64,000 nucleotides of DNA from Eggerthella timonensis (GTDB lineage: Bacteria > Actinomycetota > Coriobacteriia > Coriobacteriales > Eggerthellaceae). Positions 1 to 64,000 of this stretch are shown here, piece after piece. A program made the translations under genes and the position numbers. The notes below the pieces were generated by a model. That model did no database searches. It was not told the DNA's origin and saw only the letters and a program-made list of their open reading frames with translations. The DNA lies in NCBI RefSeq assembly GCF_900184265.1, contig NZ_FXXA01000002.1, forward strand, positions 496,001 to 560,000. Reading direction: 5' to 3'. The stretch's first letter is position 1. Every line of letters starts with the position of its first letter.

Positions 1-2
1 CC

Positions 3-395
3 CGAGGCGTCTACAGGATGCCAGTTTGGCCCTACCAGGAAGCATCCCCTTACGCCATCGCCGTGAAGTCCGCCGGTCCAGACGCGTACCTCTACGGGGA
101 GTCGGTCGTGGCGCTTCTGGGTCTCGCCCCCATCGATCCAGGGCGCATGTGGGTCGCATCTCCCAGCAGAGTGAGAAGGCGCCTCGGCGAGGGCGTGCAG
201 GTAATCGGGCGTCGACCGAGGGAGCAGGTCGTGCGCTACGAAGGCGTGCCATCCCAGCCCGCGGCCGATGCCGTCAAAGAGGCTGCCGGGACGATGGGAC
301 CTTTCCGCGCCCGACAGGCGGCCGAAGAGGCCGCGCGCCTGGGGTACCTGACGCAAGGCGAGAAGGAGAGGCTCGTGGAGGAGCTTGAGGCATGA
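3..395 (+). CDS. AbiEi-like type IV antitoxin, 5' end cut off by window edge
   Basis: The reading frame is open to the left edge, so the gene begins outside the window. The first visible residues, RGVYRMPVWPYQ, resemble the end of the N-terminal winged-helix domain of AbiEi antitoxins (the R-G-x-Y-R turn). The rest, about 125 residues, would be the C-terminal antitoxin domain. The stop codon overlaps the start of the next gene (ATGA at 392-395), as is usual for abiEi-abiEii pairs. In that family the antitoxin represses its own promoter and counters the nucleotidyltransferase toxin without direct binding. The assignment rests on the partner gene and the short motif; the fragment alone is weak. 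Confidence 0.65.
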   Translation, partial: RGVYRMPVWPYQEASPYAIAVKSAGPDAYLYGESVVALLGLAPIDPGRMWVASPSRVRRRLGEGVQVIGRRPREQVVRYEGVPSQPAADAVKEAAGTMGPFRARQAAEEAARLGYLTQGEKERLVEELEA

Positions 396-1219
396 AGAAG
401 AAGCCGAGCAGCATGCGACATTTGGACGACGCCATCCGGAGGGCGTGCGGCGGATCGCCCGAGGAGTACGTGAGGATGCGCACCCTCGTGGCGAACGTCG
501 TCGTCTCGCAGATGCTCCCGGACGGCGTGGTGAAAGGGGGAAGCGCCCTCAAGATGCGCTTCGGCAACGCGGCGACCAGGTTCACCACCGATCTTGACAC
601 CGCCACGGCGACCGATCCGGGGGTTTATGCCGAGAAGCTCGCAGCGACGCTCGCGAAAGGCTGGGAGGGATTCACCGGCCGCGTCATGCCGCGCGATCCG
701 GCGCATCCCCAAGGAGTCCCGCAGGAATACGTGATGAGGCCCTTTGACGTGAAGCTGTCGTACAACGGCAAGCCCTGGTGCACGGTGCCCTTGGAAGTCG
801 GGTACAACGAGATCGGGGACGCCGAGGCTGCCGACTGGGTAGAGACGGAGGACGCTGCCGGCGCGCTTGTCGAGATGGGCTTTCCCGCACCCGGCAAGGT
901 GCCGCTCATGCCGCTCGTCCACCAGGTCGCGCAGAAGATCCACGCTGTCACGGGCGGAGGCGACCGCGTCCGCGACCTGGTGGACCTCCAGCTTATCTCG
1001 GCCAACGCCGAGCTCGACCTGGCCGAAATCCGGCGGACGTGCGCGAGGCTGTTCGCCTACCGCAAGGCGCAAACGTGGCCCCCCGTCGTGGCAAAGGGCG
1101 AAGGCTGGGACGCGTTGTACGCGGCGCAAGCGGCGGACCTTCCCGTCAAGCCGGGCATCGACGAGGCGGTGGCTTGGGCGAACGATCTAATCGAGAGAAT
1201 AGAAAGCGCGGGGCGCTAG
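392..1219 (+). CDS. AbiEii/AbiGii-family nucleotidyltransferase toxin
   Basis: This 275-residue protein has the AbiEii nucleotidyltransferase signature: a GGS turn at residues 49-51 (KGGSALKMRF) followed by R63-F-T-T-D-L-D69, where the two aspartates would bind the metal. AbiEii toxins are nucleotidyltransferases of the DNA polymerase beta fold that abort phage infection by blocking cell growth. The gene overlaps the upstream antitoxin by 4 nt, so the two are probably translationally coupled. The length matches the family. It lies in what looks like a defence island next to a KAP-like NTPase and a plasmid-type partition module. I see no frameshift or missing catalytic residue. Confidence 0.8.
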   Translation: MKKKPSSMRHLDDAIRRACGGSPEEYVRMRTLVANVVVSQMLPDGVVKGGSALKMRFGNAATRFTTDLDTATATDPGVYAEKLAATLAKGWEGFTGRVMPRDPAHPQGVPQEYVMRPFDVKLSYNGKPWCTVPLEVGYNEIGDAEAADWVETEDAAGALVEMGFPAPGKVPLMPLVHQVAQKIHAVTGGGDRVRDLVDLQLISANAELDLAEIRRTCARLFAYRKAQTWPPVVAKGEGWDALYAAQAADLPVKPGIDEAVAWANDLIERIESAGR

Positions 1220-1240
1220 CCTTTTCATTTTCAAGCGGAT

Positions 1241-1270
1241 CTTCGGAACTCTTCGGAACTCTTCGGAACA
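1241..1270. repeat. Three tandem 10-bp repeats between convergent genes
   Basis: CTTCGGAACT occurs twice and then CTTCGGAACA, head to tail, one helical turn per unit. The array lies 21 nt after the abiEii stop and 42 nt before the 3' end of the minus-strand NTPase gene. It could be a protein-binding array or a small slippage tract. No hairpin or T-run is present, so it is not an obvious terminator. Confidence 0.7.
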
Positions 1271-1311
1271 ACGAATCGCCAGCAAGTTATCAGCGCAAAA
1301 GATGCGTTGAT

Positions 1312-3114
1312 TCAATTCGACTTGCAGTTCAGCCGCTCTAACATCCCTTCCATCGAGGTGATCATCCAATCGATATGGACTTTTTTCATCTTGGAGGCTG
1401 GGGTTATATTGCGTATGAGTTCAACGGATTTCTGAAGCCATTCCTCAGTTCCCTCGAATCGTCTTATGGAAAGCATTCTCTCTTCGAGCCCTTGAAGGAA
1501 GACCCTGAGGGCAACCAAGGAACCGACGCTGCTGGACTTCACGCAGGCGACAAACAGATCTTCAGGGAAGAGCCTGAAATCAAAGTGGTCGCTGCGCAAG
1601 CGCTCTTCCATGAACTCGGCGAGATCCGATCCGGAATCGGGCGAAGACACATCTATCGACTTTTTCATCTCGTCAGAGGCGCAAGCGTCGTATCGATCGA
1701 AGGTGTCTTTTTTCAAGGCACGCACAGCTTCGACTCCTTTGCCCCCTCCCTCGAAGAACGCGCAGCTCCATGAAAAGTCATCTGAGCTGATCAGGCGATA
1801 TGATTCCATGATATTTGACGAAAGAATCTCATCCGCAAAACGTATGGCATCGTTCCAAGTGTCCTCGTCGACAAACCCCCAAGACTCGAGCAGAGACAGC
1901 GCACATAGGCTTTTGGGGATGTTCGATACCCCCAGTTGTCTGAATTCGAGAGCTTCGAGAATGGAGCCTTTGGCTTTTTCCGCATCGTCATCGTCTATGC
2001 GAGACCCGAACACCACGTCTTGTGCTTCCAATGCTCTTTGCTCTCGTAGGGTTTGAGGATGGTACTTGTTCGCGTAATCCACCAGCTGCTCGCTCATTAC
2101 ATCCAGATCAGGGCTCTCGGCCTTATCAAAATACTGCCGGACGAAAGGCAGCAGGGAGAACTTCTCGAAATTCTCTTTCTCGACTTGCCTATTCAAGATA
2201 TCAGCGAAAGACTCACGCTCATCATGACCTTCAGAGGGCATGCTCGGATACACCCCTTGAGCTACCGAGCAAACGAAGCCCCAAACATCACGCAGTGTGG
2301 ATTGCTTCCTTGCCATATCGTGACTCTCATCCTTTACGAAGCTAGTGTCGGCAATAAGCGCAACCAGATCCGTGGCTTTCAGAAGGGCTCGGGCATTGCG
2401 GAAACCGCGTTCTTGTAGCGTTCGGACAAGCTCTTGGTTGGCATTAAGATCAGAGGGATAGCGGCTCAGGGCGTTGCCGAGAAGACTGTGCGCCAAACGC
2501 TCGACATCGGGCGTGAATTGGCAGACAGGCCAGATCAGCTTTTCCATAATCTCTTTGGGGATAGCCTTGGCGGGTTCTTTATTGTTCGCAACGAGCAGAA
2601 CCTTCCTCTGCTGTCCTTCAACCAGATCGTTGATTGCCCCGAAGAGCTCGTCATCGCATATCTTGCCGCGACGCTCCACGTCGTCGAATACGATCAGGCA
2701 TCTCTTTCCGCACATCAAAGACGCCATGAGCTTGGGAGATGCGCTATAGCTCACGCCTGTTTTCCCAACAACCTTTTTCAGTTGCTTTTTTACAGAGGAG
2801 ATGCCGGCTTCTTTGGCGAACTTCGCCAGATCTTCCGACCTTTTTCCAGTTGGATCGCTTTCGATGGACGCGTACTCATTTACGGCTGATTCCACGACAC
2901 GGTTGAACAGCTCGTCGGAGCTGGCAACCCCGAACAAAGACACCCTGATGACTATATAAGGGTTTTCTATGCCTTCGAGGTTCGGCTTCAAAACTTCTTT
3001 GACGAACCTTGTTTTCCCAGTGCCCCATTCCCCATCGATTAGAACCGCATGGCGGCTGTGGCCATTCAGTATGTATTCGCGAACGACTTCGAGTATTTCC
3101 CATTCCGTAGACAT
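1312..3114 (-). CDS. KAP-like P-loop NTPase, probable phage-defence protein
   Basis: The 600-residue protein begins with an AAA/STAND-type NTPase core: Walker A GEWGTGKT at residues 28-35 and Walker B CLIVFDDVER with aspartates 144-145. The spacing and the D-D-V-E-R ending resemble KAP P-loop NTPases, which are often found in defence islands. The remaining 400 residues are mostly predicted helix without a recognised domain, and I see no clear membrane segment. Codon use is visibly AT-richer than the flanking genes, a sign of recent transfer. It converges on the abiEii gene. It could equally be a general STAND-family sensor; the target is unknown. Confidence 0.7.
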   Translation of the reverse strand: MSTEWEILEVVREYILNGHSRHAVLIDGEWGTGKTRFVKEVLKPNLEGIENPYIVIRVSLFGVASSDELFNRVVESAVNEYASIESDPTGKRSEDLAKFAKEAGISSVKKQLKKVVGKTGVSYSASPKLMASLMCGKRCLIVFDDVERRGKICDDELFGAINDLVEGQQRKVLLVANNKEPAKAIPKEIMEKLIWPVCQFTPDVERLAHSLLGNALSRYPSDLNANQELVRTLQERGFRNARALLKATDLVALIADTSFVKDESHDMARKQSTLRDVWGFVCSVAQGVYPSMPSEGHDERESFADILNRQVEKENFEKFSLLPFVRQYFDKAESPDLDVMSEQLVDYANKYHPQTLREQRALEAQDVVFGSRIDDDDAEKAKGSILEALEFRQLGVSNIPKSLCALSLLESWGFVDEDTWNDAIRFADEILSSNIMESYRLISSDDFSWSCAFFEGGGKGVEAVRALKKDTFDRYDACASDEMKKSIDVSSPDSGSDLAEFMEERLRSDHFDFRLFPEDLFVACVKSSSVGSLVALRVFLQGLEERMLSIRRFEGTEEWLQKSVELIRNITPASKMKKVHIDWMITSMEGMLERLNCKSN

Positions 3115-3375
3115 GCGACTCTCCCATACGCTCTCATAGCCTTAGAAATGATTCTCTGGACTAATTATATGTGAGAAGAGATTCGATATGCGGCGCAAGT
3201 GCGCAAAGGCAATGGTCAGCTCTCATTGTGCGATGCGATGGCCTCGTCAAACTTGTCAAAGGCCAAACGGTTAGAGAAGACGATTGGCGTAATGGGGCAA
3301 GTTGGGAATATGCTGCCAAATTTAAAAACTTCAGGTTTTGCATGCGTCGGCCTCAAGGGATCGACCCCGGTTTTC
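3115..3375. other. Intergenic region with a possible gene remnant
   Basis: Upstream of the NTPase gene there is no convincing complete gene. A plus-strand frame opens after a stop at 3172-3174 and reads through about 3345 with protein-like composition (for example LSLCDAMASSNLSKAKRLEK), then runs into antisense of the next gene. It has no Shine-Dalgarno sequence and looks like a truncated coding fragment, perhaps from a mobile element. I cannot name it. Confidence 0.3.
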
Positions 3376-3585
3376 CTAGGCCCTTTCCCACGCCCTGTCC
3401 AAATCGGCGGCGCAGGCTTCCACGATGCAGCGGACGGCGGAGAGCTCGGAGGCGGTAACCGGCCGGCTGTCGGCCTTGTCCTCGAGCATGGCGAGGATGG
3501 ATGCGGCACCCTCCAGCTTCTCGGAGGACCGCACGATTGCGGCCACGGCCTCTTCAGGTAGAGTGGTCTGCGGGATGCCGGCCAT
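3376..3585 (-). CDS. Small hypothetical protein, 69 aa
   Basis: I chose the ATG at 3585 (MAGIPQTTLPEEAVAAIV) because GAAAGGAAG lies just upstream at a normal distance; a longer reading from 3651 has no such site. The protein is short, acidic and mostly helical (residues EEAVAAIVRSSEKLEGAASIL). It has no recognised domain. It follows the plasmid-type module on the same strand but is separated from it by the repeat region at 3663-3749. The function is unknown. Confidence 0.5.
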   Translation of the reverse strand: MAGIPQTTLPEEAVAAIVRSSEKLEGAASILAMLEDKADSRPVTASELSAVRCIVEACAADLDRAWERA

Positions 3586-3662
3586 GGGGCTTCCTTTCGT
3601 CGGGCTTTCCACTGAGGAAGCGCGGCCCCTTGCAAAGGAGAAGAGAGGCATCCACCTCAGTT

Positions 3663-3749
3663 GTCACGCTGTGGGAAATGTACGCCAAATACCCAAACGG
3701 CAGATGCCCCTCTGCTCGGTATTTGGCGTAGGTATTCGGTTAGCGTGAC
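3663..3749. repeat. Nested inverted repeats in the mobile-element module
   Basis: Inner arms TACGCCAAATACC (3681-3693) and GGTATTTGGCGTA (3718-3730) are exact reverse complements separated by 24 nt. Outer arms GTCACGCT (3663-3670) and AGCGTGAC (3742-3749) are also exact. No T-run follows either side. The nested symmetry, next to a replication/partition module, suggests a recombination, transfer-origin or replication-control site rather than a plain terminator. That is inference. Confidence 0.75.
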
Positions 3750-3848
3750 TCGTCCATTATAAGCATCATCCAGCCCGGCGGCGGGAATGCACACCTTCCC
3801 CAGACGATCGAGGCGGCGAAGGGGGCCTTCCCTTTGCGGCCGCCTTCC

Positions 3849-3908
3849 TCACATGAATCGGAACACGGCCCGGAAGAGCCACTTCGCGAACTTCCATGCT
3901 GCCCTCAT
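3849..3908 (-). CDS. 19-residue cationic amphipathic micropeptide
   Basis: The ATG overlaps the stop codon of the replication-protein gene (ATGA at 3905-3908) and is preceded by GGAAGGAGG, a strong Shine-Dalgarno sequence located inside the end of that gene. The peptide is MRAAWKFAKWLFRAVFRFM: five Arg/Lys residues alternate with Trp, Phe, Leu and Val in a pattern that would form a strongly amphipathic helix. Such peptides bind membranes; candidates include a small toxin, a membrane anchor or a leader peptide. The start, the coupling and the composition are seen directly; the function is inference. A GC-rich hairpin follows the stop. Confidence 0.55.
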   Translation of the reverse strand: MRAAWKFAKWLFRAVFRFM

Positions 3909-5137
3909 GCCAGCACCCTCCTTCCATAGGGGTTCGGGCTCTCCGCGACGACGGTCTCGCGCGCCTCCCCGAGGCCGGCGCCCGGGCCCCGGAACAGGTC
4001 GAGCACCTTGAGGTAGCGATCGTAGCGCTCCTGGCAGGCCCGAAGGTAGCGCGCGTAGTGCGCGTCCTCCTCGCACGCCCTCATGACCTCCGTCTCCGGC
4101 GTTCCTCGGTCGACGGCGTAGAGCTGGGAGCGCAGGACCGCGCGCCTCGTCTCCACCCGCCGCCAGAGCTTCGCGAACTCGGGATCGGCCTGGGCCAGCC
4201 CCACCATGTCGAGCGGCCCGCCGTCGACGTCGAGCAGGTCCGGCGGTATGGGCTCGTCAGAGTAGGCGCGAAGCCCGCCCTCCCCCTCGATCCAGCGGGC
4301 GAGGTTCTTCGCGAGCGCCGGGTCGTCGCCGTTGCGCAGCCAGTAGCTCTTGGCGTAGGCGGCGTAGGCGTCGAGAATCTGCTCGGGCGAGAAGCCCTCG
4401 GCCACCCGGCGCTCCCAGGCCGCGAGGCAGTCGCGCTTGAACCGAAGCGACGCCACCGGCTTGATGGACATCGCGCACAGCCGCTCGAACGCCTCGGGGA
4501 ACTCTCCTTTGCGGTAGGGGACGAACCCGTCGCCCCCGTCCGGCGAGCCGCCCTCGGGGGGACAAGAGGGGGGCTGTTTATTCGAGTCAGGCCCTTTATC
4601 CGATGAGTAATTTATAGGGGCCGGTTTCCCAGATGTGGCTTTTCCAGATACGGGTTTTCCCGTTCTGGCGACGATCTGGGCTTTCTCGGGGACGTCGGCC
4701 CCTTTGCCCTCGCCTTCCTCAAAGGCCTCCGGCTCGTTCTCCACGTTGGCCGGAGGCTCGCGGGAGAACTCGGAGAGCACGGCGAAACCCTCCGCCTTCA
4801 GCTCCGCCGCCACCTCCTCATGCATCGCGGGGTCGTCGAGGGTCACCCACGTGGCCTCCTCGGCCGTCACGAACCGCCCGTTGCCGCTGCGCTTGCGGGC
4901 GCGGATGACGTAGCCGGCCGCCTCGAGCTCCCTTATGCCGGCGGTCACCGCGTCCACGCCGTCGCGCACGAGAGTGGAGAAGCCCCGGATGGTGAACACC
5001 CACTCCGGGTTGTTCTCCAGCGAGCGGATCTGGCAGTAGATGCCCTTGGCCTTGAGGCTCAGGGCGTGGTCGAAGAACACGGTGTTCTCCACGTGGGTGA
5101 ACGAGCCCTTGCCCCGGTGCATCACGTTTCCCATCAT
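3905..5137 (-). CDS. Replication-initiator-like winged-helix protein of a plasmid/ICE module
   Basis: The start is the ATG at 5137, which overlaps the parB stop (ATGA), giving 410 residues. Residues 6-90 (HRGKGSFTHVENTVFFDH...IRELEAAGYVIRARKRSGNGRF) have the form of the winged-helix N-terminal domain found in plasmid and phage replication initiators and DnaD-like replisome organisers. A Pro/Ser/Asp-rich linker covers about residues 130-190. A second helical region follows (RLCAMSIKPVASLRFKRDCLAAW onwards). The order parA-parB-rep, all overlapping, is that of a low-copy plasmid or integrative element. No integrase or relaxase is visible in this window, so whether the element is complete is unknown. 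Confidence 0.6.
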   Translation of the reverse strand: MMGNVMHRGKGSFTHVENTVFFDHALSLKAKGIYCQIRSLENNPEWVFTIRGFSTLVRDGVDAVTAGIRELEAAGYVIRARKRSGNGRFVTAEEATWVTLDDPAMHEEVAAELKAEGFAVLSEFSREPPANVENEPEAFEEGEGKGADVPEKAQIVARTGKPVSGKATSGKPAPINYSSDKGPDSNKQPPSCPPEGGSPDGGDGFVPYRKGEFPEAFERLCAMSIKPVASLRFKRDCLAAWERRVAEGFSPEQILDAYAAYAKSYWLRNGDDPALAKNLARWIEGEGGLRAYSDEPIPPDLLDVDGGPLDMVGLAQADPEFAKLWRRVETRRAVLRSQLYAVDRGTPETEVMRACEEDAHYARYLRACQERYDRYLKVLDLFRGPGAGLGEARETVVAESPNPYGRRVLA

Positions 5138-6078
5138 GCGCCGCCCATCCCGTCGCGGCGGCGCTCGGCCTGCTCCAAGAGCTCCAGAGCGCGGACGATG
5201 CGGGACTCGATCTCGTCCTTGGTGGCCGAGGCCTTGAAGAAGCGCTGGATGCTCCTCTTGGGGATCTTGAACAGCTCGACCTGGTTGGGCTTCTCCTCCT
5301 CCATGATGGAGCGCACGAGCGCGGGCGTGAGCGCGCCCTCCTTGGAGTAGCGCTTCATCTTGAGCGCCTGGGCGTGCGAGGGGGTGCACGCCTGCGCCTC
5401 CATGGCGTCGAGGAGCTGCTCCTGCTCGCCGCGCGAGAGGTAGCTGATTTCGACGGCGGGGAGCATCTTCACGCGCCCCTCGTCGACCAGCTGGAGCAAT
5501 CCGGGGACGAGGAAGGTGAGCCGCACGAAGCGTTGCACCTTGTCCTTGCTCACGCCGAGCTCTTCGGCCAGAATATCCCTCGACCTCCTGCCGTCTAACT
5601 TGTGCGCAAGTTGCGCACAAGTTAGGTCGGTGCGCTGCCCCTGGCGCTTCATCGCCTCAAGTCGCATCGAATAAGCGAACGCCCGCTCGCTCGGCAGGAT
5701 GGCCTCCCTCTGCATGTTCGAGTCGACCATGGCGATGGTCGCCTCGTCGTCTCCCATGTCGCGCACCACGCAGGGCACCTCGGCGAGCCCGGCGAGCTCC
5801 GCCGCCCGCTTGCGACGGTGTCCGCTCACCAGCCCGTAGCGGCCCACTCCAAGAGGCCTCACCGTGAGGGGCACGAGCACCCCGTTGGCCGCCACGCTCT
5901 CCGCGAGCCGGGCCATCTCCTCGTCGTCGGAGACCCGGAACGGATGGTTCGGGAAGGGCTCCACTGCGTCGACGGGCACGAGGGCCACGCGCTCCGAGCC
6001 TTCCGACTCGCGCTCCTCCTGCGACGTGAAGAGGCTGTCCACGGTCGGCAGCTCGATCGTCGCCTTCTTCCTAGCCAT
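5134..6078 (-). CDS. ParB-family partition protein of the mobile element
   Basis: I placed the start at 6078 (MARKKATIELPTVDSLF), overlapping the parA stop; this gives 314 residues. Residues 33-110 form the ParB N-terminal domain with the CTP-binding motif GHRR at 86-89 (chromosomal ParB has GERR). A helix-turn-helix lies at about 168-188 (DILAEELGVSKDKVQRFVRL). Its recognition helix is unlike that of the chromosomal ParB at 36710-37759, so the DNA site is probably different. A 31-bp palindrome lies within this gene at 5595-5625. ParB proteins load on a centromere site, spread as CTP clamps and direct ParA-driven segregation. Confidence 0.85.
   Translation of the reverse strand: MARKKATIELPTVDSLFTSQEERESEGSERVALVPVDAVEPFPNHPFRVSDDEEMARLAESVAANGVLVPLTVRPLGVGRYGLVSGHRRKRAAELAGLAEVPCVVRDMGDDEATIAMVDSNMQREAILPSERAFAYSMRLEAMKRQGQRTDLTCAQLAHKLDGRRSRDILAEELGVSKDKVQRFVRLTFLVPGLLQLVDEGRVKMLPAVEISYLSRGEQEQLLDAMEAQACTPSHAQALKMKRYSKEGALTPALVRSIMEEEKPNQVELFKIPKRSIQRFFKASATKDEIESRIVRALELLEQAERRRDGMGGA
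5595..5625. repeat. 31-bp perfect palindrome inside element parB
   Basis: Arms CTAACTTGTGCGCAA and TTGCGCACAAGTTAG are exact reverse complements around one central base. The palindrome encodes residues 151-160 of the element ParB (DLTCAQLAHK), just ahead of its helix-turn-helix. The chromosomal parB also carries a binding site within its own coding sequence, so this is a candidate centromere or operator for the element ParB. Confidence 0.85.
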
Positions 6079-6856
6079 GGCGCAGCACCTCCTCCGCGAG
6101 GCGCGCGAAGGCCTCGGCTGCCTTGCCGCCGCCGTCGTAGGAGAAAATGCTCGTGCCGGATGCGGGCGACTCCGCAGCGGAGACCGCGCGGGGGACAACC
6201 GTGTCGAACACCCGGTAGGCTCCCCCGAACTGCCCGCGCACGGTGCGTTCGACCTCGCGCGCGAGGTTGTTGCGGACGTCGAAGAGCGTGACGAGGATGC
6301 CCTCGACCTCGAGCGAGGGGTTGATCTGCCGCCTGACCCGTTCGACCGACTTCAGCAGGCCCGTCATGGCGGCGGCGGGAAGGAACTCGGCGGACACCGG
6401 TATGAGCACGCCGTCTGCGGCCGCGAAGGCGTTGACGGGGATGATCCCGAGCGAGGCCGGGCAGTCGACAAAGAGATAGTCGTAGCCCTCCTTCAACGAC
6501 GACATCCACGTCCCCAGCAGCCGCTCGCGCGACATCGCCATGAACATCGCCATCTCGAGCCCCGCGAGGTCGATGTTGGCGGGCATGAGGTCGACGCCCT
6601 CCGCGTGCCGGAGGATCCCCGCCCGGGGGTCGGGGTCGTCCCCGTCGATGGCGGCTTGGATGTGGTTCGCGAGCGTGACGTCGAGCGAGTCGGGGTCCGC
6701 CCACCCGAGCGACTTGGTGAGGTCGCCCTGCGGGTCGGAGTCGACCAGCATCACGCGCTTGCCCCGCCTCGCGAGCGCGACGCCCAGGCTCAGGGTCGTG
6801 GACGTCTTGCCCGTGCCGCCCTTCTGGTTGGCCACCGCGATGATCCTGCATGGCAT
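6071..6856 (-). CDS. ParA-family partition ATPase of the mobile element
   Basis: The chosen ATG at 6856 (MPCRIIAVANQKGGTGKT) has GGAGGC upstream and gives 261 residues, a normal length for a small ParA. The deviant Walker A KGGTGKT is at residues 12-18, followed by the conserved DSDPQGD (39-45). A DCPASLGI stretch matches the Walker B/A' region. ParA binds nonspecific DNA with ATP and is released by ParB, pulling the ParB-bound centromere. It is the first gene of the parA-parB-rep-micropeptide operon. Repeats upstream (6942-6963) may be its operator. It differs from the chromosomal parA at 37752, which has a long N-terminal extension. Confidence 0.88.
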   Translation of the reverse strand: MPCRIIAVANQKGGTGKTSTTLSLGVALARRGKRVMLVDSDPQGDLTKSLGWADPDSLDVTLANHIQAAIDGDDPDPRAGILRHAEGVDLMPANIDLAGLEMAMFMAMSRERLLGTWMSSLKEGYDYLFVDCPASLGIIPVNAFAAADGVLIPVSAEFLPAAAMTGLLKSVERVRRQINPSLEVEGILVTLFDVRNNLAREVERTVRGQFGGAYRVFDTVVPRAVSAAESPASGTSIFSYDGGGKAAEAFARLAEEVLRHG

Positions 6857-6941
6857 GGCCTGCCTCCGTTTCCGCGGAAAATCCGCATTCGGAGGCCAGA
6901 CGGGCCCGCGCTGCCGCGCGCAGGCCGCACGTTTCGGAAAA

Positions 6942-6963
6942 GTACTGGAAACGTACTGGAAAA
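6942..6963. repeat. Two tandem 11-bp repeats upstream of element parA
   Basis: GTACTGGAAAC is followed directly by GTACTGGAAAA, about 90 nt before the parA start. The 11-bp period is close to one helical turn. The position fits an operator or centromere iteron used by ParA/ParB of this module. This is inference from place and spacing. Confidence 0.6.
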
Positions 6964-7187
6964 TTCGGGGTTTCACGGAGAACCAGGAGAGGAGAAGAGT
7001 TTCCCGAGTTTCAAAAAACAGCGTCCTGAACTGGGAGTTTCTCGACCATGCGTTTCGCATGTTTCGCGGGGCTTCCCTAGTGCAACAGCTTGGGAAGCTT
7101 GGGCCTTACCACTTGGCGACACCCGCATGATCACGAATTATAGCGCAACTATCCCGGGTGCGCGAACGTCACGAAAAATCCGCGCAA

Positions 7188-7203
7188 TGTTTCACGTGAA
7201 ACA
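7188..7203. promoter_or_regulatory. parS site (exact consensus), isolated at mobile-element edge
   Basis: TGTTTCACGTGAAACA, extended to a 20-bp palindrome at 7186-7205. It is 26 kb from the next site and sits beside a module whose own ParB has an unrelated recognition helix. Confidence 0.85.
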
Positions 7204-7224
7204 TTTGAATTTGATGCTCTTACA

Positions 7225-7327
7225 TATTGTGTACCTATACAGTAAGGTATGTAATAACTACTGAATTGATCCTCTCTGATCAAGGCGATTTGAGAATCAT
7301 TTTATTGTGTACTCTTGCAATAAGGTA
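7225..7327. repeat. Spaced direct repeat upstream of the DUF6273 gene
   Basis: TATTGTGTAC, eight variable bases, then TAAGGTA occurs at 7225-7249 and again at 7303-7327, 78 bp apart. Both copies are in AT-rich DNA before the DUF6273 gene and could be paired operators or short duplicated element ends. Confidence 0.65.
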
Positions 7328-7345
7328 GTAAGGAAGGCTTCGAAT

Positions 7346-7948
7346 TTGGATGACATACGCTTGCACGGAGTTCATATTGACGAGGAGAACGACCGGGTTC
7401 TCGCAATCGCCCAATCGTGCGTGGCGCTCATGCCGTACCATACCCCCGGCGGCGCCGTCGATTGGGAGCACTGCACGCTCAGGAGGTGGCTCAACGGCAG
7501 CTTCTACCGTGCGCTTCCGCTCACCGTACAATCCCGCGTCCTGGAAGTGGAGAACCGCAACGCGGCCAACGCGAAGCATGGAACGCACGGCGGCAACCCG
7601 ACCGTCGATCGCGTGTTCCTGCTATCCATCGATGAGGTTGAACGTTATTTTCCCACGCCAACGCGAACCGATGGCGAAGCGGGGATCTCGGAGCTGAAAC
7701 GGCTTCACGCGTTTTGGCGCGCAGGGTTCCAGGACCGATTGCTCGGATGGTGGTGGCTGCGCTCGCCGGGCAAGGATTCCCGGTTCGCGGCCACCGTCAG
7801 CAGCACGGGCGAGCCGGGCGTATGCCACGAGGGCCATGACGTGTACGGTCAGATGGAAAGCCCGAAAGAAGAACCCGGTTTGCTGGGCTCACCCTTCGGC
7901 AAACCGTTCGCCTGCGGGGTGCGCCCCGCGATGTGGCTGGAATTGTAG
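7346..7948 (+). CDS. DUF6273 domain protein
   Basis: The protein shows the DUF6273 pattern: WEHCTLRRWLNGSFY early, a D-R-V-F-L-L-S segment in the middle, then WWLRSPG and the ending GVRPAMWL. The function of this domain is not known; it is frequent in secreted or surface proteins of gut bacteria. I chose the TTG at 7346 because AAGGAAGG lies eight bases upstream; a GTG at 7307 in the same frame is possible but sits within the spaced repeat. The N-terminal part of the domain seems short and there is no signal peptide, so this may be a 5'-truncated copy. It converges on the histidine kinase gene. Confidence 0.65.
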   Translation: MDDIRLHGVHIDEENDRVLAIAQSCVALMPYHTPGGAVDWEHCTLRRWLNGSFYRALPLTVQSRVLEVENRNAANAKHGTHGGNPTVDRVFLLSIDEVERYFPTPTRTDGEAGISELKRLHAFWRAGFQDRLLGWWWLRSPGKDSRFAATVSSTGEPGVCHEGHDVYGQMESPKEEPGLLGSPFGKPFACGVRPAMWLEL

Positions 7949-7952
7949 CGGC

Positions 7953-7990
7953 CGTGCGTGCTCATCCGCACACCCGGCCGAGCACGCACG
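7953..7990. terminator. Hairpin between convergent DUF6273 and histidine kinase genes
   Basis: Arms CGTGCGTGCTC (7953-7963) and GAGCACGCACG (7980-7990) are exact reverse complements. The right arm lies within the 3' end of the kinase gene. There is no T-run, so it may block readthrough without being a classical intrinsic terminator. Confidence 0.45.
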
Positions 7991-10478
7991 CCAGCCCGTC
8001 GACATCGACGGGTTTCGCTACATGAGCGTCCATCCCCGCGTCGAGCGCGGTCTTCACGTCCTCGGCGAACGCGTTCGCCGTGAGCGCGATGATCTTCACG
8101 TCGTCTGCGCAGGAGCCGGCGCGCACGCGAATCGCCCGCGCGGCCTCGTAGCCGTTCATCACCGGCATCATCACGTCCATGAACACGGCATCGTAGTACC
8201 CGATGGGGCGCCGAGAGAACGCTTCGAGCACCGCCTCGCCGTTCTCGGCCCATTCCACCTCGGCACCGCGATGCCCCAGCAGCTCGATCATGATCTCGGC
8301 GTTCAGCTCGTTGTCTTCGGCCAGCAGGAACCGCTTGCCGACGAAGCTGTACGAGGGTTCCGCCACCTCGTCGAGCGGCGGGCATCCTTCCTTCAGCGAA
8401 ACCAACCGCAGCTCGAGCGTCACGCGAAACGCGCTGCCGCGCCCGACCTCGCTGTCGATCTCGACGATTCCTCCCATGGCGTCGATCAGCGCTTTCGTGA
8501 TGGACATCCCCAGCCCGGTTCCCTGTATGCGCGACGAGGACGCCTCCTCGCTTCGCTCGAACGGATCGAAAATCCGCTCGACGAACTCAGGCGACATCCC
8601 CATGCCGTTATCGGAGATCGCGAAAACGACGCGGGTGTAGCTGGGCCTCGTTTTCTTCAACTCGCGCACCACGAACGATATGGAGCCGCCCTCCTGCGTG
8701 TACTTCACCGCGTTCGATGCGAGGTTCAGCAGAATCTGGCTGATGCGAAGCTCGTCGCCCGAGAACACCTTGTGCTTCACCTTCGAGCAATCGACGCGCA
8801 GGTTCTGGCGCTTCGCCTGCGCTTGCGGGCGGATGATCGCCTCTACCTCCGATACGATGTCGTCGAGATCGAACCGACGCTCCTGCAGCTCAAGCTGGCC
8901 GCTTTCGATGCGCGACATGTCGAGCACGTCGTTGATCAGCTCTAGCAGGTGCCGAGACGACACGGTTATGGCATCAAGGCACCCCGCTATCTTCTCGCTC
9001 GCCTCACCGCTCTCCCGCGCGATGTTCGTCATGCCCACGATCGCGTTGATAGGCGTGCGGATATCGTGCGACATATTGGCAAGGAACTGGCTCTTCGCCT
9101 CGTTCGACGACCGCGCGATCTCGAGCGCCTGTTCGAGCAGCAGGCTGTTCGTGCGTTCTTCGGTGCGGTCGGACAGCACGAGCACGTACTTGCCTACGCC
9201 TTTGATGGATTCGCGATACAGCGTCTCCTGGTACCAGCGAACCTCGCCCGTGCTCGTCCGAACGCGCTCGCGATACGTCTGAAGGCACTCTCCCTCCTCC
9301 AGCGACGTGATGGCATCGAGCCCTGGACCGCACGACGGATCGACTGCCGACTCCGAGAGCACCCGAATATCTCGCTTCACGTCGTCAGGCGACACGCCCA
9401 GCAGCTTCTCCACGTTGGGGCTGACGTACTCCACGGCGAACCCTTCGGGCGAGAACATGACGTAAATGTCGTCGGCATTGCGCACCAGCATGCTGAACAG
9501 CTGCTCGCGATACTCGATGGCCAGCTCCTTGGCATCGAGCTTGCGCCGATTGCGGCGCAGCAGGAACAGAACGGTACCCAGCGCAAGCGGCGCGAACACC
9601 GCCACGAGCACCGCGACGGTCGCTCCCTGTATCTGGTTCATGCTGGCGTTCACCACGCCGACCGGCACGTTGCCCAGCAGCATCCAATCCTGAAACCCTA
9701 CCGGACGATACACCAGGTAATGCTCGATTCCGTCCAATCGATAGGCTATCATGCCGCTCGTACCGCGAGCCAGGTCTTCCCTGAGGCGCTCGAGGTCGCC
9801 GTCGCCGAGGCTCGACTGCTCGGCGAGCATGTCCACGAAGTTGTACGACGAGTTCTCCTCTTTCGCGGACAGGAGAATGCGGCCGTCGGGATACGCCACG
9901 TAGCAATCCGACTGGCCGCCGAACGCGTTCACATCGATGGAGCGCGCCATGTCCGCAGTGTTGTAGCTGACACCGATGGCATCGTAGGAGAACCCCCGGT
10001 ACGTGCCGCCGTGCAGAGGGATGGCGAACACGGTCAAGGACGACCCGTCGGGCAGCAGGGCGTCCACCACCGCGCTGTCCCCGTCGATCATGACCCGATC
10101 GAGCTGCGCGTTGAGGTTCAGAAACCCTGCATCCCCCATGAACGTCAGGTAGTTCCCCGTGGTGTCGAGAAAGTAGAAGTCCGTGAACCCCCACTTCTCC
10201 TGCTCCTCCCGCAAGAACGCGGCGAGATCGTCCTCGGACGAGGCGGCATGTTCGATGTGGTAGCCCCAACCGTCCAGAAGATTCCAATTCTTCGAGACGA
10301 GATTCCCGAAGGAGACGTTCACCTGCGAGTATATTTCCTCAAGGTGTCCGCTGCACTCCTCGTACACAACATGCTGGACGAGCTTCATATAGCCGACGAT
10401 CAGCGCCGTCAGCAAGACGACGCCCAGCATCGTCAATGCGAAGATGTGCATCCGGCGCGCGCTTGAGACGCGTTTCAT
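7962..10478 (-). CDS. Hybrid sensor histidine kinase with C-terminal receiver domain
   Basis: This 838-residue membrane protein has a TM segment at about 12-34, an extracytoplasmic sensor region (35-285, Cache-like), a second TM at about 286-308 and a PAS domain (about 325-440). The HisKA motif SHDIRTP has the phosphorylated histidine at 471. A HATPase domain follows with the N box at about 585-594, SDNGMGM at 622-628 and GTGLGMSI at 653-660. The C-terminal receiver has the acidic pair at 721-722 and phospho-acceptor D768 (FMDVMMP). All catalytic residues are present. No separate response regulator is adjacent, so output probably passes by phosphorelay to a partner elsewhere. The signal is unknown. 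Palindromes at 10538-10582 lie in its upstream region. Confidence 0.92.
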   Translation of the reverse strand: MKRVSSARRMHIFALTMLGVVLLTALIVGYMKLVQHVVYEECSGHLEEIYSQVNVSFGNLVSKNWNLLDGWGYHIEHAASSEDDLAAFLREEQEKWGFTDFYFLDTTGNYLTFMGDAGFLNLNAQLDRVMIDGDSAVVDALLPDGSSLTVFAIPLHGGTYRGFSYDAIGVSYNTADMARSIDVNAFGGQSDCYVAYPDGRILLSAKEENSSYNFVDMLAEQSSLGDGDLERLREDLARGTSGMIAYRLDGIEHYLVYRPVGFQDWMLLGNVPVGVVNASMNQIQGATVAVLVAVFAPLALGTVLFLLRRNRRKLDAKELAIEYREQLFSMLVRNADDIYVMFSPEGFAVEYVSPNVEKLLGVSPDDVKRDIRVLSESAVDPSCGPGLDAITSLEEGECLQTYRERVRTSTGEVRWYQETLYRESIKGVGKYVLVLSDRTEERTNSLLLEQALEIARSSNEAKSQFLANMSHDIRTPINAIVGMTNIARESGEASEKIAGCLDAITVSSRHLLELINDVLDMSRIESGQLELQERRFDLDDIVSEVEAIIRPQAQAKRQNLRVDCSKVKHKVFSGDELRISQILLNLASNAVKYTQEGGSISFVVRELKKTRPSYTRVVFAISDNGMGMSPEFVERIFDPFERSEEASSSRIQGTGLGMSITKALIDAMGGIVEIDSEVGRGSAFRVTLELRLVSLKEGCPPLDEVAEPSYSFVGKRFLLAEDNELNAEIMIELLGHRGAEVEWAENGEAVLEAFSRRPIGYYDAVFMDVMMPVMNGYEAARAIRVRAGSCADDVKIIALTANAFAEDVKTALDAGMDAHVAKPVDVDGLACVLGRVCG

Positions 10479-10537
10479 GCGCCAGCCAACCTTTGAGCCA
10501 TCGACTTCCCCTTGAGCCCAACCATCTACCTCTGATT

Positions 10538-10582
10538 GGTATAATAGTTATACCTGATCATACAAGACCTTGCTGTATACAG
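10538..10582. promoter_or_regulatory. Two short palindromes upstream of the histidine kinase gene
   Basis: GGTATAA-tag-TTATACC (10538-10554) and CTGTATACAG (10573-10582) lie 60-105 nt before the kinase start. They have the form of operator sites for dimeric regulators; the AT-rich first one may also contain the -10 element. No terminator is visible between this region and the regulator gene behind it. Confidence 0.5.
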
Positions 10583-10640
10583 TATCAGAATATAGCATCA
10601 GGCTGCAATGGCTGCAAACCGTTGGAAAACCGACACGGCT

Positions 10641-12104
10641 CTAGGGAATGAGCACGTGGTCGGCCTCCATCATGCCCGCCCTTTCAAGGAACGCGAGCAC
10701 GGACTGGAGCATCAGGCGATAGTACGCGGCCATCGAACGGGCGAACCCTTCGGCATCGCCGGCACGCGCCTGGCCGAGCGCGGCATGGGCGAGCGACAGC
10801 AGCGCATCGGCGCTCGCTTTCGAGGTGGCGAACAGCATGAAGAAGCGACCCCAGAGCAGCAGGTCGTTAAGCTCTTGCAGGATCGTCCTCAACGCAACCG
10901 GCTCGACGCACGCGATGAAACCTTCCGTAAGCGATTTCGACACCGCCCAATCGCCCTCTTCGCACGCAAGGATGCGCTCCGCCTCTGCGGCAACATCGTC
11001 GATGCGCGACGCGGATACGTCCAGCGCGGGCGGCAGCACGGCGCACAGCATCTGCACCGCATGCACGTACGTCCCCACGTCGCGTTTGAACGAAAGATCC
11101 TCGAGCCAATACGCGGGAAAGCTCGCGTTGCCCAGGTGCACGCGCGTGCCCAACCCGTTGACGGTTTGCGCGATGCCGATGGCGTTCAGCATGCCGTAGG
11201 CCTTTTGCACCGTCGAGTGGGACACGCCGTACGCCGCTGACAGCTCGGCGATCGAGGGAAGCAGTTGGCCGTCGGCGAATTCTCCCCGCGCGATGCGTTC
11301 GACGATCGTGCGCGCTATGCGCCCGTGCACGAACTCGAGGCCCGCCTTCGCGTTCCAGGCGTAACTCGAAGGCCGCCCTTCTCCGGTCGAGCAAGCGCAG
11401 GAGGCGGACAGCTCGTCGAGGTACGCTGCAACGCGCGCGCCCGCGTTGCGGAACACGAGGCCGAAGCGCCGCTGCGCCTCGCACGCGTCGCGCAATTCCA
11501 GCGAAGCGAGCATCCATGCGAGCACGCTTCCCTCGACTTCCACGATGCTGCGCGCAAACGGGCTGTCGAACCCGGCGATCACCGGCACGCGCGCCATGCG
11601 CTCGAGGCTGGCATAGCAGGAGGCGAACAGCGGGTTCCCTGTTTTCTCCAACAGGCTGTGCAGCACGGTCGACGAGCGGGCGAGGCGCCACTCCTCTGAC
11701 CGCTGCCCCTGCTCCACCCGCGCGGCTTCGCGGACGAAGCTGCTGAGCTCGTCGTCGGAGCACGACCGCGCAGAGAGGAAGAAGAGGGAGGGCATGACCA
11801 GCTCGAGCGTTCGATAGCAATCGGCAATCGCATCGCGTCGCGCGAGCAGCGCGCGAAGGCTTCGATCGTCCTCGTCATCGGGCGCGCGATACGTAACCAC
11901 GGCGCGCTTGCGCTCCTCCACGGCGATGTAGCCTTCGGCTTTCAGGGCGCCCAGCACGTCGCGGATGGTTCTGATGCCCACCCGGTAGCGTTCGCACAGA
12001 TCGCGCATGGAAGGGAGCTTGTCGCCATAGCGCAACGTACCTCGCTCGATATCGTCCGCGAGGTGCCGATGCACGTACTCGAATAGCGTGGCTTTCTCTT
12101 TCAT
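10641..12104 (-). CDS. Transcription regulator with two GntR-type winged-helix domains
   Basis: The 487-residue protein carries two GntR-like DNA-binding domains: residues 5-75 (DKLPSMRDLCERYRVGIRTIRDVLGALKAEGYI) and 256-326 (QLLPSIAELSAAYGVSHSTVQKAYGMLNAIGI). Each is followed by an all-helical region of about 160-180 residues. GntR regulators normally have one such domain and dimerise; this chain appears to be a fused dimer after internal duplication. No ligand-binding metal site is obvious. It probably controls neighbouring genes or the plus-strand operon starting at 12978. The promoter TACAAT ends eight bases before the ATG, so the mRNA may be leaderless. Confidence 0.8.
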   Translation of the reverse strand: MKEKATLFEYVHRHLADDIERGTLRYGDKLPSMRDLCERYRVGIRTIRDVLGALKAEGYIAVEERKRAVVTYRAPDDEDDRSLRALLARRDAIADCYRTLELVMPSLFFLSARSCSDDELSSFVREAARVEQGQRSEEWRLARSSTVLHSLLEKTGNPLFASCYASLERMARVPVIAGFDSPFARSIVEVEGSVLAWMLASLELRDACEAQRRFGLVFRNAGARVAAYLDELSASCACSTGEGRPSSYAWNAKAGLEFVHGRIARTIVERIARGEFADGQLLPSIAELSAAYGVSHSTVQKAYGMLNAIGIAQTVNGLGTRVHLGNASFPAYWLEDLSFKRDVGTYVHAVQMLCAVLPPALDVSASRIDDVAAEAERILACEEGDWAVSKSLTEGFIACVEPVALRTILQELNDLLLWGRFFMLFATSKASADALLSLAHAALGQARAGDAEGFARSMAAYYRLMLQSVLAFLERAGMMEADHVLIP

Positions 12105-12112
12105 GATGCGGT

Positions 12113-12118
12113 ATTGTA
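12113..12118 (-). promoter_or_regulatory. -10 element for the double GntR gene, leaderless arrangement
   Basis: On the minus strand TACAAT is followed by eight bases and the ATG. A start of transcription about seven bases downstream would coincide with the start codon, and no Shine-Dalgarno sequence is visible. Confidence 0.45.
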
Positions 12119-12210
12119 CCGCGCCGATGACCGCACGTGCCTCAAGCTTCTTAAAAGCGCAGATAATCGGGCGTATGCCACGACTACTTGATTCATGTTT
12201 CTAAATCTAG

Positions 12211-12239
12211 TTGACAGTAAGTGTTTTAGCGTCTAAACT
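12211..12239 (+). promoter_or_regulatory. Strong sigma-70-type promoter
   Basis: TTGACA (12211-12216), a 17-bp spacer and TAAACT (12234-12239). It points toward the small gene at 12286 and is divergent from the double GntR gene. Confidence 0.7.
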
Positions 12240-12285
12240 AATGCTCGTCGTCATACCTTGACGAATACCTGGGGATGTTAGGACC

Positions 12286-12546
12286 GTGTTGATGTTTCAA
12301 ATGAACGTCAAATCCTACATTAAGCGGAACCCGCGCTTGCGCCGAGCGAAGATGGGCATGCTCATGAGCAAGTGGGCGTGGAACCGCAAAGTCTGTCCCC
12401 GTCAATTCAAACGCTTCTTCTCCAGCTTCACGCTGCCGAAGACGGGCGCGCTGTTCGCTTCGTTCCTCAACACGCGCCGCGTTGCGTATTCTTCCGCCAA
12501 TTACGGAGACGCCTCGGCAACCAAGCTCTTCATCTTCCTTTCCTAG
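12286..12546 (+). CDS. Small hypothetical protein or small-RNA unit, 86 aa
   Basis: The reading frame (MLMFQMNVKSYIKRNPRLRRAK...) is basic in its first half and ends in a hydrophobic tail. It has no recognised domain. Support comes from context: a good promoter 47 nt upstream, an AGGA before the ATG and a terminator-like hairpin about 30 nt after the stop. The unit could instead produce a small RNA with no protein, since the frame is short and composition is not strongly coding. Its position between a divergent regulator and the catabolic operon suggests a regulatory link. Confidence 0.35.
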   Translation: MLMFQMNVKSYIKRNPRLRRAKMGMLMSKWAWNRKVCPRQFKRFFSSFTLPKTGALFASFLNTRRVAYSSANYGDASATKLFIFLS

Positions 12547-12577
12547 CACGGTGCCCTTAGGGGAAGTGCGCCCTTCG

Positions 12578-12600
12578 AAGGGCGGCGCTTGCCCTTTTCT
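12578..12600 (+). terminator. Intrinsic terminator of the small unit
   Basis: AAGGGC (12578-12583), a seven-base loop and GCCCTT (12591-12596), running into TTCTT. The promoter, reading frame and terminator together make one compact transcript of about 360 nt. Confidence 0.55.
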
Positions 12601-12977
12601 TGTCGTGCCCGCAGCAAGGAGAGAAAGGGGGTGAAGGTAGGGCCTTGACGCCCTACCTTCCCGGAGGAACTCCGGATATGCCCCTAGCATCCGATCCTCT
12701 CACCAGATCGTTGGTACAAAAGTATACGAACAACGGCCGCGCGCTTCAAGGTGTTCGGCGAACGGGCGTATTGCATCTTCGATCGCTTATCGGCTGCTAG
12801 GAATCATATCCCGCCTCCCGGAAGGCGACGCGACGGCCGTGGGCACGGCCGACGTCATCCCAGCACGAATCGTTTTCGACAGGGGTTTGCCGCATGGCAG
12901 CCAGGGCGAAGCACGGTTTGCGGGGAAATACTGTTATTGCGAGCGGCGCTCACAGCGGCCGCACACAGGAGGTAAAC
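12601..12977 (+). other. Leader region of the catabolic operon with an 11-bp hairpin
   Basis: No gene is visible in these 377 nt. A stem GAAGGTAGGGC (12633-12643) / GCCCTACCTTC (12650-12660) with a six-base loop lies near the start, without a T-run. The region must hold the promoter and control sites of the operon beginning at 12978. An AGGAGGT Shine-Dalgarno sequence is at 12967-12973. Confidence 0.5.
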
Positions 12978-14273
12978 ATGGCTACCACTACAGCCAAAAA
13001 GAAGGGGATAAGCTTCGCCTGGTTCGTCCTTATCGGCGTACTGCTGATGATGGGTCTGTGCCGCGGCGGCATCAACAGCGGCATGGGCTTGTTCTTCCAG
13101 CCCATCAGCGCCGATATGCACATCGGCGTCGGCGAGGTGGCGATGATGTCGTCCATCTCGGCTCTCGTCACCATGTTCTGGAGCCCGTTCGCGGGACGTC
13201 TGCTCGACAAGTTCGACATCCGCATCATCACGGTGGTGGCCGTGGCCGTCCAGGCGGGTTGCTTTGCGGCCTTGTCCTTGGTGGACGCAGTCTGGGGCTT
13301 CTACGCGCTGGCCGCGCTCATGGCGTTCGGCTCGGTGTTCGCCACGCAGCTCGTGGGTCCTATGATGATCAACCGTTGGTTCAAGGATAAGAACGGTTTG
13401 ACCATGGGCATCATGATGAGCTTCGTCGCCATCTGCTCCGCCGTCCTGTCGCCGGTCGTGTCGTCGATCATCGCGTCTTCGGGCTGGCGCATGGGCTACG
13501 TCGTGCTCGGCGTGCTCGCGCTCGTCATCGTGATCCCCGCCGCGCTCATCCTGTTCCGCACCCCCGAGCAGAAGGGCCAGCTGCCCCTCGGCGCCACCGA
13601 GGAGGACATCAAGGCCGCAGCCAATGCAGATCCGGCTGCCGCTGCCGAGGCCGCCAAGAACCTGCCCGGGCTCACGTCGAAGCAGGCGCTGAAGACCCCG
13701 ACGTTTTGGTTCTTTTTCATCTTCATGGTGCTGCTCACCGGCACGCTGGCTTTCGCCTCCATCGTTCCCACCCTGGCTATCGAAGCTGGCTACGACACGG
13801 TGACCAGCGGATTCGCCATGACGGCGTACATGGTTGGCACCGCCATCGCGGCTATCGTCTTCGGCACCATCTCCGACAAGCTCGGCCCTCTCAAGGCTAC
13901 GATGGTTGCCTGCGCGTGCGGCCTCATCGCGCTGCTCGGCCTGATCTTCTTCCGCACGAACCTCTATATGTTCTTCGGTTCGCTGTTCTTCTACGGCTGC
14001 CTGTCCGCCACGCTCGGCGTGATCGGCCCGCTCGTACTGGGCACCCTGTTCGGCCAGAAGGAGTTCGGCTCGATTTACGGCATCGTCATGATGGCTACCG
14101 GCATCGGCTCCATGATCCTCATCCCCGCCTACGGCTTCATCTACGACGCTACGGGCAGCTTCACAGGGGCGCTCGTCATGATCCTGTGCTTCATCATCGT
14201 CTGCGCGCTGTCCATGATCATGGCGTTCAAGACCGGCAAGAAGGTCCAGGCCATGTGGATGCCGAAGGCCTAG
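12978..14273 (+). CDS. MFS transporter, OFA-type carboxylate carrier
   Basis: The ATG at 12978 follows AGGAGGT, giving 431 residues with about 12 hydrophobic segments split by a charged central loop (about residues 190-240, TPEQKGQLPLGATEED). The sequence resembles the oxalate/formate antiporter-type branch of the major facilitator superfamily, typical for organic-acid carriers. As first gene of a CoA-thioester operon it most likely imports the acid substrate or exchanges it for the product. Betaine carriers of the BCCT type, found in carnitine operons of enterobacteria, are a different family, so carnitine itself is not supported as substrate. Confidence 0.82.
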   Translation: MATTTAKKKGISFAWFVLIGVLLMMGLCRGGINSGMGLFFQPISADMHIGVGEVAMMSSISALVTMFWSPFAGRLLDKFDIRIITVVAVAVQAGCFAALSLVDAVWGFYALAALMAFGSVFATQLVGPMMINRWFKDKNGLTMGIMMSFVAICSAVLSPVVSSIIASSGWRMGYVVLGVLALVIVIPAALILFRTPEQKGQLPLGATEEDIKAAANADPAAAAEAAKNLPGLTSKQALKTPTFWFFFIFMVLLTGTLAFASIVPTLAIEAGYDTVTSGFAMTAYMVGTAIAAIVFGTISDKLGPLKATMVACACGLIALLGLIFFRTNLYMFFGSLFFYGCLSATLGVIGPLVLGTLFGQKEFGSIYGIVMMATGIGSMILIPAYGFIYDATGSFTGALVMILCFIIVCALSMIMAFKTGKKVQAMWMPKA

Positions 14274-14366
14274 CGCACTCACCCGGCGCATCGCGCCACC
14301 CGATTTGGTTTCATTGCGGGGCACCCCGCCCCGCATAACGATCCTTTAGAAAGAGGAGGAAACATC

Positions 14367-15638
14367 ATGGCTCTGAAACTTCTGGAAGGCATGAAAGTCA
14401 TCGAGATCGCCGCGTTCATGGCAGCCCCCATGGGCGGTCGCATCCTCGGCGAATGGGGTGCCGACGTCATCAAGGTCGAGCCGCCCACCGGCGACAGCAA
14501 CCGCGGCATCGGCCTCGCCCGTCACATCTACAACGGCGATCAGGCAGGCTGGGACTCCATCAACTCCTGCAAGCGCTGCATGACGCTCGACACCCGCAAG
14601 CCCGAAGGACTCGCCATCCTCAAGGAGATGTTGAAGGACTGCGACGTGTTCCTGTCGCACCTGCGCCCGAAGGACTCCAAGAAGCTCGGCCTCGACTACG
14701 AGAGCCTGTCGAAAATCAACCCGAAGATCATCTGCGGCAACACGTCCGGCTACGGCACCAAGGGCGAGTGGGCTCCCCGCGGCGGCTTTGACGCTGCTTC
14801 CTATGCGGCGCGCGCCGGCTACGACCTGGACTGCCCCATCAAGGGCGACAACCCGATGATCCCGTACTTCGGCTTCGGCGACATCCCCACCGGCACCTAC
14901 CTGGCCATGGCCGTGCTGGCCGCATACGTCGAGCAGCAGCGCACCGGCAAGGGCCAGGAAGTGAACGTCGCCCTCATGCATGCCGGCATGTGGAGCGTGG
15001 GCGTGCCCATCGTGACCGCCGCGTACGGCGACGAGTATCCCACCGACCCGAATTCCGTGCTGCCGCTCGCGCGTCCGTACATGTGCTCCGATGGCAAGGC
15101 CATCGCGCTCATGGGCTTGCAGTGGCATAACTCCTGGCCCGAGTTCGTGCATGCGTTCGGCATGGACGAGGATCTCATCGCGCAGTGGCCGGACTACCAG
15201 ACCGCGCTCGCCGCGTCCGCCGACATCACGCCCATCATCAGCAAGGTGCTCGCGAACGTCACCCGCGACGAGGCCATCGAGAAGCTCATGACCACGGATA
15301 TCCCGTTCGACCTGTGCCAGCACTTCGCCGACCTGCAGGACGATCAGCAGGCATGGGACGCCGGCTTCTTCCAGGGCATCGACTACCCGTCCGGCCGCCA
15401 CATTGGCATCGTCAAGGCTCCGGCCATCTTCTCGTCGGGCGAGGCCGAGTTCGGCCCCTCCGGCTACCCGGGCGAGTACACCCGCGAAGTGCTCAAGGAG
15501 TACGGCTTCGACGACGCCAAGATCGACGAGCTGCGCGAGCAGGGTCTGGTGACCGAAGAAGATCAGTGGAACAAAGATCAGTACAACATGGAGAAGATGA
15601 TGGCGCAGGCCGCCGCCGCGAAGAAGAAGGCCGAATAG
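14367..15638 (+). CDS. Family III (CaiB/BaiF) acyl-CoA transferase
   Basis: The 423-residue protein starts LLEGMKVIEIAAFMAAPMGGRILGEWGADVIKVEPP, the N-terminal signature of formyl-CoA transferase/CaiB enzymes. The catalytic aspartate is most likely D142 in GGFDAASYA. The enzyme would move CoA from a product or carrier thioester to the incoming acid, saving ATP once the pathway is primed by the ligase at 17772. The start follows AGAGGAGG. It is the second gene of the operon and the first enzyme. The exact acyl group cannot be read from sequence. Confidence 0.88.
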   Translation: MALKLLEGMKVIEIAAFMAAPMGGRILGEWGADVIKVEPPTGDSNRGIGLARHIYNGDQAGWDSINSCKRCMTLDTRKPEGLAILKEMLKDCDVFLSHLRPKDSKKLGLDYESLSKINPKIICGNTSGYGTKGEWAPRGGFDAASYAARAGYDLDCPIKGDNPMIPYFGFGDIPTGTYLAMAVLAAYVEQQRTGKGQEVNVALMHAGMWSVGVPIVTAAYGDEYPTDPNSVLPLARPYMCSDGKAIALMGLQWHNSWPEFVHAFGMDEDLIAQWPDYQTALAASADITPIISKVLANVTRDEAIEKLMTTDIPFDLCQHFADLQDDQQAWDAGFFQGIDYPSGRHIGIVKAPAIFSSGEAEFGPSGYPGEYTREVLKEYGFDDAKIDELREQGLVTEEDQWNKDQYNMEKMMAQAAAAKKKAE

Positions 15639-15747
15639 CCTCGCTGCGCAGGGCCGCATCGAAAGACCGCACGACGAACCTTCAACCCGCGCGGGTTCCG
15701 GCTCCCCGCAACCCGCGCGGCTCGACCGCCCAAGGAGGCACGAAGCA

Positions 15748-16905
15748 ATGATCGATTTCTCTAAGACCGAGGAGCAGGAACTGCTCATCGAGAGCATCAA
15801 GGAACTGCTCGAGCGCGAGATGCCCGCCGAGAAGGAGCGCGAGTGCTACCGCAACGCCGAGTTCCCGTGGGACGCCTGGAAAGCCATGGCCGAAGCCGGC
15901 TTCACGGGCCTCGGGCTGCCCGAGGATGTAGGCGGCACCGACGTCGACCTCATGACGGTGGCGCTGGCCAACTTCACCATCTCCCGCTACGGCGGCCCGC
16001 TTGCCGCGTTCTATTCCATGGGCATGCCCACGATGTACGACGTATGCGAGTTCGGCACGCCCGAGCAGATCGACAAGTACGTGAAGCCCTATATCGCGGG
16101 CGGCGCGCCGCTGGCCCTCGGCATCTCCGAACCCTCCACCGGCTCCGACGTTGCCGGCATGCAGACGTCCTACGCATGGGACGGCGACACCGCGGTCATC
16201 AACGGCGGCAAGCACTACACGACGTGCGGCATGGAGGCCCCGGCCATCATCGTGCTGGCCAAAGATCCCTCCGTTGAGAACGTTCACCGCGGCGCTACGA
16301 TGTTCATCGTCGACCGCGACACGCCGGGCGTCACCATCAACAAGCTGCCGAAGATGGGCCACGAGGACGCGCCCACCAGCATCTGCGAAGTGTTCCTGAA
16401 CGACGTGCGCGTGCCGCGCTCCGCCGTGCTGGGCGTGGAGCACAACGGATTCATGCAGACGATGGCGAACTTCACGCGCGAGCGCATCGCCAACGTGTCG
16501 GGCGTCATCGCCACGGCCGTCAACGCGTTCGAGGACGCGTGCATGTACGCGAACCAGCGCGAGCAGTTCGGCCAGACCATCGGCCGATTCGAGCTGGTTC
16601 AGGAAATGATCATGGACATGGCCGTGAAGATCGAGAACATGATGAACATGCTGTACAAGCTGTGCTGGCAGGCCGACCAGGGCCAGGACGTGCGCATCCT
16701 CGCTGGCATGGCGAAGTACTACTGCTCGAAGGCCACGTGCGAAGTGGTGGACGACGCCATCCAGGTGCTCGCAGGCATCGGCGTGGTGGGCGACCATCGC
16801 GTGGGCCGCTACTACATCGATATCCGCAGCGCGCGCATCGCCGGCGGATCCGACCAGGTCATGGTGTTCAACACTGCACCGCAGATCCTCAAGCGCTACC
16901 GCTAA
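15748..16905 (+). CDS. Acyl-CoA dehydrogenase (CaiA-like reductase/dehydrogenase)
   Basis: The 385-residue flavoprotein shows family motifs: GISEPSTGSDVAGMQT in the middle domain, YANQREQFGQTIGRF in the C-terminal domain and the ending SARIAGGSDQVM. The position usually occupied by the catalytic glutamate of medium-chain enzymes (Y-E-G-T) is glycine here (G366). A glutamate is present at E245 in R-E-R-I-A, where isovaleryl-CoA and long-chain dehydrogenases carry their base. The FAD would exchange electrons with the FixAB electron-transfer flavoprotein encoded downstream. Working direction (oxidation or reduction of a 2-enoyl-CoA) is not determined. Confidence 0.88.
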   Translation: MIDFSKTEEQELLIESIKELLEREMPAEKERECYRNAEFPWDAWKAMAEAGFTGLGLPEDVGGTDVDLMTVALANFTISRYGGPLAAFYSMGMPTMYDVCEFGTPEQIDKYVKPYIAGGAPLALGISEPSTGSDVAGMQTSYAWDGDTAVINGGKHYTTCGMEAPAIIVLAKDPSVENVHRGATMFIVDRDTPGVTINKLPKMGHEDAPTSICEVFLNDVRVPRSAVLGVEHNGFMQTMANFTRERIANVSGVIATAVNAFEDACMYANQREQFGQTIGRFELVQEMIMDMAVKIENMMNMLYKLCWQADQGQDVRILAGMAKYYCSKATCEVVDDAIQVLAGIGVVGDHRVGRYYIDIRSARIAGGSDQVMVFNTAPQILKRYR

Positions 16906-16933
16906 GCATCTATCGAAGGGAAGCAGGTTTTCC

Positions 16934-17722
16934 GTGGACGAGAACAAGACAGCAGTGCTGACGCGCGTCGAAGACGGCGTGCTGATCATATCGTTGAACC
17001 GTCCTGAGATCATGAACGCCCTCGATAGCGACCTGGTGGAGGGTTTGGTTGCGGCCCTCCACCGCGCCGGATCCGACAGCTCCATCGGCGCGGTGGTCTT
17101 AACGGCGGAGGGCCGGGGGTTCTGCGCCGGCGGTTACATGAAGCCGGTCGAGGTCGAGATAACCCCTGCCCTCGTGCGCGACGGGATCGTCGGCTATGCA
17201 CGGGATATCCTGTTGCCGATGTTCCAGCTGGAAAAGCCCATCATCGGGGCTATCAACGGCGCGGCGGCAGGCGGCGGGTGCAATCTGGCGCTGGCGTGCG
17301 ACATCGTGTTCGCTTCGGAAAAGGCGAGCTTCGTGCAAGCGTTCGTGCAGGTGGGCCTCATACCCGACTTCGCCGGGCTGTACTTCCTGCCCCATTTGAT
17401 CGGCGCCCAGAAGGCCAAGGACATGATGTTCACTGGCCGCAAAGTGCGCGCCGACGAGGCGGAGGCCATGGGACTTGTACTCAAAACGCTGCCCGCGGAC
17501 GAGTACCTCGACGCCGCCATCGCCTACGCGAAGCAGGTTGCTGCAGGGCCACGTTATGCGATCGGCATGACGAAGCGGCTGGTCAATGCTTGCGTTGATT
17601 ACAACATCCACGAGGTGTTCGAAATCGAGAGCCTCGCGCAGCCGGTGCTCAGCTTCCTTCCCGATCACGAGGAGGGGAAGCGGGCATTCCAAGAGAAGAG
17701 GGCACCCCGTTTCAATCAGTAA
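16934..17722 (+). CDS. Enoyl-CoA hydratase/isomerase superfamily protein with altered active site
   Basis: A GTG start follows GAAGGGAAGCAGG; the product has 262 residues. The crotonase fold is clear: the oxyanion-hole stretch GAAAGGGCNLALACDI and the ending that packs the trimer. The two classical hydratase glutamates (E144 and E164 of the rat enzyme) are replaced by N117 and F137; D145 in GLIPDFAG is placed as in some isomerases and other crotonase branches. It may therefore be an isomerase, hydrolase or another crotonase rather than a hydratase. The MaoC proteins encoded downstream could carry out hydration instead. Confidence 0.82.
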   Translation: MDENKTAVLTRVEDGVLIISLNRPEIMNALDSDLVEGLVAALHRAGSDSSIGAVVLTAEGRGFCAGGYMKPVEVEITPALVRDGIVGYARDILLPMFQLEKPIIGAINGAAAGGGCNLALACDIVFASEKASFVQAFVQVGLIPDFAGLYFLPHLIGAQKAKDMMFTGRKVRADEAEAMGLVLKTLPADEYLDAAIAYAKQVAAGPRYAIGMTKRLVNACVDYNIHEVFEIESLAQPVLSFLPDHEEGKRAFQEKRAPRFNQ

Positions 17723-17771
17723 GCTGCCAATGTCGAACAACACGATCGATGCGAGGGGAGGAACAGGATTC

Positions 17772-19310
17772 ATGATAACGCGAGACGAGTACATACCCAC
17801 GACCGTGACGGCCCTGGCGAGCCAGTTGCTGCGCCTTGCCGATCATTGGGGAGACGAGACGGCCCTGGCCGAGCTTCGCCAGGACGGGTCGGAGCAGGAG
17901 CTCACTCGCAAGGAACTGTTCGAGGCGACCGAGAAGGTGGCCAGCCACTTGCATGAAATGGGGCTTTGCGAGGGCGACTACGTGGTAATCGCCCTGCCGA
18001 ACTGCATCGAGCATGTCGTTGCAACCATCGCCGCGTGGCAGTTGGGTGCCTGCTGCGCGTTCGTATCGCCGAAAGACACGGCGACCGAGCAGAGCGATCT
18101 GCTCGAATTGGTCGACTGCAAGGTGCTCGTATCGGACGGCGCCGCCCACCACGCGGAGCATGTCGTGTCGAGGAGCACCGTGCAGAAGTGGATCGCCGGC
18201 GAGTTCCCGAATGGCGCCGAAACGCTGCCGTTCTTCGCCGTGGCTCCCGCGCGGGCCATCGCCACCGGCGGTTCGTCGGGAAAGCCGAAACTCGTGGTGC
18301 AGGGCATCCGGCCGGCCTATTGCGGAGCCGACCTGGAGGCATGGACGTCCATGACCGGGCAGCTGGCGTGGGAGCGCCAGCTCGTTCCGGGTGCCCTGTT
18401 CCACAACCTGTACAGCAACGCCACCTACATGGGATTGTTCTTCGGGCAGACGGTGTACATCATGGAACGCTTCGACGCGGCGCAGGCGCTTGAGATCATC
18501 GAGCGCCACGCCATCCAATGCGTCGGGCTCGTACCCACCATGATGGAACGCATGATGAACCACCCGTCGTTCGACGAGTGCGATCTGAGCAGCCTCGAAG
18601 CCGTATTCCACAGCGGAGGCCCCTGCCCCGACCGGGTGAAGCTTCGTTGGATAGAGCGCGTGGGCGCGAAGAGGCTGTACGAGCTGTACGCCGCCACCGA
18701 GATGGTAGGGTCGGCGGTCATCCGCGGGGACGAATGGCTGGAGCATCGCGGCAGCGTGGGACGCCCTATCGGCTGCTCGATCGAGATCAGGGACGAGGAC
18801 GGAAAGCCTCTCCCCGCCGGCACCGTAGGCGAGATTTACGGCCGACCCGACCCGGGCCTCATCACCCACTACCTGGGTGCGCCGCCCATCCGCGGTGCGG
18901 AGGACGGCTACTTCAGCGTGGGTGATCTGGGTTGGCTCGACAACGACGGCTACCTCTACATCTCGGATCGTCGGCCGGACATGATCGTGACCGGCGGGAA
19001 AAACGTGTACTCGAAGGAGGTCGAGAACGCCATCTTCGACTTCCCCGGCGTCACCGACGCGGTGGTCATCGGCATCCCTGACGAAGAGTGGGGCCGCAGG
19101 GTCCATGCCATCCTCGAGGTCGCCGCACCCGAGACGTTCTCGTTCGAGGATCTCAAAGCGTTCCTGCACGAGCGCATCAGCGGGTACAAGTGCCCGAAAA
19201 CCTTCGAGCTGCTCGATCGGATGCCCCGCACCGATTTCGGGAAGATTCGAAGGAAGGAATTGATCGAAGAGCGGCTGGCAGGGCTTTCGGAACACACGCC
19301 CCACGCCTAG
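17772..19310 (+). CDS. AMP-forming acyl-CoA ligase (CaiC-like)
   Basis: From the ATG at 17772 (after GAGGGGAGG) the enzyme has 512 residues. The adenylate-forming motifs are present: the Ser/Gly-rich loop TGGSSGKPK at 165-173, YELYAATEMVG, the hinge YFSVGDLGWLDNDGYLYISDR and the C-terminal catalytic lysine K491 in TDFGKI. It would activate a free acid with ATP and CoA, probably priming the CoA-transferase cycle. The substrate pocket is not predictable by eye. It sits mid-operon. Confidence 0.88.
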   Translation: MITRDEYIPTTVTALASQLLRLADHWGDETALAELRQDGSEQELTRKELFEATEKVASHLHEMGLCEGDYVVIALPNCIEHVVATIAAWQLGACCAFVSPKDTATEQSDLLELVDCKVLVSDGAAHHAEHVVSRSTVQKWIAGEFPNGAETLPFFAVAPARAIATGGSSGKPKLVVQGIRPAYCGADLEAWTSMTGQLAWERQLVPGALFHNLYSNATYMGLFFGQTVYIMERFDAAQALEIIERHAIQCVGLVPTMMERMMNHPSFDECDLSSLEAVFHSGGPCPDRVKLRWIERVGAKRLYELYAATEMVGSAVIRGDEWLEHRGSVGRPIGCSIEIRDEDGKPLPAGTVGEIYGRPDPGLITHYLGAPPIRGAEDGYFSVGDLGWLDNDGYLYISDRRPDMIVTGGKNVYSKEVENAIFDFPGVTDAVVIGIPDEEWGRRVHAILEVAAPETFSFEDLKAFLHERISGYKCPKTFELLDRMPRTDFGKIRRKELIEERLAGLSEHTPHA

Positions 19311-19399
19311 CGCGCGATCTAAAACGGTATCGACCTGTCGCCGCAGGCGGCGGGCAATGCAATAGAGAAGCACGTACATCTACGTAAGGAGGAGTCAGA

Positions 19400-19861
19400 A
19401 TGCTGCAAGCACCTTTGTATTTTGAAGACGTCGAGGTTGGTTACAAGTTCCAGTCGCCCGGCGGCCGCACCATTACGAACGCCGAAGTGGTGAACTTCGC
19501 GCAGATCACGGGCGATTACAACCTGGTGCACCTCGACCACGAGTTCGCCAAGACCGGCATGTACGGCGAGAACATCGCCCACGGCGCCCTCACGCTGACG
19601 CTGGCCGGCGGCATGCTCAAGCGCACCGAGTTCTGGTCGGCCACGGCCGAGACGCTCGGCGACCTGACGGGCTTCAAGCACGTGAAGTTCATGGCACCCG
19701 TGAAATTCAACAGCACCATCCATTTGGAGTGCGAGATCACCGACAAGACCGACAACGGCGACGGCACGGGCACCATCGAGATGGCTGTGCATGGCATCGA
19801 TCAGGACGGCACGCTCGTTCTGGATAACGTGCGCTACTACTCCATCGCTAAGAAGAACTAG
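19400..19861 (+). CDS. MaoC-like (R)-hydratase, catalytic residues intact
   Basis: This 153-residue hot-dog protein has the hydratase 2 motif: D39 and H44 in TGDYNLVHLDHEFA and the following IAHG (H61-G62). These are the Asp/His dyad and loop that add water to trans-2-enoyl-CoA. The adjacent gene encodes a second, degenerate MaoC protein, so a heterodimer is plausible. An AAGGAGG site precedes the ATG. Confidence 0.85.
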   Translation: MLQAPLYFEDVEVGYKFQSPGGRTITNAEVVNFAQITGDYNLVHLDHEFAKTGMYGENIAHGALTLTLAGGMLKRTEFWSATAETLGDLTGFKHVKFMAPVKFNSTIHLECEITDKTDNGDGTGTIEMAVHGIDQDGTLVLDNVRYYSIAKKN

Positions 19862-19900
19862 CCCGGACGACCAACCCGAAACCTGAAGGAGGAACTCAGC

Positions 19901-20440
19901 ATGAACGAGCAACTGCAAGCTGCTTTCGACAAGAAGTTCAAGGACACCTGGTTCTTCGAGGACGTGCCCCTGAACCACGCGACCCCGGCCACAACGGGCC
20001 GCACCATCACCGAAGCCGACATCCTCAACTTCGCCGGCATCTCCGGCGAGTGGGCGCCCATCCACATGGACATCGAGTACTGCAAGGCCCACGGGCATGA
20101 CACCGTGCTGGCCCAGCACATGCTGATCTACACGTTCACGCCGTCCATCAATCCGTCCGACCCGATGATGGCCAAGATGAACAACTCCATCCTTGCCACG
20201 AAGGGTACGAAGAACTGGAAGTTCCTGAAGATGCCGGCCGTCGGCGATACCGTGTACACCACGTCCGAGATCGTCGCCAAAGACGACAACAAGCCGGAGC
20301 GCGGCGTCATCATCATCCAGATGTCGATGATCGACCAGAACGGCGATGTGCTGCAGACCGGCGAGTACCACCTTGTCGTGGCGAAGAAGATCTTCTTCGA
20401 GAAGCAGTTCGAAGCTGCTGCCGCCAAGGCGCAGCAGTAA
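19901..20440 (+). CDS. MaoC-like protein with degenerate catalytic motif
   Basis: The 179-residue protein resembles its neighbour (FFEDVPLNHATPATTGRTITEADILNFAGISGEWAPIHMD), but the motif aspartate is E50, and the A-H-G loop reads A-Q-H (Q72-H73). H55 is kept. In other hot-dog pairs, such as mycobacterial HadAB/HadBC, one subunit catalyses and the other shapes the acyl tunnel; this pair may work the same way. A modified reaction is also possible. It begins 39 nt after the first MaoC gene, with AAGGAGG upstream. Confidence 0.75.
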   Translation: MNEQLQAAFDKKFKDTWFFEDVPLNHATPATTGRTITEADILNFAGISGEWAPIHMDIEYCKAHGHDTVLAQHMLIYTFTPSINPSDPMMAKMNNSILATKGTKNWKFLKMPAVGDTVYTTSEIVAKDDNKPERGVIIIQMSMIDQNGDVLQTGEYHLVVAKKIFFEKQFEAAAAKAQQ

Positions 20441-20448
20441 CCGCCCAA

Positions 20449-20480
20449 GCGCCGCGACCAGGGAGGGATGGTCGCGGCGC
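20449..20480 (+). repeat. 12-bp intercistronic hairpin before fixA
   Basis: GCGCCGCGACCA (20449-20460) and TGGTCGCGGCGC (20469-20480) are exact complements around an eight-base loop. With no T-run it is more likely an mRNA-stabilising or processing hairpin than a terminator. A further palindrome GCCGCATATGCGGC is at 20537-20550. Confidence 0.7.
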
Positions 20481-20592
20481 TGCCGGCCGGCATGGAAGCA
20501 TCGGGCAAACGAGGGTGCATGGCGTCGTTTGTTCGATGTGTCTATGCCGCATATGCGGCGGAGACGACGAAGAGAGAAAGGAAATGCATCCC

Positions 20593-21351
20593 ATGAACAT
20601 CGTTGTTCCTATCAAGGTGCTGGCCGACGATCAGGACATCGTCGTAGCGGCCGACCGGAGCCTCGACGACTCGAAGGCCCACCGCATCGTATCCACGTAC
20701 GACCTGAACGCCGTCGAAGCGGCCGTGCAGCTTGCAGCCGCCCACGAAGGGTCGAAGGTCGTCGCCGTGTCGGTGGCCGATGCGAAAGCCGATGACTCCA
20801 AGCTGAAGAAGGGCATCCTCGCCCGCGGTGTGGACGAGCTGGTCATGATCGCCGACGACGCATGCGCCGACCTCGACGCCCATGCGACCGCCGCCTTGCT
20901 CGCTCGGATGATCGACGAGCTGGACGCGGCCGATCTCATCGTGTGCGGCGACGGCTCGGCCGACAACTACGCGCAGCAGGTTGACGTGCAGCTGGCCGAC
21001 GCGCTCGATCTGCCCGTGGCCACCGCCGTGTGCGCCATCTCGATCGAAGGAGCCATCGCTACCTGCGACCGCATGCTGGAAACGCAAATGCAAACCATTC
21101 AGATCGACCTCCCTGCCGTGATCAGCGTGGTTCCCGACGCGGCGCTGCCGCGCATCCCCGGCATGAAGGACATCCTGGCCGCCGGTAAAAAGCCTTCCTC
21201 CGTCAACGCTGCCTCCGAGGCGGTTCCCAGCGTCATCGAAGTGGCGTCCACGCTCGCTCCCCAACAGGCCGAGCGCAAGCTCGAGATGCTCGACGCCTCG
21301 GTCGATGGCGATATCGATAAGTTTGCCGCCGCGCTCAAAGCGGCTCTGTAG
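20593..21351 (+). CDS. fixA: FixA/EtfB electron-transfer flavoprotein beta subunit
   Basis: I chose the ATG at 20593 (MNIVVPIKV) because AAAGGA is at a good distance; the ATG at 20584 overlaps that site. The 252-residue product has the EtfB N-terminal fold (the KVLADDQDI region and SLDDSKAHRIVSTYDLNAVEAA) and the conserved D-Q-Q/A-rich core. Together with FixB, FixC and FixX it would form a complex that couples acyl-CoA reduction or oxidation to ferredoxin, NAD or quinone. Members of this branch can bifurcate electrons; whether this one does is inference from the presence of all four genes. Confidence 0.87.
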   Translation: MNIVVPIKVLADDQDIVVAADRSLDDSKAHRIVSTYDLNAVEAAVQLAAAHEGSKVVAVSVADAKADDSKLKKGILARGVDELVMIADDACADLDAHATAALLARMIDELDAADLIVCGDGSADNYAQQVDVQLADALDLPVATAVCAISIEGAIATCDRMLETQMQTIQIDLPAVISVVPDAALPRIPGMKDILAAGKKPSSVNAASEAVPSVIEVASTLAPQQAERKLEMLDASVDGDIDKFAAALKAAL

Positions 21352-21368
21352 GAAAGGTGGATCAAACT

Positions 21369-22256
21369 ATGAAAGCATGCGTTATCGCTGAAACCCCGGG
21401 CGCCGCGCGCGCCCTGTGCGCGGGCGCGCGCACGATGGCCGACGACGTGGTGCTCGTCGCACCCGGCGTCGAGGCCGTGACCGGCGTCGCCGACAAGGCC
21501 GTTCACATCGACGTGCCGGCTGATCGCTCCCTCGACGACGCGTATGCCAGCGTGAACGCCGTCGTCGACGCTGAGGATCCGACCGTCGTGCTTGTCGAGC
21601 CCACCCGTCGTATGAAGGTCATCGCCGGAAGGCTGGCCGCGCATCGGGGCACGGCCGTCATCACCGACGTCATCGAATTCGACGGCGACCTCGCCACCAC
21701 TATGTACTTCGGCGGCGTGGGCCAGCGCAAGAGCAAGGCGACCGGCCCCGTCGCCATCTACACCGTGGGCGCAGGCGTGTTCGACAGCGCCGCCGCGACG
21801 GGCACCGACATCGTGGAAGAGGCGCCCTTCGACGTGCCGGCCCATAGCCTGCGCGTCGTGGAAACGAAGGATCTGCCGAAGAGCGACGTCGATCTCGTGG
21901 CCGCCGACGTGGTGGTGGCCGGAGGGCGCGGGTTCGCCGAGGAGGCCGACCTGCAGCTCATGCGCGATACGGCCGCGAAGCTCGGCGGCGAGTGCGGCTG
22001 CTCGCGTCCGTTGGCCGAAGGCGTGGACTGGATGCCCCGCGAGGCGTATATCGGCGTGTCGGGCGTCATGCTGTCGCCGAAGGTGTACCTCGGCATCGGG
22101 ATCTCGGGCCAGATGCAGCACATGGTAGGCGTGAACCGTGCCGGCACGTTGTTCGCCGTGAACAAGGACAAGAACGCCCCCATCTTCAAGCAGTGCGACT
22201 ACGGCCTGGTGGGCGACCTGAAGGACGTCCTGCCCAAGCTGGCGGCGGCGCTGTAG
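21369..22256 (+). CDS. fixB: FixB/EtfA electron-transfer flavoprotein alpha subunit
   Basis: The product has 295 residues. Its C-terminal FAD domain is clear: CSRPLAEGVDWMPREAYIG, GVMLSPKVYLGIGISGQMQH and VNKDKNAPIFKQCDYGLVGDL. The N-terminal Rossmann-like half is shorter and more diverged. It pairs with FixA, encoded 17 nt upstream, and hands electrons between the acyl-CoA dehydrogenase and FixC. A long inverted repeat follows before fixC. Confidence 0.9.
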   Translation: MKACVIAETPGAARALCAGARTMADDVVLVAPGVEAVTGVADKAVHIDVPADRSLDDAYASVNAVVDAEDPTVVLVEPTRRMKVIAGRLAAHRGTAVITDVIEFDGDLATTMYFGGVGQRKSKATGPVAIYTVGAGVFDSAAATGTDIVEEAPFDVPAHSLRVVETKDLPKSDVDLVAADVVVAGGRGFAEEADLQLMRDTAAKLGGECGCSRPLAEGVDWMPREAYIGVSGVMLSPKVYLGIGISGQMQHMVGVNRAGTLFAVNKDKNAPIFKQCDYGLVGDLKDVLPKLAAAL

Positions 22257-22267
22257 CGCACCTGGCC

Positions 22268-22378
22268 GGGAAGGTTCCGGCAACGCCCAGTCGCTCGGCA
22301 GTCCTGCTCGCGCGAAACGTCCACTGGACGTTTCGGCTCGTGCGGAACTCGCTTGGTGGGCGCCGCCGGAACCTTCCC
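22268..22378. repeat. 111-nt nested inverted repeat between fixB and fixC
   Basis: Outer arms at 22268-22288 and 22358-22378 match at 19 of 21 positions when folded. The centre CGAAACGTCCA-c-TGGACGTTTCG (22313-22335) is a perfect palindrome. The stretch between is partly complementary, so the whole region could form one long hairpin. There is no T-run. It may be a mobile repeat (MITE-like), an attenuator or a processing site that sets the level of fixCX. Confidence 0.7.
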
Positions 22379-22439
22379 TGCGTTGACTTCGCCGCCATGG
22401 GCTTCGACTGGCGGCCTTACTAAAAGGAAAGGATGGAAG

Positions 22440-23741
22440 ATGTCTGAAACCGATTTCGACGCGATCGTCGTCGGCTCCGGGTGCGCGGGCGCCGTGGCGG
22501 CCTACGAGCTCGCCCGGGCCGGCAAGAGCGTCCTCGTGGTCGAGCGCGGCAACTTCGCCGGCGCGAAGAACATGACCGGCGGGCGCATCTACTCGCACTC
22601 GCTCAAGAAGGTCTTCCCCGACTTCGAGCGGGAGGCCCCCCTCGAGCGAAAGATCACCCACGAGCGCATGGCGTTCATGGACCCCGCCTCGCAGATGGCC
22701 ATCGACTTCACGAGCCCCGAGCTCGCCGAGGAGGCCAAGGACTCCTACAGCGTGCTGCGCGCGCCCTTCGACCAGTGGCTCGCGAGCAAGGCCGAGGACG
22801 CCGGCGCCGAGTACATCTGCGGCATCGCGGTCGAGGAGCTCTTGAAGGACGAGAGCGGCAAGGTCGTCGGCGTGCGCGCCGGCGAGGACGAGATCACCGC
22901 CGAGGTGACGATCGTCGCCGAGGGCGTGAACAGCCTCTTGTGCGAGCGCAGCCTCGGCAACCCCCGCCCGAAGGCGAGCCAGATGGCCGTCGGCGTCAAG
23001 CAGGTGTTCGAGCTGCCGGCTTCGCAGATCGAGGACCGCTTCCTCGTGCCCGAGGGCGAGGGCGCGGCGATGCTCTTCGTGGGCGACTGCACGCACGGCA
23101 ACGTGGGCGGCGGCTTTTTGTACACGAACAGGGACTCCGTCTCGCTCGGCCTCGTGGCCACCATCTCGCTGGCCGCCGACGGCTCCAACGAGGTCCCGGT
23201 CTACCAGATGCTCGAGGACTTCAAGAACCACCCGGCCGTGGCCCCCGTCATCCGCGGCGCGAAGCTCGTGGAGCACTCCGGCCACATGGTGCCCGAGGGC
23301 GGCTACGACATGGTGCCGCGCTACGTCTTCGACGGCGCGCTCGTGGCGGGCGAGTCGGCGGGCCTGTGCATGAACATGGGCTACCAGGTGCGCGGCATGG
23401 ACTTCGCCGTGGCGTCCGGCCAGATGGCGGGGCTCGCGGCCGCGAAGGCGCTCGACGCGGGCGACACGTCGGCTGCGGGCCTGGCCTCCTACAAGACCGC
23501 GATGGAGAGCTCCTTCGTCATCCGGGACCTGGCGACGTTCCGCAAGTGGCCGCACACCATGGAGGGCTGGTCGAGCATGTTCGACGACTACCCGGTCATG
23601 ATGAAGGAGATCTTCAACGCGCTGTTCAGCGTGGACGGCGAGCCGCAGAAGCCGCTCATGAAGCGCATGATGCCCATCGTGAGGAAGCGCGGCCTGTTCA
23701 AGCTGGCCGGCGAGGTGAGGAAGGCGGTGAAGTCGCTGTGA
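22440..23741 (+). CDS. fixC: FixC-like FAD-dependent ETF:quinone/ferredoxin oxidoreductase
   Basis: The ATG at 22440 follows AAAAGGAAAGGA and gives 433 residues. The dinucleotide-binding motif GSGCAG is at 12-17 (IVVGSGCAGAVAAYELARAG), with the acidic end VVERG. The later part matches geranylgeranyl-reductase/FixC proteins (GALVAGESAGLCMNMGYQVRGMDFAVASGQMAG). FixC takes electrons from FixAB and passes them to FixX and the membrane. The fixX start overlaps its stop. Confidence 0.88.
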   Translation: MSETDFDAIVVGSGCAGAVAAYELARAGKSVLVVERGNFAGAKNMTGGRIYSHSLKKVFPDFEREAPLERKITHERMAFMDPASQMAIDFTSPELAEEAKDSYSVLRAPFDQWLASKAEDAGAEYICGIAVEELLKDESGKVVGVRAGEDEITAEVTIVAEGVNSLLCERSLGNPRPKASQMAVGVKQVFELPASQIEDRFLVPEGEGAAMLFVGDCTHGNVGGGFLYTNRDSVSLGLVATISLAADGSNEVPVYQMLEDFKNHPAVAPVIRGAKLVEHSGHMVPEGGYDMVPRYVFDGALVAGESAGLCMNMGYQVRGMDFAVASGQMAGLAAAKALDAGDTSAAGLASYKTAMESSFVIRDLATFRKWPHTMEGWSSMFDDYPVMMKEIFNALFSVDGEPQKPLMKRMMPIVRKRGLFKLAGEVRKAVKSL

Positions 23742-24037
23742 GCAAGGTCGAGGAGATCACGGTCAACGTCGACGAGTTCCTGGCTATCGACAAGTACGAG
23801 GTTGACGAGGAGAACGCCCACATCGAGCTGGTCGACGACCCCGACGCGGAGGAGTTCCTGAAGCTCGTTCGCGTGTGCCCGGCGGCCCTGTACAAGATCG
23901 ACGAGAACGGCGCCAAGTCCTTCGACTACGTCGGCTGCCTCGAGTGCGGCACCTGCCGCATCGCCTGCGAGGGCACCATCGTCAAGAAGTGGGAGAACCC
24001 CCAGCCCACCATGGGCGTGGAGTATAGGTACGGGTAG
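23738..24037 (+). CDS. fixX: FixX ferredoxin-like protein
   Basis: A GTG at 23738 overlaps the fixC stop (GTGA), giving 99 residues. Cysteines at 47, 67, 70, 73 and 77 (RVCPAALY and GCLECGTCRIACEG) match the FixX iron-sulfur pattern. It serves as the electron carrier bound to FixC. No shorter start is supported. Confidence 0.88.
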   Translation: MSKVEEITVNVDEFLAIDKYEVDEENAHIELVDDPDAEEFLKLVRVCPAALYKIDENGAKSFDYVGCLECGTCRIACEGTIVKKWENPQPTMGVEYRYG

Positions 24038-24049
24038 GATCGGCCTGGT

Positions 24050-24502
24050 ATGCGCGACGCGAACGACACCATCCGCAGCCTTTTGAACCTCGTCACCGAG
24101 CTCGACCGAGCATGCACGTCGCTGCTCGATTCGCAGGTGGGACTCACCCACGACGAGGCGCGCGCCCTCCTGGAATTGGACGCTTCGCAAGAGCCGTTGA
24201 GGCCCGGCGAGCTTGCGAAGCGTCTGCAATTGCAGCCCAGCGCCGTGTCGCGCATGTTGAGAAACCTCGAAGAACGAGGATTCATCGAACGACAACGAGT
24301 GGTTGCCGACGCTCGAAGCCTGACGGTGCATCTTACCGAGAAAGGATCCCAGGCTGCTATGAAGGTATCCACCCGCCTTGAAGAGTACTTCGCGGGCCTT
24401 TCGAGACAATTAGAGCTTACCTCGCTAGACGCGCTGAAGACCATCTTCTCCGATGCCGTCGGCTACACCTTGGATTTTCAGGACGCGCGGAAGGGCGCTT
24501 AA
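24050..24502 (+). CDS. MarR-family transcription regulator
   Basis: This 150-residue winged-helix protein has the MarR core: LRPGELAKRLQLQPSAVSRMLRNLEERGFIERQRVVADARSLTVHLTEKG (about residues 50-98, spread over the helix-turn-helix and wing). It lies 12 nt after fixX, so it is probably the last gene of the operon and a local regulator that responds to an aromatic or CoA-linked ligand. Its stop overlaps the stop of the convergent cyclase gene in the sequence TTAA (24499-24502). Confidence 0.85.
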   Translation: MRDANDTIRSLLNLVTELDRACTSLLDSQVGLTHDEARALLELDASQEPLRPGELAKRLQLQPSAVSRMLRNLEERGFIERQRVVADARSLTVHLTEKGSQAAMKVSTRLEEYFAGLSRQLELTSLDALKTIFSDAVGYTLDFQDARKGA

Positions 24503-25812
24503 GGTCGCGTCCGCTCGTCGTAAAACGATCGCTTGTCGTCATACATCGCGGCATCGGCCTTGGCAACCGCATCTTCCAACATGCACGGATCTATTGCATA
24601 AAACAATCCCATCGCCATCGAGCAGGCGCGATCCTCGAGCATCTTCTGCGCGAGCTCCGCCTGCGCACGAAACTCGCTTTCGAGGGAATCCAACGACACG
24701 ATCAGAAACTCGTCCCCTCCCAGCCGATACACGCGCGCACGGGGGAATGCCTCGCGCAGCACCTCGGCTGCTCTCACGAGCGCGCGGTCGCCTTCGGCAT
24801 GGCCCTTCTCGTCATTGATCGCCTTCAACCCGTTCAGATCGAGATAGGCAACGCCGAAATGGCTGCAAGGGTCCTCCTCGTCGAGTCGGCTCACATCGGC
24901 GATGTAGCGGTTGCGGTTCGCCAAGCCGGTGAGCGCATCGGTGTAGCTGAGCTTCCTGAATCGCTCACGCGCCTGATAGCGCTCCAGCTCCATGGAAAGG
25001 AAGTACGACAGGCTCTCGAAAAACGATCCACAGTGATCGAGGTGGATAGCGGCCGGATTATCAACGCCGATGGACCCGATCAGCTCGCCCTCGACAAGCA
25101 GCGGCGCGTCCACCATGGTGACGATGCCCTGGGGCGAAAGCATCGCATATTCGTTCGGGAAGGTGTCCTTGATTTCTTCCAGATCCTTCACGATGATGGT
25201 TTCTCGCTCCAAGAACATGGGCATCCACTGACGCACGTTTTCGATATCCATGTTTTGCAGCTGGTCGATCTGCGGCTCTACGCCGGGCGCGCACCACTCA
25301 TGAGTGTTATTGAAGGCTTTGCCGTCGGGCGTCACCTGGAACAGGTAGACCCGATCGGCACCCAAAAATTCGCCTATCATGCGCAGCACCGAAACGATGT
25401 CGCCCGAGAATCCGTCGATATCCTGCAGCTCCATGATGCAGCGCACGAGCAACGTCTCGAGCCCCAGTTGAGCCTTGAGACCCCGTACCTGCTCGGTTTG
25501 ATCGAACGCGATCTCGAAACGTGCAGGGCGACCGTTCCACTGGATGATCTCGTCTCTGAGCGAGTAGAATCGGTCGAACTTCTCGTTGTAGTGCTCCCAC
25601 GTGTAGAATGCATCGCTTTTCAGCAAGTGGTTCGTGCAGAATGGGCACGGCTCATCCAAACCTTGAATCACCTCGTAGCATGGGCGATCACGCCATGTGC
25701 TGCCCAACAGGCGCGCCGCCGGCTTGTTGACGTAGAGAATCTCGTGCGTCTCCATATCGGAGATGTACACGTATTCCGTCAGCGCATCGAGTATCTTGAC
25801 GAAGTTATCCAT
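24499..25812 (-). CDS. Diguanylate cyclase with PAS and GAF domains
   Basis: The 437-residue soluble protein starts with a PAS domain (LTEYVYISDMETHEILYVNKPA, about 10-110), then a GAF-like domain (about 130-265). The C-terminal GGDEF domain (about 275-437) has the intact signature GGDEF at 365-369. No RxxD inhibitory site is visible just before it, so product inhibition is probably weak. It would make cyclic di-GMP in response to a cytoplasmic signal. TATGAT ends six bases before the ATG, suggesting a leaderless mRNA. Confidence 0.9.
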   Translation of the reverse strand: MDNFVKILDALTEYVYISDMETHEILYVNKPAARLLGSTWRDRPCYEVIQGLDEPCPFCTNHLLKSDAFYTWEHYNEKFDRFYSLRDEIIQWNGRPARFEIAFDQTEQVRGLKAQLGLETLLVRCIMELQDIDGFSGDIVSVLRMIGEFLGADRVYLFQVTPDGKAFNNTHEWCAPGVEPQIDQLQNMDIENVRQWMPMFLERETIIVKDLEEIKDTFPNEYAMLSPQGIVTMVDAPLLVEGELIGSIGVDNPAAIHLDHCGSFFESLSYFLSMELERYQARERFRKLSYTDALTGLANRNRYIADVSRLDEEDPCSHFGVAYLDLNGLKAINDEKGHAEGDRALVRAAEVLREAFPRARVYRLGGDEFLIVSLDSLESEFRAQAELAQKMLEDRACSMAMGLFYAIDPCMLEDAVAKADAAMYDDKRSFYDERTRP

Positions 25813-25818
25813 TTAACC

Positions 25819-25824
25819 ATCATA
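25819..25824 (-). promoter_or_regulatory. -10 element of the diguanylate cyclase gene
   Basis: Minus-strand TATGAT, six bases, then ATG. The distance is that of a leaderless transcript and no Shine-Dalgarno sequence precedes the start codon. Confidence 0.45.
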
Positions 25825-25862
25825 CACCAGGTGCAAGCCGCGAAGAAGCAACCCTTGGAAAC

Positions 25863-25886
25863 AAAAAAGGACGGCCGCAGCCGTCC
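25863..25886 (-). terminator. Intrinsic terminator after the zinc-ribbon gene
   Basis: On the minus strand GGACGGC-tgcg-GCCGTCC is followed by six T. It ends the transcript of the gene at 25911-26060. Confidence 0.85.
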
Positions 25887-25910
25887 TTTCTTCATCGGGT
25901 AAGAGCGAGG

Positions 25911-26060
25911 TTATTTCGCAGCACCGATGCGGCAAATGGTGGTGCCGCAGTCGGGGCACTTGCCCTTCGTGATAGGCTTGCCGTTCTTGGTCAGGCTCTC
26001 GACGGGATCCTTCATCTCTTTCTTGGCCTTGCACTTCACGCAATAAGCTTCAATAGCCAT
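25911..26060 (-). CDS. DUF5679-like zinc-ribbon protein, 49 aa
   Basis: MAIEAYCVKC begins a 49-residue protein with C7/C10 and C35/C38 (CVKC and CPDC), a single zinc ribbon of the DUF5679 type. The function is unknown; these small proteins are widespread in actinobacteria. A clear terminator follows. The start at 26060 gives the complete ribbon; longer readings add no domain. Confidence 0.75.
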   Translation of the reverse strand: MAIEAYCVKCKAKKEMKDPVESLTKNGKPITKGKCPDCGTTICRIGAAK

Positions 26061-26205
26061 GGCTGCAAAAACACCTCTCTGTTCTGTACTTGAGCAGGAC
26101 GCTTCATCCCGCACCTTCGTGGCATGCTCCCAGCCGTAGCCAGCGCACACGAACCCGTATTATACGGCAGGCTGAAAATCACCTACCGGGGACGCGAGGG
26201 GGCAC

Positions 26206-29200
26206 CTATATATTCTTCAACAACTCCATAACAAAGTCGGCATTCGCCTCGAGCGTCTGCTCGTCGATGTTCTCCAGCACGTCGTCGCCTTGCGCGAAGA
26301 AGGCCGGTTTCGCGCCGTCCATGCCCACCAAGTGCATGGCTTGGTAACCCTGCTTGATAGCATAAGACGATGCGCTGTCCTTCCATTTGATCTGGGCATT
26401 GCCTACGCTCAAGCCGGTTGCCTGCGATGCCTTCTTCACGTAGCGCTTCATGCGCGACGACGTCTTCACCGTACGGTACATGCCCTCTTGCTCGATCATG
26501 CACAGATCGCCCGCACCGAGCGCATCGAGGTCGATGATGATGGAGCCGCGAAGATCCTGCTGGTGTTCGGTGAGGAATGCGCGCATGCCGCCGTTCTGAG
26601 CAAGTTCAGATCCCAGCGCGACGAACCATACTTCCGTGTTGATGTCGGGGTTGCGGAACTGGTAGATCTGCTTGAGCTCGGCAGGCACGTCGGGATCGTC
26701 GAAGTCGACCGCATCGAGCACCTCGCTCGGAGCATCTTCCATGTCGAGCTCGGCCTTCTCCATGCGGCGCGGCGAGAACGCGCCACCATGCCAGGGACGA
26801 CGCTCGTCGGGGCCGTAGCCTTCATCGTACTCGTCGACGTTGTCGTAGTCGTAAGGGCCATCGAACCCGTCGTCTTCGAACGTGCCGTACTCGTCGTTCT
26901 CATAGCCCGCGTTGTACGGATCCAACTGAGTCGTAGCAGCGGGGTCGGCCAGGCCGTCCTCACGGAAGCTCTCCCAGCCGCCGCGCTCGGCACCCACCGT
27001 ACGCGCGTCGAAGGACTCGTCCACCTCGAGCCACTCTTGCGGCGAGGGTTCCTGGTCCTTGTTCTTGCGACGAAGCCGGTCGAACAGGCGGTGCACGCGC
27101 GACTTAGGCATCTCCACGTAGCCCGGACCGGCGAACGCGCCCGTTTCGGTGAAGTTCTGATCGTACGCCGAATCATCGGCATCGTCGATGTAGATGTCCT
27201 CGGGGTCGACGTTGTCCAGCAGCTCGTCGCCGATGGGTGCGAACGTTCCCGTCGCCCCTGCCGGCACGAACGCGCCGGCTGCGCTGACGTTCGATGTTTT
27301 GCCCTCGGCGATGTCGGTACGGCTGATGGAGCCGGAAAGCGACGGAAGCATCGAGCGAAGCGAATGCTTCTTGGCAACGTCGGCTTGCTCGGGCTCGGGC
27401 GCGCGTTCGGCCGATGCCGCATCATCGGAGGATTCGTCGCCTACGCTGATCGAGGGGAGCATGGTCAGAAGGCTCTTGGCCGCGCTCTTGCCCGACGATT
27501 CCACGTCGGCCAGCGGAGCGCGCTGCTTCGGAAGCTCCGATATGGGGGTGAGGTTCGCAGCCGACACGCCGATGTCGGGAAGCACGATGGGACGGGGAGC
27601 CGCCGCCTCCGCTTGCGGACCAGCTGAGAACTCGTCGTAATGCTCGGTGACCACGTCGATGCGGCCGCTTGCGCCGATAGGGGCGCCCGTCACGTCGACC
27701 CGGTTGCCGGTGCGCTGCTCGTCGGCCTGGGCGGCGCGAGCCTCTTCCTGCACCTTGCGCGGATCGAGGAACGACGGCATGGGAACGTCGTCGATGGGAG
27801 GTATATCGCCCAGACGCAGTTCGCTCACGTCGATGGGAGGCATCGCCGTCGTGGAGTACGGATCGGCTGGCGCAGGAGCGGACTGCTGCTGTGATTCCGC
27901 GGAGATGGCCGGCACCTGCGCGGCACCCTCTTGCGCGGGCATCTCGTACACGCCCTCGGCGGCAGGAGCGGGAGCTTCCGCCGCTTCGGCTGCTGCAGGG
28001 GCTGCAGCGGCTTCGACCTCGGAAGTATGCCACTGGGGAGCTTTGACCTCGCGAGCCTCTGCACGCTCGTAAGATACTGCAGCCTCGGACGCGCGGTCGG
28101 CGGAGGAGCCCGCTTCGGCGAAGTGGCCGGCGCTCTCCTCGTCTGCGGCGTCGAGCGCGCTTGCGAACTTCGAGCGCTGAACGGGCTTGTCAGCGCGCGG
28201 CTTCTTGGCCTTCTCCTGCGCTTTCTTGAACCAATCGGGCACCCCGTCGCTCGGCTCGCTCGCCTGGGTCACGGCAGCGTACGAGGACGCAGCCATGCCA
28301 GCCGTCGCCGCAGCGAGGGCGGCTGCTTCGGCCGCAGCGCGCGCGGCCTCTTCAGCCGCAGCGGCTTCCGCGTTTGCCAGCGCTTCCTGCATCGTGTCCT
28401 CGGGAATGCTGGACAGCGCCTCGCGCGTTTCGTCGCGCAGCTCGCGGTACCCCTCGTCGGTCGGCATCGGCAGAGGCGGTTCTTTGATCTGCACGAGGTT
28501 CTGAGCGATGTCGGAAGCCGATACGCCCGTCACTGGCTTGCCGGACAGGGCGGCAACCGCCGCCTTTGCGGCGGCAAGGCGCGCTTCGGGCGTCTGCGGA
28601 GCAGGCTCGGGCGGCTTCACGCTGGCGGCCTCGTACACGAGCTGCGCCCCTTCGGGTACAAGGCCCGCCTCGCGCGCAGCGGCTTCGCCGTGAATCGCGG
28701 CATCGGAACGGGCGGACAGCTCGGCCTCGCTCACGCGACCGCGGCCGACGCGACGCGCAACTTCCATCATGACGGCCGTACCGGCGGCGTTGCAGTTCGC
28801 GGCCTCGTTGTACGAAGCCAGCTTGTGCAGCAGCGCGAACACGAGCGGCAGCGCCACCAGCACGAGCGCGATGCATGCCAGCACGTTCAACACGATGGCG
28901 GTGACGCCTTCCGCGTTGAGAAACACCACGTTGCGCACGATCAGCAGCAACGGGAGGAATACCATCGCGCCGAACGTCGCCCATTGCAGGATGGGGAGGA
29001 TCGAGAGCAGGGGGCCGTTGAGCTCGGCACGCACTTTTCCGCTGTCGTAGCGGGACACCACGATGACTTTGCGTCGGCGGGATCCGCCCGATTCCGCCGA
29101 GTAGCTGGGCTCGTACTTCGCCACCACGTTCTGGCTAACGCCGCGTGCGAAGGCGCGCGACAGCACGGGGCGATTGAACACCTCGGCAGCGAACAGCAGC

Positions 29201-29472
29201 GCGGCGATCAGCGTGACGACGATGGATGCCACGCCCACCACCGGCAGGAACAGGGCGAGGACGGTGATGACCAGCGTTGCTGCGCAGCAGATCACACGCG
29301 GAGCCTCGGCTCCGGGAGCGCCGCTGAAATCTTCGATGATGGCGGAAAGACCCGCGTCCTTCTGCATCTGCTCGGTAATGTACAACGCCGCTTGCTGCTC
29401 TTCTTCGGTTCCCGCGGGGCGAGGGCCGATTTCCTGTGATAGATATGCGACGTGATCTAGTATGTCCGGCAT
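26206..29472 (-). CDS. Membrane M28-like protein lacking metal ligands, with a large disordered insert
   Basis: The ATG at 29472 (MPDILDHVAYLSQEIGPRPAGTEEEQQAALYI) follows AAAGGC and gives 1,088 residues. The start matches M28 zinc aminopeptidases, and the C-terminal 180 residues resume that fold (EVWFVALGSELAQNGGMRAFL). Between them are hydrophobic segments (about 60-97, 156-216) and roughly 600 Ala/Glu/Pro/Asp-rich residues of low complexity. The M28 metal sites look lost: the usual H-x-D reads R141-Y-D143, the bridging aspartate aligns with C227 and the second glutamate of the E-E pair is leucine. It is probably a membrane-bound pseudo-peptidase with a binding or scaffold role. Confidence 0.6.
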   Translation of the reverse strand: MPDILDHVAYLSQEIGPRPAGTEEEQQAALYITEQMQKDAGLSAIIEDFSGAPGAEAPRVICCAATLVITVLALFLPVVGVASIVVTLIAALLFAAEVFNRPVLSRAFARGVSQNVVAKYEPSYSAESGGSRRRKVIVVSRYDSGKVRAELNGPLLSILPILQWATFGAMVFLPLLLIVRNVVFLNAEGVTAIVLNVLACIALVLVALPLVFALLHKLASYNEAANCNAAGTAVMMEVARRVGRGRVSEAELSARSDAAIHGEAAAREAGLVPEGAQLVYEAASVKPPEPAPQTPEARLAAAKAAVAALSGKPVTGVSASDIAQNLVQIKEPPLPMPTDEGYRELRDETREALSSIPEDTMQEALANAEAAAAEEAARAAAEAAALAAATAGMAASSYAAVTQASEPSDGVPDWFKKAQEKAKKPRADKPVQRSKFASALDAADEESAGHFAEAGSSADRASEAAVSYERAEAREVKAPQWHTSEVEAAAAPAAAEAAEAPAPAAEGVYEMPAQEGAAQVPAISAESQQQSAPAPADPYSTTAMPPIDVSELRLGDIPPIDDVPMPSFLDPRKVQEEARAAQADEQRTGNRVDVTGAPIGASGRIDVVTEHYDEFSAGPQAEAAAPRPIVLPDIGVSAANLTPISELPKQRAPLADVESSGKSAAKSLLTMLPSISVGDESSDDAASAERAPEPEQADVAKKHSLRSMLPSLSGSISRTDIAEGKTSNVSAAGAFVPAGATGTFAPIGDELLDNVDPEDIYIDDADDSAYDQNFTETGAFAGPGYVEMPKSRVHRLFDRLRRKNKDQEPSPQEWLEVDESFDARTVGAERGGWESFREDGLADPAATTQLDPYNAGYENDEYGTFEDDGFDGPYDYDNVDEYDEGYGPDERRPWHGGAFSPRRMEKAELDMEDAPSEVLDAVDFDDPDVPAELKQIYQFRNPDINTEVWFVALGSELAQNGGMRAFLTEHQQDLRGSIIIDLDALGAGDLCMIEQEGMYRTVKTSSRMKRYVKKASQATGLSVGNAQIKWKDSASSYAIKQGYQAMHLVGMDGAKPAFFAQGDDVLENIDEQTLEANADFVMELLKNI

Positions 29473-29526
29473 ACTCTTTTGCCTTTCGTTGGCGATTCTA
29501 CAAGGCACACATGATGCAAGTATACG

Positions 29527-30852
29527 CTATTTGCTCTCCGCACCCAAATAATCACTAATAAAAGCGTCTGCGCTGCGGGCTTGTAAACGTGCTGTTGAAT
29601 AGGCCTTTGCAACGTCAGCCGTGGCGTTTTCGAAGGCTTCGTCCACGAGGCTCGAGGGATCTTCGGGAAGCGCTTTCGCGAGCGCGGCGGCCTCGGCGTC
29701 GGCTATGTTGTACGCGTTGTTCTGAGCCGTGGCTTCTTCCTTGTTCTTAGCGAGGATCGCATCGTCCGAAGCGATGGCGTACCCGAGCGATTCCTGGCGT
29801 TTCGCCACGTAATCGACGAATTGAGTGAAATCCGCCAGCGGATACGCCACCTGGATGTCCAAGAACGCCGCATGCGCCGCATCGAAGGAAGCCAGCGCCT
29901 CGTTCGTCTTCTCTTTGGAAGCTTCCACGTTTTCCGCCGTCGTGTCGGTTACCAGCTGAGCGGCCTGACGCGCCAGGTCGTCGCCCTCGAGCACAGTCTT
30001 CCATGCGGTATCCACCTGTTCGGCAGCGCTTTGAGCTTCCGTTGCCGCATTCATGAGCAACTGCCCCTGTTCGATCAGCGAATAACGCGCGGAAATCGCG
30101 GCCACCGTCTGATTGGCGGCTTCCTTCTCGCGCGCGCCGTTCAGCTCGAGCGATACCGTGCGTGCCTTGTCGTCGGCATCCCGAAGCTTCTGCTCGACCC
30201 CTTCAAGCTGCGCTTGGATCGCAGAGCGTTGTTCTTCGCTCCCCTCCGCAAAGGGGTTGCTCACCACTTCATCGAGCTGCTGTATGGTTTCATCTGCTTC
30301 TTTGACCAGCGACAATGCATCGTCGAGCACCGCGATATGACCTTGCTGGTTCTGATAATCGCGATACAGGTACATGCCGCCGGCCCCCAGCAGACCGACG
30401 CTCACCACCACGATCACCGCAATAGCGAGCCATTTGCTCAAGCGGCGGCGAGCTTTTCTGCGGGCGATCTCCTCTTCGGGGGAGCGCTTGGGCTTCGCCG
30501 GAACCGTCGCAAGGGACGTTGAAGGGGGTTTTTCCGATTGAGTCGCTGGACGCGACGCCGAAGGGAGGGCTCCTATCTTCGATGTGGTTGCGCTGTCGTC
30601 AACCGAGACGAAGTCGCCGGTCGAAAGCGGCAACCCGCGCTCCTTCGTCGGCGTGGGGGCCGGCTTCTTGTGCCTTCCCGGCAACGTGAACAGCGAGATG
30701 CGCCCCGGTCCGTGCTTCTGCACGTCGTTCACGTCACCGTCGAGCGCGTTCTTCGCAGCGTCCAGCACGCTGAACGATATCTCGTTCGACGTGCCGCGCG
30801 TATGCTTCTTGATGTGCGCTGCGCGCGTTATTTTATCTTCCCGCTTGCCCAT
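29527..30852 (-). CDS. Single-pass membrane protein with long coiled coil, unknown function
   Basis: The 441-residue protein has a basic, Pro/Ser-rich cytoplasmic part (1-135), one TM helix at about 141-162 preceded by a run of Arg/Lys, and an extracytoplasmic helical region of about 275 residues rich in Ala, Glu and Gln (coiled-coil or spectrin-like). No enzymatic motif is visible. It is followed on the same strand by the M28-like gene 55 nt away, so the two surface proteins may act together. I cannot assign a function. Confidence 0.6.
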   Translation of the reverse strand: MGKREDKITRAAHIKKHTRGTSNEISFSVLDAAKNALDGDVNDVQKHGPGRISLFTLPGRHKKPAPTPTKERGLPLSTGDFVSVDDSATTSKIGALPSASRPATQSEKPPSTSLATVPAKPKRSPEEEIARRKARRRLSKWLAIAVIVVVSVGLLGAGGMYLYRDYQNQQGHIAVLDDALSLVKEADETIQQLDEVVSNPFAEGSEEQRSAIQAQLEGVEQKLRDADDKARTVSLELNGAREKEAANQTVAAISARYSLIEQGQLLMNAATEAQSAAEQVDTAWKTVLEGDDLARQAAQLVTDTTAENVEASKEKTNEALASFDAAHAAFLDIQVAYPLADFTQFVDYVAKRQESLGYAIASDDAILAKNKEEATAQNNAYNIADAEAAALAKALPEDPSSLVDEAFENATADVAKAYSTARLQARSADAFISDYLGAESK

Positions 30853-30876
30853 GCGTACCTGTCGGATCGCCTCGCG

Positions 30877-33870
30877 CTACCCGTTGTTCGCACGTTCGAG
30901 ATCGGCGGCGATCTCGGCCGAGGTCATCACTTTAATGGTTCTGCTGGGCAGCGAGTTGAGGAACGCCTTGCCGTAGCTTTTCGTCAGCAGACGACGGTCG
31001 GTAAGGATGAGCACGCCCGTATCGTCGGCCTTCCTGATGAGACGGCCGGCAGCCTGCTTCGTCTCAAGGACGGCGGCGGGCAGCACGTAACGTCGCCACG
31101 CCTGGTCATCGCGCGATGCGCGTTCGCACGACAACGGATCGGTCGGCTTAGCGAAGGGCAATTTCGGGATGATGACGCCCTTGAGCGTGGCCCCCGGCGC
31201 ATCGAAGCCTTCCCAGAAGCTCTTGAGCGCGAACAGCGACAGGTGCTCATCGGCCAGGAAGTCGTCGCGCAGGCCCTTCACCGACACGCCCCATTTCTGG
31301 CACACCACGCGCAGATCATCCTCTTTGAGCTGGGGTTGCACTTCTTCGAAGCATCGCTCCATCTCGCGACGGTTCGTGAACAGCGTCAGCATCGAGCCGC
31401 TTTGCGCGCGATGCACGTCAACCAGCAGCCGTTGCAGAGCCGCGAGGTAAGAGGCCTCATTCGGTTCGGGCATGTCGCTGGCCACGTACACCGTCATGTG
31501 CGCGTCGAAATCATAGCTGGAATCCAACTTGCATGTCTGGCAGGTCGAATGCTCCGACGCGTTCAGACCCAAAGCGCCCTCGAACGCGTCGAACTTGTCG
31601 TCAACGGCCAGCGTGGCGGATGCGAACACCGTCGAATGCGTGCGTTCGAACAGCGTCTCGTTCATCGCCTCGCCCACGTTGATCAGCAGCGCTTCCAATT
31701 TCTCGGCGACGCGATCCTTCTTGCGGCTCAACGTCGCGGCGTAGGCGTACGTTTCCGGAGCCTTGTCCAAGATGATGTCGGCCGCGTTCATCTGTTCTTT
31801 GAGTTCCATCGCCGTCGATGCGATCTCGCGCTGGATCTCGGCGGCGCCTTCGAGGTCTTCCAGGTAGCCCACGAGCTCCTGACACACTCGCACCAGCTTC
31901 TCGGCTGCTTCGGTCATTGCACGTCCATAGCTTGCGACCTGGGCAAACGTTGCACTCGAGCGCACGTCGGCATTGATCCACAGCTCTACGATCTCGTAGC
32001 CTTTGCCCTTCCTGTTCTGATCGAAGAACAGGAGGTCTTTAAGGTGCGCGGCGAAATCGCGCGCCGCGTCGGCATACGCCTTGCCAGCCGCTCGAGCCTT
32101 TCCGGTGAGCGCGTAGAACAGCGACGATCCCTCTTCCATGCCGGGAACCACCACGCGGCGTTCGGCGCGCACGAACACGTTGCGGGACGCCTCATCGGCC
32201 CCCACGCGGTTGGCCAGACGCGTGATATCCTCAGCCGATAGCGACAGCGAGAACGCACGGCGAGCCTCGGCTTCGGCGCCGTGGGCCTCGTCCACCACCC
32301 AGTAGCGGATCGGCGGAAGCAATCCGCCGTCGGCCACGAGGTCGCAGAACAGCAGGCTATGGTTGGTCACCACGATATCGAGCGCCTCCGCACGGCGACG
32401 CGAGCCGTGAACGAAGCACGAAGTACCAAAATAGGGACACTTCCTGCGCAAGCAGTCGTTCGCCGTGGTCGTGATGATGCGCCGCGGCAGCACGCGGTAG
32501 TCGATCTTCAAGCTGTCCATGTCATCGTATTCGGTTTGCTCGATGAACGACAGCAACGCCGCGAGCGAAGGAGCCTGGGTTTGCTCCTTGTTGCCGAACA
32601 GCTTCGTCTGCGCGCCTTCGGCCACCAGATGCCCGATCTTGCGCAGGCACGGATAATGCGAGAACCCTTTAAGCGGTGCATACGTCAGTGGCGGGCGCTC
32701 GGGATCGGAAGCCTCAAGCGCTTTCGCCAAAGCGGGTAGTTCATGATAAACCAGCTGGTCAAGCAAGGTATTGGTTTTAGTTGCCACACCCACGGCGATG
32801 TTGTTGGCACGCGCTGTCAAAGCGGCGGGCACCAAGTATGCCATGGATTTTCCTACGCCGGTTCCAGCCTCCACCAACAGGTTTTCCGAGCTTGAAAACG
32901 CGTTGCGCACGGCTTCGGCCATGGCAACCTGCTCCATGCGCGGCTCGAAGTCGTCGTACAGCGCGCCCACGAGCCCCGCTTCGGAAAAAGCTTCAACGAT
33001 GTCATCATTGGACGGAAATGCGAGCGAGCGCTGCGGGTCTGCTGCAATGTCGTCGGCATCCAATTTCGCAACCCGCTCCAGTTTGCCCAAACGATCGCGG
33101 CGCAACGTGCGTAGCGAAAATTTCAACTCAGATGTTTCACGTGAAACATCGTACTTCTGCGCGAACTGATCGAACACCATCTGCGTCGACCATTCGTCAG
33201 GGGTCGCCATATGCGCGATCTCGCACACGAGCGCCGGGGGCATCGTCGCGACGCCGGCCAGCAGGATGCGGAATATAGCGCAGGTTGCCTCAACGTCGGC
33301 GTCAGCGCGGTGTGTCGACAAGGGAGCGCCGAACGCGCGCACGAGATCGAGTAGACGATGCGACTTCAAGCGCGGAAGCGCGATGCGCGCGAGATCGAGC
33401 GAGTCGATCCACGTGTTGTTCAACAGGGGATAGCCGCTCGGATGGCGCGTGGTGAACGTGCGGTCGAATTCGGCGTTATGCGCAACCACCTTCGCATCGC
33501 CGACGAATTCTACGAGTTTCGCCAGAGCATCCGAAGGAGACGGAGCATCGGCAACGTCGCTGTCGTGAATGTCGGTGAGGTGCGCGACATCCTCCGGAAT
33601 GGGCTTGCCGGGGTTCACGAACGTGATGAACCATTCAACGATCTCGCCGCTTTCCATACGTGCCGCGGCGATCTGCGTCAATTCGTCGTGATGGAACGAG
33701 AAACCCGTCGTTTCCGTGTCCAGTACCACGATATTGTGGTCAAGATCGCCGAAATCCGCCGTTGCGGCGATTTCCGGGAGCGAAGCGTACCGATCGCAGA
33801 TGGCCTCCGAGGTACCATCGCTTATGAAACTTTGCAGGGCATCCTGCCAGGGAGTGTTTTGTTTATCCAT
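30877..33870 (-). CDS. dinG: DinG-family helicase with N-terminal DnaQ-like exonuclease
   Basis: The 997-residue protein combines two enzymes. The DEDD exonuclease has DTETTG at 51-56, VVAHNAEFD and HRADADVEAT. The superfamily 2 helicase has Walker A EAGTGVGKS, a DEAH box in VVDEAHGAEAEAR and four cysteines around DCLRRKCPYFGTSC that could hold an XPD-type iron-sulfur cluster. Such proteins unwind DNA or R-loops during repair. The gene contains an exact parS site at 33133-33148, read as DVSRETS. Usual DinG-exonuclease proteins of Gram-positives are close to this length. Confidence 0.9.
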   Translation of the reverse strand: MDKQNTPWQDALQSFISDGTSEAICDRYASLPEIAATADFGDLDHNIVVLDTETTGFSFHHDELTQIAAARMESGEIVEWFITFVNPGKPIPEDVAHLTDIHDSDVADAPSPSDALAKLVEFVGDAKVVAHNAEFDRTFTTRHPSGYPLLNNTWIDSLDLARIALPRLKSHRLLDLVRAFGAPLSTHRADADVEATCAIFRILLAGVATMPPALVCEIAHMATPDEWSTQMVFDQFAQKYDVSRETSELKFSLRTLRRDRLGKLERVAKLDADDIAADPQRSLAFPSNDDIVEAFSEAGLVGALYDDFEPRMEQVAMAEAVRNAFSSSENLLVEAGTGVGKSMAYLVPAALTARANNIAVGVATKTNTLLDQLVYHELPALAKALEASDPERPPLTYAPLKGFSHYPCLRKIGHLVAEGAQTKLFGNKEQTQAPSLAALLSFIEQTEYDDMDSLKIDYRVLPRRIITTTANDCLRRKCPYFGTSCFVHGSRRRAEALDIVVTNHSLLFCDLVADGGLLPPIRYWVVDEAHGAEAEARRAFSLSLSAEDITRLANRVGADEASRNVFVRAERRVVVPGMEEGSSLFYALTGKARAAGKAYADAARDFAAHLKDLLFFDQNRKGKGYEIVELWINADVRSSATFAQVASYGRAMTEAAEKLVRVCQELVGYLEDLEGAAEIQREIASTAMELKEQMNAADIILDKAPETYAYAATLSRKKDRVAEKLEALLINVGEAMNETLFERTHSTVFASATLAVDDKFDAFEGALGLNASEHSTCQTCKLDSSYDFDAHMTVYVASDMPEPNEASYLAALQRLLVDVHRAQSGSMLTLFTNRREMERCFEEVQPQLKEDDLRVVCQKWGVSVKGLRDDFLADEHLSLFALKSFWEGFDAPGATLKGVIIPKLPFAKPTDPLSCERASRDDQAWRRYVLPAAVLETKQAAGRLIRKADDTGVLILTDRRLLTKSYGKAFLNSLPSRTIKVMTSAEIAADLERANNG
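33133..33148. promoter_or_regulatory. parS site inside dinG
   Basis: TGTTTCACGTGAAACA, exact; one of two sites inside an accepted coding sequence. Confidence 0.9.
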
Positions 33871-33951
33871 ACGGGTAGCCTATCATCTATCATGTGAACA
33901 CACAAACCGTTACGCCGACGTTGACAAAAAGAACGGCTCAAAGGAGAGAAC

Positions 33952-34596
33952 ATGCAGGCAGAGCGCTATTTCGGAACGTATGCACGATTCGACACCCTTT
34001 CGAAGAAAGACGCTGCAGCGCTGCTGGGAGCCGACAACCTCATCGGCGACGTGTTCGAGATCGTGTTCCAAACCGAGCATGGCGTGTCCACTGCTTGGAT
34101 GAAGAACCGCTTCGGAGGTCTCATCGGTTTCTTCGACGCCGCGTTCTCACGCGAGTTGAGCGTTCTCGCTGCGCGCGGATGGAACCTGCAGGCGTTACTG
34201 TCGTTCGTCGCGTTCACCGACCATCCCGAACCCGGCCATTACTGGGGTCAAGCGGCGGTCATATGCTACGATCCTACCCTCGATCAGGCATTCGAGCCCT
34301 TCATCGCCTCGACCGCCCAGCGTTTGTCCGACGGCGTGCGCCCCGAAGTCGACCTTGGAGAACAAGGCGTCGAACAGGTTGTATCCAGCAACGGCTCGTG
34401 GACTCCCAAGAAAACCGTGGCGTTTCCCGAGAAGGAGACGGGCACGGTGATTATGAAGAGCCGTCGCAAGATGTCCGAGAAGCTTATCGAGCAGGGACGC
34501 AAGGGCAACAAGGGCTGCTATGCCGTCAGTTGGCTGTTTCTGCTGCTGCTTGTCGCCCTTGCCCTGTTCGGCCTCAAATCGTGCGGCGTGTTCTAA
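33952..34596 (+). CDS. Tail-anchored hypothetical protein, 214 aa
   Basis: The ATG at 33952 follows GGAGAG. The first 170 residues are soluble and without a known domain (RYFGTYARFDTLSKKDAAALLGADNLIGDVFEIVF). The C-terminus has one hydrophobic helix (about 193-208, SWLFLLLLVALALFGL) and ends KSCGVF, so it is probably anchored by its tail. It lies alone between the divergent dinG gene and the convergent ddl gene; the parS-centred palindrome at 34601-34624 separates it from ddl. The function is unknown. Confidence 0.6.
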   Translation: MQAERYFGTYARFDTLSKKDAAALLGADNLIGDVFEIVFQTEHGVSTAWMKNRFGGLIGFFDAAFSRELSVLAARGWNLQALLSFVAFTDHPEPGHYWGQAAVICYDPTLDQAFEPFIASTAQRLSDGVRPEVDLGEQGVEQVVSSNGSWTPKKTVAFPEKETGTVIMKSRRKMSEKLIEQGRKGNKGCYAVSWLFLLLLVALALFGLKSCGVF

Positions 34597-34604
34597 CCTC
34601 AGAA

Positions 34605-34620
34605 TGTTTCACGTGAAACA
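34605..34620. promoter_or_regulatory. parS site between convergent genes
   Basis: Exact 16-mer at the centre of a 24-bp palindrome (34601-34624) that separates the tail-anchored protein gene from ddl. The palindrome could also act as a weak two-way terminator. Confidence 0.9.
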
Positions 34621-34622
34621 TT

Positions 34623-35546
34623 CTACGCAAGGGCGTAGCCGATAAGGCGCGTGCACAACTCGGGGAACGAGATTCCAGCAGCGCGTGCCGCATCGGGAAG
34701 CAGCGACGTTCCCGTCATGCCCGGAATGGTGTTCGTCTCCAGCGTCCAGCACGATCCATCTTCTTCCAAGATGAAGTCTGAGCGCGAAACCCCCTCGCAC
34801 GACAACGCGCGATGCGCGCGCACCGCAAGATCCTGCACCATACGCGTCGTTTCCTCAGGAAGCGGCGCGGGGCACAGGTGCTGCGAGCCGCCGGGTGCGT
34901 ATTTCGATTCGAAATCGTAGAAATCGCTTTTCGGCACGATCTCGATGATGGGAAGCGCTTGCACCTCGTCGTGGCCGATGACCGCGACCGTCAATTCCTT
35001 ACCTTTTATATAGCGTTCGATCAGAACCTCGGAGTCGATGGCGAATGCCTTCTCGATCGCCTCAGCGATCGCCTGCGCCCCTTCGACGATGAATACGCCA
35101 AGCGCGCTTCCTTCCGTACCCGGTTTTACCACGCAATGCGTTCCCAGCTTCGCGACGATCTCGTCTACATCGTAGGAATCGCCCGCTTGCAGCGGCACGG
35201 ACGGCGGAGTAGGAATGCCGGCCCGCTCGTAATACACTTTCGACTTCACTTTATCCATCGCCAATGCGCTTGACCAGACGCCTGATCCGATATACGGGAG
35301 CCCGATCGTCTCCAAAAGTCCCTGCACCGTGCCATCTTCGCCGTACTTACCGTGCAAGCAGAGAAACGCAACATCGAAAGGACCGTCGATAAGACGCTTC
35401 AGGTCCTCCTTTTCAGCAGGATCGAGCTGCGTGACGATGTATCCTGCTTCCTCAAGGGCCTCACGCGCACCCTCGGCCGATGCAAGCGATACCTCCCGTT
35501 CCCCACTCTTTCCTCCGGCAAGCAATGCCACCCGGCAATCAGACAT
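34623..35546 (-). CDS. ddl: D-alanine-D-alanine ligase
   Basis: The ATG at 35546 (MSDCRVALLAGGKSGEREVS) has AAGGA just upstream; a longer reading to 35678 runs through a parS site and is not supported. The 307-residue ATP-grasp enzyme shows GGKSGEREVSLAS, HGKYGEDGTVQGLLE, LPYIGSGVWSSALAMDK and ETNTIPGMT. It joins two D-Ala for peptidoglycan. The length is that of the compact DdlB type. It is transcribed toward the tail-anchored protein gene. Confidence 0.93.
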   Translation of the reverse strand: MSDCRVALLAGGKSGEREVSLASAEGAREALEEAGYIVTQLDPAEKEDLKRLIDGPFDVAFLCLHGKYGEDGTVQGLLETIGLPYIGSGVWSSALAMDKVKSKVYYERAGIPTPPSVPLQAGDSYDVDEIVAKLGTHCVVKPGTEGSALGVFIVEGAQAIAEAIEKAFAIDSEVLIERYIKGKELTVAVIGHDEVQALPIIEIVPKSDFYDFESKYAPGGSQHLCPAPLPEETTRMVQDLAVRAHRALSCEGVSRSDFILEEDGSCWTLETNTIPGMTGTSLLPDAARAAGISFPELCTRLIGYALA

Positions 35547-35597
35547 GCATCCTTCTTTCATCATCCTTGATACGTTCGTTGCAGTATAGCAAAGGGA

Positions 35598-35613
35598 TGT
35601 TTCACGTGAAACA
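35598..35613. promoter_or_regulatory. parS site in the rlmN promoter
   Basis: Exact 16-mer ending two bases before the rlmN -10 element, in the divergent ddl-rlmN region. ParB binding here should block RNA polymerase. Confidence 0.9.
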
Positions 35614-35615
35614 TG

Positions 35616-35621
35616 TATAAT
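35616..35621 (+). promoter_or_regulatory. rlmN -10 element, leaderless arrangement
   Basis: TATAAT is followed by seven bases and then the ATG at 35629. The preceding ATG at 35620 overlaps the -10 itself and cannot be in the mRNA. No clear -35 is visible; the spacer is parS. Confidence 0.6.
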
Positions 35622-35628
35622 GACCGCT

Positions 35629-36657
35629 ATGGATAAACCAATCAAAACATACGCGCTCCCCGAACTCGCTTCTCTCATGAAGGAATTGGGGCAGCCCGCC
35701 TTCCGCGCTCAACAGCTGCAGGAATGGCTCTACCAACGACATGCAACCAGCTACGACGAGATGACGAACCTCCCTGGCGCGCTGCGGACGGTTCTTGCCG
35801 AGCGTTTTCCGCTCACGACGCCTCTCATCGTCGATCGTCAGGTGTCGAAGGATAAAACGCGCAAGTATCTCATCGAATTCGATGATGGAATCCGGGTGGA
35901 AACCGTTGCCATCCCTTCGCGCAATGGCGAGCGCTTGACCGTGTGCTTCTCCACGCAAGCGGGATGCGCTATCGGCTGCGCGTTCTGCGCAACCGGCCAA
36001 GAGGGATTTGCGCGCAACCTCACGCCAGGAGAAATCGTCGACCAAGTACTCATCGCGCAAGACGACATGGGCACGCGCGTGACCAACGTCGTGGGAATGG
36101 GCCAGGGAGAGCCGTTCCTCAACTACGACAACACCTTGGCTGCGCTGCGCATCCTCAACCATAAAAAGGGTTTGGAGATCGGTGCTCGGCATATCAGCGT
36201 GTCAACCTGCGGGATTCTGCCTGGTTTGAAGCGCTTTGCCGAAGAACCTGAGCAATTCACCCTCGCCGTGTCTCTTCATGCGGCGCGGCAACCGATCCGC
36301 GACCTTATTATGCCGAATGTGGCGCGCTACAAGCTACCGGCATTGAAGGAGTCACTCCAAGAGTATGTCGCGAAGACAAGCCGCCGCGTTACTCTGGAGT
36401 ACATCATGATCGAAGGCGTGAACGACGCTCCTGCCGACCTCAAGGCGCTGCAAAAATTCTGCTCCAATCTCATGTGCCATGTGAATCTGATTCCTATCAA
36501 CGCTATAGAGGGATCGGAATTCCAACCGAGTCCGCTGGAAACGATCGATCTGTGGCTTTCCGAGATCTCGAGGCGAGGGACGGAAGCAACGCTCCGCGAT
36601 TCACGAGGCTCCGATATAGCAGGAGCATGCGGGCAGCTTAAAAACACCTTCAAATAA
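35629..36657 (+). CDS. rlmN: 23S rRNA/tRNA (adenine-C2)-methyltransferase RlmN
   Basis: The 342-residue radical SAM enzyme has the cluster motif CAIGCAFCATG (CxxxCxxC), GMGQGEPFLN and the conserved ISVSTCGILPG with the catalytic cysteine. A second catalytic cysteine is near the C-terminus in GACGQL. It methylates A2503 of 23S rRNA and A37 of some tRNAs. The start at 35629 is chosen because the upstream ATG lies within the promoter. It ends at the parS-centred terminator. Confidence 0.93.
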   Translation: MDKPIKTYALPELASLMKELGQPAFRAQQLQEWLYQRHATSYDEMTNLPGALRTVLAERFPLTTPLIVDRQVSKDKTRKYLIEFDDGIRVETVAIPSRNGERLTVCFSTQAGCAIGCAFCATGQEGFARNLTPGEIVDQVLIAQDDMGTRVTNVVGMGQGEPFLNYDNTLAALRILNHKKGLEIGARHISVSTCGILPGLKRFAEEPEQFTLAVSLHAARQPIRDLIMPNVARYKLPALKESLQEYVAKTSRRVTLEYIMIEGVNDAPADLKALQKFCSNLMCHVNLIPINAIEGSEFQPSPLETIDLWLSEISRRGTEATLRDSRGSDIAGACGQLKNTFK

Positions 36658-36697
36658 GAAAGCCCCGAATGTTTCACGTGAAACATTCGGGGCTTTC
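36658..36697. terminator. Perfect 40-bp palindrome: two-way terminator with parS at its centre
   Basis: The sequence is symmetric from 36658 to 36697, with outer arms GAAAGCCCCGAA and TTCGGGGCTTTC and parS as the core. It lies between the 3' ends of convergent rlmN and parB. The GC-rich stem plus T-run (CTTTCCTTT downstream on plus, A-run on the other side) fits an intrinsic terminator in both directions. Confidence 0.85.
36670..36685. promoter_or_regulatory. parS site inside the rlmN/parB terminator
   Basis: Exact 16-mer forming the loop-proximal part of the 40-bp palindrome. Confidence 0.92.
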
Positions 36698-36709
36698 CTT
36701 TGCCTTCGC

Positions 36710-37759
36710 TTAGGATGCGGCGGCGATGAGCTCCTCAAACAACCGCTCGAGATCTTCTTCATCTTGGAATTCAATCTCGATTTTGTTCTTGCCGTTCGAC
36801 GACTTCACTTTCACCGGCGTATGCAGAACATCCTTCAGCGCCTTTGCCACCGTTTTGTACGTCTTCGGCAACGGCTCCTTCTTCGTGGGGGTGTCACTGC
36901 GCTTTCCCGAGAACAAACGCGCAATCGCTTCCGCTTCGCGCACGGTAAGCTTCTCTGCAACGAGCTTGTCCGTGAGCTTCTGGCGCCCTTCCTTCGTGGG
37001 AATGGACAGAATCGCGCGTGCATGTCCCGCAGAAATCTTTTCTTCGAACAGCAATTGCTGCGCTTCTTCGGGAAGTTCGAGCAAACGGAGCGCGTTCGCC
37101 ACCGTAGAGCGGCCTTTCGACATCGCTTGGGCCACTTCGGACTGCGTAAGATTGCGTCGCTCCATCATACGACGATACCCATACGCTTCTTCGATAGGAT
37201 TAAGGTCAGAACGCTGGATGTTCTCAACGAGGGCGAGTTCGAGCGCTTGATCATCGTCCGCATCTTTGATGCGCACCGGGACGGTCTTCAAACCCACGAG
37301 CTTGCATGCTTGCCAACGACGCTCACCGGCAATGATCTGGTACTCATTACTCCCGACCGGGCGCACCAGAATCGGCTGCAGCAGGCCATCTTTCTCGATA
37401 GACGCTGCAAGTTCCTCCAAAGCCTCTTTTTTGAAGTTCGTACGCGGCTGATCAGGGTTCGGACTCACTGACTCGATAGGAACCTCGTCGGTTCGGCGTT
37501 GCACGACGCTCTTGATGGTTACCTGGCTCTCACCGTCGACGATCGATTCCTCCTGCATTGGGGGAATTGTTTCACGTGAAACATTCTGGAGTTCAGATTC
37601 GGGCTCAGGTCGCGCTGGTGCCGACATCGGCACTTCTTCGCGCTCTTGCTCCACCAACACGCGCTTCGGAGTAGCCTCAAGGGGGGCCGCTTCCTCGTAT
37701 GCGCCGCCAAGAAGCGAGTTCAGACCACGGCCCAACCCGCTTTTGTTCGCTTTAGCCAC
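36710..37759 (-). CDS. parB: Chromosome partition protein ParB
   Basis: A GTG at 37759 overlaps the parA stop by eight bases; the product has 349 residues. The N-terminal domain has IIAGERRWQA (GERR at 145-148, the CTP-binding motif) and the helix-turn-helix is at about 204-227 (LTQSEVAQAMSKGRSTVANALRLL), the type that recognises parS. A basic N-terminal stretch (SGLGRGLNSLLGG) contacts ParA. The C-terminal dimerisation domain is complete. An exact parS lies in its own coding sequence (37568-37583, read as NVSRET). ParB loads at the parS sites of this window, spreads, and recruits ParA and SMC. Confidence 0.95.
   Translation of the reverse strand: MAKANKSGLGRGLNSLLGGAYEEAAPLEATPKRVLVEQEREEVPMSAPARPEPESELQNVSRETIPPMQEESIVDGESQVTIKSVVQRRTDEVPIESVSPNPDQPRTNFKKEALEELAASIEKDGLLQPILVRPVGSNEYQIIAGERRWQACKLVGLKTVPVRIKDADDDQALELALVENIQRSDLNPIEEAYGYRRMMERRNLTQSEVAQAMSKGRSTVANALRLLELPEEAQQLLFEEKISAGHARAILSIPTKEGRQKLTDKLVAEKLTVREAEAIARLFSGKRSDTPTKKEPLPKTYKTVAKALKDVLHTPVKVKSSNGKNKIEIEFQDEEDLERLFEELIAAAS
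37568..37583. promoter_or_regulatory. parS site inside parB
   Basis: Exact 16-mer in the coding sequence, residues 60-64 (VSRET) of ParB, in the variable linker where sequence is free to change. Confidence 0.92.
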
Positions 37760-38720
37760 GTTGTACCACTTCCTTTGCGAGGTTCATATACGATTGGGCT
37801 CCCTTGCCCGACGGGTCGTACTGCGTGATAGGCTGACCGAAGCTCGGTGCCTCGGAGAGCTTGACCGTGCGGGGAATGAGCGTCGCAAACACCGTTTTGC
37901 CGAAATAGCTGCGCACTTCTTCCACGACCTGTCGTGAAAGCGTCGTGCGACCGTCGTACATCGTCAGAAGCACACCGAAGATATCCAGCGTGGGATTCAG
38001 GCGTGTTTTGACACGTTTCATTGAATCAAGAAGTTTTGTCACGCCTTCCAGCGCGTAAAACTCACACTGAATGGGGATCAGAAGCTTGTCAGCAGCAACA
38101 AGCGCATTAACCGTCAACAAGCCGAGAGAAGGGGGACAATCGATAAATACATAGTCGTACTTGCCGCGAAGGCTTCCTACGGCGTCTTTTAAGCGATTCT
38201 CACGGGCCATCTCAGACACAAGCTCTACTTCTGCCCCTGCGAGGTTGATCGTGGCTGGTACGAGGTCTAATCCTTCGCCCACATCTGGGATGATCACATC
38301 CTCGATCGCCACGTCGTTCAACAATACGTCGTACACGCAGTTATGGACCTGGCTCTTCTCGATTCCCAGTCCACTTGAAGAATTGCCCTGAGGATCGAGA
38401 TCGACGAGCAACACCTGCTTGCCCAGCTCGCCCAATGCGGCAGAAAGGTTGATCGCAGTCGTAGACTTCCCGACGCCGCCTTTTTGATTGATGATGGCCA
38501 TAACCTTCGTCTGACCAACCACGTGCTTGACGGGCGCCTTCTCCTTGATCGTCTTGATTGGAGTGGGAGGTACTTCTTGTTCGACCACCGGTCTCGTCGT
38601 CTCACGCTCAACCACTTCGATGTGATCGATGATCAACTCGTCCTCTACGATCTCTTCCTTTTCATGCTTGACAGTCTCTGCTGCTTTTTTGTCTCGTTTG
38701 AGACCATCGAATAGTCCCAC
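37752..38720 (-). CDS. parA: Chromosome partition ATPase ParA (Soj)
   Basis: The GTG at 38720 follows AAAGGGGG and gives 322 residues. The ATPase core begins at about residue 72 (KVMAIINQKGGVGKSTTAINL; deviant Walker A at 80-87), with DLDPQGNSSSGLG next. The first 70 residues are a charged extension not found in minimal Soj proteins. ParA would pull ParB-parS complexes apart after replication. Its promoter overlaps a parS site (see 38749-38777), pointing to control by ParB. Confidence 0.95.
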   Translation of the reverse strand: MGLFDGLKRDKKAAETVKHEKEEIVEDELIIDHIEVVERETTRPVVEQEVPPTPIKTIKEKAPVKHVVGQTKVMAIINQKGGVGKSTTAINLSAALGELGKQVLLVDLDPQGNSSSGLGIEKSQVHNCVYDVLLNDVAIEDVIIPDVGEGLDLVPATINLAGAEVELVSEMARENRLKDAVGSLRGKYDYVFIDCPPSLGLLTVNALVAADKLLIPIQCEFYALEGVTKLLDSMKRVKTRLNPTLDIFGVLLTMYDGRTTLSRQVVEEVRSYFGKTVFATLIPRTVKLSEAPSFGQPITQYDPSGKGAQSYMNLAKEVVQRG

Positions 38721-38748
38721 AGGGACCCCCTTTCTTAACCGCGAACAC

Positions 38749-38777
38749 AGTATACCCTGTTTAGTGTTTCACGTGAA
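38749..38777 (-). promoter_or_regulatory. parA promoter with parS half-site as -35
   Basis: On the minus strand TTCACG (38777-38772), a 17-base spacer and TATACT (38754-38749). The -35 is the middle of the parS at 38765-38780. The same arrangement is seen before dnaN. Confidence 0.65.
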
Positions 38778-38780
38778 ACA
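38765..38780. promoter_or_regulatory. parS site overlapping the parA promoter
   Basis: Exact 16-mer, symmetric over 18 bp (38764-38781). Confidence 0.92.
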
Positions 38781-38791
38781 CTCGTCCAAAA

Positions 38792-38807
38792 TGTTTCACG
38801 TAAAACA
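38792..38807. promoter_or_regulatory. parS variant upstream of parA
   Basis: TGTTTCACGTAAAACA, one base changed in the right half. It is 27 bp from the exact site, centre to centre, so all three sites here lie on a short stretch. Confidence 0.7.
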
Positions 38808-38831
38808 TTCGAAGCACGTTAGAACCAATAG

Positions 38832-38847
38832 TGTTTCATGTGAAACA
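38832..38847. promoter_or_regulatory. parS variant (central T) upstream of parA
   Basis: TGTTTCATGTGAAACA, one central base changed. The same variant, read from the other strand, occurs at 58092 and 58140. Confidence 0.7.
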
Positions 38848-38974
38848 TTTATAGAAACCGCATTGGAAACGGAGGCAAACGGTATGAGATTCGCATAGGC
38901 TGCGCGCTAGAAACCTACCATCTGCGCGTAAGACCACGTGTGTACAATACTAGATAGGGAAAAGGAGGTAGCTG

Positions 38975-39382
38975 ATGAACACTACTCGGCGGCAATTACT
39001 CGCTCAACGGGCAAGCTCGATGCGAAAACAAATGACCTATGCTGAGCGGAGACTTTGGTTTTCGTTCTTAAGGGAATATCCTACACCATTCGTGGCCCAG
39101 AAAGTCATAGGATCGTACATCCTTGACTTCTACTGTCGTAAAGCGCGGTTGAGCATAGAGCTCGACGGTGACAGCCATTATACGAAGAGCCAAAAAGACT
39201 ATGACCGCATACGAACTACGTATCTAGAGATGTTGGAGATCAAGGAGCTCAGGTTCACGAACACTGATGTGATCGAGAACCTTGAAGGCGTATGCGAGAT
39301 GATCCATGCGGAAGTGCTCAACCGTCGCAACGATGTGCAGGAATATGCGGATCTGTTTCGACAGATGAAAGATAAACGTTAG
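38975..39382 (+). CDS. DUF559 endonuclease-like protein
   Basis: The 135-residue protein has the DUF559 pattern: MTYAERRLWFSFLR, then IGSYILDFYCRKARLSIELDGDSHY and RTTYLEMLEIKELRFTNTDV. DUF559 has a Vsr/PD-(D/E)xK nuclease fold; the D of LDFY and the E-x-D of IELDGDSH are the likely catalytic residues. AAAAGGAGG precedes the ATG. It lies between parA and rsmG, in an otherwise conserved segregation cluster, and its biological role is unknown. Confidence 0.82.
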   Translation: MNTTRRQLLAQRASSMRKQMTYAERRLWFSFLREYPTPFVAQKVIGSYILDFYCRKARLSIELDGDSHYTKSQKDYDRIRTTYLEMLEIKELRFTNTDVIENLEGVCEMIHAEVLNRRNDVQEYADLFRQMKDKR

Positions 39383-39401
39383 AGCAACGTGAGAACGGCG
39401 C

Positions 39402-39441
39402 TAGGTTTCAGAATGTTTCACGTGAAACATTCTGAAACCTA
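39402..39441. terminator. Perfect 40-bp palindrome with parS at its centre
   Basis: Symmetric from 39402 to 39441, with outer arms TAGGTTTCAGAA and TTCTGAAACCTA. It lies at the convergent ends of the DUF559 gene and rsmG and includes the rsmG stop codon. The stem is less GC-rich than at 36658 and no long T-run follows, so termination is less certain than the symmetry. Confidence 0.75.
39414..39429. promoter_or_regulatory. parS site in the second 40-bp palindrome
   Basis: Exact 16-mer at the convergent DUF559/rsmG junction. Confidence 0.92.
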
Positions 39442-40086
39442 CAACGGCCGTTTTTGGGCCATCCCGGTTTTCCTCGGCAGCTTGATCGAGGGCTGGCCGG
39501 TTTTCTCAAAGCAGATGATGCGGCGGCACGTATCGCCGAGCGACACGGTGCGGTCAGACGAAAGCTTCATGCCGAGACGCTCTTGCAGCGTGAGTGCATG
39601 CTCGAATTCTTCGTCCGATACGTTCGCTTTATAGCAAACCAATCTGCCTCCGTCCTGAAGCAGGGGGCTCGCAAGTTCCATGAGAACCGACAGCTGCGCG
39701 AGCGCTCGAGCGGTGACCACCGTACATGCAGTAGGCATCTCGCGCGCAAGATCCTCAATACGACCGGTGTACACCTCTACATTGGTCAATCCCAGCTCCT
39801 TCACCATCGATGCAAGGATCGCTGTCTTCTTGCCGACCGAATCTGCGAGCAGCGTTTCACGGCCGGTCTCGATTGCAAGGGGTATGCCGGGATATCCTGC
39901 TCCCGATCCAATGTCGATCAAACGGCCCATAGGCGCGTCCTGAACTTCTGGAAGCCCAACAAGGGAGTCTTCCACATGCAGAAGCATACCCTCGTCCCAA
40001 GTCGATATGCGCGTGATGTTGGTGGTTTTGTTCGCTTCGATAACCAATTCTAAATGGCGCTTCAAAAGTTCGTCGTGCATTTCCAA
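39439..40086 (-). CDS. rsmG: 16S rRNA (guanine-N7)-methyltransferase RsmG
   Basis: The 215-residue SAM enzyme shows LIDIGSGAGYPGIPLAIE (SAM-binding loop) and VVTARALAQLSVLMELASPLL, typical for RsmG/GidB, which methylates G527 of 16S rRNA. It stands in the usual place between jag and the par genes. Its promoter region (TATACT on the minus strand at 40115-40110) is next to a parS at 40122. Its stop codon is part of the 40-bp parS palindrome. Confidence 0.93.
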   Translation of the reverse strand: MEMHDELLKRHLELVIEANKTTNITRISTWDEGMLLHVEDSLVGLPEVQDAPMGRLIDIGSGAGYPGIPLAIETGRETLLADSVGKKTAILASMVKELGLTNVEVYTGRIEDLAREMPTACTVVTARALAQLSVLMELASPLLQDGGRLVCYKANVSDEEFEHALTLQERLGMKLSSDRTVSLGDTCRRIICFEKTGQPSIKLPRKTGMAQKRPL

Positions 40087-40121
40087 CTCCTCTACGTTGA
40101 TATGCCCTCAGTATAAAGGAA

Positions 40122-40137
40122 TGTTTCACGTGAAACA
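40122..40137. promoter_or_regulatory. parS site in the rsmG promoter region
   Basis: Exact 16-mer; palindrome extends over 22 bp (40119-40140). It begins six bases upstream of the likely rsmG -10 element and so covers the -35 region. Confidence 0.92.
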
Positions 40138-40158
40138 TTCCCAGCATGGTGTTTCCAA

Positions 40159-40174
40159 TGTTTCACGTGAAACA
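40159..40174. promoter_or_regulatory. parS site between jag and rsmG
   Basis: Exact 16-mer, 37 bp from the previous site, just after the jag terminator. Confidence 0.92.
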
Positions 40175-40184
40175 TTCAGGCACG

Positions 40185-40212
40185 AAAAAGCCCGCACCTT
40201 TCGATGCGGGCT
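40185..40212 (-). terminator. Intrinsic terminator of the rpmH-jag operon
   Basis: Minus-strand stem AGCCCGCA/TGCGGGCT (40212-40205 and 40196-40189) with an eight-base loop, followed by a run of T. It separates jag from rsmG. Confidence 0.85.
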
Positions 40213-40242
40213 TCCAAATTCGGGTCGTTCTGTGCGTTCGCG

Positions 40243-40764
40243 TTAACGGGGGAGGATCACCACGTGCCGAGCGCTGCCTTCACCTTCGGACGCAGTCTCC
40301 ACGCGATCGTCATCGCGCAGGCAGATATGCACGATACGGCGCTCGTACGGCGTCATCGGACGCAGCTTGATGCTGCGGTTTTGACCGGCCGCTCGGTTCG
40401 CCGAAGAACGCGCGATCGACTCGAGCTTCTCACGCTGGCGGCTCTTGTAACCCTCGACGTCCACGATGACCGGGTAGCGGAACCCGATGGTGCGCACGGT
40501 GATCGCCGAGACAAGGAACTGCAGCGCATCAAGCGTTTTGCCGTGACGGCCGATGAGCACCGCCAGATCATCGCCCGTGATATCGAGGATCAGCTCACCC
40601 TCGTCGCCCTCGTACTCGTCGATGGTCACTTCGCCCACATCGAAGTACTTGAGGATATCCTGAAGCGCGCCGATCGCCGTATCGGCAATGCGATCGAGAT
40701 CCTCATCGGTCAGTTCGGAGGGTTCCTCATCAAGAGGCTTCTCATCAACCAATTCTTCAGCCAT
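40243..40764 (-). CDS. jag: KH/R3H RNA-binding protein Jag (KhpB)
   Basis: The 173-residue protein has an acidic N-terminal part, a KH domain with VLIGRHGKTLDALQFLVSA and a C-terminal R3H domain (RKLESIARSSANRAA... MTPYERRIVHICL). KhpB acts with KhpA as an RNA chaperone affecting cell elongation in Gram-positives. It follows yidC directly, as usual, with parS at 40779 in the short gap. Confidence 0.9.
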   Translation of the reverse strand: MAEELVDEKPLDEEPSELTDEDLDRIADTAIGALQDILKYFDVGEVTIDEYEGDEGELILDITGDDLAVLIGRHGKTLDALQFLVSAITVRTIGFRYPVIVDVEGYKSRQREKLESIARSSANRAAGQNRSIKLRPMTPYERRIVHICLRDDDRVETASEGEGSARHVVILPR

Positions 40765-40778
40765 GGCAGACTCCTCAA

Positions 40779-40794
40779 TGTTTCACGTGAAACA
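40779..40794. promoter_or_regulatory. parS site between yidC and jag
   Basis: Exact 16-mer in the 37-nt gap between the yidC stop and the jag start; the jag Shine-Dalgarno GAGGAG directly follows on the minus strand. Confidence 0.92.
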
Positions 40795-40801
40795 ATCGCT
40801 G

Positions 40802-41587
40802 TTACTTGCGCTTCGTCGTATCCTTCTTGGTAGGACGCGGCTTCTTCTGCTTACGGGTCACGTCAACCTCGATAGGCTTCACCTCGATGGTCTCGGCAGC
40901 CTCGGCATCGCGCTTCTTCATGATGCGCATCGAAATCTGCTGCTGGGCGATACCCATGAGCGAGGAGGCACCCCAGAACAAAAGCACGCCGGCGGGCGAG
41001 CCCCAGCTGATCCACAGCATGAACACGCTCATGACGGCAGCCATAATCATGGTCTGCTTGCGCTGCGGGTTATCCTTGTTGCCCATCTGCATGAGAACCA
41101 TAGGCAAAAACGTAGCGCCTGCGAAGATGATCATGAGGATCAAATAGGGAACAAATGTTCCAAAACCAGCGGCCATCGCCTCAGAGGGCTTCATAACCAA
41201 GCTGGGAACCAGGTTGTAGAACTCGTACGTCGTACCCGACGTACGCGAGCCCATCTCGCTGAGCACCTGGAACAGCGCCATGAAGATAGGCATCTGCAGC
41301 AGCATGGGCAGGCAGCCGGCAAGCGGGTTGAACTTCACTTCCGCGTACAGCTTCTGCATTTCCTCCTGCAAGCGCGGCTGGTCGTCGGCATACTTGCGCT
41401 GCAGCTCCTGCATGAGCGGCTGCACCTTCTGCATCTGGAATGACGACTTGGTCTGCTTGTGCATCAAAGGCGAGATCAAGATACGGAAGATGACCGTGAC
41501 GATGATGATGGCCAGGCCCCAGTCGCCGCAGAAGTTGTAGAAGAATTGGATGATGTCGAATATCCAATCCTTAAATACGTCCCACAT
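40802..41587 (-). CDS. yidC: Membrane protein insertase YidC
   Basis: The 261-residue Oxa1/YidC protein has about five hydrophobic segments, starting IIQFFYNFCGDWGLAIIIVTVIFRILISPL, with the conserved cytoplasmic hairpin KSSFQMQKVQPLMQELQRKYADD and GCLPMLLQMPIFMALFQVL. No large periplasmic domain is present, as in Gram-positive enzymes. A basic tail (KKRDAEAAE...KKDTTKRK) could bind ribosomes. No lipobox is visible at the N-terminus. Confidence 0.93.
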   Translation of the reverse strand: MWDVFKDWIFDIIQFFYNFCGDWGLAIIIVTVIFRILISPLMHKQTKSSFQMQKVQPLMQELQRKYADDQPRLQEEMQKLYAEVKFNPLAGCLPMLLQMPIFMALFQVLSEMGSRTSGTTYEFYNLVPSLVMKPSEAMAAGFGTFVPYLILMIIFAGATFLPMVLMQMGNKDNPQRKQTMIMAAVMSVFMLWISWGSPAGVLLFWGASSLMGIAQQQISMRIMKKRDAEAAETIEVKPIEVDVTRKQKKPRPTKKDTTKRK

Positions 41588-41635
41588 GTTCAGTTGTTCC
41601 TTCCTCTATACCAAAGAAGCTCGTGCGACGACACC

Positions 41636-41869
41636 TCAAGGAACAGGATCGTAGCCGTGCGAACCCCCCGGACGACAACGCAGCACACGCTTGACCGTGA
41701 GCTTGAGGCCCCGGCAGAACCCGTAGCGTTGGAACGCAACGAGCCCGTACTCGGAGCACGTCGGCGTGAAACGACAGCAGGAAGGGAACAGAGGAGAAAT
41801 GGCAGCTCGGTAGAAGGTGATGAGAAACACCGCCAGTTTGCACGGCACTTGCTTCAGAAAAGCTTTCAT
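41636..41869 (-). CDS. yidD: Membrane protein insertion efficiency factor YidD
   Basis: This 77-residue protein has the family signature YRAAISPLFPSCCRFTPTCSEYGLVAFQRYG and ends GGSHGYDPVP. It lies between rnpA and yidC as in most bacteria. It assists insertion of membrane proteins; the three cysteines are conserved in the family. Confidence 0.93.
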   Translation of the reverse strand: MKAFLKQVPCKLAVFLITFYRAAISPLFPSCCRFTPTCSEYGLVAFQRYGFCRGLKLTVKRVLRCRPGGSHGYDPVP

Positions 41870-41880
41870 CCCTCTCGTCC

Positions 41881-42207
41881 CTAACGTAATTCAGCTCGTT
41901 TCAACGCCTCGGCACATGCTGTATGCACTTTACTATAAGAACTCCTCATGATGCCCGACTTCGCGAGAAATATCACATCATAGCCCGCCCAAGGACCGCC
42001 CAGCTCATGGCAGATGGCTCGCATGCGCCGTTTGGCGCTGTTGCGCCATACCGCGTTCCCCGACTTTTTACCCGCAATAAAAGCAACACGACCTTGCTGG
42101 CCGTGCTGCTTCGTGGGTAACACTATGAACGTAAGGTACGGCGTATGTAGACGCTTGCCGCATGAGAACAGATCGGAGATATCCCCGCGGGATTTGATGG
42201 TCTCCAA
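41881..42207 (-). CDS. rnpA: Ribonuclease P protein component
   Basis: I chose the TTG at 42207 (translated METIKSRGDISDLFSCGKRLHTPYLTF) with AAAGAGAG upstream; it gives 108 residues, normal for RnpA, and starts 13 nt after the rpmH stop. Longer readings would overlap rpmH completely. The RNR-type motif appears as GNAVWRNSAKRRMRAIC. With the RNA component it matures tRNA 5' ends. Confidence 0.9.
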   Translation of the reverse strand: METIKSRGDISDLFSCGKRLHTPYLTFIVLPTKQHGQQGRVAFIAGKKSGNAVWRNSAKRRMRAICHELGGPWAGYDVIFLAKSGIMRSSYSKVHTACAEALKRAELR

Positions 42208-42220
42208 CCTAAAGCTCTCT

Positions 42221-42355
42221 TTACACGCAGAGACGCTTGCGCCCCTTGGCGCGGCGAGCGGCCAGCACCTTGCGGCCACCCTTCGTCGACATACGAGCAC
42301 GGAAACCGTGGCACTTAGCCCGCTTACGAGTGTTAGGTTGATACGTGCGCTTCAT
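42221..42355 (-). CDS. rpmH: 50S ribosomal protein L34
   Basis: The 44-residue product [20 protein letters not shown]... ending KGRKRLCV is an unmistakable L34. The start is the ATG at 42355, the stop at 42221-42223. It is the first gene of the rpmH-rnpA-yidD-yidC-jag operon, transcribed away from the origin. Confidence 0.97.
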
Positions 42356-43109
42356 ATTGATTCCCTTTCATGGTTTTAGAGCAACCTCGAAAGTATAGCT
42401 CACGTTACCGGGGAGTCAAGGAAAACTCACAAGATGGGTTCATCATTTTTTCCAGGTCGGCTCGAATAGACCTGACGCGCGCGATGAGCGTTTCAACGTG
42501 GAAAATCTCGAAAGGATGTTCTGAATGCCCTCAACCGACCCAGGGGTGTTCATTTTTCGCCCCGTTTTCCCCTTTGCTGCTCAGTGAAATTGTGGAAAAT
42601 GTTGAAAACTCGCGTTTCATTCGAGAGGCATTGTGGAAATCTCCAACGTCATCGGTTTGTCAAGAGATGATTTCTCAAAATTTTACAGGCCTCTCATCAG
42701 GCATTAAAGGTGATCATAGATATTAACAAAGGTTTGACCTGGTGTTTTACTCTATCAACACAAAGAGTTATTCATGCGACCGGGCAAGACGTTACGCGTT
42801 CTTCACGCGAATGAAGCCAAACGGTCATGTTCCATTTGAAGCAGGATTTTTCCGTCAGAACGCGTTCCGAGCCGAAATCTATCAACATTTTTGCACGGTT
42901 TTCACCAACGTTCGTACGTTTTCCAGAAAGCATTCTTCAACGTTTTCCACATTTTCTGAATAGAAAGTGGAAAACGTTGAAAAGCCCATGTGGAAAGCTA
43001 TGTGAGATTTAGGAAAGAATGAATGTCTTAGTTTGAATACTATGAATTCCCCAGGTGGATAGATTCGGAAACGAAAAAAGGCTACAATGCCATTGAATGT
43101 CACTGAAAA
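42356..43109. other. Candidate origin region between rpmH and the ATPase-wHTH gene
   Basis: 754 nt without a convincing gene, much more AT-rich than the surroundings. It contains many DnaA-box-like sites related to TTATCCACA: TTTTCCACA at 42591-42599 (minus) and 42943-42951 (plus), TTTTCCACG at 42497-42505 (minus), TTTTCCACT at 42966-42974 (minus), ATTTCCACA at 42632-42640 (minus) and CTTTCCACA at 42989-42997 (minus). None is an exact consensus box. The rpmH promoter must also be here. Confidence 0.6.
42936..42981. repeat. 15-bp inverted repeat with repeated GTGGAAAA-GTTGAA motif
   Basis: TTCAACGTTTTCCAC (42936-42950) and GTGGAAAACGTTGAA (42967-42981) are exact complements around 16 bases. 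A third, nearly identical copy, GTGGAAAATGTTGAA, is at 42592-42606. The motif contains the DnaA-box-like TTTTCCAC. Confidence 0.8.
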
Positions 43110-44234
43110 ATGCTGAATATCGAATCTGAAAACGGAACACCATTGGACAACCAGATTGAAAAAGCAGATCATCAGGATGAATCCGCTGATGAAGGCTTGG
43201 AGTCGTTCGACTACACGCACGTGCATGCCGTGGCGCGCATCGCGTTGTACGACGATCTCCGAAGCGCTCCGCGTGTAACGGAGATACATCCGGCACCGAC
43301 GGCTGAATTCATTGAAAGCCTCGCATCGAAAATTTATGAACAGGCGAAAAACGCGGGAGGGACCATTCCGTACACCGTCATCCGCGAGGTGTCGGAAAAC
43401 TTCATCCATGCGCGATTCGCCGAAGCGACCGTCTCGATCCTCGACGACGGCAACACCATACGGTTCGCCGACCAGGGCCCGGGCATACCTTATAAGGATC
43501 AAGCGCAGATCCCTGGGTTCACGTCGGCCATCGAGCCGATGAAGCACTATATACGCGGCGTAGGGTCGGGGCTTCCCATCGTGAAGGAGTACCTCGACTT
43601 CTCGCACGGCACCATCACCATCGAAGACAACCTGGGGACAGGCGCCGTGGTCACCATCAGCCTGCGCGCCGGAGAGACGGCGTCGCCGAGCGCCGACCTG
43701 CCTCCACTGGAGCCCGCCTACCCGGTGCGCGACCTGGCGCCGCAGCCGCAGCAGCAGGTGCAGCCGCAGCAGCAAGCCCCCTTGCAACAGCCCGCCTACC
43801 CGGTGCAATACGGCTACGGGAACCCTCCGTACCCCCAGGAAGCCGCCCCCGCCCCGGTTCCCGCTCGACCGCCGTACGGATACGAGCCCGAGCCCCAGTA
43901 CGTGCCTCCTCGTTACGCGCAAGATCCGTACGCGGCGGGAAACCCCTACTATCCCCAGGCCGGGATGCCGGCGTACCGTGGACAGAACATGGCCGCCCAG
44001 CACTCCATGGCGCCGCTCATCCCGCCGCTGTCGCAGCGTGAGCGCGACTTCCTGCCTATATTCCTCAACGAGGGAGCGCTGGGCGTCACGGACCTGTCGC
44101 GCCTGACGGGCGTGCCGCAATCGAGCACGTACGTGACGCTGTCCAAGCTCGAAGAGTCGGGACTCATCGAGAAAACGGTCGGGCAGAAGCGCATTCTGAC
44201 CGATCTTGGTTACCACGTGGCAAATTCCCTATAG
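43110..44234 (+). CDS. GHKL ATPase fused to a MarR-like winged helix, next to dnaA
   Basis: The 374-residue protein has a GHKL ATPase domain (about 40-188) with N box REVSENFIH (92-100), G1 box FADQGPGIP (119-127) and G2 box GVGSGLPIVKEYL (150-162). There is no HisKA phosphorylation helix, so it is not a normal histidine kinase; it is closer in plan to RsbW/SpoIIAB-type kinases. A Pro/Gln/Tyr-rich linker (190-300) leads to a winged helix at about 306-372 (GVTDLSRLTGVPQSSTYVTLSKLEESGLIEKT). It is transcribed toward dnaA, whose start is 92 nt from its stop. An ATP-dependent regulator of the origin region is a reasonable guess. No strong Shine-Dalgarno sequence is visible. Confidence 0.75.
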   Translation: MLNIESENGTPLDNQIEKADHQDESADEGLESFDYTHVHAVARIALYDDLRSAPRVTEIHPAPTAEFIESLASKIYEQAKNAGGTIPYTVIREVSENFIHARFAEATVSILDDGNTIRFADQGPGIPYKDQAQIPGFTSAIEPMKHYIRGVGSGLPIVKEYLDFSHGTITIEDNLGTGAVVTISLRAGETASPSADLPPLEPAYPVRDLAPQPQQQVQPQQQAPLQQPAYPVQYGYGNPPYPQEAAPAPVPARPPYGYEPEPQYVPPRYAQDPYAAGNPYYPQAGMPAYRGQNMAAQHSMAPLIPPLSQRERDFLPIFLNEGALGVTDLSRLTGVPQSSTYVTLSKLEESGLIEKTVGQKRILTDLGYHVANSL

Positions 44235-44279
44235 TACAATCAAGGCGGCGGCGGGTGGCTCCCGCTCGACGCCGGCGAA

Positions 44280-44295
44280 TGTTTCACGTGAAACA
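44280..44295. promoter_or_regulatory. parS site upstream of dnaA
   Basis: Exact 16-mer within a 26-bp palindrome (44275-44300), 30 nt before the dnaA ATG and so in the dnaA leader or promoter. Confidence 0.92.
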
Positions 44296-44325
44296 TTCGC
44301 GGTGCCCCCAGCAAGGAAGCAAGCT

Positions 44326-45886
44326 ATGAACAGCGAAAAACTCGAGCAGGTCTGGTCGGAAGTTTGCGACCAGGTTAAAAGCTACAACAACATCGACCCC
44401 TCGCAGATCAACGCGTTCTTCTCGCGTCTGCATCCTCAGGCCATGAGCGACGGGTTCCTCATGGTCACCGCCGACAACGACTTCATCAGGACGTGGATCG
44501 AGCGACACTACGTCGAATTCATCAAGCGAGCGCTGAACGACCTGTACCATATGCCGTTCACGGTGATCATCGAAGTGGACATCACGGCAACCGAACAGGC
44601 CGCCGCTCCGACGCCAGCGCCCGCACCGGCCCCGGCGGCCTGTTCGGTTGCCGTGATGTCCACTTCGATGATCACCGTGAACGGCATATGGTACAGGTGC
44701 GGCTCCGGCCCCCGCACCTACAGCCGCGCCAGCCTCCGCGCCGAGCGCCGAAGCCGTGCGCGACGAGGGAGGCGGGGAAGCGGGGGGCGAAGAACCGCGT
44801 CCTCGCGAGATCGCACTCGACGGGCCCGACAGCCCGGCCTCCACGCTCACGTTCGAGAACTTCGTCATCGGAGACTCGAACCGCATGGCGTACTCCATGG
44901 CCGTGGCCGTGGCCGAGATGCCGGGTAAGGCCCACCTCAACCCGCTGTTCATCTACGGCAAGTCGGGCTTGGGGAAAACGCACCTCATGCGCGCCATCCA
45001 GAACTATATCAACGAGACGATGCCGCAGCTGTCCACCATCTACGTCGACTCGGCCGAGCTGCTGAGCGACTACATGGAAGCCAGCGCCGCGCACGACAAG
45101 CAGAAGTCCAGCTACAAGAACTTCAAGACGCGCTACGAAGAGGCTGACGTCCTGCTCATCGACGACGTCCAGTACCTGCAGGGCAAGAAGCAGACGCTCG
45201 ACATCGTGTTCCAGATATTCAACAAGCTAACCAGCCAGGGCCGCCAGGTAGTGCTGTCGGCAGACCGCGCGCCGAAGAACATCGATATCGACGAGCGCTA
45301 TCGCAGCCGCTTCAACTCGGGCGGGACGTTCGACATCCAGCCTCCCGAGATCGAGACGAAGCTGGGCATCGTGAAGAGCTTCGTGGACGAGTACCGCGAG
45401 TCGGAAGGATCGTCCGATTTCAACATCCCCGACGACATCCAGATGTACATCGCCGAAAGTTCGAGCTCCAACATCCGCGAGCTGAAGAGCGCCGTCACGA
45501 AGGTGATCTATCAGATGACGTTCTTCAACCAGCCCAACCTCAAGCTGGACGACGTGCGCACGTTGCTGGAGAACCATTTTACCGGCGGCCCGTCGAGACG
45601 CCTCACCATCGCCGACATCCAAAAGGAAGTGGAGAACTTCTACAAGGTGAGCCACGCCGACCTCGTAGGCAAGAAGCGCACGCGCAACATCATCTACGCG
45701 CGGCAGATCGCTATCTATTTATGTCGTCAGATGCTCGACCTGCCGTTCAACGACATCGGCAAGAAGTTCAACCGCGATCACTCCACCGTGATGTACTCGG
45801 TGACGAACGTCGAGGAGAAGATGAAGGAGAACCGCGAGCTGCGCGAGGAGCTGGAAGCCCTGCGCGGGCTCATCAACGAGATGTAG
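44326..45886 (+). CDS. dnaA: Chromosomal replication initiator DnaA, reading frame disrupted
   Basis: The ATG at 44326 follows AAGGAAG. Domain I (MNSEKLEQVWSEVCDQVKSYNN) reads normally to about 44639; domains III-IV read in another frame from about 44702 to 45886, with Walker A GKSGLGKT, LLIDDVQYLQGK, RFNSGGTFDI and the DNA-binding signature RDHSTVMYSV. In the Ala/Pro linker an inverted copy of upstream sequence is inserted (arms 44540-44605 and 44633-44698). As written, the first frame continues to a stop at 44928 and the second has stops at 44654, 44669 and 44678. Removing 64 nt (44640-44703, bounded by GCGGC) restores a 498-residue DnaA. The intact 3' frame has a GTG at 44756. An artefact is likely, because dnaA is essential. 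Confidence 0.9.
44540..44698. repeat. 66-bp perfect inverted duplication inside dnaA
   Basis: 44540-44605 and 44633-44698 are exact reverse complements over 66 bp, with a 27-nt GC-rich spacer. The left arm is the normal coding sequence for the end of domain I; the right arm reads ACSVAVMSTSMITVNGIWY in the first frame, which does not belong in DnaA. Confidence 0.97.
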
Positions 45887-46055
45887 CGTACGCACGTACG
45901 GCGGAAAGATGACTGAAACATGACTGACAAGTTGCCGAAAAGTGGTACACCCCTATGGAAAGATAATAAAGGCGATAATTGATGTTGAGGGAGGGTACCC
46001 GATCTACACGTTCGATTTAGGAAGAATTCTTAACGTTGACGTGCAGGAACGTGAG

Positions 46056-46064
46056 TTATCCACA
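46056..46064 (+). promoter_or_regulatory. Perfect DnaA box
   Basis: TTATCCACA, the only exact consensus box I found in the origin region, immediately before AT-rich DNA. Confidence 0.8.
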
Positions 46065-46179
46065 TTTCCACCGTCCTTATTATTACAACTATTAAAACCT
46101 TAGATATATTTAAAGAAGAGCAAGAACAAAGGGCAAAACCGAAAACCGCGCAAACCGAAGTCATACCGATCATGCGCAA

Positions 46180-46195
46180 TGTTTCACGTGAAACA
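46180..46195. promoter_or_regulatory. parS site in the dnaN promoter
   Basis: Exact 16-mer; its centre supplies the likely -35 hexamer of dnaN. Confidence 0.92.
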
Positions 46196-46211
46196 TTCGA
46201 ACCTCTATAAT
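46183..46211 (+). promoter_or_regulatory. dnaN promoter with parS half-site as -35
   Basis: TTCACG (46183-46188, within parS), a 17-base spacer and TATAAT (46206-46211). ParB and RNA polymerase could not bind together. Confidence 0.7.
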
Positions 46212-46249
46212 GGCGGAAGCGCTCGCTGCTTCTAGAGAAAGGGAACGTC

Positions 46250-47350
46250 TTGAAATTCAGCATCAACCAATCGGAATTGCAGAACGCTTTATCGGTGGTG
46301 CTCAAAGGCATCGCAACCCGATCGACGCTTCCCATCCTGTCGGGCATCTATCTCGACGCGCACGACGACACGCTCACGCTTCAGGCGACCGACCTCGAGC
46401 TGTCCATTCAATACTCGGTGTCGGCGCTCATCGAGGAGACGGGCAAGGCCGTGGTGCCCGGCAAGCTGTTCTCAGAGATCGTGAAGAACCTGCCTGACGC
46501 GGCCGTGCACGTCGAAGCCGCGGACGATTCGGCGGTCATCACCTGCGACACCGCGTCGTTCTCCATCAAGACGCTCGACGCCGAAGATTTCCCCGGGTTC
46601 CCGCATGTGGACGTTCAGCAGGAAGTGTCCATCCCGTTCTCGCAGTTCTCGTCGATGGTTAAGCGCGTCGCGCGCGTCGTGTCGAAGGACGAGAGCCGCG
46701 CCATCCTCACGGGCGTGCTCATCACGCTGGAGGGCACCACGCTCAAGATGGTGGCCACCGACTCGTACCGCCTCGCCATCACCGAGGCCGAGCTTCCCGA
46801 CGCGGCCGTCGAGGAATTCCAGGCGGTCATCTCGGGATCGTTCTTGCAGGAGATCTCGTCGCTGCCGCGATCGGAGGACGACCTCAAGCTGGCGCTGGCC
46901 GAGAACCAGATCGTGGTGACGTACCACGACACCGTGTTCATCAACCGACGTCTCGAGGGAAACTTCCCGAACTACCGTCAGCTGCTGCCCGATTCCTATG
47001 CCACGCGCGTGAGCATGGACGTAGGGCACCTCGTGGCTGGCGTGAAGCGCACGTCGCTCTTGGGTCAGACCAGCTCGCCGGTGCGCTTCGACATCAACAT
47101 GGCGTCGCAGACCGTGCAGCTGTCCGCCGTCGCGCAGGACGTGGGCTCGGCTCAGGAGACGCTGTCGTGCGCCGGCGAGGGCGAGGACGTGGAGATCGCG
47201 TTCAACTACGCGTACGTGCTGGACGGCCTGTCCTCGGTGAACACCGATAACGTGTTCCTCGAGGTGCAATCGTCGATGAAGCCCGGCATCTTCAAGGCCG
47301 ACGAGGGAGAGAACTTCCTCTACCTCGTCATGCCCGTGCGCATCGCGTAA
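46250..47350 (+). CDS. dnaN: DNA polymerase III sliding clamp, beta subunit
   Basis: The TTG at 46250 (translated MKFSINQSELQNALSVVLKGIATRSTLPILSGI) follows AGAGAAAGGGAA; the product has 366 residues, normal for a three-domain clamp. The ending IFKADEGENFLYLVMPVRI is the family C-terminus. It keeps polymerase III on DNA. It has its own promoter beside parS. Confidence 0.95.
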   Translation: MKFSINQSELQNALSVVLKGIATRSTLPILSGIYLDAHDDTLTLQATDLELSIQYSVSALIEETGKAVVPGKLFSEIVKNLPDAAVHVEAADDSAVITCDTASFSIKTLDAEDFPGFPHVDVQQEVSIPFSQFSSMVKRVARVVSKDESRAILTGVLITLEGTTLKMVATDSYRLAITEAELPDAAVEEFQAVISGSFLQEISSLPRSEDDLKLALAENQIVVTYHDTVFINRRLEGNFPNYRQLLPDSYATRVSMDVGHLVAGVKRTSLLGQTSSPVRFDINMASQTVQLSAVAQDVGSAQETLSCAGEGEDVEIAFNYAYVLDGLSSVNTDNVFLEVQSSMKPGIFKADEGENFLYLVMPVRIA

Positions 47351-47368
47351 GGACGCGCGCGCCCTGCC

Positions 47369-48484
47369 GTGGATCTGTCCATCACCCATATCTCGTTCCT
47401 GAACTTCCGCAGCTACGAGCGGTTCGACTTGGACGGCGTCGGTCCGCTCACGGTGCTCGTGGGCCCGAACGCGGTGGGCAAGACGAACGTTATCGAGGGC
47501 GTCGGTCTGCTCACGGCCCAGTCGTCGTTCCGTCACGCGCCTGTCGACCAGCTCGTGCGCGCGGGGTCGTCCTTCGGGCGCCTCTCCGCCGACGTCACCG
47601 ACGGCAGCCGTCAGCTCGAGCTGACGGTTCAGCTGTCCGAGGGCAAGAAGAAGCACCTGCTGAACGGCAAGGCGAAACGCACGGCCGACCTGAAGGGCCT
47701 CGTGCCGTCCGTCACGTTCACGCCGGACGACCTCGAGCTGGCGAAGGGGTCCATGACGGTGCGCCGAGGCGCGCTCGACGCGCTGGGCTCGCAGCTCTCG
47801 GCGAACCACTACCTGATCCGCCGCGACTACGAGAAGGTGCTGCGCCATAAGAACCGCCTGCTCAAGGACGAGGCTCCGGCCGCACTCGTGGAGGCAATGA
47901 ACGAGACCCTCATCACGTGCGGCGCGCAGCTTTCGTGTTACCGCGCGGCGCTGTTCGAGAAGCTGGCGGCATCGATGGCGTCGTACTACGCCGAGATCAC
48001 CGACGGCACCGAACACCTCGAGGCGGGCTTCACGCCTTCGTGGGAGGAGCACGATCCCCTCGCGTTCGCAACGCACACGTTCGGCCGCGACGAGGCACGC
48101 GCTTCGCTGACCGACGCCCTCGCACGGCGCGGCGGCGAGGAGCGCGTGCGGCATCGCTCGCTCGTGGGGCCGCATGCCGACCGCATCGAGTTCTTCATCG
48201 ACGGTAAGAACGCTGCGCTGTTCGGCAGCCAGGGCCAGCAGCGTTCGGTGGTGCTGGCGTTCAAGCTGGCAGAGGCCACGCTCATCCAGGACATCCTGCG
48301 CCAGAAGCCCGTCTTGCTGCTCGACGACGTGATGAGCGAGTTGGACGCCGCGCGCCGCCGCGCGCTCGTCGCATTCATCTCGGGCGACATCCAGACGTTC
48401 ATCACCACCACGAACCTCGCCTATTTCGATGACGATCTTCTGGATGCCGCGCGCATCGTGGAACTGGGGAGGAATCGCGTATGA
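47369..48484 (+). CDS. recF: Recombination and repair ATPase RecF
   Basis: The GTG at 47369 gives 371 residues. Walker A is GPNAVGKT (32-39), the signature SQGQQRSVVLAFKLAE and Walker B PVLLLDDVMSELD are present, and the start LTHISFLNFRSYE-like segment (ITHISFLNFRSYERF) is typical. It acts with RecO and RecR in gap repair. It starts 18 nt after dnaN; its stop overlaps the next gene (ATGA). Confidence 0.95.
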   Translation: MDLSITHISFLNFRSYERFDLDGVGPLTVLVGPNAVGKTNVIEGVGLLTAQSSFRHAPVDQLVRAGSSFGRLSADVTDGSRQLELTVQLSEGKKKHLLNGKAKRTADLKGLVPSVTFTPDDLELAKGSMTVRRGALDALGSQLSANHYLIRRDYEKVLRHKNRLLKDEAPAALVEAMNETLITCGAQLSCYRAALFEKLAASMASYYAEITDGTEHLEAGFTPSWEEHDPLAFATHTFGRDEARASLTDALARRGGEERVRHRSLVGPHADRIEFFIDGKNAALFGSQGQQRSVVLAFKLAEATLIQDILRQKPVLLLDDVMSELDAARRRALVAFISGDIQTFITTTNLAYFDDDLLDAARIVELGRNRV

Positions 48485-49056
48485 GGAGGCTGGGCGAGAG
48501 CATCAACGAGCTCGTGACCGTGCTGGCGGCGGGCGACGATGCATCGCGCAAGGCGCAGCGCGCCGCCGCGGTGAACGTGGCGTGGCGCAATGCGGTCGAA
48601 GCCGTATACAAGGACGCCGCCGAGATGGTGCTCGACCACGTGAACGCCGTGTACATCATGGCTGCCGACGAGGTGGTGAAGGGCGCGCCGACGAAGGCCT
48701 CGCACACGGGAACCGGTGCCCAGCTCGTGGTATATTCCGATGACAGCCTCATCCGATCGGACCTCGACGCGCGTCAGGAATTCCTCAAGATGAAGCTCAA
48801 AGAGCAGGGCGAGCATGTGGAGACGTTCAAGATCCTGCCATCGCGCTTCGACATGAAAGCCCGCCACCCTTTCCGCCGTGCGGAATCGAGCGGCGGCGGA
48901 GGGCGGCCCCCGCGCCCGACGAGCGACGAGGCCCCGCGAGCGCCTTTGACCCCCGAGGAGCAAGCGGCGCTTGAGGCCAGCGTGGACGCGGTAGAGAGCC
49001 CGACGGTGCGGCGAGCCCTCGAGAGGGCGATACGTGCCGATAAACATCGCATCTAG
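48481..49056 (+). CDS. DUF721/DciA-like protein
   Basis: This 191-residue protein lies between recF and gyrB, where actinobacteria encode a DUF721 (DciA) protein, the loader of replicative helicase in many bacteria. The middle region VAWRNAVEAVYKDAAEMVLDHVNAVYIM and the beta-strand stretch AQLVVYSDDSLIRSDLDARQEFLKMKLKEQ fit the family fold. The C-terminus is Pro/Gly/Arg-rich and disordered. The ATG overlaps the recF stop. Confidence 0.75.
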   Translation: MRRLGESINELVTVLAAGDDASRKAQRAAAVNVAWRNAVEAVYKDAAEMVLDHVNAVYIMAADEVVKGAPTKASHTGTGAQLVVYSDDSLIRSDLDARQEFLKMKLKEQGEHVETFKILPSRFDMKARHPFRRAESSGGGGRPPRPTSDEAPRAPLTPEEQAALEASVDAVESPTVRRALERAIRADKHRI

Positions 49057-49138
49057 CATCGTTATGCGAAAAATAACGTTCGAATTGAAGATCGCCCCTT
49101 CTAGGCCTGTTAGAACCCTTCACAAGTGATGGATTTTA

Positions 49139-51174
<2,036 letters not shown>

Positions 51175-51185
51175 GGAGAAGCTAA

Positions 51186-53978
<2,793 letters not shown>

Positions 53979-53991
53979 CGAGCACCACGAA

Positions 53992-54016
53992 AAGGGCCCC
54001 GCATTGCGGGGCCCTT
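53992..54016 (+). terminator. gyrA terminator hairpin
   Basis: AAGGGCCCCGC (53992-54002) and GCGGGGCCCTT (54006-54016), perfect 11-bp stem with a three-base loop, 14 nt after the gyrA stop. Only a weak T-rich tail follows. Confidence 0.75.
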
Positions 54017-54033
54017 GCTTCGCCCTCCCCGAG

Positions 54034-54049
54034 TGTTTCACGTGAAACG
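54034..54049. promoter_or_regulatory. parS site after gyrA (outer base changed)
   Basis: TGTTTCACGTGAAACG; the inner 14-mer GTTTCACGTGAAAC is exact. Confidence 0.85.
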
Positions 54050-54243
54050 TTTCGTGCTGCCACCCCTCCCGCCGATTCGAGCGGCGATGGAGGAGCCGCT
54101 TACGCAAACCGCCGCCGAAGCGCGCGGCAAGGGCGAAGTCGGGGCCTCTATGCGGCACCAGCCTGAGGCGTCGCTGCTCGATAGCCGAACGGGACCCTTC
54201 GCTCTGCATCGCTCTGCGCGCTCACCGCGTTCCCACTGGCACA

Positions 54244-54259
54244 TGTTTCACGTGAAACA
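54244..54259. promoter_or_regulatory. parS site upstream of the MATE gene
   Basis: Exact 16-mer, 143 nt before the chosen start codon. Confidence 0.92.
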
Positions 54260-54386
54260 TTTCTCTCCCTAAACGCTCATGAATGCAAATCCCATGAAGG
54301 GATCGCAAGCCCCCTGGCAGGTTGTTGACGTGCCGTATACTGCACGCCTTGTGACTGTTGCCGAAGCGAAAGGGGGACGGAAACCC

Positions 54387-56033
54387 ATGCATCGATTCAC
54401 CGCAGCGCGCGCTGCGCTCCGGAAACGCGCTCAGCGCTCGCCTGCGGACAAAACCCTGGCGAGCGATGTGTTCGTGCTGTCCGTTCCGCTGTTCGTGGAA
54501 CTGTTCATGCAAATTATGATCGGGAACATCAACCAATTCATGCTCGCACCGCTCGGCACCGAACCTGCCGCCGCCGTGGGCAACGCGTTGCAGATCCTCA
54601 ACATCGTGACCATCGCGCTGTCAGCTATGGGAACGGCTTCCACCGTGCTCGTGACGCGCGTGCTGGGGAAATCGTCGGCGACGAGCAAGGTGTCGGAAAT
54701 TGCGACGGTGGCGCTCGTGGTGAATATCGGCCTCGCAGCCGTCATGACGGCGGTGCTGTTCCTTTTCTGGCCGCAATTCTTCTCATGGCTGCACATCGAC
54801 GGCTCCATTACGGGGATGGCCTCGTCGTTTTTGCTGATCGTCGGTTCGACCACGGTCGTCCAGGGAGCGTTCTTCGCCTTCACGGCTCTGCTGCGCAGTT
54901 ATGCGCGCGGCGGCGACGTCATGCGTGCGAGCCTTGTCATGAACGCGGTTAACATCGCGGCCAGCGCCGCGCTCATCGGCGGCGTGGGCTTCGTGCCGGC
55001 GCTGGGGGTGGAAGGCGCGGCGGTCGCGAACGTGGTGGCGCGCGTCGTCGGCCTCGCGGTGGCTTGCCGTCTCGTGCTGCGGCATACCGAGGTGCGCATG
55101 CGCCTGCGATACCTGCGTCCGTTCCCGTGGAGCACGTTGCGGCGCATGCTGGGCGTAGGGATCCCCTCCTCGGGCGAGCAGATGAACTACGATCTTGCGC
55201 AGATCGTCATCCTGTCGTTTATCAACGTCCTGGGCACGACGGTGGTCACGGTGAAGGTGTACTGCTCGATGATCGCGGGTATCGCCTACCTTTACTCCAT
55301 CGCGCTGTCGCAGGCGACGCAGATCGTGTTGGGGTACCTGTTCGGCGCGGGGAAATTCGACGCCGTGGCGCGGCGCGTGTGGGTCGCCGATCTCATCGCC
55401 GTCGCGCTCACCACCTGCGTATCTACGTTGATCTGGGTGAACGCCGATGCGGTATTCGGCTTGTTCACCGCCGATCCCACCGTGCACGAGTTGGGGCGGC
55501 AGGTGCTGCTCGTCGAGATATTCCTCGGCATCGGCCGCGCGCTCAACATCGTCATGGTGAAGGCGCTCATCGCAGTGGGCGATGTGAAGACCCCGGTCAC
55601 GGTGAACGTCATCTCGTCGTGGATATTCGCCGTGGGCGGCGGCTACGTGCTGGGAATCGGGCTGGGCTGGGGCATCGTTGGCATGTGGATAGCCATGTGC
55701 GTGGACGAATGGCTGCGCGGCGGGTTCCTTGTGGCGACGTTCGCCCGCGGAGGATGGCGCCGTCGAGCGCTGGAGCGGCAGCAGTCGCCGGGTAAGGCGG
55801 CGGAGTCGTCGGATGCTCCCCAAGAGGCGCCCAACCCCGCGCCCGCGGTGTCCTACGTGAAGCCGTCGATGTTCGTGCTGAAGAAACCGGGCGCGCCGGG
55901 CCGTCCCAAGGAGCCGGGAGCCATCAGCTTGACGGCGATCATGGGATTGCTGCTGGCCGACAACGGCGGGCTGTCGCACGGCATCGTGCAAGCGGTCACC
56001 GACGCTCTGATGGCGTTATGGCAGGTGAAATAA
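54387..56033 (+). CDS. MATE-family efflux transporter
   Basis: The ATG at 54387 (MHRFTAARAALRKRAQRS) follows AAAGGGGGAC; an earlier ATG at 54279 has no such site. The product of 548 residues has about 12 TM segments starting DVFVLSVPLFVELFMQIMIGNINQFML, a typical MATE opening. Conserved features include GATFF-like VQGAFFAFTALLRSYARG and GVGIPSSGEQMNY. The C-terminal 80 residues are a cytoplasmic Pro/Ala-rich tail, unusual for the family. It probably exports drugs or metabolites by cation antiport. Confidence 0.88.
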   Translation: MHRFTAARAALRKRAQRSPADKTLASDVFVLSVPLFVELFMQIMIGNINQFMLAPLGTEPAAAVGNALQILNIVTIALSAMGTASTVLVTRVLGKSSATSKVSEIATVALVVNIGLAAVMTAVLFLFWPQFFSWLHIDGSITGMASSFLLIVGSTTVVQGAFFAFTALLRSYARGGDVMRASLVMNAVNIAASAALIGGVGFVPALGVEGAAVANVVARVVGLAVACRLVLRHTEVRMRLRYLRPFPWSTLRRMLGVGIPSSGEQMNYDLAQIVILSFINVLGTTVVTVKVYCSMIAGIAYLYSIALSQATQIVLGYLFGAGKFDAVARRVWVADLIAVALTTCVSTLIWVNADAVFGLFTADPTVHELGRQVLLVEIFLGIGRALNIVMVKALIAVGDVKTPVTVNVISSWIFAVGGGYVLGIGLGWGIVGMWIAMCVDEWLRGGFLVATFARGGWRRRALERQQSPGKAAESSDAPQEAPNPAPAVSYVKPSMFVLKKPGAPGRPKEPGAISLTAIMGLLLADNGGLSHGIVQAVTDALMALWQVK

Positions 56034-56050
56034 AAGGATCGGCCGATCGA

Positions 56051-56563
56051 TCAGCCTTCGAAATCCTCCGGGGCCAGCTCTTCCAGGAACTTCTTGAACT
56101 CCGACAGCTCGGCTTCGGTCGCGGCGGCAGGCTCCTCCCGCCTCAGCACGTAGGGGAACGATGCGCGTTCGAGCACGTCTTCCTCGATGTAGATGGGGGC
56201 TTTCTGCCGCACGGCCAGCGCCATTGCATCGCTCGGCCGCGCATCGAGGTCGATGAGCCGATCATGTTGGCGCAGGGTGAGGCGCGCGAAGAAGGTCGAG
56301 CCCTGCACGTCGTTGATCACCACGTGGTCGACCTGTGCGTCGAGGTTCGTGAGCGCATCGAGGAACAGATCGTGCGTCATCGGCCGCGAGAAGCGGGCTT
56401 TTTCCAGGGCTATGCCCATCTGCGTGGCCTCGTTCACGCCCACCCAGATGGGCACGATGCGCGACTTCCCTTCTTGGACGATCTCCTCGACGGGCTGCAG
56501 CACGACGATGGAGGGCGACGGAGCCGTTGACACGATCAGCGTTTGGATGGTAACGGGAATCAT
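56051..56563 (-). CDS. Bifunctional nuclease (BFN/DUF151) family protein
   Basis: The 170-residue protein contains the BFN domain: VVLQPVEEIVQEGKSRIVPIWVGVNEATQMGIALEKARFSRPMTHDLFLDAL then FFARLTLRQHDRLIDLDARPSDAMALAVRQKAPIYIEEDVL. The D-A-R-P-S-D-A stretch is the family hallmark. Plant members were reported to cleave DNA and RNA; bacterial roles are poorly known. It converges on the MATE gene. Confidence 0.85.
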   Translation of the reverse strand: MIPVTIQTLIVSTAPSPSIVVLQPVEEIVQEGKSRIVPIWVGVNEATQMGIALEKARFSRPMTHDLFLDALTNLDAQVDHVVINDVQGSTFFARLTLRQHDRLIDLDARPSDAMALAVRQKAPIYIEEDVLERASFPYVLRREEPAAATEAELSEFKKFLEELAPEDFEG

Positions 56564-56690
56564 CGATGCTCCTCCTCGGGCTTTTGCACGCTGCGCCGAT
56601 GCGGCGCGTGTTCCGATTATAGCGCTTTGGCCCGATCGGCGATCGCATTGCCGTGGCGATTCGGTGTCAAGATGCGGACGGCAGCCCGAA

Positions 56691-57566
56691 TCAGGCGCGG
56701 CCCTTCAACAACTGCTCCATGCGCTGGTACGAAGGAGGCTTCGAGCCTTTCAGCGTGATGAGGCAGATGGGGATCGCCTTCGCGTCCTTGGGCGCGATGG
56801 GGACCATCGTGCTTCGGGGGAGCATCTCTCCGAGCGGGGCGATGTTCACCATGAAGCACACTGCGTGCTTGACGTAGAACTGGCGCGGCATGTCGAACGT
56901 AGGAGGCTCCACTACCGGGGATTTCAGACCGTCTTTCTGGTAGGTGACGAGGATCGATTCGTTGAAGTGGTCGAACGATTTCGACGAGATGACGCGGTAC
57001 GGCTCGAGCTGTGCCAGCGAGACGGTTTCAAGGCGCGCCAGCGGATGGTTCGCCGCCATGCAGATGCCGGCCGGCACGGTGCCCACGGTGTAACAATCGA
57101 AATCGGGATGATCGAACGTGCCGATGGTGATGAGCGCGTCGCACTCGCCTCTGCGGATCGAGTCGAGTCCCGCCTCGCCCGTGCCGATGGCCACGTCCGT
57201 CTCCGTGCCTAGGTAGTTGTCGAAAAACGCGGCCATGTCGGTGCGCGCTTTCGCGTTGCGACAGAATGCGGGCGCGCAGAGGAACAACCGCAGTTTGGAG
57301 AGCTCTTTGGCATGGAGCTCCCCCATCTCCTCGAGCGCGTGGAACGAATCGCTGACCGGCTCCGCCTTCGCTCGGAACGTCTCGCCGAGCTGCGTGAGGG
57401 AGATGCCCTGATGATTTCGCTCGAACAAGCTTTCGCCGAACTCGCTTTCCAGATCGGTCATCGCCTTGGACATCGCCTGCACCGAGATGCCGTGTTCGCG
57501 CGCCGCCGACGACAAACTGCCGTGGTCGGCGACGGTGATGAAGTAGTTGATCTGCTTGATGTTCAA
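56691..57566 (-). CDS. LysR-family transcription regulator
   Basis: A TTG at 57566 (read MNIKQINYFITVADHGSLSSAAREHGISVQAMSKAMTDLE) is chosen because AAAGGAGG lies just upstream and the helix-turn-helix starts at once; this gives 291 residues. The C-terminal effector domain spans about 90-290. It reads away from tRNA-Ile. Repeats at 57666-57697 in the shared upstream region may be its operator. The target genes are unknown. Confidence 0.88.
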   Translation of the reverse strand: MNIKQINYFITVADHGSLSSAAREHGISVQAMSKAMTDLESEFGESLFERNHQGISLTQLGETFRAKAEPVSDSFHALEEMGELHAKELSKLRLFLCAPAFCRNAKARTDMAAFFDNYLGTETDVAIGTGEAGLDSIRRGECDALITIGTFDHPDFDCYTVGTVPAGICMAANHPLARLETVSLAQLEPYRVISSKSFDHFNESILVTYQKDGLKSPVVEPPTFDMPRQFYVKHAVCFMVNIAPLGEMLPRSTMVPIAPKDAKAIPICLITLKGSKPPSYQRMEQLLKGRA

Positions 57567-57665
57567 AAACCCGCCTCCTTTCGGCACGACATGCGTTGGT
57601 CGGGGTAAGCGTACCATGTAATGAACGAAGCGGAACGGACGCTTGGAAAAACGCCCTTGTTCCCG

Positions 57666-57697
57666 AATATTCAAAATGCGGTAAGAAATATTCAAAA
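57666..57697. promoter_or_regulatory. Direct repeats upstream of the LysR gene
   Basis: AATATTCAAAA occurs at 57666-57676 and 57687-57697, spaced 21 bp, two helical turns. The first copy lies in the palindrome GAATATTC. It is a likely site for the LysR protein. Confidence 0.5.
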
Positions 57698-57703
57698 AAG
57701 TGC

Positions 57704-57733
57704 TTGACCGAACCAAGCGATTCGACGTATAGT
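57704..57733 (+). promoter_or_regulatory. tRNA-Ile promoter
   Basis: TTGACC (57704-57709), 18 bases, TATAGT (57728-57733), 17 nt before the tRNA. Confidence 0.6.
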
Positions 57734-57750
57734 GATCAGGCACTTTTTTT

Positions 57751-57827
<77 letters not shown>

Positions 57828-57838
57828 CTTTTAGCGAT

Positions 57839-57878
57839 AAACGCTCCACCGTGAGCCGAGTTAGCCGGTGGAGCGTTT
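57839..57878 (+). terminator. Hairpin between tRNA-Ile and tRNA-Ala
   Basis: AAACGCTCCACC (57839-57850) and GGTGGAGCGTTT (57867-57878), perfect 12-bp stem, followed by ATTAATAT. It could end the tRNA-Ile transcript or aid processing. Confidence 0.65.
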
Positions 57879-57909
57879 ATTAATATCTAGACCAGAAAAA
57901 GCGCACCAT

Positions 57910-57985
57910 GGGGCATTAGCTCAGCTGGGAGAGCGCGGGCTTTGCAAGCCTGAGGTCAGGGGTTCGATCCCCCTATGCTCCACCA
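57910..57985 (+). tRNA. tRNA-Ala (TGC)
   Basis: 76 nt with encoded CCA. The acceptor GGGGCAT pairs with ATGCTCC, and the anticodon loop TTTGCAA gives TGC. The Ile-Ala pair usually sits inside rRNA operons; here no rRNA is near. Confidence 0.96.
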
Positions 57986-57998
57986 TACGTCTTCTATA

Positions 57999-58026
57999 CG
58001 AACCCTCGCCGAACAGCGGGGGTTCG
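57999..58026 (+). terminator. Terminator after tRNA-Ala
   Basis: CGAACCC (57999-58005) and GGGTTCG (58020-58026), followed by TTGTTT. Confidence 0.65.
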
Positions 58027-58091
58027 TTGTTTATGCGCCCGGCGCGCCGCTCGGCTGCGCGGAACCGCCCCCGGGCTGCCCCGCACCCGGA

Positions 58092-58107
58092 TGTTTCACA
58101 TGAAACA
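58092..58107. promoter_or_regulatory. parS variant (central A)
   Basis: TGTTTCACATGAAACA, one base from consensus; reverse complement of the variant at 38832. Confidence 0.7.
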
Positions 58108-58139
58108 ATTGTCGCAATCGCCCATGATAAGCGAACAAA

Positions 58140-58155
58140 TGTTTCACATGAAACA
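58140..58155. promoter_or_regulatory. parS variant (central A), second copy
   Basis: TGTTTCACATGAAACA, 48 bp from the first copy, same change. Confidence 0.7.
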
Positions 58156-58313
58156 CTGCGCCGGACGTCGTGCGGCCCTGTCGTCCCCCGTTGCCCGCTG
58201 TCGCTGCTACCACGTGCATTCTGTGAGCGCAGGACGCGCGCTTCGCGCATGCGCGGGCAGCGTGGTAGAATCCCAGATCGGATACCAACCGCGAAATCGC
58301 CATCTGGGGAGTT

Positions 58314-58883
58314 ATGAATCGAACGGAAGCACTGCGCATCTTAGGCCTCGACGACGATGCCACGCCCGAGGATGTGAAAACCGCGTACAAGGAAACGGTG
58401 CAGATCCTGCATCCGGATCGGTTCGCCAACAATAAGAAGCTCCAGGATCGTGCGACCGAGCAATTCAAAAATCTCCAAGAAGCATACGATTATCTGACCA
58501 GCGGAAAAGGTTCGCGTACCTCGGCGCGCGACCCGCGCGCCGCTGCCGAGCGCGCGCGCAGCTACACCTCGTCGAATCAGGTTGAAGCCCGCATGGCCGG
58601 CATCGCCGCCGCGCGCACGCAGCTCGTCAAGCAGCGCGACGTAGTGCTCGACGAGCGTCGCAACGGCATCGCCATGACCGTCATCGGCGGTCTTGTGGCG
58701 CTGCTCACGGGACGCCGCCCGTTCGGCCTGTTCGGCATCGTCGCGGCCATCGCGAGCGCCGCCGCCGTATGGGGCATCGTCCAAATCGTATCGTCGCAGC
58801 GCACCATCACCACGCTCAACGAGCATATCGCCGAGCTCAACAAGGAAGAACGCCGACTTGCCGAGGAGCTGGACGACGTGTAG
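58314..58883 (+). CDS. J-domain (DnaJ-like) membrane protein
   Basis: The 189-residue protein starts with a J domain (RTEALRILGLDDDATPEDVKTAYKETVQILHPDRF) with the HPD motif at 33-35, so it can stimulate an Hsp70. It lacks the Gly/Phe and zinc-finger regions of true DnaJ. Two hydrophobic segments (about 117-165) place it in the membrane, followed by a short coiled coil. It may recruit DnaK to a membrane client. GGGGAG precedes the ATG. Confidence 0.85.
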   Translation: MNRTEALRILGLDDDATPEDVKTAYKETVQILHPDRFANNKKLQDRATEQFKNLQEAYDYLTSGKGSRTSARDPRAAAERARSYTSSNQVEARMAGIAAARTQLVKQRDVVLDERRNGIAMTVIGGLVALLTGRRPFGLFGIVAAIASAAAVWGIVQIVSSQRTITTLNEHIAELNKEERRLAEELDDV

Positions 58884-58919
58884 CGCGCCGTTTCTCACGC
58901 GCCCGACCGTCGCACGGGC

Positions 58920-58979
58920 GCATTGTCGGCCGAAACGTTCGGAATTCAAGCGAAAAACGCACGTTTCGGCCGACAATGC
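58920..58979. repeat. 19-bp perfect inverted repeat upstream of typA
   Basis: Arms at 58920-58938 and 58961-58979 are exact complements (GCATTGTCGGCCGAAACGT and its reverse) around 22 nt. No T-run follows. The inner CGAAACGT is shared with the palindrome at 22313-22335. It could be a leader structure of typA or a dispersed repeat. Confidence 0.8.
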
Positions 58980-59073
58980 ATCCAGCTGTCCCGTGCTGAG
59001 CGCACGGGTCTCCGTCATCAGGATCATCGTCGCACCGCACAGGCGCGGCTTGACTAGAAAGAAGAAGGAAGGC

Positions 59074-60885
59074 ATGAAGCAAGAGAACATCCGCAACGTC
59101 GCCATCATCGCGCACGTTGACCACGGTAAGACCACGATCGTCGACCGTCTGCTGTACGCCAGCGGCGTGTTCCGCGAGAACCAGCAGGTGGACGAGCGCG
59201 TGCTCGACAGCAACGATCAGGAGCGCGAGCGCGGTATCACCATCCTGTCCAAGAACATCTCCGTCACGTACAACGACGTGAAGATCAACGTCATCGACAC
59301 GCCCGGCCACGCCGACTTCGGCGGCGAGGTGGAACGCGTGCTGAACATGGCCGACGGCGCCCTGCTCATCGTCGACGCGTTCGAGGGTCCCATGCCCCAG
59401 ACGCGCTTCGTGCTGAAGCACGCGCTCGGACAGGGTCTGCGCATCATCCTCGTGGTGAACAAGATCGACCGCCCGGGCGCGCGCCCCAACGAAGTGGTCG
59501 ACGAGGTGTTCGACCTCATGGTGGAGCTCGAGGCCTCCGACGCGCAGCTCGACTTCCCCGTCATCTACGCCAGCGCCATGAACGGCTATGCCCGTTACGC
59601 GCCCGATGACGACAACATGGACATGATCCCCCTGATCGAAACCATCCTCAAGGAGGTTCCGGCTCCCGATTGCGAGCCGAACGGCCCGGTGGCGCTCCAG
59701 ATCTGCACGGTCGACCACTCCAGCTTCGTCGGTCGCATCGGCGTGGGGCGCCTGTTCTCCGGCACCATCCACAAGGGCGAGCCCGCGCTCGTCATCAAGA
59801 ACGACGGCACGCGCTATAACACGAACATCAAGCAGGTGTTCACGTTCGAGGCGCTGGGCAAGAAAGAGCAGCAGGAAGTGCACGCCGGCGACATCGTGGC
59901 CGTGGTGGGCGTCGAGGACGCCGACATCGGCGATATGGTGACGAGCCGCGAGAACCCCGTTCGCTTCGACCCCATCCAGGTGGAAGAGCCCACGATGGCT
60001 ATCGTGTTCGAGGCCTCGTCGAGCCCGCTCGTCGGTCGCGAAGGCGAGATCGTCGGAGCGCGCCAGCTCAAGGAGCGCCTCATGCGCGAGAAGGAGAGCA
60101 ACATTTCCATGCGCATCGAGGAGCTTGAGGACAAGACCGGCGTGGAGGTTGCCGGCCGCGGCGTGCTGCACCTGTCGGTGCTCATGGAGACGATGCGCCG
60201 CGAGGGCTTCGAGTTCCAGGTGGGCCGTCCCCGCGTGCTCATCAAGAAGGACGAGGCCGGCCGCAAGCTCGAGCCGATCGAGGAAGCCACCGTGGACGTG
60301 CCCAGCGAGTACGCGGGCAAGGCCATCGAGGTGTTCGGCAGCGCCGGCGGCGAGATGTCCGACATGTACCAGCGCGGCGATCAGACGCACCTTGTGTTCA
60401 AGATCCCGTCCCGTGGCACGATGGGCCTGCGCACGCGCCTGCTGAACGTCACGCGCGGCGAGGCCACGATGTTCCACCACTTCTCCGAATACGGTCCTTT
60501 CCGCGGCGATATGTCGGGGCGCAAGAACGGCTCGATGATCTCCATGTCCACCGAGAAGAGCGTGGCGTACGCGCTCGACGCGCTGCAGGAGCGCGGCCGT
60601 CTGTTCGTCGGCCCCGGCGAGGACTGCTACGAGGGCATGATCGTGGGCGAGTCGTCGAAGGAAGGCGACATGGTGGTGAACATCGCCAAGTCGAAGCAGT
60701 TGGGCAACCAGCGTTCGTCGGGCGCCGACAAGGCCATCTCGCTGACGCCGCCCATCACGTTCACGCTTGAAGAGGCGCTCGAGTACATCGAGGACGACGA
60801 GCTGGTGGAGGTCACGCCGAAGAGCATCCGCCTGCGCAAGCGCATGCTGTCGGCCACCGACCGCAAGAAGGCTGCCAAGAAGTAG
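59074..60885 (+). CDS. typA: Ribosome-binding GTPase TypA/BipA
   Basis: The ATG at 59074 follows GAAGGAAGG and gives 603 residues, the standard length. GTPase motifs: AHVDHGKT (13-20), [25 protein letters not shown] and [10 protein letters not shown]. The EF-G-like domains and the unique BipA C-terminal domain ([19 protein letters not shown] and [26 protein letters not shown]) are complete. It acts on ribosome assembly and stress translation. Confidence 0.95.
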
Positions 60886-60892
60886 CCATCGC

Positions 60893-60932
60893 CGCCGGTT
60901 GGGATGCGGCGCGCTCTGCGTCCCAACCGGCG
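60893..60932 (+). terminator. typA terminator
   Basis: CGCCGGTTGGGA (60893-60904) and TCCCAACCGGCG (60921-60932), perfect 12-bp stem, followed by GGTTTAT. Confidence 0.75.
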
Positions 60933-61040
60933 GGTTTATCCCTGAACCTGGCGTGGGGACTGTGAATCGATAATGGGTATATTGTGCAACGCAAGAACCC
61001 GTTTTCTCACGTGTGCGAGAATACAGCGCAGTACTTATCT

Positions 61041-61080
61041 CATGGGCGCTTCGGTCGGCGGTGTGACGAAGAAGCCCATG
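61041..61080 (+). promoter_or_regulatory. Leader hairpin before the PPIase lipoprotein gene
   Basis: CATGGGC (61041-61047) pairs with GCCCATG (61074-61080), continued by CTTCG/CGAAG, ending 17 nt before the start codon. It could affect translation. Confidence 0.45.
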
Positions 61081-61097
61081 TTCGAGGGAAGGGTCAT

Positions 61098-62384
61098 ATG
61101 AAGAAAACGTACATCATGAAGACCGTATGCGCGGTGAGCCTGACGGCGGCGTGCGCATGGGGCCTGGCCGGCTGCTCGAGCGAGGGCAACGCCTCGGCCG
61201 GCACCGGCGGTGTGGCGGGCACGGTCAACGGCGTGGAAATCGCCGAAGACACCGTCACGAACTACATTCAGGGCGTGCGCGAACAGCTGGGCGCCGACGA
61301 CGAAGAGTCGTGGGGCACGTGGCTTTCGCAGAACGAGTACACGCCTGCTTCCGTGCGCGAAGAAGTGTTCAACTCCTATGCCCAGCGCGAGCTTCTGAAA
61401 GAGGGCGTGGAGGAGAAGGGCATCACCGTCGAGAGTTCCGAAATCGACGAGCAGATCGACAAGGTGAAGCAGAACTACGATACCGATGAGAAGTGGCAGG
61501 CGGCGCTCGATCAGGCCGGCATGACCGAGGAGAGCTATCGCGCCGAGATCGAGCAGAAGCTCAAGGAGAACAAGCTGTACGCTTCGTTCGCTTCCGACGA
61601 GGATCCGAGCGATGCCGACATGCTGCAATACGCGCAGATGTACGCGACCGCGTACGACGGCTCCAAGCGCTCTTCCCATATCCTGTTCAACTCCGATGAC
61701 GAGGCGACGGCTCAGGAAGTGCTCGACAAGCTCAACTCCGGCGAGCTCGATTTCGTCGATGCGGTGAAGGAATACTCCCAGGATCCCGGTTCGGTCGAGC
61801 TTGATGGCGACGTGGGCTGGAACAACCCGAGCAACCTCGCGCAGGAGTACAAAGACGGGCTGGAGCCCCTTGAGAAGGATCAGCTGAGCGGCTTGGTCAC
61901 CACGCAGTTCGGCATCCATATCATCAAGTGCACCGACGTGTACACCGCTCCCGAAGAAGTGACGAGCCTCGATCAGATTCCGGAAGAGTGGATCTCCGTC
62001 ATCGCTTCGTCGCTGAAGTCGACGAGGCAGCAGGAAGCCTACCAGCAGTGGCTCGACGAAGCCACCGAGGCTGCCGACATCAAGATCAACGACATGCCGC
62101 AGGGCCTGCCCTACGACGTGGACATGTCGAAGTATCCCGCTCCGAGCACCGATGAGGGCACCGACGGCGCGACCGATGGTGCGACTGACGGTTCCTCTGA
62201 GGGCGAAGCGACCGACGGCCAGCCGGCCGATGGTTCCGATGCTCCCGCTTCCGAGGACGCTGCCGCGACCGACGGTGCAGCCGAAGGCGCCGCCGACGGC
62301 GCTGCCGAGGGCGACGCGGATGCCGGTTCCACCGAGGGCGGCGATGCTGCCGCTGCCGATGGACAGCCTGCGGAAGCCGCCTAA
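61098..62384 (+). CDS. SurA/PrsA-like parvulin peptidyl-prolyl isomerase lipoprotein
   Basis: The ATG at 61098 follows GAGGGAAGGG. The signal peptide ends in the lipobox LAGC with C26 as the lipid anchor. A SurA-N-like helical domain (about 40-180) leads to a parvulin domain (about 195-300: SSHILFNSDDEATAQEVLDKLNSGELDFVDAVKEYSQDP and FGIHIIKCTDV). The last 85 residues are a low-complexity Asp/Gly/Ala/Thr/Glu tail. The 428-residue protein would fold exported proteins at the outer face of the membrane. Confidence 0.9.
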   Translation: MKKTYIMKTVCAVSLTAACAWGLAGCSSEGNASAGTGGVAGTVNGVEIAEDTVTNYIQGVREQLGADDEESWGTWLSQNEYTPASVREEVFNSYAQRELLKEGVEEKGITVESSEIDEQIDKVKQNYDTDEKWQAALDQAGMTEESYRAEIEQKLKENKLYASFASDEDPSDADMLQYAQMYATAYDGSKRSSHILFNSDDEATAQEVLDKLNSGELDFVDAVKEYSQDPGSVELDGDVGWNNPSNLAQEYKDGLEPLEKDQLSGLVTTQFGIHIIKCTDVYTAPEEVTSLDQIPEEWISVIASSLKSTRQQEAYQQWLDEATEAADIKINDMPQGLPYDVDMSKYPAPSTDEGTDGATDGATDGSSEGEATDGQPADGSDAPASEDAAATDGAAEGAADGAAEGDADAGSTEGGDAAAADGQPAEAA

Positions 62385-62416
62385 GCCTTTAGGCTCATGA
62401 GCTGAGCACGTTTGAC

Positions 62417-62449
62417 ACGGCGGGCGTCCTTCGGGACCCCGCCGTTTTT
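62417..62449 (+). terminator. Intrinsic terminator after the PPIase gene
   Basis: ACGGCGGG/CCCGCCGT stem extended by GTCC/GGAC with a TTCG loop, followed by TTTTT. Confidence 0.88.
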
Positions 62450-62467
62450 CATGCACGCACGTCCGCA

Positions 62468-62483
62468 TGTTTCACGTGAAACA
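62468..62483. promoter_or_regulatory. parS site upstream of the ABC ATPase gene
   Basis: Exact 16-mer in a 26-bp palindrome (62463-62488), in the promoter or leader of the ATPase gene. Confidence 0.92.
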
Positions 62484-62505
62484 TGCGGCTACGACCAGGA
62501 GCGCT

Positions 62506-63363
62506 ATGGATACTCGCACACCTCCCTTCTTCGAACTGCACAACGCGGTGGTGCAGCGTGCCGGCGCGCCGATCCTGTCGATCGAATCGTTCGAGCTTGC
62601 CGAAGGGGAGCATCTGGCGTTGCTGGGACCGAACGGCTCGGGCAAGTCGACCTTCGTGAAGCTCATCACGCGGGAGGTGCTTCCCCTGCATCGGGACGAG
62701 CCGCCCGTGCGCTTCCGCGGCCGCGACCGCGCGACGCTGGCCGAAGTGAAGCAGAGCTTGGGCGTCGTGTCGTCGTCGATGCAGGATCAGATAGCCGTGC
62801 ATCTGCCGTCCGTGGACGTGGTGGCCGGCGGCCTGTTCGGGACGCTCGGCGTTCCGGTGCGGGCCGACGATGCCGCAGTGGACGACGCCCGTGTGCGGGC
62901 GCTCGGGGCGATGGAACTGCTCGGCGTGGACGACCTGGCATCGCGCGATATCATGACGTTGTCCACCGGCCAGGCGCGCCGCGTGCTCATCGCCCGCGCG
63001 CTCGTGCACGATCCAGATGCGCTCGTCTTCGACGAACCCTGCACGGGACTCGACCCCGAGGGCATGTACTACGTGCGTTCCAGCATGCGCACGCTCGCGC
63101 AGGCGGGCAAGAGCATCGTGCTGGTCACCCATTACCCCGAGGACATCATCCCAGAAATCAAGCGCGTGGTCCTGCTCAAAGACGGTTTGGTCCACGCCGA
63201 CGCAACGAAGGAATCCCTGATGAACGACCAGGTGATGAGCGATCTTTTCGACGTGCCCCTCCGTGTTCAGCGCATGTCCGCGCCTGCTCCCGTACGCTGC
63301 GGCGAGGGAAAATTCGATGATGCTCGTGAAGAGGAATATTTCTCGCTTGTGAGTGCCTATTAG
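62506..63363 (+). CDS. ABC transporter-type ATP-binding protein, no partner adjacent
   Basis: The ATG at 62506 follows AGGAG and gives 285 residues. Walker A GPNGSGKST is at 41-49, the signature LSTGQARRVLIARALVHDPDALVFDEP combines the C-loop and Walker B, and the switch histidine is in VLVTHYPED. No permease gene is next to it. It may serve a distant transporter, or be a soluble ABC ATPase related to ModF/PhrA-like proteins. The last 40 residues are an unusual tail. Confidence 0.85.
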   Translation: MDTRTPPFFELHNAVVQRAGAPILSIESFELAEGEHLALLGPNGSGKSTFVKLITREVLPLHRDEPPVRFRGRDRATLAEVKQSLGVVSSSMQDQIAVHLPSVDVVAGGLFGTLGVPVRADDAAVDDARVRALGAMELLGVDDLASRDIMTLSTGQARRVLIARALVHDPDALVFDEPCTGLDPEGMYYVRSSMRTLAQAGKSIVLVTHYPEDIIPEIKRVVLLKDGLVHADATKESLMNDQVMSDLFDVPLRVQRMSAPAPVRCGEGKFDDAREEEYFSLVSAY

Positions 63364-63426
63364 CTGTTGTATACTACGTAGCTGCTGCATGACCGCGCAA
63401 CGCGCGAGCATGCGCACCACCGAAGC

Positions 63427-63518
<92 letters not shown>

Positions 63519-63574
63519 GATTATTCCCGCGCCCTCGAGGCGCGTTTCATACGGGGCCCGGCCCCGCACCCCGC

Positions 63575-63667
63575 GGAGGGGTGGCAGAGTGGTTGAATGC
63601 GGCGGTCTCGAAAACCGTTTCACCGGCAACCCCGGTGACGAGGGTTCGAATCCCTCCTCCTCCGCCA
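63575..63667 (+). tRNA. tRNA-Ser (CGA)
   Basis: 93 nt with encoded CCA. The acceptor GGAGGGG pairs with CTCCTCC (one G-T), the anticodon loop CTCGAAA gives CGA and the variable arm CACCGGCAACCCCGGTG is long. Confidence 0.95.
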
Positions 63668-63676
63668 GATAAAAAG

Positions 63677-63711
63677 AAACCCTCCTGACTTTGTCAGGAG
63701 GGTTTTTCTTT
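63677..63711 (+). terminator. Strong intrinsic terminator after tRNA-Ser
   Basis: AAACCCTCCTGAC (63677-63689), TTT loop, GTCAGGAGGGTTT (63693-63705), then TTCTTT. A perfect 13-bp stem. Confidence 0.92.
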
Positions 63712-64000
63712 GGAAGACCGTTCGTTTTCAAAGCGCTTCACGTGAAGGTATATGCTCGTCATCCTTCCTACGATCATGTTTTTCCAGGTGAGGTTCAAAT
63801 TAAGCGGTAGGCCGCACTCCCTGTGCTACCATCGGCTATCTCAAAACGCACACGAGGTTCTCTATGCAGAAGGTGCGCGGGCGAAAACTCAACGTACGGA
63901 AAGCTCTGTTCTGTTTGTTGATACGTTTGCAGGTATGCAACGGGAAGGGACGTATATGGCGGTTGATCGCGCTTATGTTGGAAGGGGCTCGAGAGACGGC
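63712..64000 (+). other. Intergenic region and possible start of a gene running off the window
   Basis: Two starts compete near the end: ATG at 63864 (MQKVRGRKLNVRKALFCLLIRL, after GAGG) and ATG at 63956 (MAVDRAYVGRGSRDG, after GGGAAGGGA) in another frame. Both are open to the window end. The second has the better ribosome site. Neither product is recognisable from so few residues. Confidence 0.35.

Follow-up and report, generated by a model that had tools for sequence, protein, structure and literature searches.

The dnaA gene of the Eggerthella timonensis genome assembly reads in two different frames because of an inverted copy of its own domain I sequence, and this copy, the second arm of a 66-nt inverted repeat, is with a probability of about 0.85 a sequencing and assembly artefact, produced when a self-primed chimera folded back from the end of one contig and gap closing joined it to the neighbouring contig. 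The artefact was preferred because a second, marked fold-back is found in the same assembly, the gene is unbroken in the congeners, the site lies at a peak of GC content, and the genome was produced by a short-read pipeline. In the cell, dnaA most likely consists of one frame, with the linker sequence at the junction being uncertain.

The window, that is, the whole 64-kb stretch of DNA analysed, contains both parts of the gene on the forward strand. The 5′ part (44326–44639), coding for domain I and the start of an Ala/Pro linker, is in frame from the ATG at 44326. Pfam DnaA_N was matched by residues 8–71 of this frame (E 3.6e-10), and the 5′ part aligned with the corresponding sequences of 3/3 congeners. 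The reading frame opened by this ATG closes at a stop ending at 44928. The 3′ part (44681–45886), which comprises the remaining linker and domains III and IV, lies in another frame, on which Pfam Bac_DnaA and Bac_DnaA_C were found; it showed 98% identity to 3/3 congeners over the aligned part. This second frame is open to 45886 from a TGA read from the sequence at 44678–44680 (forward strand). The TGA is located inside the second arm, in agreement with the initial annotation, according to which this arm adds stops to the downstream frame, and the arm shifts domain I and domains III–IV into different frames. The GTG named there is also present, at 44756 within the open frame of domains III–IV, as a possible internal start; no clear ribosome-binding site was recognized by eye in the sequence ahead of it.

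Alignment of the two arms bore out the claim that positions 44540–44605 (forward strand) and 44633–44698 (reverse strand) are exact reverse complements, with 66 of 66 nt (100%) matching and 27 nt of the Ala/Pro linker (44606–44632) between them as a loop. The first arm had been described as normal coding sequence for the end of domain I, which holds, as this part of domain I is conserved in 3/3 congeners. Among perfect inverted repeats with spacers of up to 2000 nt, the runner-up of the window had arms of 22 nt, and the maximum length of a perfect arm ranged from 11 to 14 nt across 20 surrogates generated from the window with a first-order Markov model (spacers of up to 400 nt). The repeat of 66 nt is therefore not a product of chance.

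The second arm is made up of a seed (44633–44639) and a fold-back tail (44640–44698). The seed, CGGCGGC, pairs with GCCGCCG at 44599–44605 in a 7-bp stem closed by the 27-nt loop. Since these seven bases (7/66) are ordinary linker that was already complementary to 44599–44605, the out-of-place copy amounts to about 59–64 nt. The tail is followed by GCGGC (44699–44703, forward strand), a direct repeat of 44635–44639, and the right-hand sequence resumes at about this point. As to an ancestral imperfect inverted repeat, the 7-bp seed would be present even without the tail, and such a repeat could not be recognized in the relatives, whose linkers have diverged too far.

Two further candidates were rejected. 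A second dnaA copy elsewhere in the genome was not found, domain I and domains III–IV being each present in one place, and a 261-nt DNA query matched its own locus, that is, itself and its own inverted arm, and nothing else. An invertible switch between the arms was discarded, as inversion of the 27-nt loop does not touch the frame problem.

The comparison with the dnaA of close relatives proposed in the initial annotation gave an unbroken gene in 3/3 congeners, with single frames of 508 (G003), 520 (G001) and 516 (G002) codons, and the inverted element was absent from all three. In a wider collection, 109 dnaA loci, some of which may be the same species counted twice, were gathered and 103 of them were examined, the six others being left out for lack of the motif used to locate the gene. 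In the 102 loci other than that of E. timonensis, inverted repeats close to the linker had arms of at most 22 nt, and the distance from the upstream stop to the ATPase motif was 88 codons at E. timonensis dnaA versus 148 at the next of the 103 loci. In an Adlercreutzia dnaA (L087), an inverted repeat of 22 bp enclosing a 20-nt loop was observed upstream of the ATPase motif, the frame being intact.

Deletion of positions 44640–44703, which had been put forward as a repair, does give an in-frame gene of 498 codons, with GCGGC present at 44635–44639 and 44699–44703; one in three removals of this kind would bring the frame back in any case. The further step, to regard the 498-residue protein as the real DnaA, is not supported, and this sequence is not established as the true one. 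Without the 64 nt the span from DND..W to LTFENF is 103 aa, and with them kept it is 373 nt (124.3 aa), compared with 113, 121, 121, and 125 aa in four Eggerthella loci, two of which (L004 and L031) possibly come from a single species. A span of 103 aa or less was found in 7 of the 37 relatives having both motifs. Since the shortened span of 103 aa is below the 113–125 aa of Eggerthella, the tail may stand in place of real linker of about the right size, as opposed to being a pure insertion.

The draft genome of E. timonensis Marseille-P3135 consists of 3,916,897 bases in two scaffolds and was obtained from MiSeq data only, using Nextera XT paired ends (12 PCR cycles) and mate pairs (PMC6182555). 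In the pipeline paper cited by the species description (Elsawi et al. 2017), which is distinct from a log of the Marseille-P3135 assembly itself, assemblies were attempted with Velvet, SPAdes, and SOAPdenovo, each of them being treated with GapCloser (PMC5552949). A nearly closed chromosome derived from MiSeq data probably rests on many gap closures.

The second arm of dnaA adjoins the 150-nt stretch with the highest GC content in the window (44699–44848, 78% GC; 0 of 63,851 segments of this length are higher). At the 100-nt scale, positions 44699–44798 reach 80% GC, with 5 of 63,901 segments higher, all at one other place, and at the 60-nt scale 46 of 63,941 segments exceed the site beside the second arm. 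Nextera XT libraries drop very GC-rich places, and failure of short-read coverage is to be expected at 44699–44848, a likely coverage hole.

Inverted repeats were then considered in a sample of the E. timonensis genome comprising 100 stretches and 2,044,000 bases (2.04 of 3.91 Mb), the window included. With arms of at least 18 nt and spacers of up to 400 nt, 115 inverted repeats were obtained, 56 of them with single-copy arms. Single-copy arms of at least 40 nt were found in three of the 56, namely in dnaA, at L145:13199–13306, and at L225:3536–3739; these three were tested against relatives, and the other 53 (arms below 40 nt) were judged by eye. No arms of at least 40 nt were present in 400,000 bases each of the congeners G003 and G001, samples that are smaller than that of E. 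timonensis.

The repeat of L145 (13199–13246 and 13259–13306; C2:1844960–1845067) has 48-nt arms and a 12-nt turn, lies in coding sequence and breaks a conserved gene. The split gene carries the motif CPLRCAYCQN (L145:13138–13306; C2:1844899–1845067), and from this Cys motif we take it to be radical SAM-like; Pfam names neither of its halves. The gene was found in five relatives, four of which were aligned, and in 4/4 it is contiguous through the fold-back site. A lone N (L145:13198) borders the outer edge of the fold-back, and the 28 nt to the left of this N reappear at 13238–13265. Because of this recurrence, the N is most naturally read as the mark of two contigs whose ends truly overlap by 28 nt and which were separated by a false 39-nt tail carried by the right contig and copied back from its own sequence. 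The sample contains three lone-N joins, and a fold-back tail is present at one of them. At the second (L163:15875), which shows no such tail, a stretch of 187 nt is present on both sides of the N and the repeat number is uncertain; at the third (L145:14777), neither a fold-back tail nor a repeat of at least 11 nt across the N was found.

The third repeat, L225:3536–3739, was rejected as an artefact. It is intergenic, with 51-nt arms and a 102-nt spacer, the preceding gene ending at 3344 and the relatives of the next gene matching from about 3900, and it has a counterpart at the same place in G003 with 87% identity. Partial copies of this palindrome occur elsewhere in the E. timonensis genome, and it is a natural dispersed palindromic element. 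A natural palindromic element was also considered as an explanation and rejected: L225 is one, and the repeats of dnaA and L145 consist of coding sequence.

Several dispersed motifs were observed in addition. Four multi-copy repeats with arms of at least 40 nt, each built on a GGGACGGGG core, were found among the first 60 stretches of the sample. At L131:15293–15463, L176:12107–12208, L152:16662–16753, L137:2398–2485, and other places, palindromes were seen that are built from GAGACAGAGGGACGGGGTAAT..GTCTCAT and are perhaps a REP-like element that has spread in E. timonensis. Their core pattern, A[GA]GGGACGGGG, was counted 27 times in the 2.04-Mb sample, and samples of 0.4 Mb each from G003 and G001 contained none. 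Sites of the parS-like sequence GTTTCACGTGAAAC are dense in the window, where 16 lie from 7189 to 62469, ten of these at 33134–40780. The sequence TGTTTCACGTGAAACA was counted 75 times in the 2.04-Mb sample, 30 of the occurrences being within 200 kb of dnaA and fewer farther off.

For the inverted copy in dnaA as an artefact, the following course of events is proposed. A strand ending in ...CGGCGGC within the GC-rich linker would fold onto GCCGCCG, and its folded end would prime itself and copy back over domain I. The resulting chimeric reads would carry the left contig beyond its true end, and gap closing would link the false tail to the right contig starting at about 44699. The exact fold-back geometry, the GC peak next to it, the short-read pipeline, and the second marked case in the assembly are observed, and the existence of the chimeric reads and the closing of the gap are inferred from them. 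Library artefacts of this form, with chimeric reads reversing direction at short inverted repeats that occur naturally, have been published (PMC10908179). The fold-back reads of the PDSM model in that report are like dnaA in running into their own reverse complement at a short inverted repeat; they differ in being low-frequency reads of human libraries, whereas the dnaA copy would be present in a bacterial consensus at a gap.

Several observations speak against the artefact. Unlike L145, the dnaA junction is not marked by an N, and two of the three lone-N joins are without a fold-back tail. The join would have required some overlap with the right contig, and only 5 nt (GCGGC) are visible. The site is also not unique in GC content at 100 nt, as 80% GC is reached at four places in the window including that of dnaA, and the other three, with equal or higher values, have no such inverted repeat. 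Of the fold-back or template-switch signature recognized in the initial annotation, the evidence favours a fold-back, within an assembly error, which is one of the options listed there; a dnaA that is split in the cell is not supported.

The inverted copy could instead have arisen by a real template switch at the short inverted repeat of the linker, the strain living on the domain III–IV frame from GTG 44756, which we regard as unlikely. The quasipalindrome switching known in E. coli is compatible with the 7-bp seed, the 27-nt loop, and the mismatch-free arms; its geometry is identical, the growing strand using itself as template at an imperfect inverted repeat before returning (PMC7202029). 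The reporter events described in that source remove a 4-bp frameshift, whereas the dnaA event would copy about 59–64 nt and throw an essential gene out of frame. The downstream frame is open and provided with a start codon, but a clear ribosome-binding site before this codon is missing, and the fold-back of L145, plainly a join artefact, sits in the same assembly. Life on domains III–IV only would require a cell in which domain I is not linked to the other domains; E. coli reportedly does not tolerate this, as its N-terminally truncated DnaA was reported not to be viable in vivo (PMC5448010). A perfect 66-bp hairpin would in addition be a hazard for replication. SbcCD as a barrier to the persistence of such a hairpin was not used as an argument, the match to the SbcD model being below the cut-off (57.6 versus 77.65 bits).

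It is highly improbable that the inverted insertion is real and the length of the assembly is off by one base, which would give a DnaA with about 21 extra linker residues in frame. The second arm is free of stops in the frame of domain I, and both frames are open over 44681–44925, but 21 codons in a row often lack a stop by chance. Illumina data seldom contain length errors of a single base. Although domain II of E. coli DnaA accepts a GFP insertion (PMC5448010), the precedent of a fold-back at a scaffold join offers the simpler explanation.

Hardly any weight is given to recoding, in which the inverted copy would be real and a full-length DnaA would be made by a ribosome hopping from GCG 44635 to GCG 44699 over the hairpin, or by a later +1 frameshift, making dnaA a recoded replication initiator: the in-frame GCG codons (44635–44637 and 44699–44701) are matched, each in its own frame, and the arm region is much more stably folded than its shuffled versions (-161.7 kcal/mol, z -19.4), but an Ala/Pro linker would be expected to contain matched Ala codons, the favourable folding energy is a mere restatement of the inverted repeat, the take-off codon is followed by GCC and not by a stop, and the element is present in none of the relatives examined (absent from 3/3 congeners, with no inverted repeat of this length among the 102 dnaA loci other than that of E. 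timonensis). The likeness to the bypass of phage T4 gene 60, where matched codons flank a gap beside a hairpin, does not extend to the stop after the take-off codon or to conservation (PMC5009743), and a functional ribosome bypass in dnaA is very unlikely.

The type-strain genome of E. timonensis serves as outgroup for E. lenta phylogenies in two 2026 preprints (PMC13060105, PMC13174815). An essential gene reads broken in this genome, and flagging it prevents a false claim of a DnaA devoid of domain I. Other short-read drafts can easily be screened for an inverted copy beside a lone N, as in L145. Were the copy in dnaA real, it would be a great surprise that a cell lives without a linked domain I or recodes its dnaA.
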